Positions 1 to 64,000 of a stretch of 64,000 nt of DNA are shown here, one piece after another. Source of the DNA: Tenggerimyces flavus (lineage in GTDB: Bacteria; Actinomycetota; Actinomycetes; Propionibacteriales; Actinopolymorphaceae); the NCBI RefSeq assembly GCF_016907715.1, contig NZ_JAFBCM010000001.1, forward strand, positions 4,960,001-5,024,000, in the 5' to 3' direction. A program made the translations under genes and the position numbers. The notes under the pieces were generated by a model, which was given only the letters and a program-made list of their open reading frames with translations, did not search any database and was not told the origin of the DNA. Numbering within the stretch: the stretch's first letter is position 1; every line of letters starts with the position of its first letter.

Positions 1-2
1 GC

Positions 3-668
3 TCGGCGCACCTCGCCGACGTGAGCGTCGGGGCGTACGGGTCGATCGCCACCGTCGGCGGCCAGCTGCCGATCGCGTGCGGGCAGGCCCTCGCCAGCCA
101 GTACCTGCGCACCGACACGGTCGCGGTGACGTTCTGCGGCGACGGCGCGACGAACACCGGCACGTTCCACGAGAGCCTGAACCTCGCCGCGACCTGGCGA
201 CTGCCCGTCGTGTTCGTCGTCGAGAACAACCACTACGGCGGCTACAGCCCGCTCACCTCGACCACGCCGATCGAGCGGCTCGCCGACCGGGCGGTGTCGT
301 ACGGCATCCCCTCGGTCTGGGTCGACGGCAACGACGTCCTGTCCGTCCGCGACGTCGCCGACGAGGCCGTCGAACGAGCCCGCGGCGGCGCCGGCCCGAT
401 GCTGATCGAGGCCGACACGTTCTTGCAGCGTGGGCATCTCGGCATCGAGGCGACCGACGTCCGGCCGGAGGGCGAGCTCGAGTTCTGGATGGCGCGTGAC
501 CCGATCAACCGGCTGGCGCGTACGGTCGTCGGCGCCGGCCGCGCCAGTGTGGACCAACTCGCGAAGATTCGCGACCAGATGGTCGCCGAGGTCGACGCCG
601 CATTGACGACTGCTTTGTCATGGCCCGAACCAGACGCAGAGGAGCGATTCGACAACGTATGGGCGTGA
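3..668 (+). CDS. thiamine-diphosphate-dependent 2-oxoacid/acetoin dehydrogenase E1 alpha subunit (5' end outside window)
   Basis: This is the C-terminal part of an E1 alpha subunit, which decarboxylates a 2-oxo acid or acetoin on thiamine diphosphate. The frame is open to the left edge, so the start is missing. The ThDP/Mg motif is visible as GDGATNTGTFHE followed about 20 residues later by VVENN, and the upstream GSIATVGGQLPIACG segment is typical of the family. The next gene encodes the E1 beta partner and overlaps the stop by 10 bp, so the two are translationally coupled. No E2 or E3 gene follows in the window. Sequence alone does not separate acetoin from pyruvate or branched-chain substrates. 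Confidence 0.85.
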   Translation, partial: SAHLADVSVGAYGSIATVGGQLPIACGQALASQYLRTDTVAVTFCGDGATNTGTFHESLNLAATWRLPVVFVVENNHYGGYSPLTSTTPIERLADRAVSYGIPSVWVDGNDVLSVRDVADEAVERARGGAGPMLIEADTFLQRGHLGIEATDVRPEGELEFWMARDPINRLARTVVGAGRASVDQLAKIRDQMVAEVDAALTTALSWPEPDAEERFDNVWA

Positions 669-1633
669 CTGGAGCCGAGGCCGTCGCCCGGGCACTCGCC
701 GACGAGCTCGCCGCCGACCCCACTGTGATGGTGTTCGGCGCCGACGTCGCGGCGGCAGGAGGCCGGGCTGGCACGACCGCTGGGCTGTTGGAGACGTTCG
801 GGCCGGAACGGATCCGCGACACCTCGCTCTCGCCGAGCGTGGTCGTCGGTGCCGCTCTCGGCGCGGCGACGCTGGGGGTGCGACCGGTCGTCGACCTCAC
901 GACGGCGGGTCTCGTTGGTCTGGGTTTCGACCAGATCGTCAACCAGCTGGGCAAATACCGGTATCAGACAGGGGGGCAGGTCTCGGTTCCCGTGACCCTC
1001 CGGATGACGACGGGGTCGGGGACCGGGGCCGGGCCGCAGCAGGCGCAGGCCGCGGAGAACTGGTTCCTGAACGTTCCCGGCCTGCGCATCGCCGTGCCCG
1101 GGACGGTCGCGGATCTCTACGGGCTGCTCCGCTCGGCGATTCGCGACGACAACCCGGTGCTCGTGTTCGAGCACCAGTCGCTGTACGAGCTCGCGGGCGA
1201 CCTCGATTCTGATGCGGCTGTCGTACCGCTGGGCGTTGCCGACGTCGCACGCCGCGGGTCGGACGTGACGATCGTCGCTTCGCAGGTCCTGCGGCACCGG
1301 TGCCTGGAGGCCGCGGACGTGCTGGCGGACGAGGACATCGAGGCGACCGTGATCGACCCGCGCACGCTGGTGCCGTTCGACGACCTCGCGGTGGCGCGCA
1401 GTCTGGAGTCGACGTCGCGGCTGGCCGTCGTTCAGGAGGCGCCGCCGAATGGGAGCTGGGGGAGCGCGCTGGTGGCGCGGATGCTGCAGTCCCACTTCTT
1501 CCTGTTCGACGCGCCGCCGTTGCTGATCGCGGCGGACGAGACGCCGGTGCCGGCAGCGCGTTCGTTGGAGTCGGCTTGGCTGCCGAGCGTCGAGCGGATC
1601 GTTGCGGAAGTCCGTTCCCAGGTGGAGAGCTGA
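659..1633 (+). CDS. thiamine-diphosphate-dependent dehydrogenase E1 beta subunit (transketolase-like)
   Basis: This 324-residue protein is the E1 beta partner of the preceding alpha subunit. It has the transketolase pyrimidine-binding fold (DELAADPTVMVFGADV near the N-terminus, a central FDQIVNQLGKYRY segment) and a C-terminal transketolase domain with VIDPRTLVPFD. The ATG at 659 is preferred because AGAGGAG lies upstream and the short overlap with the alpha stop suggests coupling. An in-frame ATG at 620 would add 13 arginine-rich residues not expected in the family. Substrate is undetermined. Confidence 0.85.
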   Translation: MGVTGAEAVARALADELAADPTVMVFGADVAAAGGRAGTTAGLLETFGPERIRDTSLSPSVVVGAALGAATLGVRPVVDLTTAGLVGLGFDQIVNQLGKYRYQTGGQVSVPVTLRMTTGSGTGAGPQQAQAAENWFLNVPGLRIAVPGTVADLYGLLRSAIRDDNPVLVFEHQSLYELAGDLDSDAAVVPLGVADVARRGSDVTIVASQVLRHRCLEAADVLADEDIEATVIDPRTLVPFDDLAVARSLESTSRLAVVQEAPPNGSWGSALVARMLQSHFFLFDAPPLLIAADETPVPAARSLESAWLPSVERIVAEVRSQVES

Positions 1634-1639
1634 GGTCTT

Positions 1640-2395
1640 GTGGACGACGCCGAGCTCGAAGCGCGGGTGAAGAACTCCCGCTATCCGCGGTCGTCCACGT
1701 ACCCGGCCCGCTGGGTGGTCGAGAACGCGATGGGCCCGAACCCGCTGTGGCAGGCCGAGGCGTTGAACGCCGTGCTGCCGCTCTCGGCGGGGATGCGGGT
1801 CCTCGACCTCGGGTGCGGGACTGCTCTGTCGTCGATCTTCCTGGCGAAGGAGTTCGGCGTCGAGGTCTGGGCGACCGACCTGTGGATCAAGCCCGACGAG
1901 AACCTGCGCCGGATCGACGACGCCGGACTGCGGGGCCAGGTCCACCCGATCTTCGCCGAGGCCCACGCGCTGCCGTTCGCGGAGGGCTTCTTCGACGCGA
2001 TGGTCAGCTTCGGCGCGTACCACTACTTCGGCACCGACGACCTGTACCTCGGCTACGTCGCCCGGCTGCTGCGCCCGGGCGCGCCGATCGGCATGGTGAG
2101 TCCAGGTCTGGTGGAGGAGTACGAGACGCTGCCGCCGCCACATCTGAAGGCGTACTGGCACTGGGACTTCTGCGCCTGGCACAGTCCCGCCTGGTGGCGT
2201 CGGCACTGGGAGAAGACGGGGCTGGTGACGGTCGAGGTCGCCGACCAGCTCGAGGATGGCTGGGGCGACTGGCTGCGGTGGAACGAGGCGTGCGACGCCT
2301 TCCGCGGCAAGCCGGAGTGGGAGGCCGACATGCTCCGCCTCGACGCCGGCCGTTCGCTGGGTCTCACTCGCGTTGTGGCGCGTACAGTCTCGTAA
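1640..2395 (+). CDS. class I SAM-dependent methyltransferase
   Basis: A 251-residue protein with the SAM-binding motif I VLDLGCGTALSS at about residues 54-65, an acidic motif II (VWATDLW) and motif IV region FDAMVSFGAYHYFG. It starts with GTG 6 bp after the E1 beta stop, so it is probably cotranscribed with the dehydrogenase genes. The substrate cannot be read from sequence. The tryptophan-rich segment AYWHWDFCAWHSPAWW in the second half is distinctive and may form the acceptor pocket (inference). Confidence 0.8.
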   Translation: MDDAELEARVKNSRYPRSSTYPARWVVENAMGPNPLWQAEALNAVLPLSAGMRVLDLGCGTALSSIFLAKEFGVEVWATDLWIKPDENLRRIDDAGLRGQVHPIFAEAHALPFAEGFFDAMVSFGAYHYFGTDDLYLGYVARLLRPGAPIGMVSPGLVEEYETLPPPHLKAYWHWDFCAWHSPAWWRRHWEKTGLVTVEVADQLEDGWGDWLRWNEACDAFRGKPEWEADMLRLDAGRSLGLTRVVARTVS

Positions 2396-2403
2396 AGTCT
2401 GGA

Positions 2404-2426
2404 CTTATATAAGCTAGCGTTGCTAG
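2404..2426. promoter_or_regulatory. candidate ArsR operator: two adjacent inverted repeats
   Basis: The 41-bp gap before the ArsR gene holds the perfect palindrome CTTATATAAG (2404-2413), immediately followed by the inverted repeat CTAGC-GTT-GCTAG (2414-2426). This is the most AT-rich stretch nearby and ends 10 bp before the start codon. ArsR-family repressors usually bind such repeats over their own promoter, so autoregulation of the ArsR-SRPBCC pair is the likely role (inference). Confidence 0.55.
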
Positions 2427-2436
2427 AGTCGCCAGC

Positions 2437-2805
2437 ATGCACGCGTTCGATGTCCTCGGCGACCCCGTCCGGCGCCGGATTCTGGAGCTGCTCGCGGACG
2501 GGGAGCAGACCTCCGGACAAGTCAGCGCGGTGATCCAGGACGAGTTCGGCATCTCCCAACCGGGCGTGTCCCAACACCTGCGCGTCCTGCGCGAGAACGG
2601 GTTCGCTTCCGTCCGAGCGGAGGGCACGCGCAGGCTCTACGCCGTCGACGCGGCACCGCTGCAGGAGGTCGACATGTGGCTCGACCGCTTCCGCGCGTTC
2701 TGGAACCAGCACCTCGACGCCCTCGGCACCGAGCTCGCCCGCGGCAAACGTGAGCGACGCCTCAAGGCCGAGAAAGACCAAGCAGACAAGGAAAAACCCA
2801 CATGA
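2437..2805 (+). CDS. ArsR-family winged-helix transcriptional regulator
   Basis: This 122-residue protein is a compact winged-helix repressor. It begins with the family signature FDVLGDPVRRRILELL and has the recognition helix ISQPGVSQHLRVLRENG and wing VRAEGTRRLYAV. No cysteine metal site is seen, so it is probably not a metal sensor. The tail is rich in Lys/Arg/Glu. Its stop overlaps the ATG of the SRPBCC gene by 4 bp, the common ArsR-AHSA1 arrangement in actinobacteria in which the regulator controls its partner. Confidence 0.9.
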   Translation: MHAFDVLGDPVRRRILELLADGEQTSGQVSAVIQDEFGISQPGVSQHLRVLRENGFASVRAEGTRRLYAVDAAPLQEVDMWLDRFRAFWNQHLDALGTELARGKRERRLKAEKDQADKEKPT

Positions 2806-3431
2806 ACGACATTCTCGACGCCGTCAACGCCGTGACCAGGTCGGTCCGCGCCAAGACCATCAAGGCCGGCGACGGCCGGGCGATCATCCTCGAGCGCTCG
2901 TACGACGCCGAGGTCAAGGACGTCTGGGACGCGCTCACCTCGGCCGAGCGCCTCGCCCGCTGGTTCCTGCCCGTCGAGGGTGACCTGCGGCTGGGTGGCT
3001 CGTACCAACTCCAGGACAACGCGCGCGGTGAGGTGCTGGAGTGCGAGCCGCCACACCGGTTCAAGCTCACCTGGGTGTATGGCGAGGAGGCGACCGAGAA
3101 GGACGTCAGCGAGGTCGAGGTGAGCCTGCACGCCGAGGGCGACGCGACCAGGCTCGTGCTGGAGCACGCCGCGGTCATCCCCGACGAGATGTGGAACCAG
3201 TTCGGCCCCGGCGCGGCCGGTGTCGGCTGGGACACCAGCCTGGTCGCGCTCGCCTGGCACCTGCGCGGCGTCGACTTCGACCCCAAGACCTGGGAGGCGA
3301 CGCCCGAGGCGAAGCAGGGCAGCACCCGGGCCGCCGAAGCCTGGGGCGAGGCCTCGATCGCCGCCGGCGAGCCCGCCGACCTCGTCGCGAAGCAGGTCGC
3401 CGGTACGACTGCCTTCTACACCTCGGGCTGA
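2802..3431 (+). CDS. SRPBCC / AHSA1-domain protein
   Basis: This 209-residue protein has an AHSA1-like START fold: an N-terminal SYDAEVKDVWDALTSAERLARW segment followed by WFLPVEGDLRLGGSYQ. Such domains bind hydrophobic ligands or act in stress-related ligand clearance; no catalytic role can be assigned. It is translationally coupled to the ArsR gene through an ATGA overlap. The C-terminal third (VDFDPKTWEATPE onward) is a polar extension common in the actinobacterial subgroup. The palindrome island begins 12 bp after its stop. Confidence 0.85.
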   Translation: MNDILDAVNAVTRSVRAKTIKAGDGRAIILERSYDAEVKDVWDALTSAERLARWFLPVEGDLRLGGSYQLQDNARGEVLECEPPHRFKLTWVYGEEATEKDVSEVEVSLHAEGDATRLVLEHAAVIPDEMWNQFGPGAAGVGWDTSLVALAWHLRGVDFDPKTWEATPEAKQGSTRAAEAWGEASIAAGEPADLVAKQVAGTTAFYTSG

Positions 3432-3443
3432 GCGCCCGGACTT

Positions 3444-3470
3444 ATTGGATGAAGGGCACCTTCATCCAAT
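3444..3470. repeat. R1 palindrome, single-hairpin copy
   Basis: A perfect 12-bp stem (ATTGGATGAAGG / CCTTCATCCAAT) closes a 3-nt GCA loop. It lies 12 bp after the SRPBCC stop, where it could act as a terminator, but no T-tract follows. The core GATGAAGGGCACCTTCATC recurs in four double-hairpin copies in this window with altered but still paired flanking bases. Confidence 0.8.
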
Positions 3471-3498
3471 AGGTCGTCCGCGGGTGCCGTCAGCGCAC

Positions 3499-3574
3499 GT
3501 GATCATGATGGTGATCGTGAAGCCGAACTGGTCGTATACGACGGGTTTGTCTTCATGATCACTGTCATGATCAT
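3499..3574. repeat. R2 long-hairpin element, copy a
   Basis: A 76-bp element with about 23-bp imperfect self-complementary ends (GTGATCATGATGGTGATC... / ...GATCACTGTCATGATCA) flanks a central stretch GCCGAACTGGTCGTATACG. The same central stretch is found at 16374, 17553 and 50663. The arm differences here are two mismatches and a G-T wobble, so the stem would still form. It carries no plausible gene. Confidence 0.8.
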
Positions 3575-3601
3575 GGACAGGTGGGGCGAGGTTCGAGCGG
3601 G

Positions 3602-3660
3602 GGTTGGATGAAGGGCACCTTCATCCAAACCTATTGGATGAAGGTGCCCTTCATCCAAGG
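3602..3660. repeat. R1 double-hairpin copy (GG:CC stem version)
   Basis: Two hairpins lie in tandem. The first has arms TTGGATGAAGG / CCTTCATCCAA with a GCA loop (3604-3628); the second has the same arms with a TGC loop (3634-3658); the linker is ACCTA. The two hairpins are reverse complements of each other, so the whole unit is itself palindromic. The base pairs next to the ATGAAGG core are GG:CC here, but GA:TC or GT:AC in other copies. Confidence 0.8.
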
Positions 3661-3672
3661 TCCTGGAGGTTG

Positions 3673-4070
3673 TCGCGGGTGCTGCGCTTCCCATCGTTGG
3701 GTGCTGAGTGGCTCATGTTCTAGGCGGAGATCTTCTGGTTCTGGTGCTGTTTTGGTGCGGTCCTCGATGAGAGCTCGCCGGGGTTTGGTGCTCTCGGGGG
3801 CTGTGGCGGCGGTCGATGGTGGTGGCCGGTCCGGGGCGCGTCAAGGGCGTCGTCTGGGCGGCGCTTCGCGCATTTGGCAAACGACGTCGCTTCGCGATCG
3901 CTTTGCGACCCTTGACCCGACCCGGACCGGCCACCTGTTTTTCACGCGCCGCCCCTGCCCCCGGAACAGGTGTCCCGGGACAGGCCTGCTTGCCGTTCCG
4001 GTCTGCTGCCGTGTTGCGGTCTCTTGTGGGGCTTCCCCCGGTTTCTTGTGGTGGCGATGAAGCCGGGTGG
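3673..4070. repeat. R3 extended repeat with three-way-junction palindrome core (copy a)
   Basis: About 400 bp resembles 50926-51320 along its length, including CTCATGTTCT near the left side and TCTTGTGG...GATGAAGCCGGG near the right end. The core (3821-3935) is a long imperfect palindrome: outer arms GGTGGCCGGTCCGGG / CCCGGACCGGCCACC, then GTCAAGGG / CCCTTGAC, enclosing one hairpin closed by CGTCGT / ACGACG and a second closed by GTCGC / GCGAC. Both copies encode LHRHH(K/R)PGEAPQET on the minus strand, but neither has a convincing gene. The stretch between the SRPBCC gene and the DUF421 gene holds only R1-R3 elements. Confidence 0.7.
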
Positions 4071-4084
4071 TTCCGTCCCGGCTG

Positions 4085-4143
4085 TTTGAATGAAGGGCAC
4101 CTTCATTCAATAGGTTCGTATGAAGGTGCCCTTCATACAAACC
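4085..4143. repeat. R1 double-hairpin copy (GA:TC and GT:AC stems)
   Basis: The first hairpin has arms TTGAATGAAGG / CCTTCATTCAA with a GCA loop (4086-4110); the second has GTATGAAGG / CCTTCATAC with a TGC loop (4118-4138); the linker is TAGGTTC. It ends about 30 bp before the start codon of the downstream DUF421 gene, so it could affect that gene's leader as well as act as an intergenic repeat. Confidence 0.8.
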
Positions 4144-4171
4144 TGGTGGGTGGGGCGAGCATGATCAGCGC

Positions 4172-4729
4172 ATGTGGCATGACTTGTTCGCGCTCCCGAT
4201 CGGCATCGACGAGAAGGTCCTCCGTACGGTCGCGGTCTACCTCGGCATCGCGATCCTGCTGAGACTCGCCGGTAAGCGCGATCTGGCGGAGCTCAACTCG
4301 TTCGACCTCGTCGTGATGTTGCTGCTCTCGAACGTGGTCCAGAACGCGATCATCGGAGACGACCTCTCGCTCACCGGCGGCCTGATCGGCGCGCTGGTGC
4401 TCATCGCCGTGAACGCGATCGTCGTACGGCTCACCAGCTGGTTCGAGCCGCTGCACCGGTTGCTCGAGGGCACGCCGACTGTGCTCGCGAGCCACGGCAC
4501 GTTCGACCGGCGGACGCTGGGACGGCTCGGGCTCCGCCGGGGTGACGTGGCCGCCGCCGTACGACGCCAGGGCGCGAACGACGTCGGCGATCTCGACCAG
4601 CTCACGCTCGAGCCCGGCGGTGCGCTGGTCGCCGATCTCAAGCCCGAGCTGCAGCCGGCGACGAAGGGCGACATCGCCGCCCTGCACGCCGCGATCGTAC
4701 GCCTCGAACGAAGGCTCGACCGGCGCTAG
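4172..4729 (+). CDS. DUF421 (YetF-like) membrane protein
   Basis: A 185-residue protein with an N-terminal membrane segment (VAVYLGIAILLRLAGKR), a hydrophobic stretch IGALVLIAVNAIVVRL, and a cytoplasmic C-terminal domain with the family motif SHGTFDRRTLGRLGL. The conserved FDLVVMLLLSNVVQNAI region identifies DUF421, whose biochemical role is unsettled. A helical coiled tail (DIAALHAAIVRLERRLDRR) ends the protein. It begins 30 bp after an R1 double hairpin. Confidence 0.8.
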   Translation: MWHDLFALPIGIDEKVLRTVAVYLGIAILLRLAGKRDLAELNSFDLVVMLLLSNVVQNAIIGDDLSLTGGLIGALVLIAVNAIVVRLTSWFEPLHRLLEGTPTVLASHGTFDRRTLGRLGLRRGDVAAAVRRQGANDVGDLDQLTLEPGGALVADLKPELQPATKGDIAALHAAIVRLERRLDRR

Positions 4730-4762
4730 TAGGCTCGGATTCTTGCCGTCGAAATCCAGGCG

Positions 4763-6910
4763 GTGATCCCGACGAGCCCGGGGGTAGACCTCAAGGTGGG
4801 GCGTACCACGTCCAGCGCGCAGGACGAGATCGACAAGGAACAGCAGTACGTCGACCGTGTGTACGAGCGCCTCGGCGGCATGGTGGAGCGAGCCGCGGCG
4901 GTCGGCCAGGAAGGCCGGCAGCGCGGGCTGCTCGACTACACCGGCGAGATCAAGGAAGACGACTACCGCAGCCTGTTCGAACGGGATGTGCTCGTCGATC
5001 ACGCCGTGCGGCGGCTCGCCGTGCTCGACGCGCAGCGTGAGGGGCTGGTGTTCGGCCGCCTCGACCAGCGCGAGGGCGTCGTGCGGTACGTCGGCCGCAT
5101 CGGCGTTCGCGACGAGGAGCAGGAGCCGCTCGTTCTCGACTGGCGCGCTCCCGCCGCGTCGGTGTTCTACCAGGCCACGCCGGTCCGGCCGCAGGGTGTG
5201 ATCCGGCGCCGCGTGCTCCGCTGCCTCGGCCAGCGCGTCACCGGCGTCGAGGACGACCTGCTCGACCCGGACGCCGCGCCCGAGGACCTCGTGGTGGTCG
5301 GCGACGGCGCGCTGATGGCCGCGCTCACGGCTGCTCGCGGGCAGCAGATGCGCGACATCGTCGCGACCATCCAGCAGGAGCAAGACCTGATCATCCGCGC
5401 GCCGTCGTTCGGTGCGACGTTGATCGGTGGCGGCCCGGGTACGGGCAAGACGGTCGTCGCCCTGCACCGCGCCGCGTACCTGCTCTACACCGAGCGCCGC
5501 CGCATCTCCGGTGGTGGCGTGCTCGTGGTCGGGCCGTCGTCGGTGTTCATGAGCTACATCGAACGCGTGCTGCCCAGCCTCGGCGAGCACGAGGCGACGC
5601 TGCGTTCGCTCGGCGAGCTCGTCGACGGCGTGGCCGCGACCCGCCGCGACTCGTCCGCGGCGGCCGCTGTCAAGGGCTCCTTGCGCATGCGGCGCGTGCT
5701 CGGCCGGGCCGTACGCGACGGTGCGCCCGGAACCCCGCAGGAGTTCCGGATCTACGCGGGCGGGCTGATCCGCCGGCTGGACGCCCGCGCGCTCGACCGC
5801 GTCCGCATCGACGTACTCCGGCGCGGCGCGCAGCGCAACCGCGGCCGCGCCGAGGCGACGCGGACGTTGCTCGCCGCGTTGTGGAGCCAGGGGCCGTCGG
5901 GCCGGAGCCGTTCGGAGTTCGACGACGAGGTGGAGAACTCGGCTGCCTTCGGTGCGTTCTTGGACGCCTGGTGGCCGATGCTGTCGCCTTCGGTCGTGTT
6001 CGGGTGGCTGGCCGATCCCGATCGGTTGGGGTCGTACGCAAAGGGCACGCTCTCGCCTGCCGAGGTGTCGACGCTGCTCGCCTCGTGGGATGGCGCGAAA
6101 GAGCCGTCGATCGAGGATGTGCCGTTGCTCGACGAGATCGACTCGCTGCTCGGCGAGGTGCCTCGGACGGGGCCGGAGCGCGAGCCGTGGGACGACTTCG
6201 GCGATGTACCGGAGCTGAAGTCGGCGTTCGACCGCCAGGTGCGGCCGGAGCATTCGGTGCGGAACGACGGGTATGCGCACGTGCTCGTCGACGAGGCACA
6301 GGACCTGTCCCCGATGCAGTGGCGCATGGTCGGTCGGCGCGGCCGGCACGGGAGCTGGACGATCGTCGGCGACCCGGCCCAGAGCTCGTGGCCGGACGCG
6401 CCGGAGGCGACCTCGGCGTTGGACGCGGCTTTGGGTCGGCGGGAGCGGCGGCAGTTCACGTTGCACACGAACTACCGCAACTCGGCCGAGATCTTCGCGG
6501 TCGCGGGTCGCGTGATCCGGCAGGAGTTCCCGACGCTCGAGCTGCCGAATGCCGTCCGTACGACGGGCATCTCGCCGACGCACGTGGCTGCGGAGGAGTC
6601 GTCCCTGCCGTCCTCGGTCGGCGCGGCCGTTCGCGGGTTGCTCGCCGAGGTGGCGGGAACGGTCGGGGTCATCGTCGCCACCCATCGCGTCGAGCAGGCG
6701 GGCGACTGGCTGGACGGTCTCGACGACGAACGGGTGAGCGTCGTGACAGCCCTGGCCAGCAAGGGTCTCGAGTACGACGGCGTGGTGGTCGTGGAGCCTG
6801 CCGAGATCGTGGCCGAGAGCACCACGGGGATCCGGACGCTGTACGTCGTGCTGACGAGGGCCACCCAACGTCTCATCACGGTCGGCGCGGAGGGCGTCTG
6901 GAGCGGTTGA
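4763..6910 (+). CDS. helR: UvrD/Rep-like RNA polymerase recycling ATPase (HelD/HelR type)
   Basis: This 715-residue protein belongs to the HelD/HelR branch of superfamily-1 helicase-like ATPases, which remove stalled RNA polymerase from nucleic acids; HelR homologues contribute to rifamycin tolerance in Streptomyces and mycobacteria. An N-terminal antiparallel coiled coil starts at about residue 17 (SAQDEIDKEQQYVDRVYERL). Walker A GGGPGTGKT is at about residues 221-229, Walker B LVDEAQD at about 507, and the C-terminal motifs TNYRN and ALASKGLEYD are present. The start is GTG at 4763. No rifamycin-associated inverted repeat is seen upstream. Confidence 0.8.
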   Translation: MIPTSPGVDLKVGRTTSSAQDEIDKEQQYVDRVYERLGGMVERAAAVGQEGRQRGLLDYTGEIKEDDYRSLFERDVLVDHAVRRLAVLDAQREGLVFGRLDQREGVVRYVGRIGVRDEEQEPLVLDWRAPAASVFYQATPVRPQGVIRRRVLRCLGQRVTGVEDDLLDPDAAPEDLVVVGDGALMAALTAARGQQMRDIVATIQQEQDLIIRAPSFGATLIGGGPGTGKTVVALHRAAYLLYTERRRISGGGVLVVGPSSVFMSYIERVLPSLGEHEATLRSLGELVDGVAATRRDSSAAAAVKGSLRMRRVLGRAVRDGAPGTPQEFRIYAGGLIRRLDARALDRVRIDVLRRGAQRNRGRAEATRTLLAALWSQGPSGRSRSEFDDEVENSAAFGAFLDAWWPMLSPSVVFGWLADPDRLGSYAKGTLSPAEVSTLLASWDGAKEPSIEDVPLLDEIDSLLGEVPRTGPEREPWDDFGDVPELKSAFDRQVRPEHSVRNDGYAHVLVDEAQDLSPMQWRMVGRRGRHGSWTIVGDPAQSSWPDAPEATSALDAALGRRERRQFTLHTNYRNSAEIFAVAGRVIRQEFPTLELPNAVRTTGISPTHVAAEESSLPSSVGAAVRGLLAEVAGTVGVIVATHRVEQAGDWLDGLDDERVSVVTALASKGLEYDGVVVVEPAEIVAESTTGIRTLYVVLTRATQRLITVGAEGVWSG

Positions 6911-6989
6911 CGTCTCCGGGGAGCGGCGGATAGCGTCTCCCTCCCCGGAGCGACGGGGTGGGGTTCCTTCGAACCCTTGGAGCCCTCCG

Positions 6990-8232
6990 GTGTCCACCGC
7001 CTCCCTGCTTCGCCGCCGTGACGTTCTGCTGCTCCTGCTCGGACAGGTGACCGGCCAGCTCGGTGCCCAGGTCAGTGCCGTCGCGATTCCGCTTCTCGCC
7101 GTTCTCACCCTGCACGCGAGCCCATGGGAAACCGGCCTGCTCGCCGCGTCGGGGACGATCGCCTTCGCGCTGATCGGGCTGCCAGCCGGCGCCTGGGTCG
7201 ACCGCCTGCCGCGTCGACCTGTCCTGGTCGTGGCCGACCTCGTCCGCGCCGCGACCCTGCTCGCGATCCCGATCGCGGCGGCCTTGGACGCGCTGTCCAT
7301 CGAGCTGCTGCTCGCCGTCACGGTCGTGGTCGGGTTCGCGCGCGTGTTCTTCGACGTCGCGTACCAGGCGTACCTGCCCACGGTAGTGGGCACCTCCGAC
7401 CTGCTCGCGGGCAACGCGGCCCTCGAGACGATCCGCGCGACCGGCCAGATCGCCGGTCCAGGCCTGGGCGGTTGGCTGGTGGGCGTCGCCGGTGCCGCGA
7501 ACGTGGTCCTGGTCCAGATCGCCTCGTTCGCCTGCTCGGCGCTGTCGCTCGTCGCCATCGGCGCCCGGGAGCCGGCGCGACCCGAACAACGCCAGACGAG
7601 GCTGCGGACGGAGATCGCCGACGGACTCCGCTTCGTCCGGAAAACCCCGGCTCTGCGCGGAATCCTGCTCGCCAGCCTCGCCAGCAATTTCGCGTTCGCG
7701 ATGGCCTCCGCGGTGAGTTTCATCTTCATGGCCCGGGACGCTGCGACTGACCCCCACCGCGATCGGCGTCCTGGTCGGATCGGGGGCCGTGACGGCCATG
7801 GTCGGCGCGGCGATCACGCCGCTGCTCGCTCGGCGGATCGGCAGCGCCCGCATCGTCTGGATGTCGTTGGCGGTGACCGGTCCGTTCGCCGCCCTCGCCC
7901 CGCTCGCCCAACCGGGATTGCTGATCGCCGTCTTCGTCCTCAGCCTCGCCGCCGGGGAGCTCGGGCAGATCGTCTACTCCATCACCGCGAACAACCTCCG
8001 CCAGCAGCTCTGCCCGAACGAGCTGCTCGGCAGGGTCGGCGCGACCATGCGATTCCTCGTCATGGGCAGCTTCCCGATCGGAGCGCTCGCCGGCGGCCTG
8101 CTCGGGGGCACGATCGGCGTGCGCGGAACGTTGTGGATCGTCGGCGGTGTGACGCTGATCGCATCCGTGCCGCCGTTCGTGACGCTGCGACACGTACGAG
8201 GGGTCGAGCAGCTAACACGACCAGCTCCGTGA
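6990..8232 (+). pseudogene. MFS transporter split by a one-base frameshift
   Basis: The product is a 12-helix major facilitator of the enterobactin-exporter-like type (start VLLLLLGQVTGQLGAQ, loop GAWVDRLPRRPVL). Residues 1-248 are in one frame and reach FIFMAR. The rest (LTPTAIGVLVGSG, then AAGELGQIVYSI) continues in the +1 frame to the stop at 8232. Removing one G from CCCGGG at 7732-7737 restores an uninterrupted MAR-TLRLTPTAIG reading, so this is either a recent single-base insertion or a sequencing error. Codon use stays typical on both sides, so decay would be very recent. Confidence 0.75.
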
Positions 8233-8273
8233 AGTACGCTCAAGCAAGTTACGTCAACAGGGGATGAGCACAA

Positions 8274-8885
8274 GTGACCGAGCAAGCTCAGGAAGCGGAC
8301 ACCACCGTCGAGAAGGTGTGGACCGTTCCCAACATTCTGAGCTTCCTTCGGCTCGCCGGCGTCCCACTGTTCCTCTGGCTCGTCCTCGGCCCCAAAGAGG
8401 ACGGATGGGCGTTCATCGTCCTCGGCATCGCCGGTCTCACCGACTATCTCGACGGCCAGATCGCCCGGCGGATGGGGCAGATCAGCACGCTGGGCAAGCT
8501 GCTCGACCCGTTCGCCGACCGGCTCTACATCCTCGCGGTCCTTGTCGGGTTGACGATCCGCGACATCATCCCGCTCTGGCTTGTCGTGATCATCCTCGCC
8601 CGCGACGCGATGATGCTGATCCAGATCCTCATCCTGCGCAGGTTCGGCTACGGCCCGCTGCCCGTGCACTTCCTCGGCAAGGCGGCCACGTTCGCCCTGC
8701 TGTACGCGTTCCCGCTGCTGCTCCTCGGCGACGGCGACGGCGTGCTGGCGCTGTTGGCGAACGTCTTCGGCTGGGCGTTCGCGATCTGGGGCACCGCGCT
8801 CTACTGGTGGGGCGGCATCCTCTACGGCGTCCAGACCCGCACGCTGCTCAGAGCACACGCGATAGACAGGGAAGTCACGCCATGA
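8274..8885 (+). CDS. CDP-alcohol phosphatidyltransferase family protein (PgsA-like)
   Basis: This 203-residue integral membrane enzyme has the complete CDP-alcohol phosphotransferase signature D-x2-DG-x2-AR-x8-G-x3-D-x3-D, seen as [12 protein letters not shown] followed by GKLLDPFAD (about residues 56-82). It transfers a phosphatidyl group from CDP-diacylglycerol to an alcohol; whether that is glycerol phosphate or inositol phosphate is unclear. GTG at 8274 follows an AGGGGATG ribosome-binding region. Its stop overlaps the start of the mannose-1-phosphate guanylyltransferase gene by 4 bp, as often seen in actinobacteria, suggesting coupling of phospholipid and mannose-glycolipid synthesis (inference). 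Confidence 0.85.
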
Positions 8886-11380
8886 GGGCCGTCGTCATGG
8901 CTGGCGGAGAGGGTACGCGCCTTCGGCCGATGACGACGAGCATGCCGAAGCCGCTGTTGCCGGTCGTGAACAAGCCGATCATGGAGCACATCCTGCGGCT
9001 GCTCCGCAAGCACCGCCTCACCGAGACCGTCGTCACCGTGCACTTCCTCGGCTCGATGGTCCGCGCGTACTTCGGCGACGGCGAGGACCTCGGCATGCGC
9101 CTCACGTACGCCACCGAGGAGAAGCCCCTCGGCACCGCCGGCTCAGTCAAGAACGCCGCCGACGCGCTCAAGGACGACACGTTCCTGGTGATCTCCGGCG
9201 ACGCCCTCACCGACATCGACCTCACCGCGTTGATCGCGTACCACAAGAAGCAGGGCGCCCTCGCGACGCTGTGCCTGACAAGGGTGCCCGAGCCGCTCGA
9301 CTTCGGCATCACGATCCTCGACGACGACGGCCGCGTCGACCGGTTCCTGGAGAAGCCGACCTGGGGACAGGTGTTCTCCGACACGGTCAACACCGGCATC
9401 TACGTGATGGAGCCGGAGCTGCTGTCGTACGTCGAGGACGAGACCTCGGTCGACTGGTCCAGCGACGTGTTCCCCCAGCTGTTGAAGGAAGGCGCGCCGA
9501 TCTACGGGTACGTCGCGGACGGCTACTGGGAGGACGTCGGCAGTCACCGCAGCTACCTCAAGGCCAACCACGACGCGCTCGGCGGCGAAGTCGAGCTGGA
9601 GATCGACGGCTTCGAGGTCTCCAAGGGCGTGTGGATCGGCGAGGGCGCGGACGTATCGCCGGACGCCGAGCTGAAGGGCCCGCTGTACATCGGCGCGTAC
9701 GCCAAGGTCGAGGGCGGCACGGAGATCCGCGAGTTCACGACCGTCGGCGACAACGTCGTCGTCCGCGAGGGCGCGTTCCTGCACCGTTCGGTCATCCACG
9801 ACAACGCCTACATCGGCCCGCACACCAACCTGCGTGGCTGCGTGGTCGGCAAGAACACCGACGTGATGCGCGGCGCGCGGATCGACGACGGCGCGATCGT
9901 CGGGGACGACTGTGTGATCGAGGAGGAGGCCGTTCTCCATCCGGAGATCAAGGTCTATCCGAGCAAGACGATCGAAGCCGGCGCGGTCGTCAACACCAGC
10001 GTGATCTGGGAGTCGCGCGGGCAGCGCGCGCTGTTCGGGCCGCGCGGCGTGAGCGGGATCATCAACGTCGAGATCACGCCCGAGCTGGTCGTACGCCTGA
10101 CGAGCGCCTTCGCCACCACACTGCGGAAGGGTGCGACCGTCGTCACCGGACGCGACGGGTCCCGGGCGGCACGGGCCCTCAAGCGTGCCGCGATCGCGGC
10201 GTTCACGTCGTCCGCGATCGACGTGAACGACCTGGAGATGACCGCGACTCCGGTCGCCCGCCTGGAGACGACACGCAGCAATGCCGCCGGGGGGCTGTTG
10301 ATCCGGACCTCCGCAGGAAGGCCCGACTCGGTCGACCTGGTGTTCCTCGACGAACGCGGCGCCGACCTCTCCCAGGCCGACCAACGCAAGGTCGAACGGG
10401 TGCTGGGCCGGCAGGAGTTCCGGCGCGCGTTCCCCGGCGAGATCGGCGACCTGACGTTCCCCTCGCGAACGGTCGACACCTACACCCAGGACCTGCTCCG
10501 CAGCGCGGACATCACCGACGTCGCCGACGCCGACCTCAAGGTCGTCATCGACGCCGGGCGGGGAACGGTCGGCATGGTGCTCCCAACCCTGCTCGGCAAG
10601 CTGTCCGTCGACGCCTACCTGGTGAACACCGGGCTGGACGAGCGGACTCCGACGGAGACCTCCGAGCAGCGTTCGGCGGCCGTGTCCCTGCTGGGTGAGC
10701 TGGTGGCTTCCTCGCGGGCGGCGTTCGGCGTGCGGTTCGACCCGCTGGGCGAACGGATCTCGCTGGTCGACGAGAAGGGCTCGGTGATCGACGACGAACG
10801 CGCGCTGCTCGTGTTCGTCGACCTGGTCGCGGCCGAGGCGTCTGGCGGGCACGTGGCGTTGCCGGTGACGACGACGCGCGTCGCCGAGCGGGTCGCGGCG
10901 TACCACGGTGTGGAGATCCGCTGGACGACGACGGCCTCCGACGCGCTGGCGACGGCGGCGGGGGAGCCCGGGTTGTTGCTGGCGGGGGACGGTCGCGGGG
11001 GCTTCGTGGTGCCGGAGTTCTCCAGCGCCGTGGACGGCTTCGCGGCGTTCGTCCGCTTCGTCGGCCTGGTGGCTCGTACGCATCTCGCGCTGTCCGAGGT
11101 CGACGCCCGCATCCCGCGCGCCCACGTCGTACGCCTGACCGTCCCCACTCCGTGGGCCACGAAGGGCGCCGTGATGCGCTCGGCGCTCGAGGCCGCGGAG
11201 GGCCGCACGGTCGACACGACCGACGGCGTCCGCGTCGTCGAGGACGACGGCTCCTGGGCCCTCGTGCTGCCGGACCCGACCGAGGCGGTCACCCGAGTCT
11301 GGGCCGAGGCGGCGACCACCGAACGAGCCACCGCGCTCGCGCATCGCTGGGCGGACCTGGCGACGCGCGCCGGACGCTAG
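8882..11380 (+). CDS. mannose-1-phosphate guanylyltransferase fused to a phosphomannomutase-like domain
   Basis: A bifunctional-looking 832-residue protein. Residues 1-235 are a nucleotidyltransferase with the signature [19 protein letters not shown]. Residues about 250-370 are a left-handed beta-helix (hexapeptide repeats such as [20 protein letters not shown]). The rest resembles phosphoglucomutase/phosphomannomutase, but the usual catalytic TGHD-x-R-x-SS is replaced by [17 protein letters not shown], so mutase activity is doubtful. It probably supplies GDP-mannose for envelope glycans. The ATG at 8882 (MRAVVMAGG) gives the normal family N-terminus. Confidence 0.85.
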
Positions 11381-12375
11381 AGCAGACTCAGCGCCGCGAT
11401 CCGCTTCGACAACGGCGGATGGGTGTCGAACAGCCGCTCCTGCAGCGCGTTCAGCCGCTCCCCGAGCGTCGGCCGGACGCCGGGCGGAACGTCGGGCTCG
11501 TCGAGGCCCTGCGCCTGCCAGATCTCGAAGACGCGCCGCAGGTCGTGGCCGTACCCGAGCTCCGCCGCGGTGCCGTCCGCCCGCAGCTCGCCGAGCCGGT
11601 CGCACCAGCGCAGCAGCGCGAGCGGGACGACGACCATGACGATGAGCGGCGAGTACATCAGCACCATGAAGGCGGTGCAGAGCCACAGCAGCGGATGGAA
11701 GAACAGTGCCGCCAGGAATCCGAGCCGGGTGAACGCGAGCAGCCCGGTGAGGATCGCGGCGGTGACGACCGTCACGAGCCGGATGAACAGGACTGCCAAC
11801 CGGGCCAGGATCCGGCAGGGGAGCGAGTACCAGTACGCGAGCGCGGCAGCCCACACGTGGCCGCCGAGATGGTGCCCGAGCTCGTGCGCGAGGACGGCGG
11901 CGAGCTCGCGCGGCGGCAGCGCCTGCAGCGCGGCCCGCGTCACGAGGACGAGGTGACCGGCGACCGCAGCGGCGCTGACCTCGTCGCTCTCGGAGATCCA
12001 CAGCTGGTATCGCGTGCCGTCCACGCCGGCGGTTCGGGTGACCGAGTTCCACAGCGGTTGGAGCAGGTCGTGCTCCCGCGGCTGCGGACGCCGGGCGCGT
12101 CCGACCACTCTGGCGAGCAGAACCTCGACGGGTCGCTGGAAGATCAGCGCACCGGACGCGATCCACAGCACCAGGACGATCGCCGTACCGATGCCCGCGT
12201 GGCCGAGAAGTGCCTGGCCGGCGCTCTCCCCGATCGCGGCCATGAACCCGAGGCTGAGGATCACCAGCGGCAGCTGGAGCACGAGCGTGGCGAGCGCCGA
12301 GGGGTCGACGTGCCGTCGCATCCCTTGATCGTCACTGGGCGGCGGCTGCGTGTAGGGGGAGTCGTAGCCAGACAT
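11377..12375 (-). CDS. M48-family membrane metalloprotease (HtpX-like)
   Basis: A 332-residue membrane zinc protease. The zinc motif HELGHH is at about residue 165 and the third ligand lies in [13 protein letters not shown] at about 265. Hydrophobic helices flank the catalytic domain: two near the N-terminus ([28 protein letters not shown]) and three in the middle. The C-terminal THPPLSKRI is the usual M48 tail. The N-terminus is Gly/Pro/Gln-rich and cytoplasmic. Its 3' end overlaps the convergent guanylyltransferase gene by 4 bp. Family members are involved in membrane-protein quality control. Confidence 0.85.
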
Positions 12376-12398
12376 CGTGCCTCGTTCCTCGTCGCCGT

Positions 12399-12419
12399 GC
12401 GGCCGAACCGTTCGGCCGC
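12399..12419. promoter_or_regulatory. 21-bp hyphenated palindrome upstream of the M48 protease
   Basis: GCGGCCGAAC-C-GTTCGGCCGC is a perfect 10-1-10 palindrome 23 bp upstream of the protease start, within the divergent promoter region shared with the secreted protein. A dimeric repressor site is likely (inference); no regulator gene is adjacent. Confidence 0.5.
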
Positions 12420-12455
12420 GACCACCGTGACGGCCCGGTCCGCGGCACCGCCCGG

Positions 12456-12523
12456 AACCGAGTCGAACCGAGTCGGCCGGCCGTCAGGCAGAATGAGCGC
12501 CGTTGACTCGGTTCGACTCGGTT
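12456..12523. promoter_or_regulatory. four-fold AACCGAGTC operator-like array
   Basis: Two perfectly complementary 19-bp arms face each other across 30 bp. Each arm holds two copies of AACCGAGTC at 10-bp spacing (12456-12474), repeated in inverse orientation at 12505-12523. Four sites on one helix face in a divergent intergenic region suggest cooperative binding by a dimeric regulator controlling one or both flanking genes. Confidence 0.55.
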
Positions 12524-12592
12524 GCTCCCCGACGGCCCGTCGGAGCGGCCAGGCTGCGGACCAGGAAGACGCGACGGAGGGATGCGAACACG

Positions 12593-13186
12593 ATGCGAGG
12601 AACGTGGAAGCGGATCGCGGCGGTCGTCGGTCTGGCGGTCGCCGTCCTGGTGCCGACGTCCGGCAGCGGCGCCCAGGCCGTGGTGCCGCCGGACCGGGAT
12701 CGGGCCCTGAGCCCGATCGCGGTGTTCCAGGAATGCGCGACGGCGCTGCGGATCGAGGGGCACTGGATCGCGAGCTGTGGTCAGGCGCGCGCTGGGGAGG
12801 GCCGCGTCGGCACGTACGACTCGGTCCCGGACCGGATCACCTGGGGGCCGTGGCGGACGCGGTTCACCCAGGCCATCCCGAACAGCGTGACCGCGACGGA
12901 CGGCACGAGCGGAAGGTTCATCGGCTTCCCCGTGGTGTCCAACGCGTTCGGTTGGGCAGTTGTCCACGGCACGCAGTACCAGCGGACCACGGACGCTCAG
13001 GGCCGGGTCTCCTATGTGGGTCGGCGCGGTGTGTACACGTACCTCACCAACCGGTTCGTCCCCGACGGATCCGGCTGGTACCCCACGGTCGCCTGTCCTC
13101 CGGCGGCGCCTTGCCCGGGATGGTGGTACGAGCCGATCCCCGAGCGTTCAAAAATCCCTAGCTCAGCGACGCCAACAGGTCGGTAA
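12593..13186 (+). CDS. secreted protein of unknown function
   Basis: A 197-residue protein with a Sec signal peptide (MRGTWKRIAAVVGLAVAVLV, cleavage near AQA-VV). The mature part has a few cysteines (ECATAL, ASCGQ, VACPPAAPCPG) that may form disulfides, and ends in a Pro/Trp-rich tail. I do not recognise the family. ATG at 12593 is chosen because it starts the signal peptide and follows GGAGG; an upstream in-frame TTG at 12503 falls inside the operator array. The 3' end overlaps the convergent NB-ARC gene by 29 bp. Confidence 0.65.
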   Translation: MRGTWKRIAAVVGLAVAVLVPTSGSGAQAVVPPDRDRALSPIAVFQECATALRIEGHWIASCGQARAGEGRVGTYDSVPDRITWGPWRTRFTQAIPNSVTATDGTSGRFIGFPVVSNAFGWAVVHGTQYQRTTDAQGRVSYVGRRGVYTYLTNRFVPDGSGWYPTVACPPAAPCPGWWYEPIPERSKIPSSATPTGR

Positions 13187-15539
13187 GCTCGCCCGCCGCG
13201 GGCACCCCGAGCTCGCTATAGATGCGCAGGGCCTCGGCGAGCTCAGGCCGCGCGGCGGCACCATCCTTGGCATGGAGCAGGCAGCGGCCGATCCCCTCAT
13301 GAGCCTTGGCCTGCTGCATCAGGTTGCCGTGCCGCGTTGCCAGAGCCAGTGCCTCGCGGTGGCGGCGCTGGGCCTCTTCGGGGCGGGAGAGCAGGCGGAG
13401 ATCGGTGGCGAGGTCGTTCAGCCCGTCGATCTCCTGGCCGCGGATGCCGGTCTCGCGGGCGATGGCGAGCGCCTGTCCGTGCAGGTCGAGCGCGAGCTCG
13501 TGGCGACCTTCGCTGCGCTCGACGTTGCCGAGGTTGCCGAGCGCGACGCCTTCGGCCACGCGATGCCCGAGCTCCCTGGCGACCCTGAGCTGATGCTGGC
13601 CGAACGCTCTCGCGTCGTCGTACTTGCCGATCAGCTGGAACAGGTGGCAGAGGTTGCCGCTCGCGATCGCCTCGTTGAGGCGGTTGCCGACCTCGCGATG
13701 GATCGATACGGCTTGCTCGAGGTGGTCGATCGCCTCGAGGGTGCGGCCGAGCTCGGCGTTGGTGATGCCGAGATTGCCGTGCGCCCTGCCCTCGCCGGCC
13801 CGGTCGCCGTTCTCGCGGTGGACGACGAGGGCCTGTTCGTAGAACCCGATGGCGTCGTCGTACCGGCCGAGCTGCGACGAGGTCGCGCCGAGGTTGACGA
13901 GGACGCGGCCGCGTTCGACGCCTGCGGCGACGGTCTCGGCCTGCGTGTGCAGCCGGAGGGCGTCGCGGTGGTGGGCGGCGTCGTCGAGGTACGCGAACAG
14001 GATGCTGGACAGATCCACGGCGTGTGCCCGCGACCGATCGGCGACGTCGACCAGGTTCGCGTACTCGGCGTCGAGCCAGGCACGGGCGGCCTCGCGGTCG
14101 GCGAACTCGGGCACCGGGAGCTCGATCGGCGACACTGACGGCCGCCGGGCGCGGTCGTGGGGTGAGTACGCGTCCATCGCCTTCGCCGCCGCGAACCGGT
14201 AGTAGTCCAGGAGCCGTCCGATCGCCGCTTCCCGAACGGGCGGCGGGTCGCCGCGTCGTGCCTCCTCGGCGGCGAACGCGCGCACCAGGTCGTGCAGCTG
14301 GTAGCGGCCGGACTCGAGCGGCTCGAGCATGCTGGCCGCGGCGAGGCTCTGGAGCTGTTCAGTCACCTCGGTGTGCGAGACGCCGGCCAACGCGGCGGCC
14401 GCGTAGCCGTCGAGATCGTGTCCCGGATGCAACGACACCAGCCGCAGCAGCCGGGCGACCGCGGCCGGGAACTGCCGGTACGACGAGCGGAACGCCAGCT
14501 CCACCCGGTCCTCGATCCGGCCCCGCTCCCGGTCGTCGACCAGCCAGTCGCGATGGTCGGCGAGGGTGACGTCGCCGTACTCGCGGATCCGGCCGGCGAT
14601 GAGCCGCAGCGCCAGGGGATTGCGCCCGGCAAGCTCGACGACGTCCGCGGCGACCTCCGGCGCCCGGTCGACCAATTCGGCGCCGATCTGGGACCGGAGC
14701 AGCTCCAGCGCGTCGGTCGCGGTGAGTGGCTCGAGCCGCAGTCGTACGGCGTCGGGAAGGTCGAGGTGGTGCCGGCTGGTGACCAGCACCACGCTGTGGG
14801 GAACGGTGGGGACCAGCGGTTCGACCTGGTCGGCGTGCCGGGCGTTGTCGAGGAGCACGACGACCGGCTGGTCGCCGAGTGCGGTGGCCAGCAGCGAGCG
14901 GCGCGTCTGCAACGACTGCCCGGCGAACCGGTGTGCGCTGATCCCCGCGGCGCGGAGGAACCCGTCCAACGCGGCCGCCGGGTCGGCCGGTGGGCTCGCG
15001 CTGTCGTACCCGCGCAGGTTCACCGCGAGCCGACGCGCCGGCCCCGATGCCCGCTCGACGAGCCGCGCGCAGTGTGCCGCGAGCGCGGTCTTGCCGGTGC
15101 CGGGCATGCCGTGGATCAGCACGACCGCGTTCCCGCTGGAGGCTGTCAGGACCTGCCGGATCTCCTCGTCTCGCCCGACGAAGTCGACGGCCGGGAACGT
15201 GGTGTCGACCCGGACGACCGACTGCTGTCCCGCGCCGGCTTCGATCGCCTCGCAGACCTGCCGCCACTCCACGCTGCGCAGCTTGTTGCCCAGCAGCACC
15301 TGGGCGATGTCGGCGACGAGGTCGGACTCGATCCGCGTACGGCCGTACTCGAAACAACGCCGGACGGTCTCGAAGCCGAGCGAGCCCCGACCGTTCTCCT
15401 GCCGGAGCTCGTCGACCAGTCGGTGGGTCTCACGGATCGACTTCTTGGCCTTGACGCGCAGTTCTCGGAGCCGGGCGACCAACTCGTCGTGGGTCCGTGC
15501 GCCGAGGGGGCTGGGGACCTGCCCGGATGCGGCTTCCAT
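13158..15539 (-). CDS. NB-ARC / tetratricopeptide-repeat signal-transduction ATPase
   Basis: A 793-residue regulator of STAND type. The N-terminus (residues 15-100) is a helical domain seen before NB-ARC modules in actinobacteria (HDELVARLRELRVKAKKSIR). The NB-ARC ATPase has Walker A GMPGTGKTAL at about 144-153 and Walker B VVVLLDNAR at about 225. From about residue 560 the protein is a run of TPRs (for example NLGATSSQLGRYDDAIGFYE). No DNA-binding winged helix of AfsR type is evident, so the effector is unknown. The ATG at 15539 begins the recognisable domain. Confidence 0.8.
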   Translation of the reverse strand: MEAASGQVPSPLGARTHDELVARLRELRVKAKKSIRETHRLVDELRQENGRGSLGFETVRRCFEYGRTRIESDLVADIAQVLLGNKLRSVEWRQVCEAIEAGAGQQSVVRVDTTFPAVDFVGRDEEIRQVLTASSGNAVVLIHGMPGTGKTALAAHCARLVERASGPARRLAVNLRGYDSASPPADPAAALDGFLRAAGISAHRFAGQSLQTRRSLLATALGDQPVVVLLDNARHADQVEPLVPTVPHSVVLVTSRHHLDLPDAVRLRLEPLTATDALELLRSQIGAELVDRAPEVAADVVELAGRNPLALRLIAGRIREYGDVTLADHRDWLVDDRERGRIEDRVELAFRSSYRQFPAAVARLLRLVSLHPGHDLDGYAAAALAGVSHTEVTEQLQSLAAASMLEPLESGRYQLHDLVRAFAAEEARRGDPPPVREAAIGRLLDYYRFAAAKAMDAYSPHDRARRPSVSPIELPVPEFADREAARAWLDAEYANLVDVADRSRAHAVDLSSILFAYLDDAAHHRDALRLHTQAETVAAGVERGRVLVNLGATSSQLGRYDDAIGFYEQALVVHRENGDRAGEGRAHGNLGITNAELGRTLEAIDHLEQAVSIHREVGNRLNEAIASGNLCHLFQLIGKYDDARAFGQHQLRVARELGHRVAEGVALGNLGNVERSEGRHELALDLHGQALAIARETGIRGQEIDGLNDLATDLRLLSRPEEAQRRHREALALATRHGNLMQQAKAHEGIGRCLLHAKDGAAARPELAEALRIYSELGVPAAGELTDLLASLS

Positions 15540-15565
15540 GACAGCACCACACCGTAGCGGAGTCG

Positions 15566-16258
15566 TCAGGCGTGAAGTGCCGTCCGGCGCAGCCAGATCA
15601 CGTCGCGGCCGAAGGAGAAGAGCTGGGCGGCCAGGGAGAAGGCGGTGATGGCGAGCATGACGGGCGTCGGAACGATGCCGGCCGCGGCCACCACCAGCAC
15701 GATGCCCTGCATGGCGCCGATCAGCTTGCGCAGCCGGTTCACCGGCAGCGGCGCGTTCAGCCAGGGCATCGCGTAGCCGGCGGCGAGGAACAGGTAGCGC
15801 ATCAGGCCGATCGCCAGCACCCATGGGCCGAGCGTGCCGGCCACGTAGACGGCCAGCACCAGCGCGAGGAACGAGTCGGCCTCGATGTCGAAGCGCGCGC
15901 CGAACGACGAGGCCGTCCCCGTACGCCGCGCCACCCGTCCGTCGACCGCGTCCAACGCCAGCGCCACCGCGGCCATGGAAACCAGCAGAGGTACGGACAC
16001 CGGTCCGGTGAACGACTCCACGATCAGGGCCGTCACGAGCCCGACGAGCAGCGTCCGCGCCTCGGTCACGTGGTCCGCTGGGCCGAGGGCCGCGCGCCCC
16101 GAACGGCGCAGCCCCACGATCAGCAGCCCGGCAACGACGACCGCGTACGTGGTCCCGGCGACACCCGCGACCACCCCGAGCCCCGCCGCCATCAGCGCGG
16201 CGAGCAGGGCGGTCTGGGTGGCAGCCCAGGCGACCGGACCGGTCCAGATTGACGTCAT
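15566..16258 (-). CDS. CDP-alcohol phosphatidyltransferase family membrane protein
   Basis: A 230-residue membrane protein with the CDP-alcohol phosphotransferase motif DAVDGRVARRTG followed by GARFDIEAD (about residues 101-127). Helices on both sides are Ala/Val/Leu-rich. The start at 16258 (MTSIWTG) follows GGGGG; a longer frame to 16330 adds 24 unlikely residues. It sits 26 bp downstream of the start of the NB-ARC gene on the same strand but is upstream in transcription. The acceptor alcohol is unknown. Confidence 0.8.
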   Translation of the reverse strand: MTSIWTGPVAWAATQTALLAALMAAGLGVVAGVAGTTYAVVVAGLLIVGLRRSGRAALGPADHVTEARTLLVGLVTALIVESFTGPVSVPLLVSMAAVALALDAVDGRVARRTGTASSFGARFDIEADSFLALVLAVYVAGTLGPWVLAIGLMRYLFLAAGYAMPWLNAPLPVNRLRKLIGAMQGIVLVVAAAGIVPTPVMLAITAFSLAAQLFSFGRDVIWLRRTALHA

Positions 16259-16373
16259 CCCCCAAGCTTGCCGGTCTTTCGGCCCGGGGACATCCGCTGT
16301 GGCACGACTCACCCTCAGGACACGCACCAACCCTCAGACCGGTTCGATCCCCGTCCGCCACCCGCCAGGGCCG

Positions 16374-16449
16374 GTGATCATGTACGTGATCGTGAAGCCG
16401 AACTGGTCGTATACGCCGGGTTTGCCTTCATGATCACGTACATGATCAC
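16374..16449. repeat. R2 long-hairpin element, copy b (most symmetric)
   Basis: A 24-bp stem (GTGATCATGTACGTGATC... with complement ...GATCACGTACATGATCAC) has only one G-T wobble and encloses the conserved loop with AACTGGTCGTATACGCCGGG. It stands alone, without R1 or R3, in the divergent region between a phosphatidyltransferase and a methyltransferase, 62 bp before the latter's start. Confidence 0.85.
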
Positions 16450-16511
16450 GGGGCAGGGCGGTATGGCCATGGGCACCGTGAGCTTCCGGGCCTCACTATG
16501 GTCTGGTGGTG

Positions 16512-17288
16512 ATGTCAGACGACGCACGGGCGGCGGCGGGTTCTCGCCCGGACAGTGCTGGGGATCCGAGTCAGGCGTGGCTGGAACTCGCTCCAGACTA
16601 CGAGCGGGCCCGAACCAAGGAGGACTCACTGGATCGGCTCGTCGAGTGGCCTGCGCAGCGAGAGCTGCTGGGTGATGTCACCGGACGGTCGGTGCTCGAT
16701 CTCGGTTGCAGCAACGGCGGCAAGCTCGCCGAGCTCGTTCACGACGGCGCGGTCGCGTCCGTGGGGGTCGACGTCAGTGCGAACTTCCTCGGTGACCCGC
16801 CAGCTGGCGTGGAGTTCATCCGAGGCGATCTCTCGGAGCTGGACGCGGTGCCCGGGCTTGCCGGACGCACGTTCGACCGGATCTTGTTTCTGCAATCCTT
16901 CGGCTACGCGAAGGATCCCGTCCGCACCCTGCAGGCAGCGCGCGCGATGCTGGCCGACGATGGGTTCATCTTGCTGACCAAGACACAACCGATCCGCTAC
17001 GCCGTCGAACAGGCCGAACAGAACGGAACCTCCTTGGGCGAGGAGTACTTCTCCACCGCCCCGTTCTCGTACGTCAGCGGCTGGAACGAGCAGATCACCC
17101 TCACCAAGCGTCCGTACACGATCTCCGACCTGATCAACGTGTTCAGTGCTGCGGGACTGTGGATCGAGACCGCGATCGAGCCCCAACTCTCCGAGGACGC
17201 CCGGTGCCGCTACCCGCACAAGCAGGAGTGGATGAACAAGTACCTCGGCATCCTGATCTTCAAGCTCCGGCCCCACCCCGGCCCCTAG
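16512..17288 (+). CDS. class I SAM-dependent methyltransferase
   Basis: A 258-residue protein with motif I VLDLGCSNGGKLAEL at about residue 62, acidic motif II VGVDVS, motif IV FDRILFLQSFGYAKDP, and post-IV LTKTQPIRYA. The fold resembles small-molecule methyltransferases; the acceptor is unknown. GTG-GTG-ATG codons run in frame from 16506; the ATG at 16512 is taken as the start. An R2 hairpin lies in the leader region and an R3/R2/R1 island follows the stop. Confidence 0.75.
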   Translation: MSDDARAAAGSRPDSAGDPSQAWLELAPDYERARTKEDSLDRLVEWPAQRELLGDVTGRSVLDLGCSNGGKLAELVHDGAVASVGVDVSANFLGDPPAGVEFIRGDLSELDAVPGLAGRTFDRILFLQSFGYAKDPVRTLQAARAMLADDGFILLTKTQPIRYAVEQAEQNGTSLGEEYFSTAPFSYVSGWNEQITLTKRPYTISDLINVFSAAGLWIETAIEPQLSEDARCRYPHKQEWMNKYLGILIFKLRPHPGP

Positions 17289-17371
17289 CCGCGGACACTC
17301 GAGAGCTCCATGCCCAGGGATCCGCGGCGTGACGAGCTCGAGCTGCGTCATTCTCGTCCGCCAGGGTTTTA

Positions 17372-17470
17372 GCCGGAGCCGCACGCGTCAAGGGCGCCAT
17401 GGGCGGCGCTTCGCGCGGGATGGCGTCGCTTCGCGATCGCAAGCGACCCCTTGACCCGTACGGCTCCGGC
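17372..17470. repeat. R3 core palindrome, copy b (covarying arms)
   Basis: Only the core of R3 is present. Outer arms are GCCGGAGCC / GGCTCCGGC instead of GGCCGGTCC / GGACCGGCC in the other copies. GTCAAGGG / CCCTTGAC is unchanged. Inner hairpin 1 is closed by CGCCAT / ATGGCG around GGGCGGCGCTTCGCGC, and inner hairpin 2 by GTCGCTT / AAGCGAC. Pairing is kept although the arm sequences differ. The rest of the gap 17289-17742 holds R2 and R1 and no gene. Confidence 0.8.
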
Positions 17471-17552
17471 CAACGGGCGGCGGGGACGAGAACGACGCCG
17501 CCCCTGGTCGACGCCCCCACCCCCTGAGCGCCGTCAGCTCTCCGCGCCCGCG

Positions 17553-17627
17553 GTGATCATGTACGTGATCATGAAGCCGAACTGGTCGTATACGCCGGGT
17601 TGCCTTCATGATCACGTTCATGATCAC
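17553..17627. repeat. R2 long-hairpin element, copy c
   Basis: Arms GTGATCATGTACGTGATCAT / ATGATCACGTTCATGATCAC show one mismatch in the stem. The central AACTGGTCGTATACGCCGGG is identical to copy b, while the 3' side of the loop is one T shorter. It lies between an R3 core and an R1 double hairpin, downstream of two converging genes. Confidence 0.85.
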
Positions 17628-17660
17628 GGGGCCGGCCACAGCGGACCCGGCTTCGGACCG

Positions 17661-17721
17661 TTTTGAATGAAGGGCACCTTCATTCAATAGGTTTGTATGA
17701 AGGTGCCCTTCATACAAACCT
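17661..17721. repeat. R1 double-hairpin copy with a perfect 15-bp second stem
   Basis: The first hairpin TTGAATGAAGG / CCTTCATTCAA has a GCA loop (17663-17687). The second is AGGTTTGTATGAAGG / CCTTCATACAAACCT with a TGC loop (17689-17721), a perfect 15-bp stem. It ends 21 bp from the stop of the small membrane protein gene on the opposite strand and might serve as a bidirectional terminator for the converging genes (inference; no T-tract). Confidence 0.85.
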
Positions 17722-17742
17722 GCACGGCGGCCACCCACCGAG

Positions 17743-17997
17743 CTAGGACGAGGTGGAGCTCAGCGCCTTCCGGCGGTTCCAGCCCCGAACGGCACACCAG
17801 GCGCCGCTGCCCAGCAACGCCGCGGCCGCGAGCCGCGTGCCTGCCCACATCAGGACCTCGTTGTCGGCATCGGCCGGCCGCAGTACGAAGACGATCACCA
17901 TCAGCGCGGCCACGCCGGCGGCCAACAAGACAGAGCCGACGGCGAGAAGCACCGACGGGTGGACCCGCGACTTCGCATCCCCGTTCATGCCGTCCAT
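17743..17997 (-). CDS. small two-helix membrane protein of unknown function
   Basis: An 84-residue protein with two predicted membrane helices (VLLAVGSVLLAAGVAALMV and WAGTRLAAAALLGSGAWCAV) joined by an acidic loop (RPADADNE), and a basic then Ser/Thr tail. I do not recognise a family. It is transcribed towards the R1-R3 island and away from the DUF881 operon. GC-rich third positions and the helix pattern support coding. Confidence 0.6.
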   Translation of the reverse strand: MDGMNGDAKSRVHPSVLLAVGSVLLAAGVAALMVIVFVLRPADADNEVLMWAGTRLAAAALLGSGAWCAVRGWNRRKALSSTSS

Positions 17998-18067
17998 GGT
18001 AGGTAATTCCCGACCTGCGACGACTAGTCCAAAGGTCTCGACCTCATGACACCAAAGTCATGAAACG

Positions 18068-19003
18068 ATGACCCCCATGGCCGGTGCGGAGCGGGGGAAC
18101 GCCACGTCGCCGGGCATCCCTGCCCAGATCCCCGAGCAGCGGCATCCCGAGGCGGAAACTCCGACGCAGCCACCACGCCGACCTGACGAGTCCATGTCGC
18201 TCATGCGCGAGCTCGTCTCCCACGCTCTCGACGACGGATACGCGTCGGCGGCGGCGAGGCGTGACCCGAACAAGCCGAAGAAGAAGCGCAAGGTCCCCGT
18301 CTTCGTCGTCGCGATCGTGCTCTTCGGCTTGATCATCACCGTCGCCGCGATCCAGACCCGGCAGTCCGCGCCCGCTGTCGCGAAGGAGAAGGCGGAGCTC
18401 GCCGAACGGATCACCACCGAGACCCAGCGCGTCGACGACCAGCGGGCGAGGGCCGAACGGCTGCAGCGCGACATCACCCGTATGCAGAACGACGCCCTCG
18501 AGTCCTCCGTCGGCGGCCAGGCGCTGCGCGAACGCCTGCAGGCCCTCGAGACGCTCACCGGCACCGGCCGGGTCGTCGGACCGGGCGTACGGATCATCGT
18601 CGACGACGCCGCGATCGACGAGGTGTCCGGCGGGGAGGAGTCGGCGAACAACCGGATCCTCGACCTCGACCTGCAGCAGCTCGTCAACGGCCTGTGGGCC
18701 GCGGGCGCCGAGGCGATCGCGATCAACGGCGAGCGGCTCACCGTTCTCACCGCGATCCGCGGCGCCGACAAGTCGATCACCGTCGACTACCGTCCGCTCG
18801 CCCGGCCGTACACCGTCGAGGCGATCGGCGACCCCGCGACGCTCGAGGCCCGCTTCGCCGAAAGCCCCGGCGGCGTGTGGCTCCACAACCTGAAGGCGGT
18901 AGCGAACATCCGATACGAGACCCACACGATCGACGAGATCGCGCTACCGGCAGACTCTGGGGCACAGCTTCGTTACGCCCGTACGGAAGGCGCCCCCAGG
19001 TGA
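18068..19003 (+). CDS. DUF881-domain membrane-anchored protein
   Basis: A 311-residue protein: a disordered Pro-rich N-terminus, a basic patch KPKKKRKVP, one membrane helix (VFVVAIVLFGLIITVAAI, about residues 77-94), a coiled coil, then the extracytoplasmic DUF881 domain with VVGPGVRIIVDDA and GAEAIAINGERL. It corresponds by position to mycobacterial Rv1823. It is the first gene of a DUF881 / small basic / DUF881 trio in an envelope-related operon; biochemical function is unknown. Its stop overlaps the next gene by 4 bp. Confidence 0.8.
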   Translation: MTPMAGAERGNATSPGIPAQIPEQRHPEAETPTQPPRRPDESMSLMRELVSHALDDGYASAAARRDPNKPKKKRKVPVFVVAIVLFGLIITVAAIQTRQSAPAVAKEKAELAERITTETQRVDDQRARAERLQRDITRMQNDALESSVGGQALRERLQALETLTGTGRVVGPGVRIIVDDAAIDEVSGGEESANNRILDLDLQQLVNGLWAAGAEAIAINGERLTVLTAIRGADKSITVDYRPLARPYTVEAIGDPATLEARFAESPGGVWLHNLKAVANIRYETHTIDEIALPADSGAQLRYARTEGAPR

Positions 19004-19332
19004 TCGCCACTCTCGGTCTCGTGGTCGGCATCGTCTTGGGACTGCTCCTCCAGCCCGCGGTACCGCTCTGGATGCAGCCCTATCTGCCGATCGCCGTCGT
19101 CGCCGCGCTGGACGCGGTGTTCGGCGGCCTGCGGGCGCTGCTCGACGGCATCTTCGACGACAAGGTGTTCGTGGTCTCGTTCATCGGCAACGTGCTGGTC
19201 GCGGCGCTGATCGTCTACCTCGGCGACCAGCTCGGCGTCGGCGCGCAGCTGTCGACCGGCGTGGTCGTCGTCCTCGGGATCCGCATCTTCTCCAACGTCG
19301 CCGCGATCAGGCGAAGACTCTTCAAGGCCTGA
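19000..19332 (+). CDS. sbp: small basic family (DUF1290) membrane protein
   Basis: A 110-residue protein with three hydrophobic segments (LGLVVGIVLGLLL, IAVVAALDAVFGGL, FIGNVLVAALIVYLG) and a basic C-terminus (NVAAIRRRLFKA). The FGGLRALLDGIFDDKVFVVS segment is the family hallmark. GTG at 19000 overlaps the preceding stop (GTGA). It sits between two DUF881 genes, as Rv1824 does in mycobacteria and as in Firmicute division clusters. Confidence 0.85.
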   Translation: MIATLGLVVGIVLGLLLQPAVPLWMQPYLPIAVVAALDAVFGGLRALLDGIFDDKVFVVSFIGNVLVAALIVYLGDQLGVGAQLSTGVVVVLGIRIFSNVAAIRRRLFKA

Positions 19333-19334
19333 CG

Positions 19335-20084
19335 ATGAAGATCACGAACCCCGCCTGGAGGCGCCTCGTCCGAGCGTTCCGACCGCACGTGTCGCGGTCG
19401 CAGATCGCCGGCGCGGTGCTGCTCGCGCTGCTGGGGTTCGCGGCCGCGGTGCAGGTGCGCGCGTTGCGTACCGACTCCGGCTACCCGGGTACGGCGAGCC
19501 GCACCGAGCTGATCCAGGTCCTCGACGGCCTGCAGCAGAAGTCGCGCTCGCTCGAGTCGGAGATCAGCGAGGCCGAGCAGGTACGCGCCCGGCTGACCTC
19601 GGACAAGGACAAGACGAGTACGGCAATCGAGCAGGCCGACGAACGCGCGGTCACGCTCGGCATCCTGGCCGGAACGCTGCCGGCGGCCGGCCCGGGCATC
19701 AAGCTCACGATCTCCGGGAGCGGCGACGCGATCTACGCGGCGCTGATCCTGAACACGATCGAGGAGCTCCGCGATGCCGGCGCGGAGGCGATCGAGATCA
19801 ACGACCAGGTCCGCGTGGTCGCGAGCAGCTACATGCTCGACGGACAGGGCGGCATCGTCGTGGACCAGTCGCTGATCCCGCCGCCGTACACGATCGAGGC
19901 GATCGGCGACCCGCGCACGCTCGCCACCGCGATGCGCATCCCCGGCGGCGTGGTCGACTCGGTCGACGACAAGGGCGGCCACGTCCAGGTCAGCGAGCTC
20001 GACGACACCGCGATCAACACCGTGCACCGACCGCGGCCGCCGCGGTTCGCCAAGCCGGCGCCCGACGGCGAGGGCGGCGACTAG
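19335..20084 (+). CDS. DUF881-domain membrane-anchored protein (second paralogue)
   Basis: A 249-residue protein with an N-terminal membrane helix (IAGAVLLALLGFAAAVQV), a coiled coil (LQQKSRSLESEISEAEQVRA) and the DUF881 domain (AAGPGIKLTISGSGD, GAEAIEINDQVRVV). It starts 2 bp after the small basic gene. It is the positional equivalent of Rv1825, upstream of gcvH as in mycobacteria. Function is unknown; association with the envelope or division machinery is inferred from context. Confidence 0.85.
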   Translation: MKITNPAWRRLVRAFRPHVSRSQIAGAVLLALLGFAAAVQVRALRTDSGYPGTASRTELIQVLDGLQQKSRSLESEISEAEQVRARLTSDKDKTSTAIEQADERAVTLGILAGTLPAAGPGIKLTISGSGDAIYAALILNTIEELRDAGAEAIEINDQVRVVASSYMLDGQGGIVVDQSLIPPPYTIEAIGDPRTLATAMRIPGGVVDSVDDKGGHVQVSELDDTAINTVHRPRPPRFAKPAPDGEGGD

Positions 20085-20140
20085 GCGACTAGGCGACCCG
20101 GCGTGTGCCGAGACCAACCGTTCCCAGAAAGGCCCCAGCA

Positions 20141-20533
20141 GTGACTTATCCCGACGACCTCAAGTACACGAGCGAGCACGAGTGGGTGCGCGAGCCCGGC
20201 GAGTCCGACGGGAGCGTGCGGGTCGGCATCACGAACTACGCGCAGGACGCGCTCGGCGACATCGTGTACGTCACGCTGCCGGAGGTCGGCGCCAAGGTGA
20301 CCCGCGGCGAGGCGTGCGGCGAGCTCGAGTCGACGAAGAGCGTGAGCGACATCTACGCGCCGTTGACCGGCCAGATCGTCGCGCGGAACGAGGCCCTGGA
20401 CACCTCGCCGGAGCTGGTGAACAGCGACCCGTACGGCGACGGTTGGATGTTCGAGCTGCAGACGTCGAACGCGGACGAGCTGGACGACCTGCTGTCGGCC
20501 GCGGACTACGAGGCCGAGGTCGAGAAGGGCTGA
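20141..20533 (+). CDS. gcvH: glycine cleavage system H protein
   Basis: A 130-residue lipoyl carrier that shuttles the aminomethyl group of glycine between P, T and L proteins. The lipoylated lysine is in ELESTKSVSDIYAP at about residue 64; YTSEHEWVR and ITNYAQDALGDIVYV are also typical. GTG at 20141 gives the usual N-terminus TYPDDLKYTSEHEW. gcvP lies about 3.2 kb downstream behind a glycine riboswitch; gcvT and the L protein are not in the window. Confidence 0.93.
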   Translation: MTYPDDLKYTSEHEWVREPGESDGSVRVGITNYAQDALGDIVYVTLPEVGAKVTRGEACGELESTKSVSDIYAPLTGQIVARNEALDTSPELVNSDPYGDGWMFELQTSNADELDDLLSAADYEAEVEKG

Positions 20534-20556
20534 GACTCTCTCAGTCGCAGAGAGTC
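20534..20556 (+). terminator. hairpin terminator after gcvH
   Basis: GACTCTCT-cagtcgc-AGAGAGTC forms a perfect 8-bp stem with a 7-nt loop directly at the gcvH stop codon. No T-run follows, which is usual in high-GC actinobacteria. It separates the DUF881-gcvH operon from the FHA gene promoter. Confidence 0.55.
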
Positions 20557-20577
20557 GGAGAGAGTTGATCGGCGGAG

Positions 20578-20606
20578 TTGACCACCGTTCGCGACGACAA
20601 TAGGTT
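20578..20606 (+). promoter_or_regulatory. predicted promoter for the FHA-MerR operon
   Basis: TTGACC (20578-20583) and TAGGTT (20601-20606) are separated by 17 bp and match the vegetative consensus. Transcription would begin near 20613, giving a leader of roughly 75 nt that includes GACCTCAAGT, which resembles half of the palindrome found upstream of the second MerR gene. Confidence 0.55.
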
Positions 20607-20689
20607 TCCCAGATGCCTGGACCTCAAGTGTGGGTCAAGGGTTCGGTCGTGCGGGTGCTCGAGTAGGTCTTGTAGGAGGAGAGTCACAC

Positions 20690-21235
20690 ATGGTGGTCTG
20701 CGCGCATTGCGGGCATGAGAACCCGGAGGGCAGCCGGTTCTGCTCGCAGTGCGGCCGCGCGCTCGGGGAGGAACGTCCGGCCGAGCAGACGGCGACGATC
20801 GCGCCGGTGGTGATCGACTCGGAGTACGACCGTGCCGAGGCCGAGCTCGCGCCGCAGGAGCAGGCGGCGGTCGACGCGCTGCCGCCGGGGTGTGCGCTGC
20901 TGATCGTTCAGCGCGGCCCGAGCGCGGGGAGCCGGTTCCTGCTCGACACCGACCTGGTGACGGCCGGGCGGCATCCGGACAGCGACATCTTCCTCGACGA
21001 CGTGACCGTGTCGCGCCGGCACGCGGAGTTCCGCCGTACGCCGGACGGCTTCGCGGTGCACGACGTCGGCTCGCTGAACGGCTCGTACGTGAACCGCGAT
21101 CGGATCGACGAGGTCGTGCTCGCCGGTGGCGACGAGGTGCAGATCGGCAAGTTCCGGCTGGTCTACTTCGCCAGCCAACGCGGCGGCTTCGGTGCCGCTT
21201 CCGCCGACAGCAGTGGTGCGGAGGGCACTACGTGA
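20690..21235 (+). CDS. garA: FHA-domain protein with zinc ribbon (GarA/OdhI-like)
   Basis: A 181-residue protein. The N-terminus is a four-cysteine zinc ribbon (CAHCGHENPEGSRFCSQCG), followed by a linker and an FHA phosphothreonine-binding domain at about residues 75-170 (VTAGRHPDSDIFLDDVTVSR, GSLNGSYVNRDRID). By position it matches Rv1827/GarA, which regulates 2-oxoglutarate-using enzymes when unphosphorylated. The GarA N-terminal ETTS phospho-motif is not seen, and the zinc ribbon is an extra. The ATG at 20690 follows GTAGGAGGAG. Confidence 0.75.
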   Translation: MVVCAHCGHENPEGSRFCSQCGRALGEERPAEQTATIAPVVIDSEYDRAEAELAPQEQAAVDALPPGCALLIVQRGPSAGSRFLLDTDLVTAGRHPDSDIFLDDVTVSRRHAEFRRTPDGFAVHDVGSLNGSYVNRDRIDEVVLAGGDEVQIGKFRLVYFASQRGGFGAASADSSGAEGTT

Positions 21236-21990
21236 GCCGTGCGGCGTCCGCTCGGTCCAGTGGGTCCAGCAGGTCCAGCGGCACCTTCTCGATCGGGGAG
21301 GTGCTCTCTCAGCTACGTCCGGACTTTCCCGACGTGACGATCTCGAAGATCCGGTTCCTCGAGGCCGAGGGGCTGATCGAGCCGCAGCGGGCCCCGTCGG
21401 GGTACCGGAAGTTCGGGCACCACGACGTCGAGCGGCTGCGCTTCGTTCTCACCGCGCAGCGCGACCACTACCTGCCGCTGCGGGTGATCAAGGACCATCT
21501 GGACGCGCTCGACCAGGGCTTGGAGCCGCCGGCGTTGCCGGTCGGGCCGCCGCAGGTGCCGCGGATGGTGTCGCCGGGGGAGTCGCATCCCCAGTCGGAG
21601 GCGTTCCGGCACGACGAACGGGAGCTGCGGCTGTCGCGGGCGGAGCTGCTGGAGTCGGCGGAGATCGACGCGGCGTTGTTGGACCAGTTGGAGTCGTACG
21701 GCCTGGTGTTGTCGCGTGCGGGGCGGGAGCCGTACGACGGGGACGCGTTGGTGATCGCGCGGATCGCCGGCGAGCTGGCTTCGTACGGTGTGGAGCCGCG
21801 GCATCTGCGTGCGTTCAAGACCGCGGCGGACCGCGAGGTCGGGCTCTTCGAGCAGGTCGTGGCGCCGCTGTTGCGCCAGCGCGGAGTCTCGTCGCAGGGA
21901 CGCGCAGAAGAGGTCGTCCGCGAGCTGGCGGCATTGTCGGTACGACTGCACGCGACTTTGGTCAAAGTGGGATTGCGGTCGCGTTCTTAA
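21232..21990 (+). CDS. ftsR: MerR-family regulator (FtsR / Rv1828-like)
   Basis: A 252-residue regulator with an N-terminal MerR-type winged helix (FSIGEVLSQLRPDFPDVTIS, then FLEAEGLIEPQRAPSGYRKF). The rest is a helical domain typical of the Rv1828/FtsR group; FtsR activates ftsZ in Corynebacterium. GTG at 21232 overlaps the FHA stop (GTGA), so the genes are coupled. The MerR signature differs from metal sensors: no effector cysteines are present. A short dispersed repeat follows the stop. Confidence 0.8.
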   Translation: MSRAASARSSGSSRSSGTFSIGEVLSQLRPDFPDVTISKIRFLEAEGLIEPQRAPSGYRKFGHHDVERLRFVLTAQRDHYLPLRVIKDHLDALDQGLEPPALPVGPPQVPRMVSPGESHPQSEAFRHDERELRLSRAELLESAEIDAALLDQLESYGLVLSRAGREPYDGDALVIARIAGELASYGVEPRHLRAFKTAADREVGLFEQVVAPLLRQRGVSSQGRAEEVVRELAALSVRLHATLVKVGLRSRS

Positions 21991-21997
21991 TCGAGTC

Positions 21998-22082
21998 GGC
22001 TCGTCGAAGAAGCAGCCCAAGTGCACATCGGTCATGCCGCTGACAGGCGGTGGCCGGCCGAACCGGCGCGAAACTGAGCGAG
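21998..22082. repeat. dispersed 85-bp repeat, copy 1 (inverted relative to 49684)
   Basis: GGCTCGTCGAAGAAGC begins the stretch and GCGAAACTGAGCGAG ends it; GACAGGCGGTGGC lies between. The same three blocks, in the same order on the opposite strand, occur at 49684-49760. It fills the gap between the MerR gene and the bifunctional-nuclease gene. Confidence 0.5.
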
Positions 22083-22144
22083 GCGACTCGACCATGTCAC
22101 AGGGTCGCAAGCTTCCGGGTGTCCTCGGGGGTAATGTGGTCGAT

Positions 22145-22627
22145 ATGCGGGAGCTCGACGTGGTCGGTGTCAGGGTCGAAATGCCGTCCAACCAGCCGAT
22201 CGTCCTGCTCCGGGAGGTCGGGGGCGAACGGTTCCTGCCGATCTGGGTAGGGGCCGCCGAAGCGAGCGCTATCGCCCATGCGCAACAAGGGATCGTGCCG
22301 CCGCGGCCGCTGACCCACGACCTGTTCCGGGACGTGCTGGTCGCGACCGGGCAGGAGCTGACCGAGGTCCGCATCACCGATCTGCGCGAGGGTGTCTTCT
22401 ACGGCATCCTCGCGTTCGCGTCCGGCGTCGAGGTGAGCGCGCGGCCGTCCGACTCCATCGCGCTGGCGCTGCGGCTCGGCGTGAAGATCGTCTGCGCGGA
22501 CGAGGTGCTGACCGAGGCCGGCGTCGCGATCCCGGACGAGCAGGAGGCCGAGGTCGAGAAGTTCCGCGAGTTCCTCGACCAGGTCACCCCGGACGACTTC
22601 GACAGCCCGAACAACCCGAACCAATAG
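22145..22627 (+). CDS. bifunctional nuclease (BFN, DUF151) family protein
   Basis: A 160-residue protein of the BFN/DUF151 family, positionally Rv1829. Conserved blocks are VEMPSNQPIVLLRE, LPIWVGAAEASAIAHAQQG, LTHDLFRDVL and SARPSDSIALALRLG. Nuclease activity is reported for plant members only, so the bacterial role is open. ATG at 22145 gives the family's normal N-terminus (MRELDVVGVRVE). GTG at 22136 or ATG at 22094 are alternatives in the same frame; GGGGG at 22127-22131 fits either of the first two. Confidence 0.8.
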   Translation: MRELDVVGVRVEMPSNQPIVLLREVGGERFLPIWVGAAEASAIAHAQQGIVPPRPLTHDLFRDVLVATGQELTEVRITDLREGVFYGILAFASGVEVSARPSDSIALALRLGVKIVCADEVLTEAGVAIPDEQEAEVEKFREFLDQVTPDDFDSPNNPNQ

Positions 22628-22668
22628 TTCCCGCCGAACGTGCGTTCGAGCAGGTGAGAGGCACCTCG

Positions 22669-22683
22669 ACCTCAAGTTGAGGT
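22669..22683. promoter_or_regulatory. palindrome ACCTCAA-G-TTGAGGT, candidate MerR operator
   Basis: A perfect 7-1-7 palindrome lies 26 bp upstream of the predicted -35 of the second MerR gene. A half-site (GACCTCAAGT) occurs before the FHA gene at about 20619. The CCTCAAG-type sequence resembles MerR/SoxR-family sites, so autoregulation by one of the two local MerR proteins is plausible (inference). Confidence 0.45.
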
Positions 22684-22709
22684 TGCGACACGACACGCCG
22701 CTTCCCGCG

Positions 22710-22738
22710 TTGACCCACCCGGCTGGGCGGCATACCGT
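22710..22738 (+). promoter_or_regulatory. predicted promoter of the second MerR gene
   Basis: TTGACC (22710-22715) and TACCGT (22733-22738) with a 17-bp spacer. The start site would be near 22745 with an 85-nt leader. The -35 hexamer is identical to the one predicted before the FHA gene. Confidence 0.55.
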
Positions 22739-22830
22739 GACGACGAAACCTCTTGATGTAACTCCACGCACGTAAGTACCAAGAAGCGCCGCCGCGGCAG
22801 GGTGCCCGGCGGAGATGGTGGGAGGCCGGC

Positions 22831-23472
22831 GTGAGCAGCACGGGAGACCAAAGCGGGCTAGGTGCCGCTACGACCGCGCCTGGAATGACACAGCCAGAAC
22901 GTACGGACGCCATCGTCGCGGCCGGTGAGCAGGGACTGCTCTTCGGCCCGGAGGACGGCATGCCCGAGGCGCCCGCCGAGGACGTGGGTTATCGGGGTCC
23001 GACCGCCTGTTCGGCGGCGGGCATCACGTACCGCCAGCTCGACTACTGGGCCCGCACCGGCCTGGTCGAGCCCACCATCCGCCCCGCGACCGGCTCCGGG
23101 ACGCAGCGGCTGTACTCGTTCCGCGACATCCTGCTGCTCAAGGTGATCAAGCGGCTGCTTGACGCCGGGGTCTCGTTGCAGCAGATCCGCACCGCGGTGA
23201 CACACCTGCGCGACCGCGGTGCTGACGACCTCGCCGACATCACGTTGATGAGCGACGGCGCGAGCGTGTACGAGTGCACCTCGCCGGACGAGGTCATCGA
23301 CCTGCTCCAGGGTGGTCAGGGCGTGTTCGGCATCGCGCTCGGCCGAGTCTCCCGCGAGGTCGAGGGCACGCTCGCGGAGCTGCCGGGCGAACGTACCGGC
23401 GGCGGCGAGACCAGCGCCGACCCGCACCCGAGCGACGAGCTCGCGCGGCGCAGGCAGTCCCGCGCCATCTAG
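22831..23472 (+). CDS. MerR-family regulator (ResR/McdR, Rv1830-like)
   Basis: A 213-residue protein with a disordered N-terminal tail and a MerR winged helix at about residues 55-125 (ACSAAGITYRQLDYWARTGL, then SFRDILLLKVIKRLLDAGVS). The C-terminal part (VYECTSPDEVIDLLQGGQGV) matches the Rv1830 group, which in mycobacteria affects growth, cell division and drug recovery. GTG at 22831 follows GGAGG with good spacing. A strong hairpin terminator follows the stop, before the glycine riboswitch. Confidence 0.8.
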   Translation: MSSTGDQSGLGAATTAPGMTQPERTDAIVAAGEQGLLFGPEDGMPEAPAEDVGYRGPTACSAAGITYRQLDYWARTGLVEPTIRPATGSGTQRLYSFRDILLLKVIKRLLDAGVSLQQIRTAVTHLRDRGADDLADITLMSDGASVYECTSPDEVIDLLQGGQGVFGIALGRVSREVEGTLAELPGERTGGGETSADPHPSDELARRRQSRAI

Positions 23473-23487
23473 TACTCCGCACCGCCG

Positions 23488-23521
23488 ACACGCCCTCGCC
23501 GACATAACGGCGGGGGCGTGT
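23488..23521 (+). terminator. strong hairpin terminator between the MerR gene and the gcvP leader
   Basis: ACACGCCCTCGCCG / CGGCGGGGGCGTGT form a 14-bp stem with one G-T wobble and a 6-nt loop (acataa), followed by TTGCTG. It lies 15 bp after the MerR stop and isolates gcvP, which then needs its own promoter upstream of the riboswitch. Confidence 0.75.
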
Positions 23522-23552
23522 TGCTGCCCTGGTACCGTTATTCACGCCACAG

Positions 23553-23657
23553 ATCCCGTGTGGGAGAGTCCCCGTTTCGGCGGGGCGCCGAAGGGGCAAC
23601 CATCCCCGGAACCTCTCAGGCCAACGGACCACATGGACGAGGCGACTCTGGAGCGCG
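23553..23657 (+). promoter_or_regulatory. glycine riboswitch, single aptamer, upstream of gcvP
   Basis: All conserved glycine-aptamer blocks occur in order: GGGAGAGTC (P1 strand), GCGCCGAAGGGGCAACC, CCTCTCAGGCCAACGGACC and GACTCTGGAG closing P1 with GAGAGTC. Only one aptamer is visible; no second GCCGAAGG block precedes the gcvP start at 23706. Downstream GACAGAGGGGGAGC may be expression-platform sequence. Glycine binding presumably turns on gcvP expression. No other copy is seen near gcvH. Confidence 0.88.
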
Positions 23658-23705
23658 CGGCGTGACAGAGGGGGAGCACACCTATAGACGCGAGCCGTCG
23701 AAGGG

Positions 23706-26537
23706 ATGAGCCCCATGGTCGCCTTTGCCGAACGTCACATCGGCCCGTCGTCCGAGGACCGGGCGAAGATGCTCGCCGCCACCGGCTACGGCTCCCTCGA
23801 CGAGCTCGTCAACGCGGCCGTTCCCACCACCATCCGCACCGACCGGCCGTTGTCGCTTCCGGACGCGGCGAGCGAGGCGGAGGCGCTGGCCGAGCTGCGC
23901 GCGTACGCCGATCGCAACCTCCGGCTGACCAGCATGATCGGCCTCGGCTACTACGACACCGACACCCCGGCCGTGATCCGGCGGAACGTGCTGGAGAGCC
24001 CGGCCTGGTACACCGCCTACACGCCGTACCAGCCCGAGATCAGCCAGGGCCGGCTCGAGGCGCTCGTCAATTTCCAGACGGTGCTCACCGATCTCACCGG
24101 TCTGGACGTCGCGGGTGCGTCGCTGCTCGACGAAGCGACGGCCGCCGCCGAGGCGATGACGCTGATCCGGCGGACCAACCGTTCCGCCAAGAGCACTCGC
24201 TTCGTCGTCGACGCCGACGCGCTGCCGCAGACGATCGCGGTTGTGCAGACGCGCGCCGAACCGCTGGGCATCGAGGTCGTGGTCGCCGACCTCACCGAGG
24301 GGCTGCCGGAGGGCGAGTTCTTCGGCGTGCTGCTGCAGTATCCGGGCGCGAGCGGCGCGCTGCGCGACCCCGCGTCGCTGGTGCGCGACGCGCACGAGCG
24401 TGGCGCCGAGGTGGCTGTCGCCGCCGACCTGCTCGCGTTGACGCTCGTACGTTCGCCGGGCGAGCTCGGCGCCAACATCGCGGTGGGCAACACCCAGCGC
24501 TTCGGCGTTCCGCTGATGTACGGCGGTCCGCACGCCGGGTACATGGCCGTACGCAAGGGGCTCGAGCGGTCGCTGCCCGGCCGGCTCGTCGGCGTCTCGG
24601 TGGACGCGGCGGGCAAGCCCGCGTACCGGCTCGCCCTGCAGACGCGCGAGCAGCACATCCGGCGCGAGAAGGCGACCAGCAACATCTGCACCGCGCAGGT
24701 CCTGCTCGCGGTCGTCGCCGGGATGTACGCGGTCTACCACGGGCCGGCGGGGCTGAAGGCCATCGCCGCTCGAGTGCATCGACACGCTTCCACGTTGGCC
24801 GAGGGACTGCGGCAGGGCGGCGTCGAGCTGGTGTCCGAGTCCTTCTTCGACACGGTCTCGGCGTACGTCCCGGGCCGGGCCGCCGAGGTCGTCGCCGCAG
24901 CCCGCGACCGCGGTGTCAACCTGCGCTTGACGGACGCCGACCACGTCGGCGTCGCGTGCGACGAGCTCACGACGCTGGCGCATGTCGAGGCGGTGTGGGA
25001 GGCGTTCGGCGTCGGCCCGTACTCCGATCTGTCCGCTGGCATGGCGATTCCCGAGGCGCTGCGGCGGACCAGCGCGTACCTGACCCACCCGGTGTTCGAC
25101 CGGTACCACTCCGAGACGTCGATGCTGCGCTACCTGCGTGGGCTCGCCGACGACGACTTCGGACTCGACCGGGGCATGATCCCGCTCGGCTCCTGCACGA
25201 TGAAGCTCAACCCCACCACGGCGATGGAGCCGATCAGCTGGCCGGAATTCGCGGGCATCCACCCGTTCGCGCCGGACGAGGACACCGAGGGCTACCGCGA
25301 GCTGATCCACCAGCTCGAGTCGTGGCTCGCCGAGGTGACCGGGTACGCGGCGGTGTCGGTGCAGCCGAACGCGGGCTCGCAGGGTGAGCTCGCCGGGCTG
25401 ATGGCGATCCGCGCGTACCACCGGGCGCAGGGCCAGCCCGACCGCGACCTGTGCCTGATCCCGGCGTCCGCGCACGGCACCAACGCGGCGTCGGCGGTGA
25501 TGGCCGGCATGCGCGTCGCGGTGGTCGCGACGGCCGACGACGGAACGATCGACCACGCCGACCTCGAGGCGAAGGTCGAGCAGCACCGCGACCGGCTCGC
25601 GGCGATCATGATGACGTACCCGTCGACGCACGGCGTGTACGAGTCGGACGTCCGCTGGGTCTGCGACATCGTGCACGAGGCGGGCGGGCAAGTCTACGTT
25701 GACGGCGCGAACCTGAACGCCCTGCTCGGTCTCGCGCGCCTCGGCGAGTTCGGCGGAGATGTCTCACATCTCAACCTGCACAAAACATTCTGCATCCCGC
25801 ACGGCGGTGGCGGTCCGGGCGTCGGACCGGTTGCCGTACGCGAGCACCTCGCGCCGTATCTGCCCGGGCACCCGGTGCTCGGCGCGGACTCGGCGGTCGG
25901 CCCGGTGTCCGCGGCGCCGTACGGTTCGGCCGGGATCCTGCCGATCACCTGGGCGTACATCCGCATGATGGGCGGGCCGGGACTGACGGAGGCGACGGAG
26001 ACCGCGGTGCTCGCGGCCAACTACGTCGCGACGCGGCTCGCGCCGCACTTCCGCGTGCTCTACACCGGGCGCGGCGGGCTGGTCGCCCACGAGTGCATCA
26101 TCGACCTGCGGGACCTGACGAAGTCGACAGGCGTGACGGTCGACGATGTCGCGAAGCGGCTGATCGACTACGGCTTCCACGCGCCGACGATGAGCTTCCC
26201 CGTGGCGGGCACGTTCATGGTCGAGCCGACGGAGTCGGAGGATCTGGCGGAGCTGGACCGGTTCTGCGACGCGATGATCGCGATCCGCGGGGAGATCGAC
26301 CGGGTCGGCTCGGGGGAGTGGCCGGCGGACGACAACCCGCTGCGGAACGCGCCGCACACGATCGAGATGATCGCGGACTCGTCGTGGTCGCACTCGTACT
26401 CGCGTGAGGACGCCGCCTACCCGGTCGCGACGCTGCGCCGGCGGAAGTACTGGTCGCCGGTGCGCCGGATCGACCAGGCGTACGGCGACCGCAACCTCGT
26501 CTGCGTCTGCCCGCCGCCGGACGCGTTCGCGGAGTAG
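23706..26537 (+). CDS. gcvP: glycine dehydrogenase (decarboxylating), P protein
   Basis: A full-length 943-residue P protein, which decarboxylates glycine on PLP and passes the aminomethyl group to GcvH. The two halves show the ancestral duplication. The PLP lysine is in [18 protein letters not shown] at about residue 694. The N-terminus ([17 protein letters not shown]) and [15 protein letters not shown] are classical. ATG at 23706 follows GAAGGGATG; ATG at 23715 is an alternative. It is controlled by the glycine riboswitch. Confidence 0.95.
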
Positions 26538-27002
26538 CTACTTCGTCTTCTTGTACTCGGCGTAGCGGCGGAGCATGTGGCTGGCGTCGGCATCGACGAA
26601 GGCGAAGAAGTCGCGAGTCTCCTCGAGCCGTTGCCGCTGGTCTCGATCGGCTGAGGCGCGCATTGCGAGGCCTTGGTCGAGCGTGTCGAGCACCATCCGC
26701 AGGCCGGAGAACTGGATGCGGAGCACCTGGCTCCACCCGCCCGGCATGACTCGGTAGCGGTGCTGCCGGTTGGCGGCGGGAACGCGTTCGATCAAGCCCG
26801 CTTCGACCATTTGCCTCGTGACCGTGCTGATCGACGCCTTGCTGACCTGGAGCGCGGAGGCGAGCTCGGTGAGGGACGGGCTCGGCGGATCGCAGATCAG
26901 CAGCGCGCCGTAGATCCGGCCCATCGTGCGTGCGCCGCCGAACCGTTCCATGACCAGGCCCATCCGGTCGACGAACGCGTTCTCCTCCGGACTCAGCTCC
27001 AT
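26538..27002 (-). CDS. MarR/GbsR-type winged-helix regulator
   Basis: A 154-residue regulator of the GbsR-like MarR group: NAFVDRMGLVMERFGGARTM, GRIYGALLICDPPSPSLTEL and the recognition helix VSKASISTVTRQMVEAGL are present, with the wing at about 75-90. The start at 27002 (MELSPEENAF) is chosen from homology; the frame continues upstream without family similarity. The stop codon abuts that of gcvP (convergent). Typical targets are transport or osmolyte genes; none lies adjacent. Confidence 0.8.
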   Translation of the reverse strand: MELSPEENAFVDRMGLVMERFGGARTMGRIYGALLICDPPSPSLTELASALQVSKASISTVTRQMVEAGLIERVPAANRQHRYRVMPGGWSQVLRIQFSGLRMVLDTLDQGLAMRASADRDQRQRLEETRDFFAFVDADASHMLRRYAEYKKTK

Positions 27003-27024
27003 GCCTGCTGACCATACAGTTCGT

Positions 27025-27777
27025 TCAGGACGTACTGAACGTGTCCGGGCTCGCGGAGAACAGCCGGTCCAGGTGGTAGTCGACGACCCGACGGACCGCT
27101 GCCACCGATCGCCGTTCGTAGAGGATGTCCAGGCCGATGCCGGAGATGCCGGACACGAGGAGGTCAGCCTCGTGCTGAGCCACGTTGCCGTCAAGGCCGC
27201 CTTGCGTCAGGATCGCCGCCACGAGCTCCTCGAGTGGATGCTCGTCGCTCAGGAACACCGCCGCGAGCGCCGGGTCGGTGAGGCTGCGGGCGAAGTACGC
27301 GGCGTACACGAGCTGGTTGCGGCGTCGTTCGTCGTCCAGCGGCAGGAACTCGTCGAAGATCACCTCGAGCAGCTCACGTGGCGGCAGCGGTGCCTGCTGC
27401 GCGGCGATCCGGCGTAGCGTACGGGCCTCGTTGTCCGCATTGAGCATCCGGAGCGCCGTGACGAGCAGCGCGTGCTTGTTCGCGAAGTAGTACTGCACCA
27501 CTCGTAGGGAAACCCCGGCCTCGCCGGCGATCTAGCGCATGCTCGCCGCGTCGAGTCCGCGCGTCGACGCCATGCGCCAGACCGCCTCGACGATCTGCCG
27601 GCGCCGCTTCGCCTGCGCGGTCGGCGGCTCCGGCGGCTCGGGCTCGGGCGGTTGCCGGCGCCGCCGGTACGCCCGGGCTTGGCAACTCCGCGAGCAGTAC
27701 ACCGCCGGTCGCCCGCGGGAGGACGCCGGGAGCTCGTCGCCACCCTGGTCGTGCTCGGCGTCCTCGACGTGCTGCAC
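27025..27777 (-). pseudogene. TetR-family regulator interrupted by an in-frame TAG
   Basis: The frame encodes an N-terminal cysteine segment (GRPAVYCSRSCQARAYRRR), a TetR helix-turn-helix start (RRRQIVEAVWRMASTRGLDA), then ASMR-TAG-IAGEAGVSLRVVQYYF and the ligand domain. The TAG lies at 27532-27534, where homologues have a sense codon, often Glu (GAG to TAG is one substitution). No other damage is evident, so the mutation is recent. Reinitiation downstream would give a protein without the DNA-binding helix. The ligand domain runs to 27025. Confidence 0.8.
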
Positions 27778-27797
27778 AAGCGCGTTCTCGCAAGGGT

Positions 27798-28439
27798 CTA
27801 GCTGGCGTCGTGCACGAGGATCGCGGCCTGGACGCGGTTCGTCAGGTTGAGCTTCGCGAGCGACCGGCTCACATGAGCCTTCACGGTCGCCTCGCTCATC
27901 GTCAGCTCGCGCCCGATCTCGGCGTTCGACAGCCCGCGGGCGACCGCGCGGATCACCTCGTACTCCCGTTCGGTCAGCTCCGCCAGCCGCTTCCGGGCCA
28001 CGTCGGCCCGGGCCGGCTCGCGCAGGGCGAACGACGAGATCAGCCGCCGCGTCACGGTCGGCGCGAGCATCGCGTTCCCCGCGTACACGGTCCGCACGGC
28101 GTCCGCGAGGTCCTTCGGCGGCGTGTCCTTGAGCAGGAAGCCCACCGCCCCGGCCCGCAGCGCCTCGTGCACGTACTCGTCCAGGTCGAACGTCGTCAGC
28201 ATGATCACCTTCGGCGGCGACTCCGACGACCGCAGCTCCGCGGCGGCGGCCAGGCCGTCCATCCCCGGCATGCGGACGTCCATCAGCACCACGTCCGGCC
28301 GATGCCGTGCGACCGCCGCGATCCCGTCCGCGCCGTCCTTCGCCTCGGCGACCACCACGATGTCGCCGGTCGCCTCCAGGATCATCCGCAGCCCCGATCG
28401 GACCAGCGACTCGTCGTCGACGACCAGCACGCGGATCAT
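27798..28439 (-). CDS. NarL/LuxR-family two-component response regulator
   Basis: A 213-residue protein. The receiver domain begins MIRVLVVDDESLVRSGLRMI, with the phospho-acceptor Asp in VLMDVRMPGMDG at about residue 53 and Lys in FLLKDTPP. The LuxR helix-turn-helix is at about 150-210 (LTEREYEVIRAVARGLSNAE, SEATVKAHVSR). Its ATG overlaps the kinase stop by 4 bp, so the pair is coupled. The target is unknown; the neighbouring divergent DedA gene is a candidate. Confidence 0.9.
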   Translation of the reverse strand: MIRVLVVDDESLVRSGLRMILEATGDIVVVAEAKDGADGIAAVARHRPDVVLMDVRMPGMDGLAAAAELRSSESPPKVIMLTTFDLDEYVHEALRAGAVGFLLKDTPPKDLADAVRTVYAGNAMLAPTVTRRLISSFALREPARADVARKRLAELTEREYEVIRAVARGLSNAEIGRELTMSEATVKAHVSRSLAKLNLTNRVQAAILVHDAS

Positions 28440-29656
28440 GCGGGATCTCCTACCGGTTGGTCGGCGGCCACGGCAGCTGGGAGCGTCGCGCGGACGACGA
28501 ACCCACCGTCGGCTCGGGGCTCCGACGACAGCGTTCCGCCGACGAGATGAACGCGTTCGGCCAACCCCACAAGGCCAAAGCCGCTCGCCGGCATCGGCGT
28601 CGCCCCGCCGGTCGACGCTTCGTTCTCGACGACGACCTCGAGCTGTTCGGGCCTGTACGTCAGCAGCACCGATGCGCGCACCGCGCCGGCGTGCTTGTGT
28701 ACGTTGGTGAGTGCCTCCTGGATCACCCGGTACGCGGTTCGTTCGACGGTCACCGGCAAGGCCCGTACGTCGCCGACCTCCGTACGGCGCACGTCGATGC
28801 CGACCGCACGGGACTGCTCCAGCAGCCGGTCGAGGTCGTCAAGCACGGGTTGCGGGGCGAGCGTCTTGTCCGCGATCGGGTCCTGGGAGCGCAGCACGCC
28901 CAACACCGTACGCAGATCCGCGAGTGCCTCGCGCCCGGTCGTGCGGATGAGGTCGGCTGTCTCCGCGGTCTGTGGATCCTTCGCACTCACCTCGAGCGCG
29001 CCGGCGTGCAGCACGATCAGCGACACGCGATGCGCGACGACGTCGTGCATCTCGCGGGCGATGCGGCCCCGTTCCTCGGTCCGCGCCCGGTCCGAACGGG
29101 CGGCCTGCTCGCGCTCGGCTCGTTCGGCCCGTTCGCGGAGCGACAGCAGGAGCTGGCGGCGGGCGTTCACCCAGAGGCCGACGACGAGCGGCAGCCCGAC
29201 GTAGACGAGCAGCGCGATGACCGCGTTCGGGAGGTAGGCCATGTACTCGCGGTAGCCGCCGATCGCGAAGCTCACCACCGCGGCGATCGCCGACGCCACG
29301 CCGGTCGCTGCGACGTAGAGGCCGAGCTCGAGGCGGCGGCGGAACGTGGACCCGACGTAGTACGACGCGATGGCCATGGCGGGCCAGAGCAGGAAGACGA
29401 TCCAACCGAGCGCGGCGACGACGAACAGCGGCCAGAGCCGGCGACGCGCGAACAGCACAGGCACGCCGCACACGATCCCGATCAGGCCACTCACCACGGC
29501 GTGCAGCTCGATGCCCTGGTCACTCATGTTCTCCAGCAACCCGACCGAGGCGAGCACGACCGCGCCCGCGGCGATGACCGGGGCGGCGCGGTCGAACCAG
29601 CGGTTCGTCCACTCCAGTACGCGACCACCGACGGGCGGCGCGCTCTGCAGGTCCAT
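28436..29656 (-). CDS. two-component sensor histidine kinase (HisKA_3 type)
   Basis: A 406-residue kinase with about five N-terminal membrane helices (for example VIAAGAVVLASVGLLENM, VIALLVYVGLPLVVGLWV), a DHp domain with phospho-acceptor His in ARTEERGRIAREMHDVVAH at about residue 207, and a C-terminal ATPase domain (ALTNVHKHAGAV, ASGFGLVGLAERV). No extracellular sensor domain is evident, so it may sense membrane stress. The start at 29656 fits the first helix. Coupled to the response regulator. Confidence 0.88.
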   Translation of the reverse strand: MDLQSAPPVGGRVLEWTNRWFDRAAPVIAAGAVVLASVGLLENMSDQGIELHAVVSGLIGIVCGVPVLFARRRLWPLFVVAALGWIVFLLWPAMAIASYYVGSTFRRRLELGLYVAATGVASAIAAVVSFAIGGYREYMAYLPNAVIALLVYVGLPLVVGLWVNARRQLLLSLRERAERAEREQAARSDRARTEERGRIAREMHDVVAHRVSLIVLHAGALEVSAKDPQTAETADLIRTTGREALADLRTVLGVLRSQDPIADKTLAPQPVLDDLDRLLEQSRAVGIDVRRTEVGDVRALPVTVERTAYRVIQEALTNVHKHAGAVRASVLLTYRPEQLEVVVENEASTGGATPMPASGFGLVGLAERVHLVGGTLSSEPRADGGFVVRATLPAAVAADQPVGDPA

Positions 29657-29785
29657 GCCGCGAGCGTAAGTGGGGACTCCCCTGATGTGCCAACTCGAAG
29701 GTTCAGGGTCGTTTGCAACTAAAGTTTCAGCTCGCGGAGACGTTAGGGCGACGTCAGCTCTGCTCTCGAGCGGAACGCTGAGGGC

Positions 29786-30448
29786 ATGACCGACGCCATC
29801 CTCGCCTTCGTGCACGACGCCATGGCCTCGCCGTGGATCTACGCCGTGATCCTCGGGCTCGCGCTGCTCGACGCGTTCTTTCCCGTGGTGCCGAGCGAGA
29901 CCGTGGTCGTGACCGCCGGCGTGTTCGCGGCGTCCTCGGGCGAGCCGATGCTGTGGCTGGTCGTTCTGGCGGCGGCCGCGGGGGCGTTCCTCGGTGACCA
30001 CATCTCGTACTGGATCGGCCGGTCGGCGGGGCATCGGCTGCTGAGCCGGTTCAAGCCGGGGACGAAACGGCGAGCTGTGTACGATTGGGCGACCACCGCC
30101 TTGGAGGAACGCGGGGGACTGGTGCTCGTCGTGGCGCGGTACATCCCGGGCGGGCGGACGGCCGTGACGCTGACGATGGGCTCGACGGCGTACCCGGTGC
30201 GGCGGTTCGCGTTCTTCGACGCGATCGCGGCGGTGTCGTGGGGGTTGTACGGGGCGTTGATCGGCTACGTGGGCGGGATGGCGTTCGAGAACGACCCGAT
30301 CAAGGGGGTAATCCTCGGGGTCGGCCTCGCAGTGGGCGTGACCGTGGTGGTCGAGGTGGTGCGGCACGTGCTGAAGAAGCGGAAGGCCCGCGTTCCTGTG
30401 GCGCCGGAGGCCGAGGCTGTGCCGGAGCCGGCGGGGACTCAGCGGTAG
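29786..30448 (+). CDS. DedA/SNARE-associated family membrane protein
   Basis: A 220-residue polytopic membrane protein. The hallmark segments ALLDAFFPVVPSETVVVTAG, AFLGDHISYWIGRSAG and VARYIPGGRTAVTLTMGSTA match DedA proteins, which help undecaprenyl-phosphate or lipid flipping across the membrane (reported for DedA members). The tail is basic then Pro/Ala/Glu-rich. It is divergently transcribed from the sensor kinase operon. Confidence 0.87.
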   Translation: MTDAILAFVHDAMASPWIYAVILGLALLDAFFPVVPSETVVVTAGVFAASSGEPMLWLVVLAAAAGAFLGDHISYWIGRSAGHRLLSRFKPGTKRRAVYDWATTALEERGGLVLVVARYIPGGRTAVTLTMGSTAYPVRRFAFFDAIAAVSWGLYGALIGYVGGMAFENDPIKGVILGVGLAVGVTVVVEVVRHVLKKRKARVPVAPEAEAVPEPAGTQR

Positions 30449-30555
30449 CGGACCCGCAGCAGCCGTTGCCTGCGCTGCCTCGTGCTCGTGCGTTCCTCGA
30501 GCGCCTCCTCGACGATCTCGGCTTGTAGTTGCTTGACGTACTCGCTGGCGGACAT
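30439..30555 (-). CDS. possible 38-residue small protein
   Basis: A short frame encodes MSASEYVKQLQAEIVEEA followed by a strongly basic tail ending RQRLLRVRYR. A GGAG motif lies 7 nt before its ATG, and third positions are GC-rich. It overlaps the last 10 bp of the DedA gene and sits opposite the hydrolase gene's promoter. It might be a real small protein or chance; no homologue is recognised. Confidence 0.3.
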   Translation of the reverse strand: MSASEYVKQLQAEIVEEALEERTSTRQRRQRLLRVRYR

Positions 30556-30624
30556 CTCGGGCTCCGTTCTGGTCGTCGTAGGTGGTAGACCTGTCGAGGC
30601 AGCAGAACTCATCGGTGGTGGTTG

Positions 30625-31260
30625 GTGTCGACGTACGTCCTCGTGCACGGTGCCTCGCACGGCGCCTGGTGCTGGTCCCTCGTCTCACCGTTCCTGGAGG
30701 CGCGCGGGCACGCGGTGGTGACGATGGACCTGCCGATCGAGGACCCGTCGGCGGGTCGCACGGAGTACGCGGCGGCGGTGGTCGCGGCGGTCGGCTCCCG
30801 GTCGGACGTGGTGCTCGTGGTGCACTCGCTGGGGGTCGTGGTGGTCCCGGAGGTGTGCGCGCGGGTGCCGGTCTCGTCGGTTGTCCTGCTCGCCGCGATG
30901 GTGATGGCTCCTGGTCAGACGGGGTTCGAACTGCTCGCCGAGGCTGCTGCCGAACGGGAGGACGCGGGGGACGAGGTGGACTACTTCTACGAGGACGTCC
31001 CCGCCGACCTTGCCGCCGCTGCTCGCGCCCGCTGGCGGAACCAGACGGCGCGAGCGCTGCAGGAACCCTGGCCAGCTCATGCCTGGCCCGCGGTCCGGAC
31101 CAGCTACCTCCTCTGCCGCGACGACCGCCTGTTGCCAGCACCGTGGGTCCGCCGGGTGGTGGCCGAGCGCCTCGGTCTCGTGCCCGAGGAGCTGGACGGC
31201 AGCCACTCGCCGTTCCTCAGCCGGCCCGAGGCACTGGTCGAGCGGCTCGAACGCCTCTAA
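30625..31260 (+). CDS. alpha/beta hydrolase
   Basis: A protein of about 211 residues starting STYVLVHGASHGAW, the oxyanion-side HG motif of alpha/beta hydrolases. The nucleophile-elbow position reads LVVHSLGVVVVPEV (HSLG, so Ser is present), and the C-terminus has LDGSHSPFLSRP for the catalytic His. Homologues include methyl-esterase-like small hydrolases of the MenH/salicylate-binding type. The start may be TTG 30622 or GTG 30625. Substrate unknown. Confidence 0.75.
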   Translation: MSTYVLVHGASHGAWCWSLVSPFLEARGHAVVTMDLPIEDPSAGRTEYAAAVVAAVGSRSDVVLVVHSLGVVVVPEVCARVPVSSVVLLAAMVMAPGQTGFELLAEAAAEREDAGDEVDYFYEDVPADLAAAARARWRNQTARALQEPWPAHAWPAVRTSYLLCRDDRLLPAPWVRRVVAERLGLVPEELDGSHSPFLSRPEALVERLERL

Positions 31261-31354
31261 CTGCCGGTTTACGTTCCTGGTGCGTATCCCCGGCATCTGT
31301 TTGGATGGTCGCCGACCCATCCGAGAAATGGATCACCTAGACGGGGGAGCGGCA

Positions 31355-32542
31355 ATGCAACGTGCCTGGAAGCGGGCTGTGCTGGGAACCACGGTGGCGA
31401 TCGCCGCCCTGATGGCACCCATGGTCGCCACCTCCTCGGCCGCGCCAGCGGCTACCACCGCGGTGGCGTACACGCCGAAGGCCGGCCCGATCGGCCAGCA
31501 CCCCACCGCCACCGGGGCGCAGTCGAGCCCGATCCGCCGCGCCATCCTCGACAACATCGCTAACACCCCGCGTTCGCAGACGATTCGCGTGGTGACCTGG
31601 AACCTCGACGACCAGGGGATCACCGCCGCGCTGATCAGGGCGCACCAGCGTGGGGTGCATGTGCAGGTTCTGGTGTGGGACCGCAACTGCAGCAGCGCGA
31701 CGGCCGCTCTGCGTAGGGCTGTGGGGGCCGCTGGTGACGCGAGCTTCTTCAAGTGCATCAAGCACTCCGCCCGGGGGCCGGAGGGTAAGGGTCAGCTGCA
31801 CCAGAAGTCGTTCACGTTCTCCCGGACGGGTACCGCGAACCACGTTTCGGTCGTCACGTCGTACAACCCGACGGATCACGCGAACAAGAACCAGTACAAC
31901 GTCGCTTTCCAGTTCGTGAGCAACCAGACCATGCACGACGACCTGAAGGCGCTGTTCCAACAGCAGCAGGCCGATCGCCCCCGCCCGGCCCGGTGCCAGA
32001 CCGCCGCGCCCAACGACGGCAGGCTCTTCCAGCACTTCTTCACCAACTTCGGCGTGATGGCGTACCCGCTGGACTGCATCGCCGAGGACCCCCTGCTCAC
32101 CCGGCTGCGGACGATCCCGAACCCCGGCCAGTCCGTGATCCGGGTGGCAACCTCGGGCTTCACCAACGAGCGGGCCCGGCGGATCGCGGAGGAACTCGTG
32201 CGGCTGCGTCGGGCTGGCGCCTCGGTGAAGGTCATGCACACCGCCGGTGCGGGACCAGTCGTTCGGGGCATCCTCGACCGCGGCGGGGTCTCGCGGCTGG
32301 ACACCCAAACCTGCGGCGGCGCGCCGGCGAACGACGTCAGCTTCAACCACTCGAAGATGCTGCTGGTGAGCCTCGTGTCGGGTGGGACACGGGGTTATCG
32401 CAGCTGGCTGGGGTCGGACAACATGGCCGACAGCTCGATCCACTCCGACGAGCTGATGGTCCAGGTCACCCAACCGGCGCACTACCAGGCGCTCACGGAG
32501 TTCTTCGAGTTCACCTGGAAGCGCGAAGCCGCCCAGTGCTGA
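31355..32542 (+). CDS. secreted phospholipase D-like protein with degenerate HKD motifs
   Basis: A 395-residue exported protein with a signal peptide (MQRAWKRAVLGTTVAIAALM, cleavage near SSAAPA). Two PLD half-domains are visible: HQKSFTFSRTG with SYN downstream, and HSKMLLVSL followed by WLGSDN. The usual Asp of H-x-K-x4-D is missing from both, so catalysis is doubtful or uses another residue. Start at 31355 follows GGGGGAGC. An R4 hairpin begins 32 bp after the stop. Confidence 0.75.
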   Translation: MQRAWKRAVLGTTVAIAALMAPMVATSSAAPAATTAVAYTPKAGPIGQHPTATGAQSSPIRRAILDNIANTPRSQTIRVVTWNLDDQGITAALIRAHQRGVHVQVLVWDRNCSSATAALRRAVGAAGDASFFKCIKHSARGPEGKGQLHQKSFTFSRTGTANHVSVVTSYNPTDHANKNQYNVAFQFVSNQTMHDDLKALFQQQQADRPRPARCQTAAPNDGRLFQHFFTNFGVMAYPLDCIAEDPLLTRLRTIPNPGQSVIRVATSGFTNERARRIAEELVRLRRAGASVKVMHTAGAGPVVRGILDRGGVSRLDTQTCGGAPANDVSFNHSKMLLVSLVSGGTRGYRSWLGSDNMADSSIHSDELMVQVTQPAHYQALTEFFEFTWKREAAQC

Positions 32543-32573
32543 GCCGCCTCTGGCTCCGCTGTCGATCTGGCGC

Positions 32574-32621
32574 ACTTGTTGGACGGATCTCGGGCTAGAA
32601 GCCGAGATCCGTCCAACAAGT
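32574..32621. repeat. R4 hairpin, 20-8-20 perfect palindrome (copy 1)
   Basis: Perfect 20-bp arms (ACTTGTTGGACGGATCTCGG and its complement) enclose an 8-nt loop GCTAGAAG. A second copy with the same geometry at 62115-62162 differs at two paired positions, each compensated. It lies between the PLD-like gene and the SnoaL-like gene and may act as a terminator, but no T-tract follows. Confidence 0.85.
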
Positions 32622-32679
32622 CGCGAGTCTCCGCATGCCGGTTGCTAAGCGGGGACTGTCCCCGATAAGCTCTGTGGCC

Positions 32680-33081
32680 ATGTCTGACCTGGTCGAGGAC
32701 CGACTCGCGATCATCGAGCTGATCAACCTGCACGGCCATCTGTTCGACAACGGGGAGCTCGAGCGGTTGGACGAGCTCTTCACCGACGACGTCCGCTACG
32801 ACGTCACCCACCTCGGCGGCGGCGTCCTCGTAGGCATCGAGGCCATCCGCGCGGCGGCCACGCAGCTCGGCGACGCCAATCCCGTCGCCCATCACGTCAC
32901 CAACGTCGTCGTCACCGACCAAACCACCGACACCGCCCACGTCAGGTCCAAAGGCCTCGCCGTCATGACCAACGGCACCACGGCCAGTGCCACCTACGAG
33001 GACCATGTCGTCCGTACAGAAGCAGGCTGGCGCCTCGCCCACCGCACCGTCAGACCACGCACCAAGCCGCTCCACCCCTAG
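32680..33081 (+). CDS. SnoaL/NTF2-like small protein
   Basis: A 133-residue alpha+beta barrel protein (AIIELINLHGHLFDNGELER, LFTDDVRYDVTHLG, EAGWRLAHRTVRPR). Such folds serve as polyketide cyclases, dehydratases or ligand-binding proteins; the pocket cannot be assigned. The ATG at 32680 is preferred to 32635 because MSDLVEDRLAI is the usual N-terminus. A hairpin begins 4 bp after the stop. Confidence 0.75.
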   Translation: MSDLVEDRLAIIELINLHGHLFDNGELERLDELFTDDVRYDVTHLGGGVLVGIEAIRAAATQLGDANPVAHHVTNVVVTDQTTDTAHVRSKGLAVMTNGTTASATYEDHVVRTEAGWRLAHRTVRPRTKPLHP

Positions 33082-33084
33082 CCG

Positions 33085-33116
33085 GGCCAATGATCATGTA
33101 AACCTGATCATTGGCC
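33085..33116. terminator. perfect 12-bp hairpin after the SnoaL-like gene
   Basis: GGCCAATGATCA-TGTAAACC-TGATCATTGGCC: perfect 12-bp arms with an 8-nt loop, starting 4 bp after the stop codon. Position argues for a transcription terminator. Its 8-nt loop and perfect arms resemble R4 in geometry, but the sequence is unrelated. The remaining 205 bp before the next gene contain no other feature seen. Confidence 0.6.
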
Positions 33117-33321
33117 GCTTTACGTGGGGTGGACGCCAGGTAGAGGGGCCACTGGCCGGGTACGGCGGCCACGACGCAGCGCGATGGCCGCGTCAGGCGA
33201 GAGTTGAGAGACACGGCCTGGCCCACTGGTCTAGCCCGATTCCTGCCATCGCCTTGTCCTCCCGCGCCCCCAACCCCGTCAATGAGAGCGCCATGCCGGC
33301 GTACGGGAGGGTGAGGCCACC

Positions 33322-36300
33322 ATGCGACTACGACGACTGCGGAGACCACCGGCCATCGCGGCCACGCTCGCACTGCTCGCGACGTTCCTGTTGATCTCCA
33401 GCGCATCAGCCCCGGCGGCGCCCGCGGCGGCGCGCGTCACGAGTGTCTGGACGGCGTCGTCGTACGAGAACGTCTTCAAGGACACGCTCCCCACGCCAGA
33501 CGCCAGCTCAGCCATCAACCTCACAGCCGCGAGGAACGAGTACGAGGCCGCGCAGATCGTGCTCAGAAAAGACCAGCGGTTCACGATCGACAAGGTCGCG
33601 CTCACCAACCTCACCAGCGGCGCCAACACCATCAGCGCCGCCAACCTCACGGCCCAGTTCGTCGAGTACGAGCACCTCAAGGCCAACTCCACCTTCGGCC
33701 AGCGCGACCCCGTCAAGGACCTCGTCCGGAAGGCCCCCGGCGACTTCCCCGACGCGCTCTCCAACGAGCAAACCATCGAGGTCCCGGCACGCACCACCCA
33801 GCCGATCTGGATCCGCGCGTACGTCCCCAAGGACACCAAGCCCGGCATCTACACAGGCACCGCAACAGTCCAGACCAGCCAGGGCAACCACCCAGTGCCC
33901 ATCAAGCTCGACGTCCAGAACGTCACCATCCCCGACGCCAAGGACAGCACGTTCACCACGAACTTCTGGCAGATCCTCTACGGCGCACTCTCCTGGGACG
34001 AAGGCGCCGGCGACACGCTGGAGCTCTTCTACGAGCATGAGCGGCTCAGCCCGGAGTGGTGGGAGCTGATCACCAACATCGCCAAGAACAACAAGCAACA
34101 TCGCCTGAACACCGTTCCCCTGAACGTCGTCCAGCTTCTCATCGGCGGCGGCACCACGATGAACGAAGACGGCAAGTACGCGTTCGACTGGACGCTGTTC
34201 GACAAGCTCGCTCAGACGTTCATCGACCAGGGCGCCATCAAGCGGCTCGAAGGCTTCTGGATGCACGGCAAGGCCTACTACCGCGACTACTGGCAGATCG
34301 AGATCGTCGACAAGGACGCGAACGGTAAGTACGTCAGGGGATGGGAACGCGTCGAGTCCGCCAAGGCGAAGAACTTCGTGGACCAGTTCGTCCCCGCCCT
34401 CAAGACCCACCTGGAGCAGAAGGGCTGGGCCGACAAGTGGTGGATGCATGTCGGTGACGAGCCGAACGGTGCCGCTGACGTCGCGTCGTACAAGAAGGTC
34501 GCGAGCATGATCCGCGAGCACTGGACCGACGTCCGGCTGTCCGACGCGACGTTCAACCAGGGCTCGGTCGAGGAGCTCGAGCCGATCCAGTCGTTCCTCA
34601 TCCCGAACGAGTGGAACCTCGACGACCACCAGCAGTACTACAAGGACAAGATCAAAGCAGGCAAGGAAGTCTGGCTCTACAACTGCAACATCCCGACCAA
34701 GATGTACCTCAACCGCTTCATCGACCAGCCGGTCTACCACCAGCGCCTGACGATGTGGTACGCCTACTCGCTCGGCGTTACGGGCTACCTGCACTGGGCG
34801 TTGAACAACTGGCAGTACCCGATGGACCAGCAAGAAGTCCGAGGCGACGGCTGGATCACCAAGCCAGACAAGAAGAACAACACGATCAAGTCCACGATCA
34901 GGCTGGAGTCGCTGCGCGACGGACTCGAGGAACGCGAGCTGCTCGAGCAGGTAGGCAAGCTGCATCCCGACCTGGCCCAGGGGATCGTCGCCAACCTCGT
35001 GCAACGCGCCAACCGCTACTCCGGCGACACCGCCCTGATGGAACGGACCCGCGAACAGCTCGTCCGCGCCGCCGCCGGCAAGCCGGTCTTCGCGGAAGAC
35101 CTGGCCAGGACCAAGCCGACCACAGCCTCGTCCGAAGAAGGCCGCTTCGAGGCGAAGAACGCCGTCGACGGCAACCCGAGGACGAGCTGGCGCTCCGCCC
35201 GCGCGGACTCCGGAGCCCAATGGCTCCAGGTCGATCTCGGCAAGCAAACCCAGGTTGACGGGGTCAGGCTCGCCTGGGGCCCGACGTACGCCAAGGGCTA
35301 CCACATCCAGCTCTCCTACGACGGCACCACCTGGACCGACGCCTTCACCACGACCACCGGCAACGGTGGTGAGGACTTCGTCGGGCTCAATGCCAAAGCC
35401 CGCTTCATAAAACTCAAGGCGACTGCGAGCAGCGTGCCCACCGCGGGCTACACGCTCGCAGACCTGGAGGTCGGCGGCTACGCGCTCGACCGCGAGAACC
35501 TCGCCGCGGGCCGCCCGTACACCAAGTCCGACGCCCCGGCAGCCGACCACGGCGACAGCGGTGGACGGGAGTCGACCGACGGGATCCTCGCCGGGCACTA
35601 CAGCGACGCCCGCGGGTACGGCTATCACCTCAAGCCCGGCGACGACAAGACCGTGGACGTCACCGTCGACCTCGGCGCGGCGAAGCAGGTCGGCAACGTG
35701 AAGATCCACCGCTACGAGGACTACGAGCAGACCTACTCACCGGACAAGGTGCGCGTGTTCACCAGCAAGGACGGCACCACGTTCGTCCCGAAGGGCACCT
35801 TCGCGGCGGCCAACGGGCCGAACGGGCTGTGGTACGACGTGACGTTCCCCGACACGGCGGCGCGGTACGTCAAGGTGAGCTACCAGAAGAAGTACGCCGA
35901 CGGTGCGGACGCCCTGTTCCTCGACGAGATCGAGGCGTACGGACCGCGTACGGCCGGCCTGGTGAACTTCGCCGAGGGACGGCAGTACACGAAGTCCGCC
36001 GAGCCGGACGACCCATACTTCGCCGACGCCGGCATCCGCGAGTCGACCGACGGTGTGATCGCCGGTCCGTTCACCGACGAGTACGGTTACGCCTTCTACG
36101 CCGGCAACAACGAGACGCGCAACGTGTCGTTGACACTCGACCTCAAGGGTCTGAAGGCGCTCGACCTGGTGCAGCTGAAAGCGTACGACGACGGCTTCCA
36201 CCAGTACTCGCCGGACAGTGTCCGCGTCTACACGAAGGCCGACGGCGGCGACTTCGAGCTCCAAGGCGAGGCCGCGTGGCCGATCGGTTCGTGGTTCGAC

Positions 36301-36870
36301 ATCCCGCTCACCGACGTCAAGGCGCGCTACGTGCGGCTCGATCTGTCCAAGGCAGACGGGCGATTCGCCGACTATCTGTTCCTGGACGAGGTCGCGATCT
36401 TCGGCGACCCGGCCCAGTCGACGTCCGACCTCGCGGCCGGCCGCGCGTACACAGCGACCACGAAGTGGCTCGACCCGTCGTACCCGGACAGTGGCGGCGA
36501 GTCGACCGACGGCGTGCTGGCCGGGCACTACTCCGACGGCAAGTCGTGGGCGTACGTCGCCAAGCCGGACGAGACGATCGACGCGGAGATCTCGTTCGAC
36601 CTGGGCCAGGCCCGCACGGTGAGCCTGGTCAACTTCCGTGAGTACTTCGACGGCGAGCACAAGTACGCGCCGGACAAGGTCGTCGTGTCCACGAGCACCG
36701 ACGGCACGAACTGGACCGAGAAGGGCTCGGTGACGAAGGCGTCCGACCGGTGGTTGTCGGTCGGGTTCACCGAGTCGCCGGCAAGGTACGTGAAGGTGCG
36801 TGCGACCAAGACCTACGGGTACTTCGCCGAGTACATCTTCGTTGACGAGATCGAGATCTACGGCCGTTAG
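33322..36870 (+). CDS. large secreted glycosidase-like protein with DUF4091/GH123-like domain and four discoidin-type modules
   Basis: A 1182-residue exported protein. A basic start and Leu-rich signal peptide (TLALLATFLLISSASAPAA) are followed by a catalytic-type region (about residues 40-590) with WWMHVGDEPNGA; the Asp-Glu pair resembles GH123 catalytic residues. A first F5/8 type C domain spans about 592-720 (TASSEEGRFEAKNAVDGN). Three tandem modules of about 145 residues then follow, each with ESTDG and AG(H/P) near the start and FLDE near the end. Start ATG is preceded by GGGAGG. Likely target: a complex N-acetylhexosamine glycan (inference). Confidence 0.75.
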   Translation: MRLRRLRRPPAIAATLALLATFLLISSASAPAAPAAARVTSVWTASSYENVFKDTLPTPDASSAINLTAARNEYEAAQIVLRKDQRFTIDKVALTNLTSGANTISAANLTAQFVEYEHLKANSTFGQRDPVKDLVRKAPGDFPDALSNEQTIEVPARTTQPIWIRAYVPKDTKPGIYTGTATVQTSQGNHPVPIKLDVQNVTIPDAKDSTFTTNFWQILYGALSWDEGAGDTLELFYEHERLSPEWWELITNIAKNNKQHRLNTVPLNVVQLLIGGGTTMNEDGKYAFDWTLFDKLAQTFIDQGAIKRLEGFWMHGKAYYRDYWQIEIVDKDANGKYVRGWERVESAKAKNFVDQFVPALKTHLEQKGWADKWWMHVGDEPNGAADVASYKKVASMIREHWTDVRLSDATFNQGSVEELEPIQSFLIPNEWNLDDHQQYYKDKIKAGKEVWLYNCNIPTKMYLNRFIDQPVYHQRLTMWYAYSLGVTGYLHWALNNWQYPMDQQEVRGDGWITKPDKKNNTIKSTIRLESLRDGLEERELLEQVGKLHPDLAQGIVANLVQRANRYSGDTALMERTREQLVRAAAGKPVFAEDLARTKPTTASSEEGRFEAKNAVDGNPRTSWRSARADSGAQWLQVDLGKQTQVDGVRLAWGPTYAKGYHIQLSYDGTTWTDAFTTTTGNGGEDFVGLNAKARFIKLKATASSVPTAGYTLADLEVGGYALDRENLAAGRPYTKSDAPAADHGDSGGRESTDGILAGHYSDARGYGYHLKPGDDKTVDVTVDLGAAKQVGNVKIHRYEDYEQTYSPDKVRVFTSKDGTTFVPKGTFAAANGPNGLWYDVTFPDTAARYVKVSYQKKYADGADALFLDEIEAYGPRTAGLVNFAEGRQYTKSAEPDDPYFADAGIRESTDGVIAGPFTDEYGYAFYAGNNETRNVSLTLDLKGLKALDLVQLKAYDDGFHQYSPDSVRVYTKADGGDFELQGEAAWPIGSWFDIPLTDVKARYVRLDLSKADGRFADYLFLDEVAIFGDPAQSTSDLAAGRAYTATTKWLDPSYPDSGGESTDGVLAGHYSDGKSWAYVAKPDETIDAEISFDLGQARTVSLVNFREYFDGEHKYAPDKVVVSTSTDGTNWTEKGSVTKASDRWLSVGFTESPARYVKVRATKTYGYFAEYIFVDEIEIYGR

Positions 36871-37853
36871 AACGAGACGGACTCGGTGCCTGCCTCGTTG
36901 AGGCGCCGCAGCAGCTCGGGTTCCAGGTGCAGCTCGACGCCCGCCAGTTGGGCGTCGAGCTGCTCGACCGTCCGAGCCGCGCTGACCGGGATCACGACGG
37001 GGTCGGACTGCAGCATCCAGGCGACGATCACCGCGTACGGGTTGGTACCGAGCTCGTCCGCTACCTCGAGCAGCGTCCGCATCCGCGCGGCGTTCGTGGG
37101 GTGGTCGTAGTCGAGCGGGAACGTGCGGTCGCCGTTCCAGGTATACGCGCCGTTCATCACGGGCTTGTAGCCGAGCAGCGCGAGGTCGGTCTCGACGCGG
37201 GCGTAGTCCTGCAGCTCGGGCGTGATCGTGTCGATCTGCGCCTTGTCGGGCCGCGGCCACAGGTACGTGTGCATCTGCTGGATGCAGCTGTAGCGGGGGA
37301 GCCCGAGCGAACGCGCGTGCGCACGAGCCCGTTCCAACCGCCAGAGCGCGGTGTTGCTGCAGCCGATGACGCCGACCTTGCCCTCCTGGACCAGCGCCGC
37401 CATCGTTTCCACGGTCTCCTCGAGCGGGACCGCGCGGTCGTCGATGTGGGCGTAGTACAGGTCGATCCGCTCGACGCCGAGCCGGCGCAGGTTGCCCTCG
37501 ACGCTCTGCCGAATCGCCTTACCAGCAAGGCCGGCCCAGACCTCCAGGTCGCTCGGGCGGTTCGGATCGGTGGTGAGCGCGCCGTTCTTGGTGGCGATCA
37601 CGATCTCGTCGCGGTTGCCGCGTGCCTTCAGCCAGCGGCCGATGGTCTCCTCGCTTTCGCCGCCTCGCGCGCCGGGATGCCACTGGTTGTAGCTGTCGGC
37701 GGTGTCGACGAAGGTGCCGCCGGCCTCGGCGAACCGGTCGAGCAGCGCGAACGAGTCCTGCTCGTTCCAGCCGGTGCCGAACGGGATCGTGCCGAGGCTG
37801 AACGCGGAGACGGAGAGCTTTCCGTACTCGTCGCCGATGGTGAGCTGTCGCAT
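36867..37853 (-). CDS. aldo/keto reductase
   Basis: A 328-residue NADPH-dependent oxidoreductase. The AKR tetrad is visible: Asp and Tyr in FVDTADSYNQW, Lys in IATKNG, and His in YYAHIDDR. GVIGCSNTALW and the C-terminal VIPVSAARTVEQL (cofactor site) are also typical. The start at 37853 (MRQLTIGDEYG) is chosen over 37895. It converges with the preceding glycosidase-like gene (4-bp overlap), so the two are not one transcript. Sugar or aldehyde substrate unknown. Confidence 0.88.
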   Translation of the reverse strand: MRQLTIGDEYGKLSVSAFSLGTIPFGTGWNEQDSFALLDRFAEAGGTFVDTADSYNQWHPGARGGESEETIGRWLKARGNRDEIVIATKNGALTTDPNRPSDLEVWAGLAGKAIRQSVEGNLRRLGVERIDLYYAHIDDRAVPLEETVETMAALVQEGKVGVIGCSNTALWRLERARAHARSLGLPRYSCIQQMHTYLWPRPDKAQIDTITPELQDYARVETDLALLGYKPVMNGAYTWNGDRTFPLDYDHPTNAARMRTLLEVADELGTNPYAVIVAWMLQSDPVVIPVSAARTVEQLDAQLAGVELHLEPELLRRLNEAGTESVSF

Positions 37854-37907
37854 GCCTTCGAAGCTAGCCAGCGAGGAACCAAGAGAACGGTCCACTCGGC
37901 GGCAGCG

Positions 37908-39089
37908 TCACCGGACCAATCGCAGCAGGCGCCGGCCTCGACGGGACAGGGAGAAGTCGAACGCCTTGTACAGCAGGCGGTTCAGTGGCAGATCCCATTC
38001 GCCGAGGTACTCCACGGCCTCGCCGCCGGTGCCGACCTTGAACTGGATCAGGCCGAGGTGCGGGTCGTTCTCGTCGACGGTGTCGGTGATGCCGCGCAGG
38101 TTGTAGACCGTGCAGCCGGCGGCCAGCGCGTCGGTGATCATCCGCCACTGCACGGCGTTGGAGCCGCGAACGTCCCGCTTGGCCGTGGTGGACGCGCCGA
38201 AGCTGTACCAAGCGTGGTCCCCGACGCGGACCCAGGTGGTGGCGGCGACGAGGTCGCCTTCGTGGTGGGCGAGGTAGAGCCGGATCCGATCCTTGTCCTC
38301 GGCCAGCAGCACCTCGATCATCAGCTGGAAGTAGCTCAGTGGCCGCGGCGTGAAGCCATCACGCGCCGCGGTCTCGAGGTAGATCCGATGGAAGTCGGGC
38401 AGGTCCTCGACCCCGCCCTCGGTCACGACGACGCCCGCCTTGGCGGCCTTCTTGAGGTTGCGCCGCCAGAGCTGGTTCATACCTCGCAGGAGCTGAGCCT
38501 CGTCCTTGCCGGCCAACGGAAGCTGGAAGATCCAACGCGGCTGCCCGACGGAGAATCCGCCGTCGTCGTCGTTCCGCGGCCGCCAACCCAGCCGGAGGAG
38601 CTGGGCGCCAGCCCGGTGGGCGGCGTCGTTCTGGGAGTCCGGCGGTACGTCGCTGAGCCTGCTGATCGTCGGGTCGGCGATCGCAGCCTTGATCGTCGGA
38701 GCGCTCCAGGTGCGGGTCACCGCCAGCCCACCGATCCGTACGGCGAACGCACCCGCGCTCCGAAGGTGTCGCACCAGCGGGTCGAGCCAGCTGGCCAGGT
38801 CGTCCGAGGCCCAGTCGATCGACGGCCCTTCGGGCAGGTACGCCAGCGACCGATTCGTCCTGGGCAGCCGGCGATACAGCACCAGGCCCGCGCCGACCAG
38901 CCGATCGTGGTCGTCGAACCAGCCCAGCGACTCCGAGCCCCACTCGGTCTTCACCCCGGCCCAGGCCGGGGTCTGCAGGAAGCTCACCGACGGTCGGGTC
39001 GCGTTGAACGCGACGTGCTCGCTGGTCGTGATGGCCCGTACGCGAGAGACCACAGTCGCGACTACCCGTCCCCGGCGATCAACACACAC
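37908..39089 (-). CDS. FemAB-family aminoacyltransferase (VanK/FemX-like)
   Basis: A 393-residue GNAT-fold peptidyltransferase. FemX family blocks are visible: FLQTPAWAGVKTEWG, a YLPEGPSIDW segment, MNQLWRRNLKKAAKAG and WYSFGAS. In Streptomyces coelicolor VanK adds the Gly branch to D-Lac-ending precursors and is needed for VanHAX-mediated resistance. Here it is divergent from vanH, and a VanR-type direct repeat lies between them, so a VanK role is likely (inference). The start GTG at 39089 is uncertain; downstream in-frame GTGs exist. Confidence 0.8.
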   Translation of the reverse strand: MCVDRRGRVVATVVSRVRAITTSEHVAFNATRPSVSFLQTPAWAGVKTEWGSESLGWFDDHDRLVGAGLVLYRRLPRTNRSLAYLPEGPSIDWASDDLASWLDPLVRHLRSAGAFAVRIGGLAVTRTWSAPTIKAAIADPTISRLSDVPPDSQNDAAHRAGAQLLRLGWRPRNDDDGGFSVGQPRWIFQLPLAGKDEAQLLRGMNQLWRRNLKKAAKAGVVVTEGGVEDLPDFHRIYLETAARDGFTPRPLSYFQLMIEVLLAEDKDRIRLYLAHHEGDLVAATTWVRVGDHAWYSFGASTTAKRDVRGSNAVQWRMITDALAAGCTVYNLRGITDTVDENDPHLGLIQFKVGTGGEAVEYLGEWDLPLNRLLYKAFDFSLSRRGRRLLRLVR

Positions 39090-39116
39090 ATGCGCCCGAG
39101 ACTACGAACCGGCACC

Positions 39117-39132
39117 TATCGTCGGCATATCG
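39117..39132 (+). promoter_or_regulatory. candidate VanR-binding direct repeat upstream of vanH
   Basis: TATCGTCGGCATATCG: two TATCG units at 11-bp spacing (39117 and 39128), as expected for an OmpR/PhoB-type dimer. The same arrangement occurs between vanR and the VanY-like gene. Between repeat and start codon the vanH and VanY-like leaders also share GGCAACACCGC and CTTGACTGCG. It may also serve the divergent VanK-like gene. Confidence 0.7.
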
Positions 39133-39179
39133 AAAACCGGATACACCCCGGCAACACCGCAAAGTCTTGACTGCGTCGC

Positions 39180-40220
39180 ATGGCCCACAGCGATCCCGCG
39201 CCAACAGCGTCCCGTCACGCCCGCTCGCTGGAGCCCTCGTCCGTCGCGACCGTCCCGACCACGGGCGTCACGGTCTACGGGTGCGAGCCCGACGAGGCCG
39301 GCATGTTCCACGAGCTGGCGCCGCACTTCGGCGTGGTGCTGACGATCACCGAGGCGCCGGCGGCTGAGGCCACCATCGAGCTGGCCCTCGGAAACCGCTG
39401 CATCAGCGTGGGTCACAAGACCGAGATCACGAACGCGACGCTGCTCGCGCTCAGCCAGGTCGGCGTGGAGTACATCTCCACCAGGAGCATCGGCTTCAAC
39501 CACCTCGACGTGAGCTACGCGGAGAGCGTCGGTATCGAGGTGGGGAACGTCGTCTACTCGCCCGACAGCGTTGCCGACTACACGTTGATGTTGATGCTGA
39601 TGGCGGTCCGGGACGCCAAGACGATCATCCGCCGCGCGGACATCCACGACTACCGGCTGAGCGACGTACGCGGCCGAGAGCTGCGCGACCTGACCGTCGG
39701 GGTCGTGGGAACGGGACGCATCGGCGCCGCGGTCCTGGACCGGCTGCGGGGATTCGGCTGCCGGACGCTGGCGTACGACCTCCGTCCCAAGACCTCCGCC
39801 GAGTACGTCCCGCTCGACGACTTGCTGCGGGAGAGCGACCTCGTCACGCTGCACACGCCGCTCACCGCGGACACGTACCAACTCCTGGACCGTCGACGGA
39901 TCGGGCAGCTGAAACGTGGCGCGATCGTCGTCAACACAGGGCGCGGTGCGCTGCTCGACACCGAGGCTCTCCTGCAGGCGTTGGAGGACGGCCGGCTCGG
40001 TGGCGCGGCGCTTGATGTCCTCGAAGGGGAGGAGGGCATCTTCTACGCTGACTGCAGCGACCGGCCCATGGAGAGCAAGGTGCTGGTGCGGCTGCAGGAG
40101 CTGCCGAACGTGATCGTCAGTCCTCACACGGCCTATTACACCGACCACGCGCTGAGCGACACGGTCGAGAACTCCCTCGTCAACTGCCTGAGATTCGAAA
40201 GTAGGAACCCGCGTGGATAG
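39180..40220 (+). CDS. vanH: D-lactate dehydrogenase VanH
   Basis: A 346-residue D-2-hydroxyacid dehydrogenase that reduces pyruvate to D-lactate for depsipeptide synthesis. After a 34-residue extension it reads TVYGCEPDEAGMFHELAPHF, the usual VanH start. NAD motif GVVGTGRIGAAV, Arg in ISTRSIGFNHLD, Glu in VLEGEEG and the His in SPHTAYYTDHA are present. No ribosome-binding site precedes ATG 39180, so the true start or a leaderless mode is open. The stop overlaps vanA by 8 bp. Confidence 0.92.
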   Translation: MAHSDPAPTASRHARSLEPSSVATVPTTGVTVYGCEPDEAGMFHELAPHFGVVLTITEAPAAEATIELALGNRCISVGHKTEITNATLLALSQVGVEYISTRSIGFNHLDVSYAESVGIEVGNVVYSPDSVADYTLMLMLMAVRDAKTIIRRADIHDYRLSDVRGRELRDLTVGVVGTGRIGAAVLDRLRGFGCRTLAYDLRPKTSAEYVPLDDLLRESDLVTLHTPLTADTYQLLDRRRIGQLKRGAIVVNTGRGALLDTEALLQALEDGRLGGAALDVLEGEEGIFYADCSDRPMESKVLVRLQELPNVIVSPHTAYYTDHALSDTVENSLVNCLRFESRNPRG

Positions 40221-41250
40221 GCTCAAGGTCGGCATCGTCTTCGGTGGCTGCTCCGAGGAACATCCCGTCTCCGTCAAGTCCGCCCAGCAGGTCGAGCAGC
40301 ACCTCGATGCCGAGAGGTACGAGCCGTTCTGGATCGGGATCACCAAGGACGGCGCCTGGAAGCTGTGCGACGGCCCCAGCTCGGACTGGGATACCAGCGG
40401 CCGCCCAGCCGTGCTGTCACCGGACCGGAGCGTCCACGGCCTGCTCGTGCTCGAGCAGGGGCGGCACGAGACGATCCGGCTGGACGTGGTGCTTCCCGTT
40501 CTGCACGGCAAGCTGGGTGAGGACGGCGCGATCCAGGGTCTGCTGGAGCTGGCCGGAATCCCTTATGTGGGTTGCGATATCCCGAGCTCCGCTCTGTGCA
40601 TCGACAAGTCCCTGACCTACAACGTGGTGGGGAACGCGGGCATCCCCACGCCGAGCTACTGGATCGTCGCGGCCGACGAGAACGTCGATCCCGACCAGTT
40701 CACCTACCCGATCTTCGTCAAGCCGGCCCGGTCGGGTTCGTCGTTCGGCGTCAGCAAGGTGTCCAGCCCGGAGGAACTGCCGGACGCGATGGTGACCGCA
40801 GGGGAGTTCGACTCGAAGGTGCTGATCGAAGAGGCCGTCGTCGGCAGCGAGGTGGGCTGCGCCGTCCTCGGGAACGACACCGAGCTGATCGTCGGCGAGG
40901 TGGACCAGATCCGGCTCACCCACGGCTTCTTCAAGATCCACCAGGAGGACTCGCCCGAGAGCGGCTCGGAGAACTCGACGATCATCGTTCCCGCCGACAT
41001 CCCCGCGGAGACGCGGCAGGCCGTTCAGCAGACCGCACGCGCGATCTACCGCGCCCTTGGATGCAAGGGCATCTCGAGGGTCGACATGTTCCTGCAGGAC
41101 GACGGACGGGTGCTGCTCAACGAGGTCAACACCCTGCCTGGGTTGACTTCTTACAGCCGCTACCCGCGCATGATGGAGGCTGCGGGGATCTCGTTCGCCG
41201 AGGTGATCGACCGTACCGTGTCGCTGGCCCTGACCGGCAAGATCCAGTGA
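40213..41250 (+). CDS. vanA: D-alanine--D-lactate ligase VanA
   Basis: A 345-residue ATP-grasp ligase joining D-Ala to D-lactate, the step that removes the glycopeptide target. The N-terminal GIVFGGCSEEHPVSVKSAQQ is VanA-like, the omega loop reads LTHGFFKIHQE (His rather than Tyr at the D-Lac specificity position), and LNEVNTLPGLTSYSRYP supplies metal ligands. GTG at 40213 overlaps the vanH stop. A Van-type rather than housekeeping Ddl assignment rests on the omega-loop His and the operon. Confidence 0.93.
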   Translation: MDRLKVGIVFGGCSEEHPVSVKSAQQVEQHLDAERYEPFWIGITKDGAWKLCDGPSSDWDTSGRPAVLSPDRSVHGLLVLEQGRHETIRLDVVLPVLHGKLGEDGAIQGLLELAGIPYVGCDIPSSALCIDKSLTYNVVGNAGIPTPSYWIVAADENVDPDQFTYPIFVKPARSGSSFGVSKVSSPEELPDAMVTAGEFDSKVLIEEAVVGSEVGCAVLGNDTELIVGEVDQIRLTHGFFKIHQEDSPESGSENSTIIVPADIPAETRQAVQQTARAIYRALGCKGISRVDMFLQDDGRVLLNEVNTLPGLTSYSRYPRMMEAAGISFAEVIDRTVSLALTGKIQ

Positions 41251-41855
41251 ACGACGACTTCGTCTTCGTCGACGAGGTCGTTCCCGGCGTGCGGTGGGAC
41301 GCCAAGTACGCCACCTGGGACAACTTCACCGGCAAGCCGGTGGACGGCTATCTCGCCAACCGCATCGTCGGGACGAGGGCGCTCTGCGCGGCGCTGGACG
41401 GCGCTCGGGAGAAGGCCGAGTCGCTCGGCTTCGGCCTGCTCCTGTGGGACGGGTATCGCCCGCAGCGCGCCGTGGACTGGTTCCTGCGCTGGTCGCAACA
41501 GCCGGAGGACGGCCGGACGAAGCCGCGCCACTACCCGAACATCGACCGGGCGGGGATGTTCGAGAAGGGGTACGTGTCCGCCAGGTCCGGCCACAGCCGG
41601 GGGAGCGCGGTCGACCTGACGCTGTACGACCTGGCTACCGGTGACCTCGCTCCGATGGGCGGTGACCACGACCTGATGGACTCGGTGTCCCATCACGGGG
41701 CACCAGGGGTCACGCAGGTCGAAGCGAGGAACCGGCAGTGCCTGCGTTCGCTCATGGAGGCTTCAGGATTCGATTCGTACGACTGCGAATGGTGGCACTA
41801 CACGCTGAAGCGCGAGCCGTATCCCCATACCTACTTCGACTTTCCGATCACGTAG
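41247..41855 (+). CDS. vanX: D-Ala-D-Ala dipeptidase VanX
   Basis: A 202-residue zinc dipeptidase, the same length as enterococcal VanX, that hydrolyses D-Ala-D-Ala to stop reversion to the susceptible precursor. The zinc ligands are in SGHSRGSAVDLT (His, Asp) and EWWHYTL (His, catalytic Glu). The transition-state Arg is in LLWDGYRPQRAVDWF. GTG at 41247 overlaps the vanA stop (GTGA). Confidence 0.95.
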   Translation: MNDDFVFVDEVVPGVRWDAKYATWDNFTGKPVDGYLANRIVGTRALCAALDGAREKAESLGFGLLLWDGYRPQRAVDWFLRWSQQPEDGRTKPRHYPNIDRAGMFEKGYVSARSGHSRGSAVDLTLYDLATGDLAPMGGDHDLMDSVSHHGAPGVTQVEARNRQCLRSLMEASGFDSYDCEWWHYTLKREPYPHTYFDFPIT

Positions 41856-42851
41856 ATGCCGCTCACGTTGTACGTCGACGGTGACCGGTGGCGGGCGCAT
41901 CAGCGGTCGGTCGTCGCGTCGTTCCCGGGGATTGTGCCTGTGTGCAAGGGGAACGGGTACGGGTTCGGCAACGCGCGGCTCGCGGCTGAGGCGCAGCTGT
42001 TGGGTGCGGACCTGATCGCGGTCGGCATGTACGAGGAGGTGCCCGCCGCCGCTGAGGTCTTCGACGGCGAGATCCTCGTGCTGGTGCCGTGGCGGCCGTT
42101 CGCGGAGGTCACCGAGAAGTATCCGGTGATCCACACGGTGAGCCGGTTGGCGGACCTGGAGGCGATCGCCAAGGTCACCGGGCCGAAGCCCCGCGTGGTC
42201 GTCGAGCTGCTCACGTCGATGCGACGGCACGGGATTCCTGCCGCCGAGCTCGGCCTGATCGGGCCGCTGCTCGATCGCGTGGAGTCGGTCGGCTGGGCGT
42301 TGCATCTGCCGTTGACTGCCGCGGGTGCGCATGGCGCGGAGGTCGAGCGGTGGATCGGCCGGCTGCGTGGCTCGGGGCTGCCGTTGGAGCGGTTGTTCGT
42401 GTCGCATCTGACGAGCGGCGACCTGGCGGCGTTGTCGGCGAAGCATCCGGAGCTGACGATCCGTCCGCGGGTCGGGACCGCGCTGTGGTTGAAGAAGGAC
42501 CAGCTGTACCGCGCCAAGGCGCACGTGCTGGACGTTCATCGGGTCAGGCGCGGCTCGATCGTGGTCGTCGCGGGCGGAACGGCGAACGGCATCGCGCTCG
42601 AGGCACCCAGCCAGGTCGCGGATCTTCGTACCCGGGCGAAGGTCCTCGCCGCCAGCAGCCTCGAAGCCGCCGGCCGCGCGCTGTCCCCGTACACGATCGC
42701 CGGCCGCCGACGGTGGTTCGCCGAGCCACCTCATCAGCAGGTCAGCATGATCCTCGTGCCCAGCAAGGTGAAACCCCCGAACGTCGGCGACGAGCTCGAC
42801 GTCAACGTCGGCATGACGCTGACCACGTTCGACCGGATCGTGACCAGCTAG
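41856..42851 (+). CDS. alanine-racemase-like protein lacking the catalytic tyrosine
   Basis: A 331-residue fold-type III PLP protein. The lysine region reads PVCKGNGYGFG where alanine racemase has VKANAYGHG, so the Lys is kept. The segment that normally carries the catalytic Tyr (pattern VSYG) reads GSIVVVAGGTANG, without Tyr, and the usual SMDQ reads VSMILV. Racemase activity is therefore doubtful. It follows vanX directly (stop and start abut) in the resistance operon. It might supply D-Ala by another mechanism or act as a PLP-binding regulator (inference). Confidence 0.7.
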   Translation: MPLTLYVDGDRWRAHQRSVVASFPGIVPVCKGNGYGFGNARLAAEAQLLGADLIAVGMYEEVPAAAEVFDGEILVLVPWRPFAEVTEKYPVIHTVSRLADLEAIAKVTGPKPRVVVELLTSMRRHGIPAAELGLIGPLLDRVESVGWALHLPLTAAGAHGAEVERWIGRLRGSGLPLERLFVSHLTSGDLAALSAKHPELTIRPRVGTALWLKKDQLYRAKAHVLDVHRVRRGSIVVVAGGTANGIALEAPSQVADLRTRAKVLAASSLEAAGRALSPYTIAGRRRWFAEPPHQQVSMILVPSKVKPPNVGDELDVNVGMTLTTFDRIVTS

Positions 42852-43987
42852 TGCTCGCACCTCGTATCGTCGTCGCTGGCGGTCACTCGGCCGGGCACAT
42901 CGAGCCCGCGATGAACCTCGCCGATGCCCTCCGTCGGCTGGAGCCGGCGGCAGCGATCACCGCCCTCGGCACCGTTCGCGGTCTGGACACCACGCTGATC
43001 CCGGCCCGCGGCTACCCGCTCGAGCTCATCCCGCCGGCGCCGCTGCCGCGCGAGCCGAGCCTGGACCTGCTGCGGCTGCCGATCAGGCTGCGCGACGCGG
43101 TGCGGGCGGCCGGGGCGGTGCTCGACCGCGTCCGGGCCGAGGCCGTGGTGGGCTTCGGCGGCTACGTGGCCGCGCCGGCGTACGTCGCCGCCCACAGACG
43201 CGGTCTGCCGTTCGTCGTCCACGAGGCGAACGCCCGGCCCGGAGTCGCCAACTGGCTGGCGGCCCGGATGACGACCCACGTGTTCACCGCCGGGCCGAGC
43301 GTCCGGCTGGCGCACGCGACCGCCATCGGGATCCCGCTGCGGCCGGCGATCGCCGGGCTCGACCGCTCCGGGCTGCGCGGCGAGGCCCGGCGGCGGTTCG
43401 GCCTGCGACCCGACGGGCCCGTGCTGATAGTGACCGGCGGATCGCAGGGCGCGCGGACGATCAACGTCGCTGTGTCCGCCGCGGCGGGGGAGCTGAGGGC
43501 CGCCGGCGTGCAGGTGCTGCACATCACCGGACCGAACCACGCGGTCGACGTCCCGGCCGGCGACCCGCCGTACGTCGTGGTCTCCTACGTCGACGAGATG
43601 CGGTACGCCTATGCCGCCGCGGACTTCGTGATCTGCCGGTCGGGTGCGATGACGTGCGCCGAACTCGCCGCGGTCGGCCTGCCCGCCGCGTACGTCCCCC
43701 TGCCGCTGCGCGGCGGCGAGCAGCGGCTCAACGCCGTTCCCGTCGTCAGAGCCGGCGGGGCACTGCTCGTCGACGACGCCGACCTCGACCCGGCCTGGAT
43801 CGAGACCGTCCTGCTCCCCGTTCTGAGAGATCCCGATCGCATCGCGGCGATGTCGGCGAACGCGTCGGCGGCCGGCGCACCCGACGCCGACGTCGTGCTG
43901 GCCCGGCACGTCCTCGCGGCGGTCGCCGAGCGCCGCCGCGACGTCAACTGTCGGCGTGCGGTGGCGCGACGGGCAGCCGCACCGTGA
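42851..43987 (+). CDS. MurG-like UDP-GlcNAc transferase paralogue
   Basis: A 378-residue glycosyltransferase of the MurG family: VVAGGHSAGHIEPAMNLADA (usual GGGTGGH-x2-PA), VVGFGGYVAAPAYVAAHRRG, VVHEANARPGVAN, VTGGSQGARTIN and the C-terminal CRSGAMTCAELAAVGLPA. It may load GlcNAc onto D-Lac-ending lipid I. It starts one base inside the racemase-like stop and overlaps vanS (convergent) by 44 bp. A second MurG in a van operon is uncommon; the division-cluster copy is expected elsewhere in the genome. Confidence 0.8.
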   Translation: MLAPRIVVAGGHSAGHIEPAMNLADALRRLEPAAAITALGTVRGLDTTLIPARGYPLELIPPAPLPREPSLDLLRLPIRLRDAVRAAGAVLDRVRAEAVVGFGGYVAAPAYVAAHRRGLPFVVHEANARPGVANWLAARMTTHVFTAGPSVRLAHATAIGIPLRPAIAGLDRSGLRGEARRRFGLRPDGPVLIVTGGSQGARTINVAVSAAAGELRAAGVQVLHITGPNHAVDVPAGDPPYVVVSYVDEMRYAYAAADFVICRSGAMTCAELAAVGLPAAYVPLPLRGGEQRLNAVPVVRAGGALLVDDADLDPAWIETVLLPVLRDPDRIAAMSANASAAGAPDADVVLARHVLAAVAERRRDVNCRRAVARRAAAP

Positions 43988-45053
43988 CGCTGAGCCCGCT
44001 GCCGGGGCGCGGGGCGAGCGTGAGGGTCCCGTCGTGCGCCTGGGCGATGCTCTTCACGATCGCCAGGCCGAGGCCGGCACCAACATGGTCCGTGCGTACC
44101 CGTTGGGAGCCGCGCTGGAATGGCTCGGCAAACGTGGAAACCATAGCTGCGCTGAGCCGCTGGCCAGTGTTCTCGACCGTGAGCACCACAGCATCGGGAT
44201 GAACGCTGGTCGTGATCCACACCTTGCCGTGCTCGGGCAGGTTGTGGACGATCGCGTTGTGGACGAGGTTGGTCGTCAGCTGCAGCAGCAGCGCGGGCGA
44301 GCCGAACGCGGTGGCCAGGTCGCCGGAGGTCTCGATCGTGATGTCGCGCTTCTCCGCGAACGGAAGGAGCGTCTCCGCGGCCTCTTCCGCGGTGAGGGAC
44401 AGATCGACGTGCTCTCGGGTGAACGACCGTTGGTCGGCGCGGCTGAGCACGAGCAGGGCTTCGGTGAGATCGATCGCCCGGGTGTTGACGAAGTGCAGCC
44501 GGTCGACGAGCTCGCCCGGGTTCCGGTTCGGATCGTTGCGGGCGACATCGAGAAGTGTCTGCGTGATCGCCAACGGGGTGCGCAGCTCGTGGGAGGCGTT
44601 GGCCGCGAACCTCTGCTGCTCGGCGATCTGCGACTCGAGCCGAGCCAGCATCGTGTCGAAGCTGTCGGCCAGCTCGCGGAACTCGTCCTTGCGGCCCGGT
44701 AGCCGCACGCGGTGGGCCAGCGAGCCGTCCGCGGCCAGACGGGTGGCCTCGGTGATGCGCGTCAGGGGAGCGAGCATGCGGCCGGCGAGGATCCATCCGC
44801 CCACCAGACCGAACACCATCAGGAACAGCAGGGTGGCGACCGAGATCTCGGTGAAGGCTCGCTGGGTGTTGGAGCGGCCGGGAACGAACGCACCACCTAT
44901 GCCCGATCGCGCCTCTCTGATGATCCCCCACTGGGGGTAGAGCTGCTGGAGGACCATCCAGATGACGAGCAGCAAGATGCCCGCGAGCATGAGGAAAGCC
45001 GCGTAGCTGATGGTGAGTTTGAGGCGAACGCTCAACCCCGGTTGCCTATCCAC
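43944..45053 (-). CDS. vanS: sensor histidine kinase VanS
   Basis: A 369-residue kinase with two membrane helices (AAFLMLAGILLLVIWMVLQQ; ISVATLLFLMVFGLVGGWIL) around a short extracellular loop, a HAMP region, the H-box FAANASHELRTPLAITQ at about residue 146, and ATPase boxes NLVHNAIVHN and GAGLGLAIVKSI. GTG 45053 overlaps the vanR stop by 8 bp. The loop is short, as in S. coelicolor VanS, which responds to glycopeptides. It probably controls vanR-dependent promoters. Confidence 0.88.
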   Translation of the reverse strand: MDRQPGLSVRLKLTISYAAFLMLAGILLLVIWMVLQQLYPQWGIIREARSGIGGAFVPGRSNTQRAFTEISVATLLFLMVFGLVGGWILAGRMLAPLTRITEATRLAADGSLAHRVRLPGRKDEFRELADSFDTMLARLESQIAEQQRFAANASHELRTPLAITQTLLDVARNDPNRNPGELVDRLHFVNTRAIDLTEALLVLSRADQRSFTREHVDLSLTAEEAAETLLPFAEKRDITIETSGDLATAFGSPALLLQLTTNLVHNAIVHNLPEHGKVWITTSVHPDAVVLTVENTGQRLSAAMVSTFAEPFQRGSQRVRTDHVGAGLGLAIVKSIAQAHDGTLTLAPRPGSGLSVTVRLPVAPPHADS

Positions 45054-45741
45054 GGTCTCCTCCCGGACGCCCGGTGTCGGGTGCCGTGTCGATGCGATAG
45101 CCGACGCCGGGCACGGTGGCGATGAGCCAGGGTTCGCCGAGTCGTTTGCGCAGTGACGAGACGGTGATGCGGACGGCGTTGGTGAACGGGTCCGCATTCT
45201 CGTCCCAGGCCCGTTCCAGCAGCTCTTCCGCGCTGACGACACCGCCCTCGGCGCCGACGAGGACCTCGAGCACGGCGAACTGCTTCCGGGTCAGCGCTAC
45301 GTACCGGTCGTCGCGATAGACCTCGCGGCGGAACGGATCCACCCGCAGCCCGGCGAGCTCGCGCACCGGTGGCCTGTTCTGGGCACGCCTGCGGTCGAGG
45401 GCTCGGAGCCTGAGGACGAGCTCTCGGAGGTCGAACGGCTTGGTGAGGTAGTCGTCGGCGCCGAGTCCGAACCCGGTGGCCTTGTCGTCGAGCCGGTCGG
45501 CAGCGGTGAGCATGAGGATCGGCATGCCACTGCCGGAAGCGACGATGCGCTTGGCGATCTCGTCGCCGGACGGGCCGGGGATGTCGCGGTCGAGGACGGC
45601 GATGTCGTAGGTGTTGACGCTCAACAACTCCAGCGCGGTGTCACCATCTCCGGCGAGGTCAGCGGCGATCGCCTCCAGGCGTAGACCGTCGCGGATGGCC
45701 TCTGCCAGCAGGGGTTCGTCCTCGACGATCAACACACGCAT
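45046..45741 (-). CDS. vanR: OmpR-family response regulator VanR
   Basis: A 231-residue regulator. The receiver has MRVLIVEDEPLLAEAIRDGL, the phospho-acceptor in AVLDRDIPGPSGDE at about residue 51 and Lys in YLTKPFDLRELV. The C-terminal winged helix includes LTRKQFAVLEVLV and RITVSSLRKRLG. It is divergent from the VanY-like gene; an 11-bp-phased TATCG repeat lies between them. Van assignment comes from linkage to vanHAX. Confidence 0.9.
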   Translation of the reverse strand: MRVLIVEDEPLLAEAIRDGLRLEAIAADLAGDGDTALELLSVNTYDIAVLDRDIPGPSGDEIAKRIVASGSGMPILMLTAADRLDDKATGFGLGADDYLTKPFDLRELVLRLRALDRRRAQNRPPVRELAGLRVDPFRREVYRDDRYVALTRKQFAVLEVLVGAEGGVVSAEELLERAWDENADPFTNAVRITVSSLRKRLGEPWLIATVPGVGYRIDTAPDTGRPGGDRG

Positions 45742-45765
45742 CCGACGATGTTACGAGTCCGGCCA

Positions 45766-45781
45766 TATCGTCCGCATATCG
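45766..45781 (+). promoter_or_regulatory. candidate VanR-binding direct repeat between vanR and the VanY-like gene
   Basis: TATCGTCCGCATATCG: TATCG at 45766 and 45777, with 11-bp spacing, the same as before vanH. It is 24 bp upstream of vanR and 46 bp upstream of the VanY-like start, so it may control both. The distance to the VanY-like start codon nearly equals that at vanH. Confidence 0.7.
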
Positions 45782-45827
45782 AGAAGCACATACGGGCTGG
45801 CAACACCGCGCTGCCTTGACTGCGGGT

Positions 45828-46460
45828 ATGACCTCGAACGAACCAGCACGCACGACACCTCGTCGCGCTCGATCGACCTTCCTGGCCGCTCTTCTTGTCG
45901 TCAACGCGGGGTTCGTGGCAGTCCTCATCGGGCAGTCGCTGACGTCCTCGCCCTCCTCGGCCGCGGCACCGTCCCCGGCCGAGTCGCCGACCCGGCACCG
46001 CCCCCGTGTGCTCGGCGAAGCAGACGGCGCCGTACCCGACGGCACGACGGTGTTCGACGACGTTCCGGCCGTCGCCAACCTCGACGCCGACTTCCTCCAG
46101 GCCCTCCGCCAGGCGGCCACGGACGCCGCGGAGGACGGGGTCGAGATCTTCGTCAACGGTGGCTGGCGTTCCCCGGCGTACCAGGAGAACCTGCTCCGGG
46201 AGGCAGTACGGAAGTACGGCTCGGAAGAGGAGGCCTCCCGCTGGGTCGCCACCCCCGAGAAGTCCAACCACGTGGCAGGGCACGCGATCGACATCGGGCA
46301 CGCCGAAGCCAAGGCCTGGTTGTCCAAGCGCGGCGCCGCGTACGGGCTGTGCCAGATCTACCGCAACGAGCCCTGGCACTACGAGTTGCGCCCGGAGGCC
46401 GTCGAGAACGGCTGCCCGCCCATGTACGACGACCCCACGCACGACCCTCGGATGCAGTAG
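45828..46460 (+). CDS. membrane-anchored D,D-carboxypeptidase (VanY-like, M15B)
   Basis: A 210-residue protein with one N-terminal helix (TFLAALLVVNAGFVAVLIG), a linker and an M15 peptidase domain. Zinc ligands are visible in VAGHAIDIG (His, Asp) and EPWHYEL (His, Glu), plus the Arg of NGGWRSPAYQ. It would trim D-Ala from uncrosslinked pentapeptides, an accessory to VanX. ATG 45828 is preferred over the upstream TTG 45816. The upstream VanR repeat supports membership of the van regulon. Confidence 0.85.
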   Translation: MTSNEPARTTPRRARSTFLAALLVVNAGFVAVLIGQSLTSSPSSAAAPSPAESPTRHRPRVLGEADGAVPDGTTVFDDVPAVANLDADFLQALRQAATDAAEDGVEIFVNGGWRSPAYQENLLREAVRKYGSEEEASRWVATPEKSNHVAGHAIDIGHAEAKAWLSKRGAAYGLCQIYRNEPWHYELRPEAVENGCPPMYDDPTHDPRMQ

Positions 46461-46464
46461 TGGC

Positions 46465-46905
46465 TCAGCCCCGCAGGTCCCTGAGGAAGCGCGACGATCT
46501 CCCTGTCTGGCTGACGTATCCGCGGGCCTGGTAGAACGCGTGCGCGTCGTCCCGCCGGTCGGAGCTGGTGACCTCCATCCGCAGGCAACCCTGGCTCGCG
46601 GCGAAGTCCTCGGTGGCCTCGACGAGACGGGAGCCGACCCCCTGCTTGCGCACGCGGTCCGAGACGACGAGGGCGGTGATGCGGGCCCAGGCGCCGTCCC
46701 GTTCGAAGAACGGGCAGACGTGAACGGCGATCACGCCATGGAGCTCGCCCTCGACGTCGGCCACGTACGCCGCACTGGCCGGATCGTCGATCCACGCCTG
46801 GAGCCGGGCCTCCGTCGCCGCTTCGCCCTCCTGCGGATAGCCCAGCTGGTCGAGCAGCTCGTTGATGGCCTTGGCGTCAGCGCTGTGCGCGGCTCTGATC
46901 TCCAT
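46465..46905 (-). CDS. GNAT-family N-acetyltransferase
   Basis: A 146-residue acetyltransferase with the acetyl-CoA loop VVSDRVRKQGVGSRLVE at about residues 84-100 and the ending HAFYQARGYVSQTGRSSRFL. ATRLQAWIDDPASAAYVADV is the usual N-terminal block. Substrate unknown. It is convergent with the VanY-like gene (4-bp gap) and has a TATCG-like repeat upstream in reverse orientation. Membership of the van regulon is possible but weak. Confidence 0.85.
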   Translation of the reverse strand: MEIRAAHSADAKAINELLDQLGYPQEGEAATEARLQAWIDDPASAAYVADVEGELHGVIAVHVCPFFERDGAWARITALVVSDRVRKQGVGSRLVEATEDFAASQGCLRMEVTSSDRRDDAHAFYQARGYVSQTGRSSRFLRDLRG

Positions 46906-46929
46906 CGCTCGAACCTAGGCGCCGAAACC

Positions 46930-46945
46930 TATCGTCGGCATATCA
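46930..46945. promoter_or_regulatory. third TATCGTCGGCATATC copy, weak VanR-box candidate
   Basis: TATCGTCGGCATATCA repeats the vanH box except for the last base. It lies 25 bp upstream of the GNAT gene, in inverted orientation relative to that gene, and overlaps the stop of the following dehydrogenase gene. The orientation argues against a standard promoter-proximal role. Confidence 0.4.
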
Positions 46946-47836
46946 GTCTTGCGCGGCCTCGAATCCGGACAGCCGTTCCAACGCCTTCACCAGCGCGTGG
47001 TTGCCCTCCGCGCCGAGGCCTTCGCGTTCGAGCGTCCGGTACAGGTGGAACACCGTGCTCGTCGCCAGCGCCGGAACGCCCAACGAGTCGGCGGCCTCCA
47101 GCACGAGGCGCAGGTCCTTCTGCTGCAGGTCCAGCCGGAAACCTGGCCGCCAGTCGCGCGCGATCACCTGCGGTCCGCGATTCGCGAGCATCCACGACCC
47201 GGCAGCGCCGCCGGTCACCGCGGTGAGTGTCTTCTCCAGGTCCAGCCCGCCGGCCTTGGCGAACACCAGCGCCTCGGACACCGCGAGCATGTTCACCACG
47301 ACGAGGATCTGGTTGACCAGCTTGCAGATCTGCCCGGTTCCGACCTCACCGAGGTGGGTGATGGTCTTGCCCATCGCCTCGAGGTACGGCCGCGCGCGTT
47401 CGACGTCGTCGGCGGCTCCACCGACCATGATCGACAGGGTGCCGTTCTTCGCACCCTCGCTGCCGCCGGAGACCGGCGCGTCGACGAACGAGATGCCCGC
47501 CTCCGCCAGCCGCTCCGCCCACGCACGGGTCGCGGACGGGCTCACCGTCGAGCAGTCCACGACCAGCGAGCCCTTGCGCAGTCCCGCGGCGAGCCCGTTC
47601 TCACCGAACAGCACCGCCTCGACGTCCGGCGTGTCGCTGACGCAGACGAACACGACGTCGCACTGCTCCGCCACCGCACTCGGGGTGACGGCCGATGTCG
47701 CGCCCTGCTCCACCAGCGGCTCGGCGCGGGAGGCCGTACGGTTCCACACGACGACCTCGTGCTCGGCCTTCAGTAGGTTGCCGGCCATGCCGGCGCCCAT
47801 GATGCCGAGGCCGACGAACCCCACCGGCCGGCTCAT
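46943..47836 (-). CDS. NAD(P)-dependent beta-hydroxyacid dehydrogenase (GarR/3-hydroxyisobutyrate type)
   Basis: A 297-residue protein with the N-terminal Rossmann motif VGFVGLGIMGAGMAGNL, the substrate motif VDAPVSGGSEGA and catalytic Lys in GTGQICKLVNQILVV at about residue 170. It oxidises or reduces a small hydroxyacid, such as tartronate semialdehyde, 3-hydroxyisobutyrate or a related compound. It overlaps the S9 peptidase gene by 4 bp on the same strand, which suggests one transcript. The exact substrate is undetermined. Confidence 0.87.
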   Translation of the reverse strand: MSRPVGFVGLGIMGAGMAGNLLKAEHEVVVWNRTASRAEPLVEQGATSAVTPSAVAEQCDVVFVCVSDTPDVEAVLFGENGLAAGLRKGSLVVDCSTVSPSATRAWAERLAEAGISFVDAPVSGGSEGAKNGTLSIMVGGAADDVERARPYLEAMGKTITHLGEVGTGQICKLVNQILVVVNMLAVSEALVFAKAGGLDLEKTLTAVTGGAAGSWMLANRGPQVIARDWRPGFRLDLQQKDLRLVLEAADSLGVPALATSTVFHLYRTLEREGLGAEGNHALVKALERLSGFEAAQD

Positions 47837-49641
47837 GACGACGCCTTCGGCGCGAGCTGCTCGGCGAGGAACGCCAGAGCGGCCGGGTAGGCGTCCAGCT
47901 GGTTGACCTTCTTCTTCAAACCGTGCCCCTCGTCGTCGTAGACCCTCAACTCACACGGGACATCCCGCTTCCGCAACGCCTCGGCGATCTGCTCCGCCTC
48001 GGACAGGGGGACGCGAACGTCGTTAGCGCCATGGATGACGAACAGTGGTGCGCGCATCTCGTCGACCCGGCTGATCGGCGAGGCCGACTCGAGGAAGTCG
48101 CGGTCGTGCTCGAGCGACCCGTACTCCCGCTCACGGTGCGCGCGGCGGAAGTCGGAGGTGTTCTCCAGGAACGTGACGAGCGAGGCGATGCCGACGATGT
48201 CGACGCCGGCCGCCCAGCGTTCGGGCTGGAACGCCAAGCCAGCAAGGACCATGTAGCCGCCGTACGAGCCGCCGTACAACGCCGCCCGGCTCGGATCCAG
48301 GTCCACGGTCGGCAGCCACTCGTGCAGCGCGGCGAGGTCGGCGACCGAGTTCAGCCGCAGCCGGACGTCGTCGAGCGCGTACCACCGCTTGCCGTAGCCG
48401 GTCGAGCCGCGCACGTTCGGCACCAGCACCGTGTGGCCCTGCGCGACCATCGCGGCGACGATCGGCGCCCAGTTGCGCATCGACTGCCCCTCCGGGCCGC
48501 CATGTACGAGGATCACGACCGAGCCGTCAGCGGCGGCGGGCCGGTAGACGAAGACCGGCACCTGCTCGCCGTCCGGGGTCGGGACGCGCACCGACTCCGG
48601 CTCGACCAGAACCGACGGCAGCTCCATCGAGCCGGGCAACGGGATCGGCGTAGTCGCGCCCGAGCCGACCTCGTGCCGTACGACGACGGGCAGCGAGCGT
48701 GGGCCACTGGCCGACATCGTGAGGTAGGTCGCACTCGGCGACCACCGCGGCGGGAAGAAGTCCACCGCGAGCGACAGCCCGGCCGGCAGGTCCAGCTTGC
48801 CGAGGTCGGCACCGGTGACGATGTCGTGCAGCCCGCCGCGGAGGACGCCGTCGTCGTTGGTCGCGACGAACATCTGCTTGCCGGTCGGCGCGGACCAGGC
48901 GACCAGGTCGCGGGTCTCGTGGGCCAGGACCGTCGTCCAGGTCTTGCTGTCCAGGTCGTAGTGCCGGATCTCGGTGAACTCGCGGTCGGCGTTCGTCGCC
49001 ACCAGCAAGCCGGAGGAGTCCGGCAGCCAGGACGGCGCCTCCAGGAACGTGGGCTCGTCGGCGCTGGTGAGCTCGTGCAGCGTGCCGTCGGCCGTCGAGA
49101 CGAGAACGAGCTGCAGCGAGTGCGCCAGCGTGGGAAGCGTGAACGCGACCCATCTCTCGTCGGGCGAGGCGGAGACCTCCATCACCCAGCCGCCGCCGTC
49201 GTAGAGGACCTGCTCCTCGCCGGTCTCGATCTCGCGGCTGATCAGGTCGAAGTCGACGCCATTTCTTCTGTTCGTCTTGTAGAGGACTTTGCCGGGCTTG
49301 GTGTCGGAGAGTCCGTGGATCCAGTCCGGGTCGTGCACGAGGGGCCGCAGCTCGGGGAAACCTTCTGTGTCCTCGATGTCGAGCAGGGAGAGCTGGCCTC
49401 GTTCGTTGCCGCCGCTGTCGTGCTGGACGACGACGCTCCTGGTGCCGGGCAGGTAGCGGCCGGTCGCGCTCTCGCCCAGGTCGGTGAGCTGTCGCCACGT
49501 ACCGTCGGCGCCGATCTCGTGCAGCTGCAGCGAGCCGCTCGTGTCGGTGCTGACGAGGACCCGGCCATCGTCGTCGACGTCGTGGACCCAGACCGTGGGC
49601 TGGCTCAGCAGCTGGCGCAGCAGCGCGTCATCGGAAGGCAT
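47833..49641 (-). CDS. S9-family prolyl-oligopeptidase-like peptidase
   Basis: A 602-residue peptidase with a beta-propeller (about residues 30-330, for example LSDTKPGKVLYKTNRRNGVD) and a C-terminal alpha/beta hydrolase domain. Catalytic Ser is in ALYGGSYGGYMVLAG (about 458), Asp in HGANDVRVP (about 540) and His in DEGHGLKKK (about 570). HGGPEGQSMRNW forms the oxyanion side. No signal peptide, so it is cytoplasmic. It is upstream of and overlapping the dehydrogenase gene. Acts on short peptides. Confidence 0.9.
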   Translation of the reverse strand: MPSDDALLRQLLSQPTVWVHDVDDDGRVLVSTDTSGSLQLHEIGADGTWRQLTDLGESATGRYLPGTRSVVVQHDSGGNERGQLSLLDIEDTEGFPELRPLVHDPDWIHGLSDTKPGKVLYKTNRRNGVDFDLISREIETGEEQVLYDGGGWVMEVSASPDERWVAFTLPTLAHSLQLVLVSTADGTLHELTSADEPTFLEAPSWLPDSSGLLVATNADREFTEIRHYDLDSKTWTTVLAHETRDLVAWSAPTGKQMFVATNDDGVLRGGLHDIVTGADLGKLDLPAGLSLAVDFFPPRWSPSATYLTMSASGPRSLPVVVRHEVGSGATTPIPLPGSMELPSVLVEPESVRVPTPDGEQVPVFVYRPAAADGSVVILVHGGPEGQSMRNWAPIVAAMVAQGHTVLVPNVRGSTGYGKRWYALDDVRLRLNSVADLAALHEWLPTVDLDPSRAALYGGSYGGYMVLAGLAFQPERWAAGVDIVGIASLVTFLENTSDFRRAHREREYGSLEHDRDFLESASPISRVDEMRAPLFVIHGANDVRVPLSEAEQIAEALRKRDVPCELRVYDDEGHGLKKKVNQLDAYPAALAFLAEQLAPKASS

Positions 49642-49683
49642 ATCGCGACCGTAGCAACCTTGCCCACATTGGTCGCAGCCCCG

Positions 49684-49760
49684 GCTCGCTCAGTTTCGCC
49701 GCACGCCACCGTCTGTCCCGCGACCTTCCGGCGTTCTGCCTGGGCTTCTTCGACGAGCCG
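49684..49760. repeat. dispersed 85-bp repeat, copy 2
   Basis: CTCGCTCAGTTTCGC, GCCACCGTCTGTC and GGGCTTCTTCGACGAGCC match, in order and inverse orientation, blocks of 21998-22082. It lies between the S9 peptidase start and the dihydrodipicolinate-synthase-like gene. It has no obvious terminal repeats. Confidence 0.5.
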
Positions 49761-49853
49761 GACTGCGACGTTTTGATGGTCGCTGGAAAACATCTGATGA
49801 CTGGGGCAGGATGGAGGGGAATTTCGCATCCCGGGACGAGGAGTCAGGCGCAG

Positions 49854-50633
49854 ATGGCAGAGCCAACCTTCAGTGGCGTCGGCGTCGCCTTGCTGACGTT
49901 CTTCGACGAGTCGGGCACGGTCGACGTGGACGCGACGATCGCGCACGCGGTGCGGGTGGCCGGGTCCGGCGTACGCGCGGTACTCGTCGCCGGTACGACA
50001 GGGGAGGCGGACACGCTGACCGACCCCGAGCGCTTGGAGCTCATCGCCGCGGCTCGGGCGGCCCTGCCGGACGACGTCACGGTGATCGCCGGCGCGAGCG
50101 GCGCGTGGGCGCGGGCCGCTTCCGCCCGGGCCGTAGCCGCGCGGGAGGCCGGCGCGGACACGGTGCTCGTCGCACCGGCGCGTGGTGGCGTGCAGTTGCA
50201 GGCGTTCTTCGACGCGGTGACCGAGGCCGTGGGGGAGACGTCGCGGGTGATCGGCTACCACAACCCCGGCCCGCTCGGCGTTCCCGGCATCCCGGTCGAG
50301 ACGCTCATGGACCTGCCGATCGGCGGCGTGAAGGACTCCTCCGGCGACCCCGGCCGGCTGCTCGACGAGCTGGACACCTGGGACGGCCAGGTCTACCTGG
50401 GCTCGTCGGCGATCCTCAGCTTCGGCGGCCCCCTCGGCGCCGCTGGCGCCCTGCTGGCGTTGGCGAACGTGGTGCCGGAGGAGTGCGTCCAGGCCTTCGA
50501 CGGCGACGCGAAGGCCCAGCGTGCGTTGACCGGGCTGGTACGCAAGGTCCGCCAGTCCGGCCTCGCTGCGCTCAAGGCGGCGACGGCTGAGCGCTTCGGT
50601 ACGTCGACCGTCCGCCGCCTCGCCCTGTCCTGA
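49854..50633 (+). CDS. dihydrodipicolinate synthase / N-acetylneuraminate lyase family protein
   Basis: A 259-residue class I aldolase-fold enzyme, shorter than the usual 290-300. The Schiff-base Lys is in IGGVKDSSGD at about residue 157, the Tyr in VIGYHNPGPLG, and the N-terminal VAGTTGEADTLTDPERL loop matches the GTTGE motif. The fold serves lysine synthesis or sugar-acid cleavage; the missing C-terminal part makes a catabolic aldolase more likely than DapA (inference). The start at 49854 is chosen from the family N-terminus. Confidence 0.8.
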   Translation: MAEPTFSGVGVALLTFFDESGTVDVDATIAHAVRVAGSGVRAVLVAGTTGEADTLTDPERLELIAAARAALPDDVTVIAGASGAWARAASARAVAAREAGADTVLVAPARGGVQLQAFFDAVTEAVGETSRVIGYHNPGPLGVPGIPVETLMDLPIGGVKDSSGDPGRLLDELDTWDGQVYLGSSAILSFGGPLGAAGALLALANVVPEECVQAFDGDAKAQRALTGLVRKVRQSGLAALKAATAERFGTSTVRRLALS

Positions 50634-50662
50634 CGGATTCGCATCGGGGCGCCCCTCGCATG

Positions 50663-50744
50663 CCCGTGATCATGTACGTGATCGTGAAGCCGAACTGGTC
50701 GTATTCGCCGGGTCTGCCTTCATGATCACGTTCATGATCACGGG
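50663..50744. repeat. R2 long-hairpin element, copy d with extended ends
   Basis: Ends CCCGTGATCATG / CATGATCACGGG extend the stem 3 bp beyond the other copies. The central loop reads AACTGGTCGTATTCGCCGGG, with T for A in the GTATAC box. One stem mismatch is the same as in copy c. It begins 30 bp after the aldolase gene stop and opens island 4. Confidence 0.85.
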
Positions 50745-50759
50745 TAGGTGGCGGAGGTT

Positions 50760-50812
50760 TTGGGTGAGGGGCGCCCTGGTCCCATAGGTTCGGACCGGGG
50801 TGCCCCCGACCC
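50760..50812. repeat. diverged R1-like double hairpin
   Basis: GGGTGAGGGGCGCCCTGGTC, then CCATAGGTTCGGACC and GGGGTGCCCCCGACCC keep the R1 layout (hairpin with central GGGCGCCC, ATAGGTT linker, hairpin with GGTGCCC) while most A/T pairs are replaced by G/C. The linker ATAGGTTCG is identical to that of the R1 copy at 4085. Assignment rests on layout and linker only. Confidence 0.5.
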
Positions 50813-50865
50813 AGCCAGACCTCGTCACACCAGCACTACCCGGCCACCTCGACAGCGGCCGCCGC

Positions 50866-50922
50866 CTTGAATGAAGGGCACCTTCATTCAATAGGTTGAG
50901 ATGAAGGTGCCCTTCATTCAAA
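50866..50922. repeat. R1 double-hairpin copy with one bulged base
   Basis: The first hairpin is TTGAATGAAGG / CCTTCATTCAA with a GCA loop (50867-50891). The second, TTGAGATGAAGG / CCTTCATTCAA with a TGC loop (50896-50921), has one extra G in the left arm. The linker TAGG matches other copies. It is directly followed by R3. Confidence 0.8.
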
Positions 50923-50925
50923 TGG

Positions 50926-51320
50926 TCGCGGAGTGGCGGCGCCGTGTGCGACGGGTGCGCCTCATGTTCTTGGCGAAGCTCGCTGGCTGTTGGTGCTGAC
51001 TTGGTGCGGTGTCCGGCGAGATCTCGTCGAGGAGGGCAACTGGCGTGGGCTGTTGCGGCGGTCGATTTTGGTGGCCGGTCCGGGGCGCGTCAAGGGCGCC
51101 TCTCGGCGGGGCGCTTCGCGCGCGGCGAGAGGCGTCGCTTCGCGACCGCGGAGCGGCCCTTGACTCGCCCCGGACCGGCCACCTGTTTCTAACGCGCCGC
51201 CCCACCCCCCGGGAACGGGTGCCCGGAGGAGGTTCCTTCTTGCTGGGGTTTGGTGCCGTGCTTGGGTCTCTTGTGGTGCTTCCCCGGGTCTCTTGTGGTG
51301 TCGATGAAGCCGGGGCTGGC
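50926..51320. repeat. R3 extended repeat with three-way-junction palindrome core (copy c)
   Basis: Similar throughout to 3673-4070. The core (51070-51183) has outer arms GGTGGCCGGTCCGGGG / CCCCGGACCGGCCACC and inner hairpin 1 closed by CGCCTCTCG / CGAGAGGCG around GGGCGCTTCGCGC. Copy a has CGTCGT/ACGACG and copy b CGCCAT/ATGGCG at this position. The region 50634-51325 is filled with R2, R1 and R3 and holds no gene. Confidence 0.7.
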
Positions 51321-51325
51321 CGCGT

Positions 51326-53116
51326 TCAGACTCGGCGTCCTGCTCGGGCGAGGATGTCCGCGGCCGCTGGGTTGGCCTTGATCTCATCGTCGAAGGTTTC
51401 CTTGGGCAGCACGGTGTTCCCGGCCACGGTCACCGTCTTGGGCGGGTCGTCGTAGCCGCCGGGTAGGACGTCCCAGAAGTTGCCGATGAAGGCGACGTTC
51501 TCCATCGGAGGGCCGACCTGCAGCACGATCGGGGTGTCGGCCCGGCACACGATGTTCCCGATGACGGTGATCCACGCGGCGCCGTAGTCGGTGTAGAGCC
51601 CGAAGTTGTACGACGTCAGGACATCGCGGATCACGTTGCCCCGGACGACCGCCCCGCCGGCGAAGGAGGAGCCCTGCGGTGCGGACAGGTAGATCCCGCC
51701 GCCGTCCATCAAGGCGCCCATGCTGCGTTCGACGAGGTTCCCGACCACCTGGGTGTCCCTGGCCCGCTCGCCACCGGTGATCACGATGCCGTTGTGCGGA
51801 ACGTCCTGGATCTCGTTGTGCGCCACGGTGGTCTCTTCGGATTCGACCACCAGGATGGCGGGCGAACCGCGGTACTCGGTGCCGATGTGGTGGACGAGGT
51901 TGTCCTCGACGGTCACGCGGGTGGCGCCATGGATGGCGATCCCGCTGCCCGAGATCTCGTCGAAGACGTTCCCCCGGACCTCGACCGCGGTACTGCCCTC
52001 GATCGCCAGCCCGCCGGCGCCGAGGCGGGTGAAGTGATTGCCCTCCAGCACGATCCGGCTGACTGCGTCGAAGGTGACGTTGGCCGGTAGCTGGGTCGGC
52101 GTCGCCGGAACGTGGACGTAGCCCACGTCGGCACCCATGTCGATCTTCTGGAACTCGCCCCGCTCGTGGCGGCTGTTGCCGTGGTAGTGCAGGTATCCAC
52201 CGGTGCGGGTGGGACCCGACCAGTGAGCGTCGGCGAAGGTGAGGCCGCGCAGCACGATGTCGTGCACGTTCTTCCCGCTGACGAGCGTCTCGAGAACGGG
52301 CACGATCGCGGTGGTCTTGCCGATCTCCTCGCCGGGGCGCGGACGGTAGTGCAGGACGTGTCCGCCCGGTTCGGAACAGTCGACGGCGAAGGTTCCTAGC
52401 TCGCCGAGGAAGGCCACGTTGTTCTCGAGCACCGACGGTACGGCGAGGCCGTCCCAGGTCCCGTCACCCCCTTCGCCGTACCACTTCGAGTCGTAGAGGG
52501 ACTTGGCGTTGTCGAACGCGGGCTGGGCCATGGTGATGGTGGTCGAGGAGCCTTCTCCGGAGATCGCGGCGACCGCCAGGCGAGCTTCGGACCATGGATA
52601 GACGCCGGGGTAGACGAACTCCAGTCCGGAGGGATCCGGCCACGACTGAGGCTCCACGCTGTCCGTGACGTAACCGGTAGCCGTTTTCGTCACACTTCCC
52701 GGAAGCCCGACGGTGCGGGCCGCCCGGGACGCGGGGCGATTGTCGACGGCGAGCCGGCGTGGGTCCAGCTCGCCGATCGGGGCGGTCCATACGCCGTCGG
52801 TGTCCGCGGACCAGCCGGTGATCTCGCGGCCGCCGCTGAACACGACCTTCTCCTGGTCGGCAGTTCCATAGCCGTGGGCTTGGTAGATCACTCGGAAGCC
52901 GTGGGTTCCGGAGTCGGCTTGCGTGTCGTCGAAAGCGAGCGGTTCGTCGAGGTGGTAGACACCGGCTCGGAAGGCCACGACGAGGTCGCCGGTCATCTCG
53001 GTGGTGAGCGCGCGGACAGCTCTCTGAGCCGCGTGCGGAGTGGCGAACGGCCGGTCGAGGGTGCCTGGCCAGTCGTCCTGGCCGTCGGGGGACACGTACA
53101 ACCTGTTTTCGGGCAT
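51326..53116 (-). CDS. right-handed parallel beta-helix protein (pectate-lyase-like)
   Basis: A 596-residue protein with YVSPDGQDDWPGTLDRPFAT at the N-terminus, the PL/GH28-like start of a beta-helix fold, and successive rungs (FTRLGAGGLAIEGSTAVEVR, GIAIHGATRVTVEDNLVH, NGIVITGGERARDTQVV). No signal peptide is seen, so an intracellular or atypically exported role is possible. It is divergent from a TetR gene with an operator-like repeat in between. It probably acts on a polysaccharide (inference). Confidence 0.78.
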   Translation of the reverse strand: MPENRLYVSPDGQDDWPGTLDRPFATPHAAQRAVRALTTEMTGDLVVAFRAGVYHLDEPLAFDDTQADSGTHGFRVIYQAHGYGTADQEKVVFSGGREITGWSADTDGVWTAPIGELDPRRLAVDNRPASRAARTVGLPGSVTKTATGYVTDSVEPQSWPDPSGLEFVYPGVYPWSEARLAVAAISGEGSSTTITMAQPAFDNAKSLYDSKWYGEGGDGTWDGLAVPSVLENNVAFLGELGTFAVDCSEPGGHVLHYRPRPGEEIGKTTAIVPVLETLVSGKNVHDIVLRGLTFADAHWSGPTRTGGYLHYHGNSRHERGEFQKIDMGADVGYVHVPATPTQLPANVTFDAVSRIVLEGNHFTRLGAGGLAIEGSTAVEVRGNVFDEISGSGIAIHGATRVTVEDNLVHHIGTEYRGSPAILVVESEETTVAHNEIQDVPHNGIVITGGERARDTQVVGNLVERSMGALMDGGGIYLSAPQGSSFAGGAVVRGNVIRDVLTSYNFGLYTDYGAAWITVIGNIVCRADTPIVLQVGPPMENVAFIGNFWDVLPGGYDDPPKTVTVAGNTVLPKETFDDEIKANPAAADILARAGRRV

Positions 53117-53137
53117 GGCGAAGCGCTCCTGCGGGAA

Positions 53138-53172
53138 GGTTTATCAGATATACTGAGGTTTATTAGCTAAAC
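53138..53172. promoter_or_regulatory. operator-like repeats between the beta-helix and TetR genes
   Basis: GGTTTATCAG (53138-53147) and GGTTTATTAG (53157-53166) are direct repeats 19 bp apart. The second unit overlaps the inverted repeat GTTTA-N5-TAAAC (53158-53172). The stretch is AT-rich and lies 22 bp from the beta-helix start and 9 bp from the TetR start, as for a divergent TetR operator. Confidence 0.5.
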
Positions 53173-53180
53173 ACGATCGA

Positions 53181-54074
53181 GTGACAAGCGTCAAGGGAGT
53201 AGTGGTGGCTGAAGACGACGCGCAGCCGGATCCGGATCGTGCGATCGAGCTGCTGTGGGGCGCGCACGAACCGGACCGGCCAGGGTTGAGCCTCGGCCGG
53301 GTCGTCGCGGCGGCGGTCGAGGTCGCGGACGCCGAGGGGCTCGGCGCGCTGTCCATGCGCAAGGTCGCGGAACGGTTCGGCACCACGACGATGTCGCTCT
53401 ACCGCTACGTCCCTGGCAAGGCGGAGCTGGTGGAACTCATGCGGGACGCCGTCTACGGGGAGGCGCCTCTGGAGCCCGCGGACGGGCTGGACTGGCGCGC
53501 CGGCCTCGAACGCTGGGCGCGGCGGACGTGGGAGATCCACCAGCTGCATCCCTGGCTGGTCTACAGCGCGGGAAGCCGCCGCCTGCCCGGGCCGAACATC
53601 ATGGCCGGGTACGACCACGCGCTCGACGTCGCTTCGCGCACCGGTCTGGCGCCTGCTCAGGTGGTCGCGGTCGTGAACCTCGTGGGCGGTTTCGTCGAGT
53701 CCGTCGCGCAACAAGCGGGGGAGACCGCGGAGCTCCAGCGGCGTACGGGGATCTCCCACGAGCGCTGGTGGAGCGAACGCGAGTCCCTGTTCGAGCGGTT
53801 CGACGCCTACCAGGCCTTGGGAAGGCTGTGGGAGAGCGGGGGAATGGACGAGCCGCTCGACCCGTTCGAGTTCGGCCTGCAACGCACGCTCGATGGCGTC
53901 CAGACCCTCGTCGAAAGCCAGGGGAGCGAGGTAAGGCGTGATGAAAAGGGGGGAGCGGAGTGTGTGATGTGCGGGAAGCCGTTGGACGAGGGAGGGCGGG
54001 GACGACCGCGGGACTACTGCTCGAGGGCCTGCCAGCAACGCGCCTATCGCCAGCGTCAGTCGACTCGGCCTTGA
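53181..54074 (+). CDS. TetR-family regulator with C-terminal cysteine motif
   Basis: A 297-residue regulator. The helix-turn-helix is at about residues 40-85 (SLGRVVAAAVEVADAEGLGA, then KVAERFGTTTMSLYRYV). The ligand domain follows. The C-terminus carries CVMCGKPLDEGGRGRPRDYC with SRACQQRAYRQRQ, a possible zinc site. The same YCSR(A/S)CQ-x-RAYR motif sits N-terminally in the broken TetR at 27025. GTG at 53181 is likely; GTG at 53202 is possible. It probably represses the divergent beta-helix gene. Confidence 0.8.
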   Translation: MTSVKGVVVAEDDAQPDPDRAIELLWGAHEPDRPGLSLGRVVAAAVEVADAEGLGALSMRKVAERFGTTTMSLYRYVPGKAELVELMRDAVYGEAPLEPADGLDWRAGLERWARRTWEIHQLHPWLVYSAGSRRLPGPNIMAGYDHALDVASRTGLAPAQVVAVVNLVGGFVESVAQQAGETAELQRRTGISHERWWSERESLFERFDAYQALGRLWESGGMDEPLDPFEFGLQRTLDGVQTLVESQGSEVRRDEKGGAECVMCGKPLDEGGRGRPRDYCSRACQQRAYRQRQSTRP

Positions 54075-54109
54075 CTCTTGACCTGCACGCCTTCAGGTGA
54101 AACGAGGGG

Positions 54110-54835
54110 CTAGGGGCGGGTTGCCTTGATGGCTTGGACGATGAGCTCGTTCCGCGCGTTCTGACCCAGCGGAACGGTGGTGTGCACGCCGTCGCGGATG
54201 TAGTTCGTCGGCAGCAGGCGGGTCGGCCTCGCGGCGAGGAACTCGGCCCAGCGGACGATGCGCAGGTTCGGGTGGCGCTTCTGGGCGTCGGCGAGCTGGA
54301 GGTTGATCCAGCCGCTGTTGCGCTGGTCGGCGAGTTGGACGGCCGCCGGCTTGCTGGTCCGCGCGACCTGCACGTTCACCCACAGCACGATGCGGCTCGG
54401 GCCGACGATGGTCATCGTGCGGTCGATCTGCGCCGCGAACACCGGCGGGTTGAAGATGTCGTTCGAGCCGGTCGCCATCAGGATCCGGTTCGGCATGCCG
54501 TACGTCTGTGCCCACGAGGCGAGCGCGTCGACGGCGGGCGCCGTGGGACGTCCGGACCAGTTGTGGACCGCGATGACGTCCCCGGTCTGGTCCAACAGCC
54601 GCTCGGCGAGCGCTCTGCCGTCCTGGTAGGCGATGCTGTCGCCGAACATGTACAGGCCGTCCCCGTTGAGCACCGGCCGGATCTGGGTGATGGTCGAGAT
54701 CGCTCTCGAGCTGTTCGACCAGTCGCCGATCGGTCCCGAGCCGTAGTCCTCGGCGAGCGCGGTTCCGGTCGTCATGATGGAAGCTCCCACTGTGGCTGCA
54801 CCGGTCACGAGGACCTGGCGTCGAGTCAGTCTCAT
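54110..54835 (-). CDS. secreted SGNH/GDSL-type hydrolase
   Basis: A 241-residue exported hydrolase. A twin-arginine signal (MRLTRRQVLVTGAATVGASI) ends near TALA. SGNH blocks are MFGDSIAYQDGRALAE (Ser), MATGSNDIFNPP (Asn) and the C-terminal YIRDGVHTTVPLG (Asp, His). It would act as an esterase on a cell-surface or environmental substrate. The 129-bp gap upstream (54836-54964) holds no further feature. Confidence 0.85.
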   Translation of the reverse strand: MRLTRRQVLVTGAATVGASIMTTGTALAEDYGSGPIGDWSNSSRAISTITQIRPVLNGDGLYMFGDSIAYQDGRALAERLLDQTGDVIAVHNWSGRPTAPAVDALASWAQTYGMPNRILMATGSNDIFNPPVFAAQIDRTMTIVGPSRIVLWVNVQVARTSKPAAVQLADQRNSGWINLQLADAQKRHPNLRIVRWAEFLAARPTRLLPTNYIRDGVHTTVPLGQNARNELIVQAIKATRP

Positions 54836-54964
54836 CGGTGTCCCCTCGTCGCTGAGATACTGGATCGTACCTGTATGGCCATCGGCTCGAAAGGAACGAT
54901 CGGGCCTGGCAACGCCAGCGTGGCGCCAGAGGCTGCCCCGCGCGTAGCCTCCAGCCGTTGCCCG

Positions 54965-55225
54965 TCAGTCGTAGCGCAGGAAGCGCCGCCGCAGCCGGGT
55001 GAAGTCGGCGAGCTCGGGCCGCCACGACGCGACGATCGCGTCGACCGACGTCCCCGCGTCGATGGCCTTCCGGACGCGGTCCGAGCCGGTCCGGAACCGG
55101 TCACGGACCAGGTGCTCCAACCCGGTCCGGACGCGCCCATCGGCGGACGCGTTCGCGGGTGCTGCCATCCCGAGGACGCCAGCACCCGCACCGGCAGCCA
55201 GCATGGACCTGCGTGAGATCGTCAC
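54965..55225 (-). pseudogene. probable internally deleted DUF1343/NamZ-type exo-muramidase relic
   Basis: An 86-residue frame encodes a Tat signal (MTISRRSMLAAGAGAGVLGM), a mature start VRTGLEHLVRD, and then FRTGSDRVRKAIDAGTSVDA with a final LRRRFLRYD. The first part resembles the start, and the last part the C-terminal end, of DUF1343 exo-beta-N-acetylmuramidases (about 400 residues); the middle is absent. An in-frame deletion of about 300 residues is proposed (inference). A short genuine protein cannot be excluded. Confidence 0.5.
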
Positions 55226-55264
55226 CGTGCCGGCGACCGTAACGGCTGCCGGTGAACAGACTCC

Positions 55265-56668
55265 CTAGCTGGCCTGGCTCACACTCGACATGTTGAAGTC
55301 CGGGATCCGCAGCGTCGGCGCGGCGACGCGCGGGAAGTAGTCGCCCCACTCGCGGGAGAACGCGGGCACGGTGGCGCCGGCCTCGGTGAAGCGGCTCAGC
55401 AGGTCGACCGGGCTCTCGTTGAACCGGAAGTTGTTCACCTCACCGACGACCTCGCCGCGCTCGACGAGGTAGATGCCGTCGCGGGTGAGGCCGGTCATCA
55501 GCAGCGTCTGCGGATCGACCTCGCGGATGTACCACAGGCAGGTCAGCAGCAGCCCGCGCTCGGTGCGCGCGACCTGCTCGGCGGTCGTGCCCGTCGCGCC
55601 CGGCACCTCGAGGATCAGGTTGTCGACGAACGGTGTCGTCTCCAGCCCGGTCAGGTCGGCCGAATGCCGCGTGGTCGCGAGCGCCGCCAACGAACCGTCC
55701 CGGATCCAGTCGACGCGACCGAGCGGCAGCCCGTTGTCGAACGTGCTCTGCGCACTCGTCGACCGGTGCGCGACGACGAACGGCGCGCACTCCAGGCCGG
55801 GCTGGCGGGGGTCGGAACGCATCGACAGCTGCGTCGACGACAACCGCTCGCCGACCCGCGTTCCGCCACCAGGCTTGGAGAACACCGACTGGCCCTCTTG
55901 CGCGTCGCGCGCCGAGGAACGCCAGTACGTGTAGATCAGTAGGTCCGCGACGGCCGCCGGCGGCATGATCGTCTCGTACCGGCCGGCCTCGAGGTCGATC
56001 CGGCGCGCGGACCAGCGGAGCCGCTTGCGGAGCTCGTCGTTCAGCCCGAGAACGTCGACGTCGGTGAAGTTGCGTGTCGCCTGCCCGACCCACGCCGACC
56101 GTGCCCGGTCGTTCGACTTGCCCGTCCACGTCACGTAGCCGGTCGGCTGGACGTGCCGCAGCCGCAGCCCGGTCGACGAGCCGAGGTACGTCGTCGTCAC
56201 ATCGTGCTCGACGAAGCCGTACAGGAACGTGCCCTCCGTACGTGCCATGCCGAACGTCTCGCCGAGCGCCGGCGCGAACGAGTCGAACACCCGGATCGAC
56301 GTCTCCACGGGTGGATCGGACCAGTCGACCGACGTCGGTCCCTCGACCAGCGGCCGCGCGTCGGGAGCGTCGTCGCTGTTGCGCGCGATCTCCTCCGCGG
56401 CGCGGACGAACGACTCGAGCTCGTCGAGATCCACGCTGCTGCGGCTCACCACACCGGAGGAGACGCCGGTCTGGCCGTTCACGACCGCGATGACGGTGAG
56501 CTTCCGCGACAGCGACACACCGTTCGTCGTCAGCGTGTTGTTTGCCCAACGCAGGTTGGCGTTCGACGACTCCTCGGCGATCACCACGCAGCCGTCCGCC
56601 TTCGACAGCGCGAGCGAGCGCTCGACCGTCTCCTGCAGGGTGAGGATCTCCTTCACAGCTGGACTCAC
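55265..56668 (-). CDS. tldE: TldD/PmbA-family metalloprotease homologue, TldE-like subunit
   Basis: A 467-residue protein of the TldD/TldE family, inactive-subunit type: no HExxxH motif is visible. Typical blocks are NLRWANNTLTTNGVSLSRKL, VLEVPGATGTTAEQ (as LILEVPGATGTTAEQVART) and a C-terminal GEVNNFRFNESPVDLLSRFT. GTG 56668 overlaps the TldD stop (GTGA), so subunits are made together. TldD/E proteases cleave unfolded peptides or process modified peptides. Confidence 0.85.
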   Translation of the reverse strand: MSPAVKEILTLQETVERSLALSKADGCVVIAEESSNANLRWANNTLTTNGVSLSRKLTVIAVVNGQTGVSSGVVSRSSVDLDELESFVRAAEEIARNSDDAPDARPLVEGPTSVDWSDPPVETSIRVFDSFAPALGETFGMARTEGTFLYGFVEHDVTTTYLGSSTGLRLRHVQPTGYVTWTGKSNDRARSAWVGQATRNFTDVDVLGLNDELRKRLRWSARRIDLEAGRYETIMPPAAVADLLIYTYWRSSARDAQEGQSVFSKPGGGTRVGERLSSTQLSMRSDPRQPGLECAPFVVAHRSTSAQSTFDNGLPLGRVDWIRDGSLAALATTRHSADLTGLETTPFVDNLILEVPGATGTTAEQVARTERGLLLTCLWYIREVDPQTLLMTGLTRDGIYLVERGEVVGEVNNFRFNESPVDLLSRFTEAGATVPAFSREWGDYFPRVAAPTLRIPDFNMSSVSQAS

Positions 56669-58173
56669 CGACCCGATTCCTGGCTCGTATTGAGGATGCG
56701 TACGCCACGGAACAACGCCGACGGGCATCCGTGACTGACCGGAGCGACCTGTCCGGGCTGGGCCTTGCCGCAGTTGAACGCGCCGCCGAGGACCCACGTC
56801 GACGGACCGCCGACGGCCTCCATCGAGCCCCAGAAGTCGGTCGTCGTCGCCTGGTACGCGACGTCGCGCAGCTGCCCTGCCAACTTGCCGTTGACGATGC
56901 GGAAGAACCGCTGTGCGGTGAACTGGAAGTTGTAACGCTGCATGTCGATCGACCACGACTTGTCGCCGACGACGTAGATGCCGTTCTCGACCCGGCCGAT
57001 CAGCTCCATCGTGGTGGGACCGTCAACCGCGGGTTGCAGCGACACGTTCGCCATGCGCTGCACGGGAACGTGGCTGGAGGAGTCGGCGAACGCGCAGCCG
57101 TTGGAACGCTCGTAGCCGAACAGCCGGGCGATCCGGCGGTCGAGCTGGTAGCCGGTGAGCACACCGTTCTTGACGATGTCCCACTGCTGGGTGGCGACGC
57201 CCTCGTCGTCGTACCCGACCGTCGACAGGCCGTGCTCGACGGTGCGGTCGCCGGTGATGTTGAGGTGCTCCGAGCCGTACTGCAGCGTGCCGAGCTTGTC
57301 CGGCGTCGCGAACGACGTGCCGGCGTAGTTGGCCTCGTACCCCAGTGCCCGGTCCAGCTCGGTCGCGTGGCCGATCGACTCGTGGATCGTGAGCCAGAGG
57401 TTGGACGGGTCGACGACGAGGTCGTACGTTCCGGGCTCGACGCCGGGCGCCTTCAGCTTGGCGGCGAGCAGCGCGGGGATCATCGCGAGCTCCTGGCTCC
57501 ACGCCCAGCCCGTGCCGGTGAGGTACTCGTACCCGCGGCCCGCCGGGGGAGCGAGCGTGCGCATCGAGTCCATCCGCCCGGTCTCCGGGTCCGACGCGAA
57601 CGCCTCGACCTCCGGGTTGACGCGCACCCGCTGCTGCGTGGTGACGGTGCCGTGGCTGTTGGCGAAGAACTTGTTCTCCCGCACCTGGCCGAGGCTCGCG
57701 CGCACGTGGTCGACGACGTCGGCCGCCATCAGCCGCCGGCTCCAGTCGGTGAGCTGACCCACCTTGTCGGCGTCGGGCACGGTGAACGGGTCGATGTCGT
57801 ACGCCGAGATGTACGTGACGTCCGGGTAGACGGGCTCGTCCGCCAGCTCGATGCGTTCGGCGTTCATCCCGGAGGCCACCCGGGCGACGTCGACCGCCTG
57901 GTCGGCGATCCGGATCGCCTCGTCCCTGGTGAGGACGACGCTGGAGGCGAAGCCCCAGGTGCCCTCGTGGATGACGCGTACGGCGAAGCCAGTGTCCTCG
58001 CCGTCGCGGCTGCCCTCGAAGACACCATCGCGGACGGAGATGTGCTGGTCGCGGATGCGTTCCAGCCGGAAGTCGGCGTACTCGGCACCCTGTTGGCGGG
58101 CTCGGCTCAGCGCGGCGTCCGCGAGCTCCCGGAGGGGGAGGTCGAGGAAGCTCCCATCGATCTGATGCTGCAC
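56665..58173 (-). CDS. tldD: TldD/PmbA-family metalloprotease, catalytic TldD-like subunit
   Basis: A 502-residue protein with the TldD zinc motif HESIGHATELDRALGYEANY (HExxxH) at about residue 262, and GTSFATPDKLGTLQ, YDDEGVATQQWDIV and CAFADSSSHVPVQRM. It is the catalytic partner of the downstream TldE-like gene. Such pairs process peptide substrates or mature ribosomally made peptides; no such precursor is seen nearby. Start ATG (MQHQIDG) at 58173. Confidence 0.88.
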   Translation of the reverse strand: MQHQIDGSFLDLPLRELADAALSRARQQGAEYADFRLERIRDQHISVRDGVFEGSRDGEDTGFAVRVIHEGTWGFASSVVLTRDEAIRIADQAVDVARVASGMNAERIELADEPVYPDVTYISAYDIDPFTVPDADKVGQLTDWSRRLMAADVVDHVRASLGQVRENKFFANSHGTVTTQQRVRVNPEVEAFASDPETGRMDSMRTLAPPAGRGYEYLTGTGWAWSQELAMIPALLAAKLKAPGVEPGTYDLVVDPSNLWLTIHESIGHATELDRALGYEANYAGTSFATPDKLGTLQYGSEHLNITGDRTVEHGLSTVGYDDEGVATQQWDIVKNGVLTGYQLDRRIARLFGYERSNGCAFADSSSHVPVQRMANVSLQPAVDGPTTMELIGRVENGIYVVGDKSWSIDMQRYNFQFTAQRFFRIVNGKLAGQLRDVAYQATTTDFWGSMEAVGGPSTWVLGGAFNCGKAQPGQVAPVSHGCPSALFRGVRILNTSQESGR

Positions 58174-58230
58174 CCGGCTGAGCCTACCCAGTGCCTGCAG
58201 TGCTCATGGCGACCGCACGGTCGTGCTTGG

Positions 58231-58947
58231 TCAGGTCTGGAAGGGGACCTCCGAGATGGGCGCGGTGGTGGGCTGCTGCGAGCCGCCCTCGGGTTCGACG
58301 GTGAGGCCGAAGGCGGAGGCGCCTTCGACCGATTCGTCCATGATCTGTACGACTCTGCCGGGCTTGCCGTGCTCCACCACGCCGGCCGAGACCAACCTGT
58401 TGTCGTGGACCATCCACAGCTGGTAGTCCTTGCCCTGCGGTGCCGCGGGCAGCTGGTCGAGCACGACGACCGCGGCGTCCTGGTTCGTGGAAGCCACGAG
58501 CGTGACCGTTCCGCCGCCGCGTACCGTGCCGTGGAACGTCCGCGAGTCCGGCGCCGCGAGGACCGCTGCGATCGCGTTCCGTTCCCGGTCGGCCTGCTGC
58601 GCGTTGCCCACCTGGACGGCCGTCACTCCGCCGGCACCTCCCAGCACCACCAGCGCTGCCGCGGCGACCAGCCAGGTCCGCCGCGGGGTGCCGCGGCGCT
58701 TGATCGGGACGACCGGCGGCGGCAGCTGCCGGGTCTGCCGGATCTCCGTCAGCACCTTGTTCTTCAGCGCGGGCGGCGGTGTCTCGGCGACCGCTCCGCC
58801 CAGGCGGGTCGCGGTGAGCCGGAACTCGTCGACATCCGCCTGGCAGGTCGAGCACGACGCGAGGTGCGCCTCGAACGCCGCGCGCTCGTCCGGCGGCAAC
58901 GCGTCGAGGGCGTACGGTCCCGCGAGGCTGTGCACATCGGCGTTCAT
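58231..58947 (-). CDS. rskA: zinc-binding anti-sigma factor (RskA type)
   Basis: A 238-residue membrane protein. The N-terminal anti-sigma domain has the zinc motif H-x3-C-x2-C (AHLASCSTCQAD) at about residues 28-38. One membrane helix (TWLVAAAALVVLGGAGGVTA) separates an extracytoplasmic RskA domain (RTFHGTVRGGGTVTLVAS, YQLWMVHDNR). It holds the adjacent sigma factor until regulated proteolysis. The start overlaps the sigma gene stop by 4 bp. Confidence 0.85.
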   Translation of the reverse strand: MNADVHSLAGPYALDALPPDERAAFEAHLASCSTCQADVDEFRLTATRLGGAVAETPPPALKNKVLTEIRQTRQLPPPVVPIKRRGTPRRTWLVAAAALVVLGGAGGVTAVQVGNAQQADRERNAIAAVLAAPDSRTFHGTVRGGGTVTLVASTNQDAAVVVLDQLPAAPQGKDYQLWMVHDNRLVSAGVVEHGKPGRVVQIMDESVEGASAFGLTVEPEGGSQQPTTAPISEVPFQT

Positions 58948-59561
58948 TCGGACACCTCCCCTGCGACGCCGAGGCAGTCGCGCAGTCTCACTAGTCCGTC
59001 TCTCATCCGGGTCTTCACGGTCGCGAGGTTGGCGTCCAACAGCTCGGCGACCTCGCGGTAGGTGTAGCCCCGGTAGTAGGCGAGCGTGACGGCCTCGCGC
59101 TGCAGTTCGGTCAGCGTACCGAGGCAATGTCGGACCTGCTGGTGTTCGAGGTTCGCCGTCACCTGCTCGACGACCTCGTCGTATGGCGGCGTCTCGTTCC
59201 CCGCCGCGGCCCGCCGCTCCCGGTCCGACGACGCCTGCTCCGACCGCACCCGGTCGACGGCGCGGCGATGCGCGAGCGTGAGTGCCCAGCCGTGCACCGA
59301 GCCGCGCGACGGGTCGTAGCGCGTCGCCGTACGCCACAGCTCGACGAACACCTCCTGGGTGACCTCCTCGGCCTGCGACGGGTCCCGAAGGAGCCGGCGG
59401 ATCAGGCCGAACACCTGCGGCGCGAGCTGGTCGTACAGCCGGGCGAACGCGCCCTCGTCGCCGCGAGCGACGAGGACGAGCAGGCCGTCGGGACCGTCCG
59501 GCGGCGGCTGGGCCGCTTGGCCGCCGGGCAGTCCCGTCAGCTTGACCCTGCGACCCGTCAC
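58944..59561 (-). CDS. sigK: ECF RNA polymerase sigma factor (SigK type)
   Basis: A 205-residue ECF sigma factor. Region 2 reads DPSQAEEVTQEVFVELW, with GWALTLAHRRAVDRVR; region 4 has TELQREAVTLAYYRGYTYRE and a helix-turn-helix (LDANLATVKTRMRDGL). It is flanked by its anti-sigma gene downstream and a lipoprotein gene upstream, both by 4-bp overlaps, so all three form one operon. The target promoters are unknown. Confidence 0.9.
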   Translation of the reverse strand: MTGRRVKLTGLPGGQAAQPPPDGPDGLLVLVARGDEGAFARLYDQLAPQVFGLIRRLLRDPSQAEEVTQEVFVELWRTATRYDPSRGSVHGWALTLAHRRAVDRVRSEQASSDRERRAAAGNETPPYDEVVEQVTANLEHQQVRHCLGTLTELQREAVTLAYYRGYTYREVAELLDANLATVKTRMRDGLVRLRDCLGVAGEVSE

Positions 59562-60847
59562 GTGAGCGCCGCGGCGAGGGAGTCGATCGCACCCGCGAGC
59601 GACTCGGCGTGGCCCACCAGCTCGGCGGTCACGGCTTCGGCGGGCAGCGCGCCCTTGGTCGTCTCGGAGATCAGCCCGCCGGCGGCCACGGTGTAGGCGG
59701 ACAGGTTGGCGAGCGCTTCCTTCTTGCCGGCCTCGTCCTTGCCGGCGGCCGCGACGGCGTAGCTGACGAAGTCGTTGATGTGCGAGCGCCAGGCCTCGAG
59801 GAACGTCTCCTCGGTGCTCTGGTCGGACAGCGAGCCGACGGCCTTGGAGATCGCGACCGAGTTCGCGTCGAGCGTGGCGGTCGCGGCCTTGAACGCGGGG
59901 GAGTCCGCGCCGGCGGTGTACGCGGTGAAGACGGCGATCCCAGCGAGGTAGACGTGCTCGGTCAGGGCGGCGGTGAGGTTGGCGCGCAATGTTGACGCGG
60001 CGTCGTTCGGGTCGCCCGCCATCTTCGTCGCCTTCGCGATGCCGCCGGCCAGCGCTGTCGCGCTCATCGGCATGTGCGCCGCGGCGGCGCGCAGATCGTC
60101 GTAGGCCGTGGGCTTGTTCTCGGCGAACCCATCGACCGCCTTCGCGAGCGAGCTGATGTGCGTCTCGAACTCCTTCTGGACCGCGGCTGCCGGCAGCGTA
60201 CCTCCGGTCGCGTCGTCGAAGAACCGTCCGGCGGCCTTCGCGTACGCCATCAGGTTGTCGACTGCTTCCTGCTTGCCCTTCGCGTCCTTGGTCTTGGCGG
60301 CGACGGCGTACGCGACGAAGTCATTGATGTGGGACCGCCAGGACTGCAGGAACGTGTCGCCCTGCTCCTTGCCCACGATGCTCGCGACGGCCGCGCCGAC
60401 TGCCTGGGAGTTGGCGTCGAGCGTCTTCGCGGCGAGCTTGAACTCGGGGGAGTCCGCCCCCTTCGCGTACGCGGTCGCGACCGCGATGCCGGCGAGGTAG
60501 ACGTGCTCGGTGAGCAGGTACGTGAGGCCGGACCGCAGCTCGGCGGCCTTGGAGTCCAGCGCGCCCTCGATGCCCGCGGCCTGGGCGAACCCGGTCGCGA
60601 GCGCCGTCGCGGTCATCGGCATATGGCCGGCCGCGGCGCGGGAGTCGGCGAACGGGTCGCCGGTGCCCTTCGGCATCAGCGCCTCGGCGGTGTGCTCGGA
60701 GTGCTCGGGCGACGGTGCCGCCGTGGTCTTCTCCGGCGCCGGCGTGGTGGGCGCGGCGGCCGGGTCGTTCTGTTGACCGCAGCTCGCGGCGACGAGCAGG
60801 GCCAGCACCCCACTCGCGGCGAGAGCCTTGCGAAGGGCATGGCGCAT
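59558..60847 (-). CDS. lipoprotein with two tandem homologous helical domains
   Basis: A 429-residue lipoprotein with lipobox LLVAASC (Cys23) and a Pro/Thr linker. Two domains follow at about residues 66-240 and 251-425. They share AA(G/A)HMPM(T/S)ATALA, LTEHVYLAGIAV, (T/D)ANS and WRSHINDFV-x-YA. The repeated His and Met residues could bind metal (inference). I do not recognise a named family. It is the first gene of the sigK-rskA operon, so it could be the signal sensor or a target. Confidence 0.75.
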   Translation of the reverse strand: MRHALRKALAASGVLALLVAASCGQQNDPAAAPTTPAPEKTTAAPSPEHSEHTAEALMPKGTGDPFADSRAAAGHMPMTATALATGFAQAAGIEGALDSKAAELRSGLTYLLTEHVYLAGIAVATAYAKGADSPEFKLAAKTLDANSQAVGAAVASIVGKEQGDTFLQSWRSHINDFVAYAVAAKTKDAKGKQEAVDNLMAYAKAAGRFFDDATGGTLPAAAVQKEFETHISSLAKAVDGFAENKPTAYDDLRAAAAHMPMSATALAGGIAKATKMAGDPNDAASTLRANLTAALTEHVYLAGIAVFTAYTAGADSPAFKAATATLDANSVAISKAVGSLSDQSTEETFLEAWRSHINDFVSYAVAAAGKDEAGKKEALANLSAYTVAAGGLISETTKGALPAEAVTAELVGHAESLAGAIDSLAAALT

Positions 60848-60921
60848 ATCGAGACTCCCGACCTCGGTGGTGGGGCTGGACACGGGGAGTTCGTCGCCGC
60901 GATGCGTCCGGATTGGTCTTA

Positions 60922-61782
60922 CTACGACAATGTTTGCCGGATCGCCTCGCCGAGGACGGTGTCCGCGTCGTCGTGGGGCGGGTCGTCGGTGCGCCAGGCG
61001 ACGAAGCCGTCCGGCCTGACCAGCACGGTTCCGTACCGCCAGGCGCTGTCGTGGCGGTGGACGAGCCCCTTGCGACCGGCCGCCTGGGCCCACCCGGCGT
61101 CGTCGGTGATCAGCGCGAGGCCGTTCGCCCAGACGTCGACGGTCGACGTGTTCTCGTCGAGCCAGACGTGGGGGAGCCTGGTGCCCGGCTTGGCGCTCGG
61201 GTGGCGAGGGTCGTCGAACGGGGGACCGGCGTAGGTGTACCCGAACTTCAGCGTGAGGTCGTCGACGAGCTCGGCTTCGTCGTCGTCGCCGTCGTCGGCT
61301 GTGTCGCCGCCGAACCACGCGCGGCCGGTGGCGACGGCCTGGTCGACGGTCTCGCCGCTGTCCGGGTCGAAGCGTACGTAGAGGTTGGGCAGGTCGCCGA
61401 CGATGCGGACCATGCCCTCGTACTACTCGTTGCTGACCTGGCCGATGGCGAACGTCTTGTCCTGCAAGGCGTTTCCGAGGTCGGCACGGACCATGATGCT
61501 AGCCACGTCCTCAAGCATTCCGATGCCGTGGCGGGCTATGCCCAGGCCGTGTCTGGTCGGGCTGTCGTTGCCGTCCGCCGCGACGAGCGGAAGACCTCTT
61601 CGAGCCTGTCCTGGGAGAGCACGACGTCCCGGCTGGGGCTGATCGTGTCGTCGGGCTGCTCGACGTTGGGTGGGTCGATCCAGCGGTAGTTGTCACTGGT
61701 GAGGCTCTCGGCCCAGAGGATTCCGGTGCCGTCGATCTGCCAGGGATTGGCCTGGCGTACGGCGTTCTCGATGCCCGCGGCG
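60922..61782 (-). pseudogene. decayed FAD-dependent aromatic hydroxylase (PheA/TfdB type)
   Basis: Three fragments in order on one strand: an N-terminal part (GTGILWAESLTSDNYRWID, then VLSQDRLEEVF) in one frame; the DG motif ADGNDSPTRHGLGIARHGIG and RADLGNALQDKTFAIGQVSN in another; a TAG at 61423-61425; then a C-terminal part to 60922 (GYTYAGPPFDDPRHP, RLPHVWLDENTSTVDV). The GxGxxG start, the GDAAH flavin motif and about 80 residues after LEEVF are missing. Several lesions mean it is dead. Confidence 0.75.
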
Positions 61783-62160
61783 GGGTATCAGCTCGTGCAG
61801 CAAGCGGAAATGGCCCGGGTCGTTCTTGGCCTGCTCGACGAGCCCGTCGACCATCGTGCGGAGCGCTTGGGGTCCGTCGGCGCGGTCCTGGTCGAGCTCG
61901 AGGGGCATGAGCATGCGCGCCGTGATGGCGTGCTCGATGACCGCACGGACGAGGGCTTCCTTGGTGGGGAAGTAGTAGTGCAGCGTCGCCACCGTGATGC
62001 CGGCCCTTGCGGCGACATCGCGGGTACGGAGATTGGCCAACCCGTGCTGGCGGATCACCTCGTACCCGGCCACGATCAGCCGCTCCCGCCGTTCCTCCGA
62101 GCGCGGCCACGGAGAGTTGTTGGACAGATCTCGGCCTCTATCCCGACATCTGTCCAACAA
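61783..62160 (-). pseudogene. TetR-family regulator truncated at both ends
   Basis: A TetR helix-turn-helix (SEERRERLIVAGYEVIRQHG, then AARAGITVATLHYYF) and part of the ligand domain ending FRLLHELIP are present. No ATG or GTG starts the frame; the first codons lie inside the R4 hairpin at 62115-62162. After HELIP the frame departs from the family and meets the hydroxylase fragment. It probably once regulated that hydroxylase. Confidence 0.7.
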
Positions 62161-62162
62161 CT
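62115..62162. repeat. R4 hairpin, 20-8-20 palindrome with one mismatch (copy 2)
   Basis: Arms AGTTGTTGGACAGATCTCGG / CCGACATCTGTCCAACAACT have one mismatch and an 8-nt loop (CCTCTATC). Relative to copy 1 (32574), position 2 is C to G and position 12 is G to A, each with the matching change in the other arm. It overlaps the 5' end of a degraded TetR gene. Confidence 0.8.
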
Positions 62163-62197
62163 CCCGGGGCGCCGGCGAGCAAGCAGCCTGGACACGA

Positions 62198-62232
62198 CGA
62201 AACCCCGCCCGGAGGGGTCGGGCGGGGCTTCG
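62198..62232 (-). terminator. rho-independent-like terminator after the rpf gene
   Basis: On the minus strand CGAAGCCCCGCCCG / CGGGCGGGGTTTCG form a 14-bp stem with one G-T pair and a 7-nt loop, followed by TCGTGTCC. It starts 22 bp after the rpf stop codon. Confidence 0.75.
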
Positions 62233-62254
62233 TTGTTACTTCAAGAGGGCCGGA

Positions 62255-63180
<926 letters not shown>

Positions 63181-63273
63181 ACAATCGCGCCACCTCCGAG
63201 GCGCGACCGGACAGACTCTACGTCGTGACCTTTTCGTTAACAACCGGGGGGATCGGGCATGTGGATAGCGGGG

Positions 63274-63795
63274 TCACGTCCGTCCGTCTCGTTCCTGAGC
63301 ATCACTGAGCGCGTCGAATAGTCCGATTTGACCGGGGTCGTCCTGGGTGTTCGACGGCTTTCCCCAGGTCGCCTCGAGCACTGTGAAACCCTGCGCGCGG
63401 GCGGCCGAACACACCTCAAAATCGTCGTCGACGAGCAGTGCGACTCGGCGTGTCGCGGCGATTCTCTTGAGAATTTCGACCTTTGTTATGCGCGCTGGGC
63501 GACGGTCGTTCGGCCGTCGCAGCAACAGTTCTCCGGCCGGGATTCCGTGGGTGGAAAACCACTTCTCGGTGTCGCGGCGACAGTGTTCCGGCCGCCCGGA
63601 CAAATAGGTCACGTCGTACCGTTCCGCCAGCTCTCGCGCGACCGCGAGCCCCTCGGGAAGGAGCGGATCGTCGACAGCTGCGGCAAAGAACGCGTCCCAG
63701 TTCTTCGGGCGTTTCGCTACGTGATGTAGTCGGTGGGTGACGTCGGCGAGGACGCCGTCGATGTCGACCACCGCGACGGCTCGGGGCTCAGGCAT
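63274..63795 (-). CDS. HAD-superfamily phosphatase domain protein
   Basis: A 173-residue protein with HAD motif I VVDIDGVLADVTHRLHH at the N-terminus, motif II YLSGRPEHC, and acidic motif IV VALLVDDDFEVC. The size and motifs resemble the phosphatase domain of polynucleotide-kinase-type proteins, seen here without a kinase domain. Substrate unknown. Its promoter faces the end of an S9 peptidase gene. Start ATG (MPEPRAV) at 63795. Confidence 0.8.
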   Translation of the reverse strand: MPEPRAVAVVDIDGVLADVTHRLHHVAKRPKNWDAFFAAAVDDPLLPEGLAVARELAERYDVTYLSGRPEHCRRDTEKWFSTHGIPAGELLLRRPNDRRPARITKVEILKRIAATRRVALLVDDDFEVCSAARAQGFTVLEATWGKPSNTQDDPGQIGLFDALSDAQERDGRT

Positions 63796-63855
63796 GAGAG
63801 AAGAATCCCAGGAGCGGTCCTCAACCGGCCAGCCGCTCCCGGTCAGCTCGAGCGT

Positions 63856-64000
63856 TCAGACGTACTTGGTGATCCAGGCGCGGACCTCGGCGAGCAGGTG
63901 CCGCTGGTGCGCGGCCTCGGCGATCGCGTGGCCCTCCCGCGGATAGGTGACCAATCGCACAGTGGCGTCGTGGTCGAGCAGCGCCCGGTGGAAGCCGATC
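63856..64000 (-). CDS. C-terminus of an S9-type peptidase (5' part outside window)
   Basis: The last 47 residues are visible and open to the right edge: ALLDHDATVRLVTYPREGHA then HLLAEVRAWITKYV and a stop at 63856. The REGHA His is the catalytic His of prolyl-oligopeptidase-like enzymes. It is distinct from the complete S9 gene at 47833. Confidence 0.75.
   Translation of the reverse strand, partial: IGFHRALLDHDATVRLVTYPREGHAIAEAAHQRHLLAEVRAWITKYV

Follow-up and report, generated by a model that had tools for sequence, protein, structure and literature searches.

A D-Lac type van cluster in Tenggerimyces flavus with a FemX paralogue, an alanine-racemase-like duplicate and a van-clade MurG

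Introduction

The van cluster of Streptomyces coelicolor has the arrangement vanRS-vanJ-vanK-vanHAX, and Streptomyces VanK adds a cross-bridge residue to D-Lac precursors; we know of no murG or alanine-racemase-like (alr-like) gene in that cluster. In VanO-type operons (Rhodococcus equi) and in actinobacterial vanHAX-orf2-murG clusters, as described in the sections of PMC8698665 available to us, vanHAX is followed by a van-clade murG. The orf2 product of these operons, judged by position, is approximately 200–235 amino acids long in Rhodococcus and Actinomadura (loci L121 and L122) and has no Pfam match. Here we compare these systems with a van cluster of Tenggerimyces flavus located in the window, by which we mean the whole 64,000-nucleotide stretch of DNA analysed.

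Gene content and organisation of the cluster

All genes named for positions 37908–46460 in a preliminary description (FemX, vanHAX, alr-like, MurG, vanS, vanR and VanY-like) were recovered, in the order femX, vanH-vanA-vanX-alr-like-murG, vanS-vanR and vanY, with a GNAT gene adjoining:

37908..39089, minus strand: femX paralogue, divergent from vanH (FemAB E=6.8e-49)
39117..39131, plus strand: VanR-like box TATCGTCGGCATATC, between femX and vanH
39180..40220 (start provisional), plus strand: vanH, D-lactate dehydrogenase (NCBIfam vanH families)
40213..41250, plus strand: vanA-type D-Ala--D-Lac ligase (NF000206 equivalog, 597.5 bits, above the cut-off of 550)
41247..41855, plus strand: vanX, D-Ala-D-Ala dipeptidase (NF033115 equivalog, 395.7 bits, above the cut-off of 320)
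41856..42851, plus strand: alr-like gene (Ala_racemase_N PF01168, E=9.7e-14)
42851..43987, plus strand: van-MurG, lipid I GlcNAc transferase paralogue (MurG-type GT28 N and C domains)
43944..45068 (start inferred), minus strand: vanS, sensor kinase (top NCBIfam match VanS-O, 475.4 bits, below the cut-off of 720)
45046..45741, minus strand: vanR, response regulator (top NCBIfam match VanR-O, 451.4 bits, below the cut-off of 505)
45766..45780, plus strand: VanR-like box, between vanR and vanY
45816..46460, plus strand: vanY-like D,D-carboxypeptidase (PF02557, E=3.2e-13)
46465..46905, minus strand: GNAT acetyltransferase (PF00583, E=5.9e-17)
46930..46944, plus strand: VanR-like box, upstream of the GNAT gene

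With a ligase and VanX at curated cut-offs, accompanied by vanH, vanR and vanS, the cluster is of the D-Lac type. The top matches of VanH, VanR and VanS are van models, all under strict cut-offs (for VanH, 557.9 bits to vanH-Ac1, cut-off 750, and 527.8 bits to vanH_gen, cut-off 540), with VanS and VanR scoring highest to VanO models; the VanY-like protein reached 70.1 bits against NF000086 VanY-N, below the cut-off of 250. The abutting or overlapping codons described earlier for the vanHAX-alr-like-murG operon are borne out by its junctions: vanH and vanA overlap by 8 bp, vanA and vanX have GTGA in common, the alr-like ATG at 41856 follows the vanX TAG without a gap, and one G serves both the TAG of the alr-like gene and the GTG start of murG at 42851. 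A tree of VanH, VanA and VanX, used in a donor search, put the window cluster outside the largely Streptomyces VanK group and did not place it further.

The VanR-like box, allowing at most one mismatch, has three matches in the 8.5 Mb genome, all three in the van cluster, and the reversed pattern, run as a control on the same genome, gave none. Of 80 other van loci, 16 contain a shorter core of the box, which in 13 of them precedes vanH or vanY, and 64 lack it. Since it has a VanR-like box of its own, the GNAT gene is counted in the van unit and is, by this regulatory criterion, a van cluster member; GNATs beside van genes have been reported (PMC8698665, in the part accessible to us).

Canonical glycopeptide pathways need the type III PKS DpgA (dpgA) for dihydroxyphenylglycine. 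The genome should have no DpgA for this purpose because PF00195 (type III PKS) gave 0 matches in its 8.5 Mb, a search outside which NRPS genes and type V pathways lie. Self-protection of a glycopeptide producer, one of the two roles first proposed for the cluster, is therefore very unlikely here, even though in some producers the vanHAX genes lie within or close to the biosynthetic cluster (PMC8698665, in the same part).

FemX and MurG paralogues

The S. coelicolor cluster resembles that of T. flavus in combining D-Lac remodelling with an adjoining FemX-type cross-bridge enzyme, but its enzyme is VanK, whereas in a FemX tree that took in 19 of 28 van-linked FemX proteins, VanK formed one clade of 19 (support 100/100) with the window FemX outside. 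The latter grouped instead with the housekeeping FemX of a relative from the same order, G490 (91/95), and is, on this phylogeny, an independent recruit rather than a VanK; of the earlier label "VanK-like FemX", the FemX part thus stands and the VanK part does not. Several LL-type hosts carry vanHAX with no femX or vanK in the stretch read, namely Nocardioides (L076), Kribbella (L138 and L144) and Jiangella (L089 and L112). A second FemX appears not to be obligatory, because the vanHAX hosts Nocardioides and Kribbella monticola have a single FemX match per genome.

The phylogenetic comparison with division MurG that had been suggested as a check came out in favour of a dedicated van-MurG, which fell in a 15-row van-only clade (14 of 17 van-type loci plus the window, with L071, L093 and L125 omitted as partial or split) with support of 100/100, apart from division MurG. 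The host's own division MurG lies elsewhere in the tree, and the MurG of the distant locus L092 falls outside the van-MurG clade. Van-MurG scores 230.4 bits against TIGR01133 (curated cut-off 250.25) and has 60 columns invariant with housekeeping MurG, including H16, N127, E271, E290 and Q291, as well as a GGSxG stretch common to all division MurG rows. The suggested role of van-MurG in assembling lipid I/II with D-Lac stems is reasonable. Its position is not novel, since murG after vanHAX is already published for VanO-type and other actinobacterial clusters in the portions of PMC8698665 and PMC9689679 available to us; a term search of PMC7325946 and PMC11273654 returned no murG in either.

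The alr-like gene and its housekeeping paralogue

In VanO operons orf2 lies between vanX and murG, a slot occupied in T. flavus by an alr-like duplicate of a family to which orf2 is unrelated. The window cluster is thus not a VanO operon in this respect, and an identification of the alr-like gene with VanO orf2 was rejected, the gene at that position in L121 and L122 being unrelated. The T. flavus gene is instead a duplicate of the second member of the actinobacterial femX-alr-like housekeeping pair, and its paralogue in the host (G000:C1:1025190) lies directly 3' of the housekeeping femX. The expected conserved vanHAX-alr-murG order was not encountered, as none of 80 named vanX loci has an alr-like gene in the van cluster position; on this survey, an alr-like gene between vanX and murG is new in that place. 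The preliminary description had itself named confinement to one strain, or grouping with housekeeping copies, as grounds for abandoning its proposal, and the alr-like gene falls on these grounds, being found in this genome only and 87% identical to the housekeeping copy (289/331); the MurG withstands them.

The van copy has a 14-codon in-frame deletion and is otherwise open over 331 codons. Differences from the housekeeping copy are distributed 30/18/81 over the three codon positions (dN 0.072, dS 0.38; dN/dS about 0.08–0.19), a comparison which shows the duplicate to be under purifying selection. Polarised changes number 14 on the van copy and 9 on the housekeeping copy, with 20 unpolarised. 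Known from one genome, the copy may have been carried along as a passenger, and its deletion may reflect recent decay. The explanation that it is a neutral chance duplication now decaying within an ordinary van cluster draws on its absence from the other named loci, the lost tyrosine segment and the slightly greater number of changes on the van branch; an open frame save for one in-frame deletion, dN/dS far under 1 and exact abutment with vanX and murG speak against it, and we regard it as somewhat unlikely.

A working alanine or serine racemase feeding D-Ala or D-Ser to the ligase, as VanT of the VanC/VanG types, would be compatible with the PF01168 match and with the lysine and two arginines of the fold type III PLP racemase site, which are aligned and conserved in the alr-like protein. 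The C-terminal part, however, is unlike that of VanT and alanine racemase, having GGTxxG, SPF/Y and PPH motifs of its own, and scores are far below the cut-offs (20.4 bits against NCBIfam alr, TIGR00492, cut-off 168; 23.3 bits against the VanT model, cut-off 460). The catalytic lysine is present but the segment with the catalytic tyrosine (Y238) is deleted, a loss confined to the window copy (two rows) when set against the housekeeping pair and its relatives, which retain the segment in 65 of 65 other aligned rows. Moreover, the ligase is of the D-Lac type, and two stronger Alr-type genes lie elsewhere in the genome (PF01168, 226.9 and 165.8 bits). A racemase function is consequently very unlikely, and the label "racemase" itself is doubtful because the van copy is without the catalytic tyrosine. 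Since the gene is under purifying selection but has lost this segment, its product is more likely a PLP-binding or structural partner. A single-sequence AlphaFold2 model of the protein was unusable (mean pLDDT 37.9).

The femX-linked family and LL-diaminopimelate walls

By its high identity and invariant residues the van copy belongs to a femX-linked alr-like family, whose members were read directly 3' of femX on the same strand at 58 loci, with gaps ranging from −4 to 160 bp (approximate starts). Among 53 other alr-like-positive genomes from the order, the gene stood behind femX in 29 of the 29 loci read, the remaining 24 being outside this count. An apparent FemX/alr-like fusion in some genomes was rejected, since the two are in different frames and merely abut or overlap. 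The family alignment of 67 rows, which include two of the window copy and two of the host's housekeeping copy, has K31, R124, H184, R205 and H307 invariant, and the alanine racemase lysine, arginines and tyrosine are kept in the family. MurE motifs were read in 18 of 22 loci.

The family is present in 39 of 78 named genomes and missing from the other 39. All 39 carriers come from families that we take, partly from general knowledge, to have LL-diaminopimelate (LL-DAP) walls. The host clusters with the Actinopolymorpha family, for which the part of PMC6113628 available to us gives LL-A2pm. In the genomes checked, the alr-like family thus seems to go with LL-DAP walls. LL and meso species occur together in Dermatophilaceae/Intrasporangiaceae and in Propionibacteriaceae. 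Literature searches, covering sources in part, returned nothing linking FemX, an alanine-racemase-like protein and LL-DAP, and the function of the family is unpublished as far as found. We tentatively raise the idea, itself rather improbable, that the family could be a PLP-dependent epimerase converting the D centre of meso-DAP to L before FemX glycylation, and so the missing LL-DAP determinant, with the tyrosine-less van copy retuned to D-Lac precursors. The substrate may be free DAP, or DAP already incorporated into UDP-MurNAc-peptide or lipid II, with the reaction at its distal end, where the amino-acid group is free.

Proposed function and implications

What the sequence shows is a D-Lac ligase and a VanX that match equivalog models, a MurG from the van clade in which the motif residues are retained, and a box common to the three intergenic regions and absent from the rest of the genome when at most one mismatch is allowed; on these grounds we read the locus as D-Lac remodelling. 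We consider it probable that the cluster is a VanRS-controlled remodelling system conferring resistance to glycopeptides of external origin, and that a cross-bridge module of FemX and its partner accompanies it. VanS and VanR would induce all units; VanH and VanA would make D-Ala-D-Lac, while VanX and VanY would remove D-Ala-D-Ala ends. Van-MurG would then add GlcNAc to D-Lac lipid I, and the extra FemX, in the manner of VanK, would add the cross-bridge residue to D-Lac precursors. In this lineage the duplicated copy of the conserved gene that partners housekeeping femX would have been inserted between vanX and murG, whereby the cross-bridge module would travel with the van operon.

These findings suggest one way in which a D-Lac resistance operon can be adapted to a host wall that is glycine-bridged and contains LL-DAP, namely by acquiring duplicated wall genes. 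They also bring out a PLP-fold family beside femX that tracks LL-DAP walls in the genomes checked, and make the old chemotaxonomic question of what determines an LL- or meso-DAP wall testable by a single gene deletion in a laboratory strain of Streptomyces.

Layout and putative regulation of the van cluster

The genome of Tenggerimyces flavus is a single contig of 8.52 Mb, with the window at 4,960,001-5,024,000, and its closest named relative by the alr-like (alanine-racemase-like) protein is Actinopolymorpha pittospori (63%). The cluster reads femX (-), vanH-vanA-vanX-alr-like-murG (+), vanS-vanR (-), vanY (+) and a GNAT gene (-), with all five genes of the vanH operon abutting or overlapping. 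Both the D-Ala--D-Lac ligase and VanX score above the curated equivalog cut-offs, and VanH, VanR, VanS and VanY have van-family matches, each under the strict cut-off. The ligase N-terminal domain has seven matches in this genome in about five places, including the one in the window, and an alanine-racemase match lies immediately 5' of a D-Ala ligase match at G000:C1:8376673-8378093 (own contig).

A 39-bp repeat occurs upstream of vanH/femX, of vanR/vanY and of the GNAT gene. Allowing at most one mismatch, its core TATCGTCSGCATATC has three matches genome-wide, all inside the van cluster, and TATCGTCSGCATATC read backwards as a control has none in the whole genome. Among the other van loci (best 80 of 150 relatives) a shorter core, TCGTCNGCATATC, is present in 16/80, in 13 of these upstream of vanH or vanY, and its exact form is absent from 64/80. 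We infer from these sequences a putative VanR box which would unite the cluster as one regulon.

A van-type MurG and an independently acquired FemX

Comparison with 80 named vanX loci (best 80 of 150 relatives; 16/80 stretches shorter than 16.5 kb) revealed a MurG-like gene downstream of vanX in 18, of which 17 are of a van type and one, in locus L092, is distant (37% identity). A 34-row tree was built from 14 of the 17 van-type proteins (L071, L093 and L125, partial or split, were omitted), L092, 18 housekeeping rows and the window MurG. The window protein falls within a 15-row van clade (100/100) with L092 outside it, and the division MurG of the same genome clusters with that of Actinopolymorpha, bearing out the preliminary description of a paralogue distinct from the division copy. 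Sixty columns are invariant across van and housekeeping MurG and eight separate the two kinds. Changes of the latter sort include a Gly12-to-His exchange within the first glycine loop and, ahead of GEQ, RG in place of GN. The placement of murG after vanHAX, initially noted as lacking from known enterococcal and S. coelicolor clusters, is already published: PMC8698665 describes both vanHAX-orf2-murG and vanHAX-murG, in several orders, and PMC9689679 describes murG behind van genes in Paenibacillus. The gene at the VanO orf2 position (L121 8543-9250 and L122 8386-9252) shows by eye a C39-type peptidase-like Cys/His pattern and has no Pfam match.

A 41-row FemX tree took in 19 of the 28 van-linked proteins, and these 19 (VanK) group together in a single clade (100/100). 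The FemX of the window, previously described as VanK-like, lies outside this clade. Its neighbour in the tree (91/95) is the housekeeping FemX of G490, a relative from the same order, and no van genes were found in the 14 kb surrounding that FemX gene. The tree placement indicates that FemX and the alr-like gene entered the cluster apart from the VanK line. The genome also encodes a third FemX-like protein (G000:C1:7930085-7931095, L277), 49% identical to the housekeeping FemX, with no alr-like or van gene within the 13 kb read around it.

A racemase-like duplicate in the van operon

Two alr-like copies are present in the genome:
41856..42851 of the window (+), van copy, between vanX and murG
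1,025,190-1,026,221 of the contig, housekeeping copy, immediately 3' of a femX

The proposed conserved order vanHAX-alr-murG was found in none of the 80 named vanX loci (best 80 of 150 relatives), as no alr-like gene adjoins vanX in any of them; the sole alr-like gene in these stretches, in L108, lies 7.6 kb downstream of vanX, behind femX. The two copies share 289/331 residues (dN 0.072, dS 0.38 by NG86; dN 0.065, dS 0.86 by YN00), with differences by codon position of 30/18/81, and the single length change in the van copy is an in-frame loss of 14 codons.

The family profile matches two alanine racemases of the same genome with a probability of 96.8. By profile comparison and alignment, Lys31 corresponds to the PLP lysine of the racemases, Arg124 and Arg205 to two of their arginines and Tyr238 to the catalytic tyrosine, with residue roles as in Geobacillus Alr. 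The Lys and the two Arg are invariant across 67 family rows, as are His184 and His307, and Tyr238 is absent from two rows, both representing the window copy, which may be a structural partner of FemX or a passenger.

Outside the 67 rows, an orphan second copy in Streptomyces sp. H39-S7 (G514; L275 6646-7668) has its Lys, one Arg and Tyr all replaced by substitution. Judged by these residues it is likely a pseudoenzyme, and their loss indicates that the family can give rise to duplicates that look inactive.

No match to PF00195 was found in the genome, and of self-protection or resistance, the two roles originally suggested, we take the cluster to be an inducible defence against outside glycopeptides. 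Counter-evidence comes from LL hosts that possess vanHAX yet lack an extra FemX nearby, and from the single occurrence and missing tyrosine of the alr-like van copy.

Distribution of the alr-like family and LL-diaminopimelate

With the Ilumatobacter-like group set aside, all 58 loci read, which represent 54 different genomes because four pairs are duplicates, have the alr-like gene 3' of femX on the same strand, the two being -4 to 160 bp apart by approximate starts. Three of 57 genomes of the host's order lack the family, and the same three also lack FemX. Strong FemX matches occur in 6/6 LL-type versus 0/27 other named genomes tested, with weak matches in Agromyces and Pseudonocardia, so that FemX and the alr-like family are inseparable by distribution in named genomes.

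The family was detected in 39 of 78 named vanX genomes (44 searched with the window protein and 34 with the housekeeping protein; L104 left out, L109 and L081 being one genome), comprising 28 Streptomycetaceae, 2 Catenulispora, 4 Jiangella, 3 Kribbella, 1 Actinopolymorpha and 1 Nocardioides. It was absent from the other 39/78, namely Pseudonocardiaceae, Nocardiaceae, Thermomonosporaceae, Micromonosporaceae, Pseudofrankia, Solirubrobacter, Agromyces, three Bacillota and several MAGs. Jiangella and Catenulispora have LL-DAP walls, and the negative named groups are not known for LL-DAP walls. PMC6113628 gives LL-A2pm for Actinopolymorphaceae, Kribbellaceae, Nocardioidaceae and Embleya, and for Streptomycetaceae LL-A2pm, with LL or meso in substrate mycelium. 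The positives amount to far fewer than 39 independent cases, because the sample was selected for vanX and they represent a few related lineages.

When the phylum was sampled evenly, 25/396 genomes matched the alr-like family, own genome counted. Ten of the 25 come from a single taxonomic family, which lies outside the host's class and includes Ilumatobacter coccineum (G113), whose wall we take to be LL-DAP; such a wall is not stated in the available text of its genome paper. FemX was found in none of the 11 outlying stretches read (10 from the Ilumatobacter family, 1 from another), and the six of the ten Ilumatobacter-family genomes that were searched whole have no match to it. The alr-like family can therefore occur where FemX is missing, and this speaks for a link to DAP rather than to the bridge, if the presumed Ilumatobacter wall type holds. 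The next gene after alr-like encodes a DUF418/acyltransferase membrane protein in 8/11 of these stretches; in L054-L058, L060, L061 and L063, all of the Ilumatobacter family, a DUF418/acyltransferase-3 membrane protein follows in femX's place.

MurE motifs were readable in 18/22 loci, and DNPR and GKGHE are present in 18/18, LL and meso genera alike. These motifs, presumably of the meso-DAP type, are compatible with epimerisation after MurE but fall short of proof, since MurE may simply accept LL-DAP. Within genus g242, two genomes (G462, G467) carry the alr-like gene and two (G449, G485) lack both it and FemX, a split against which the link to LL-DAP can be checked inside one genus.
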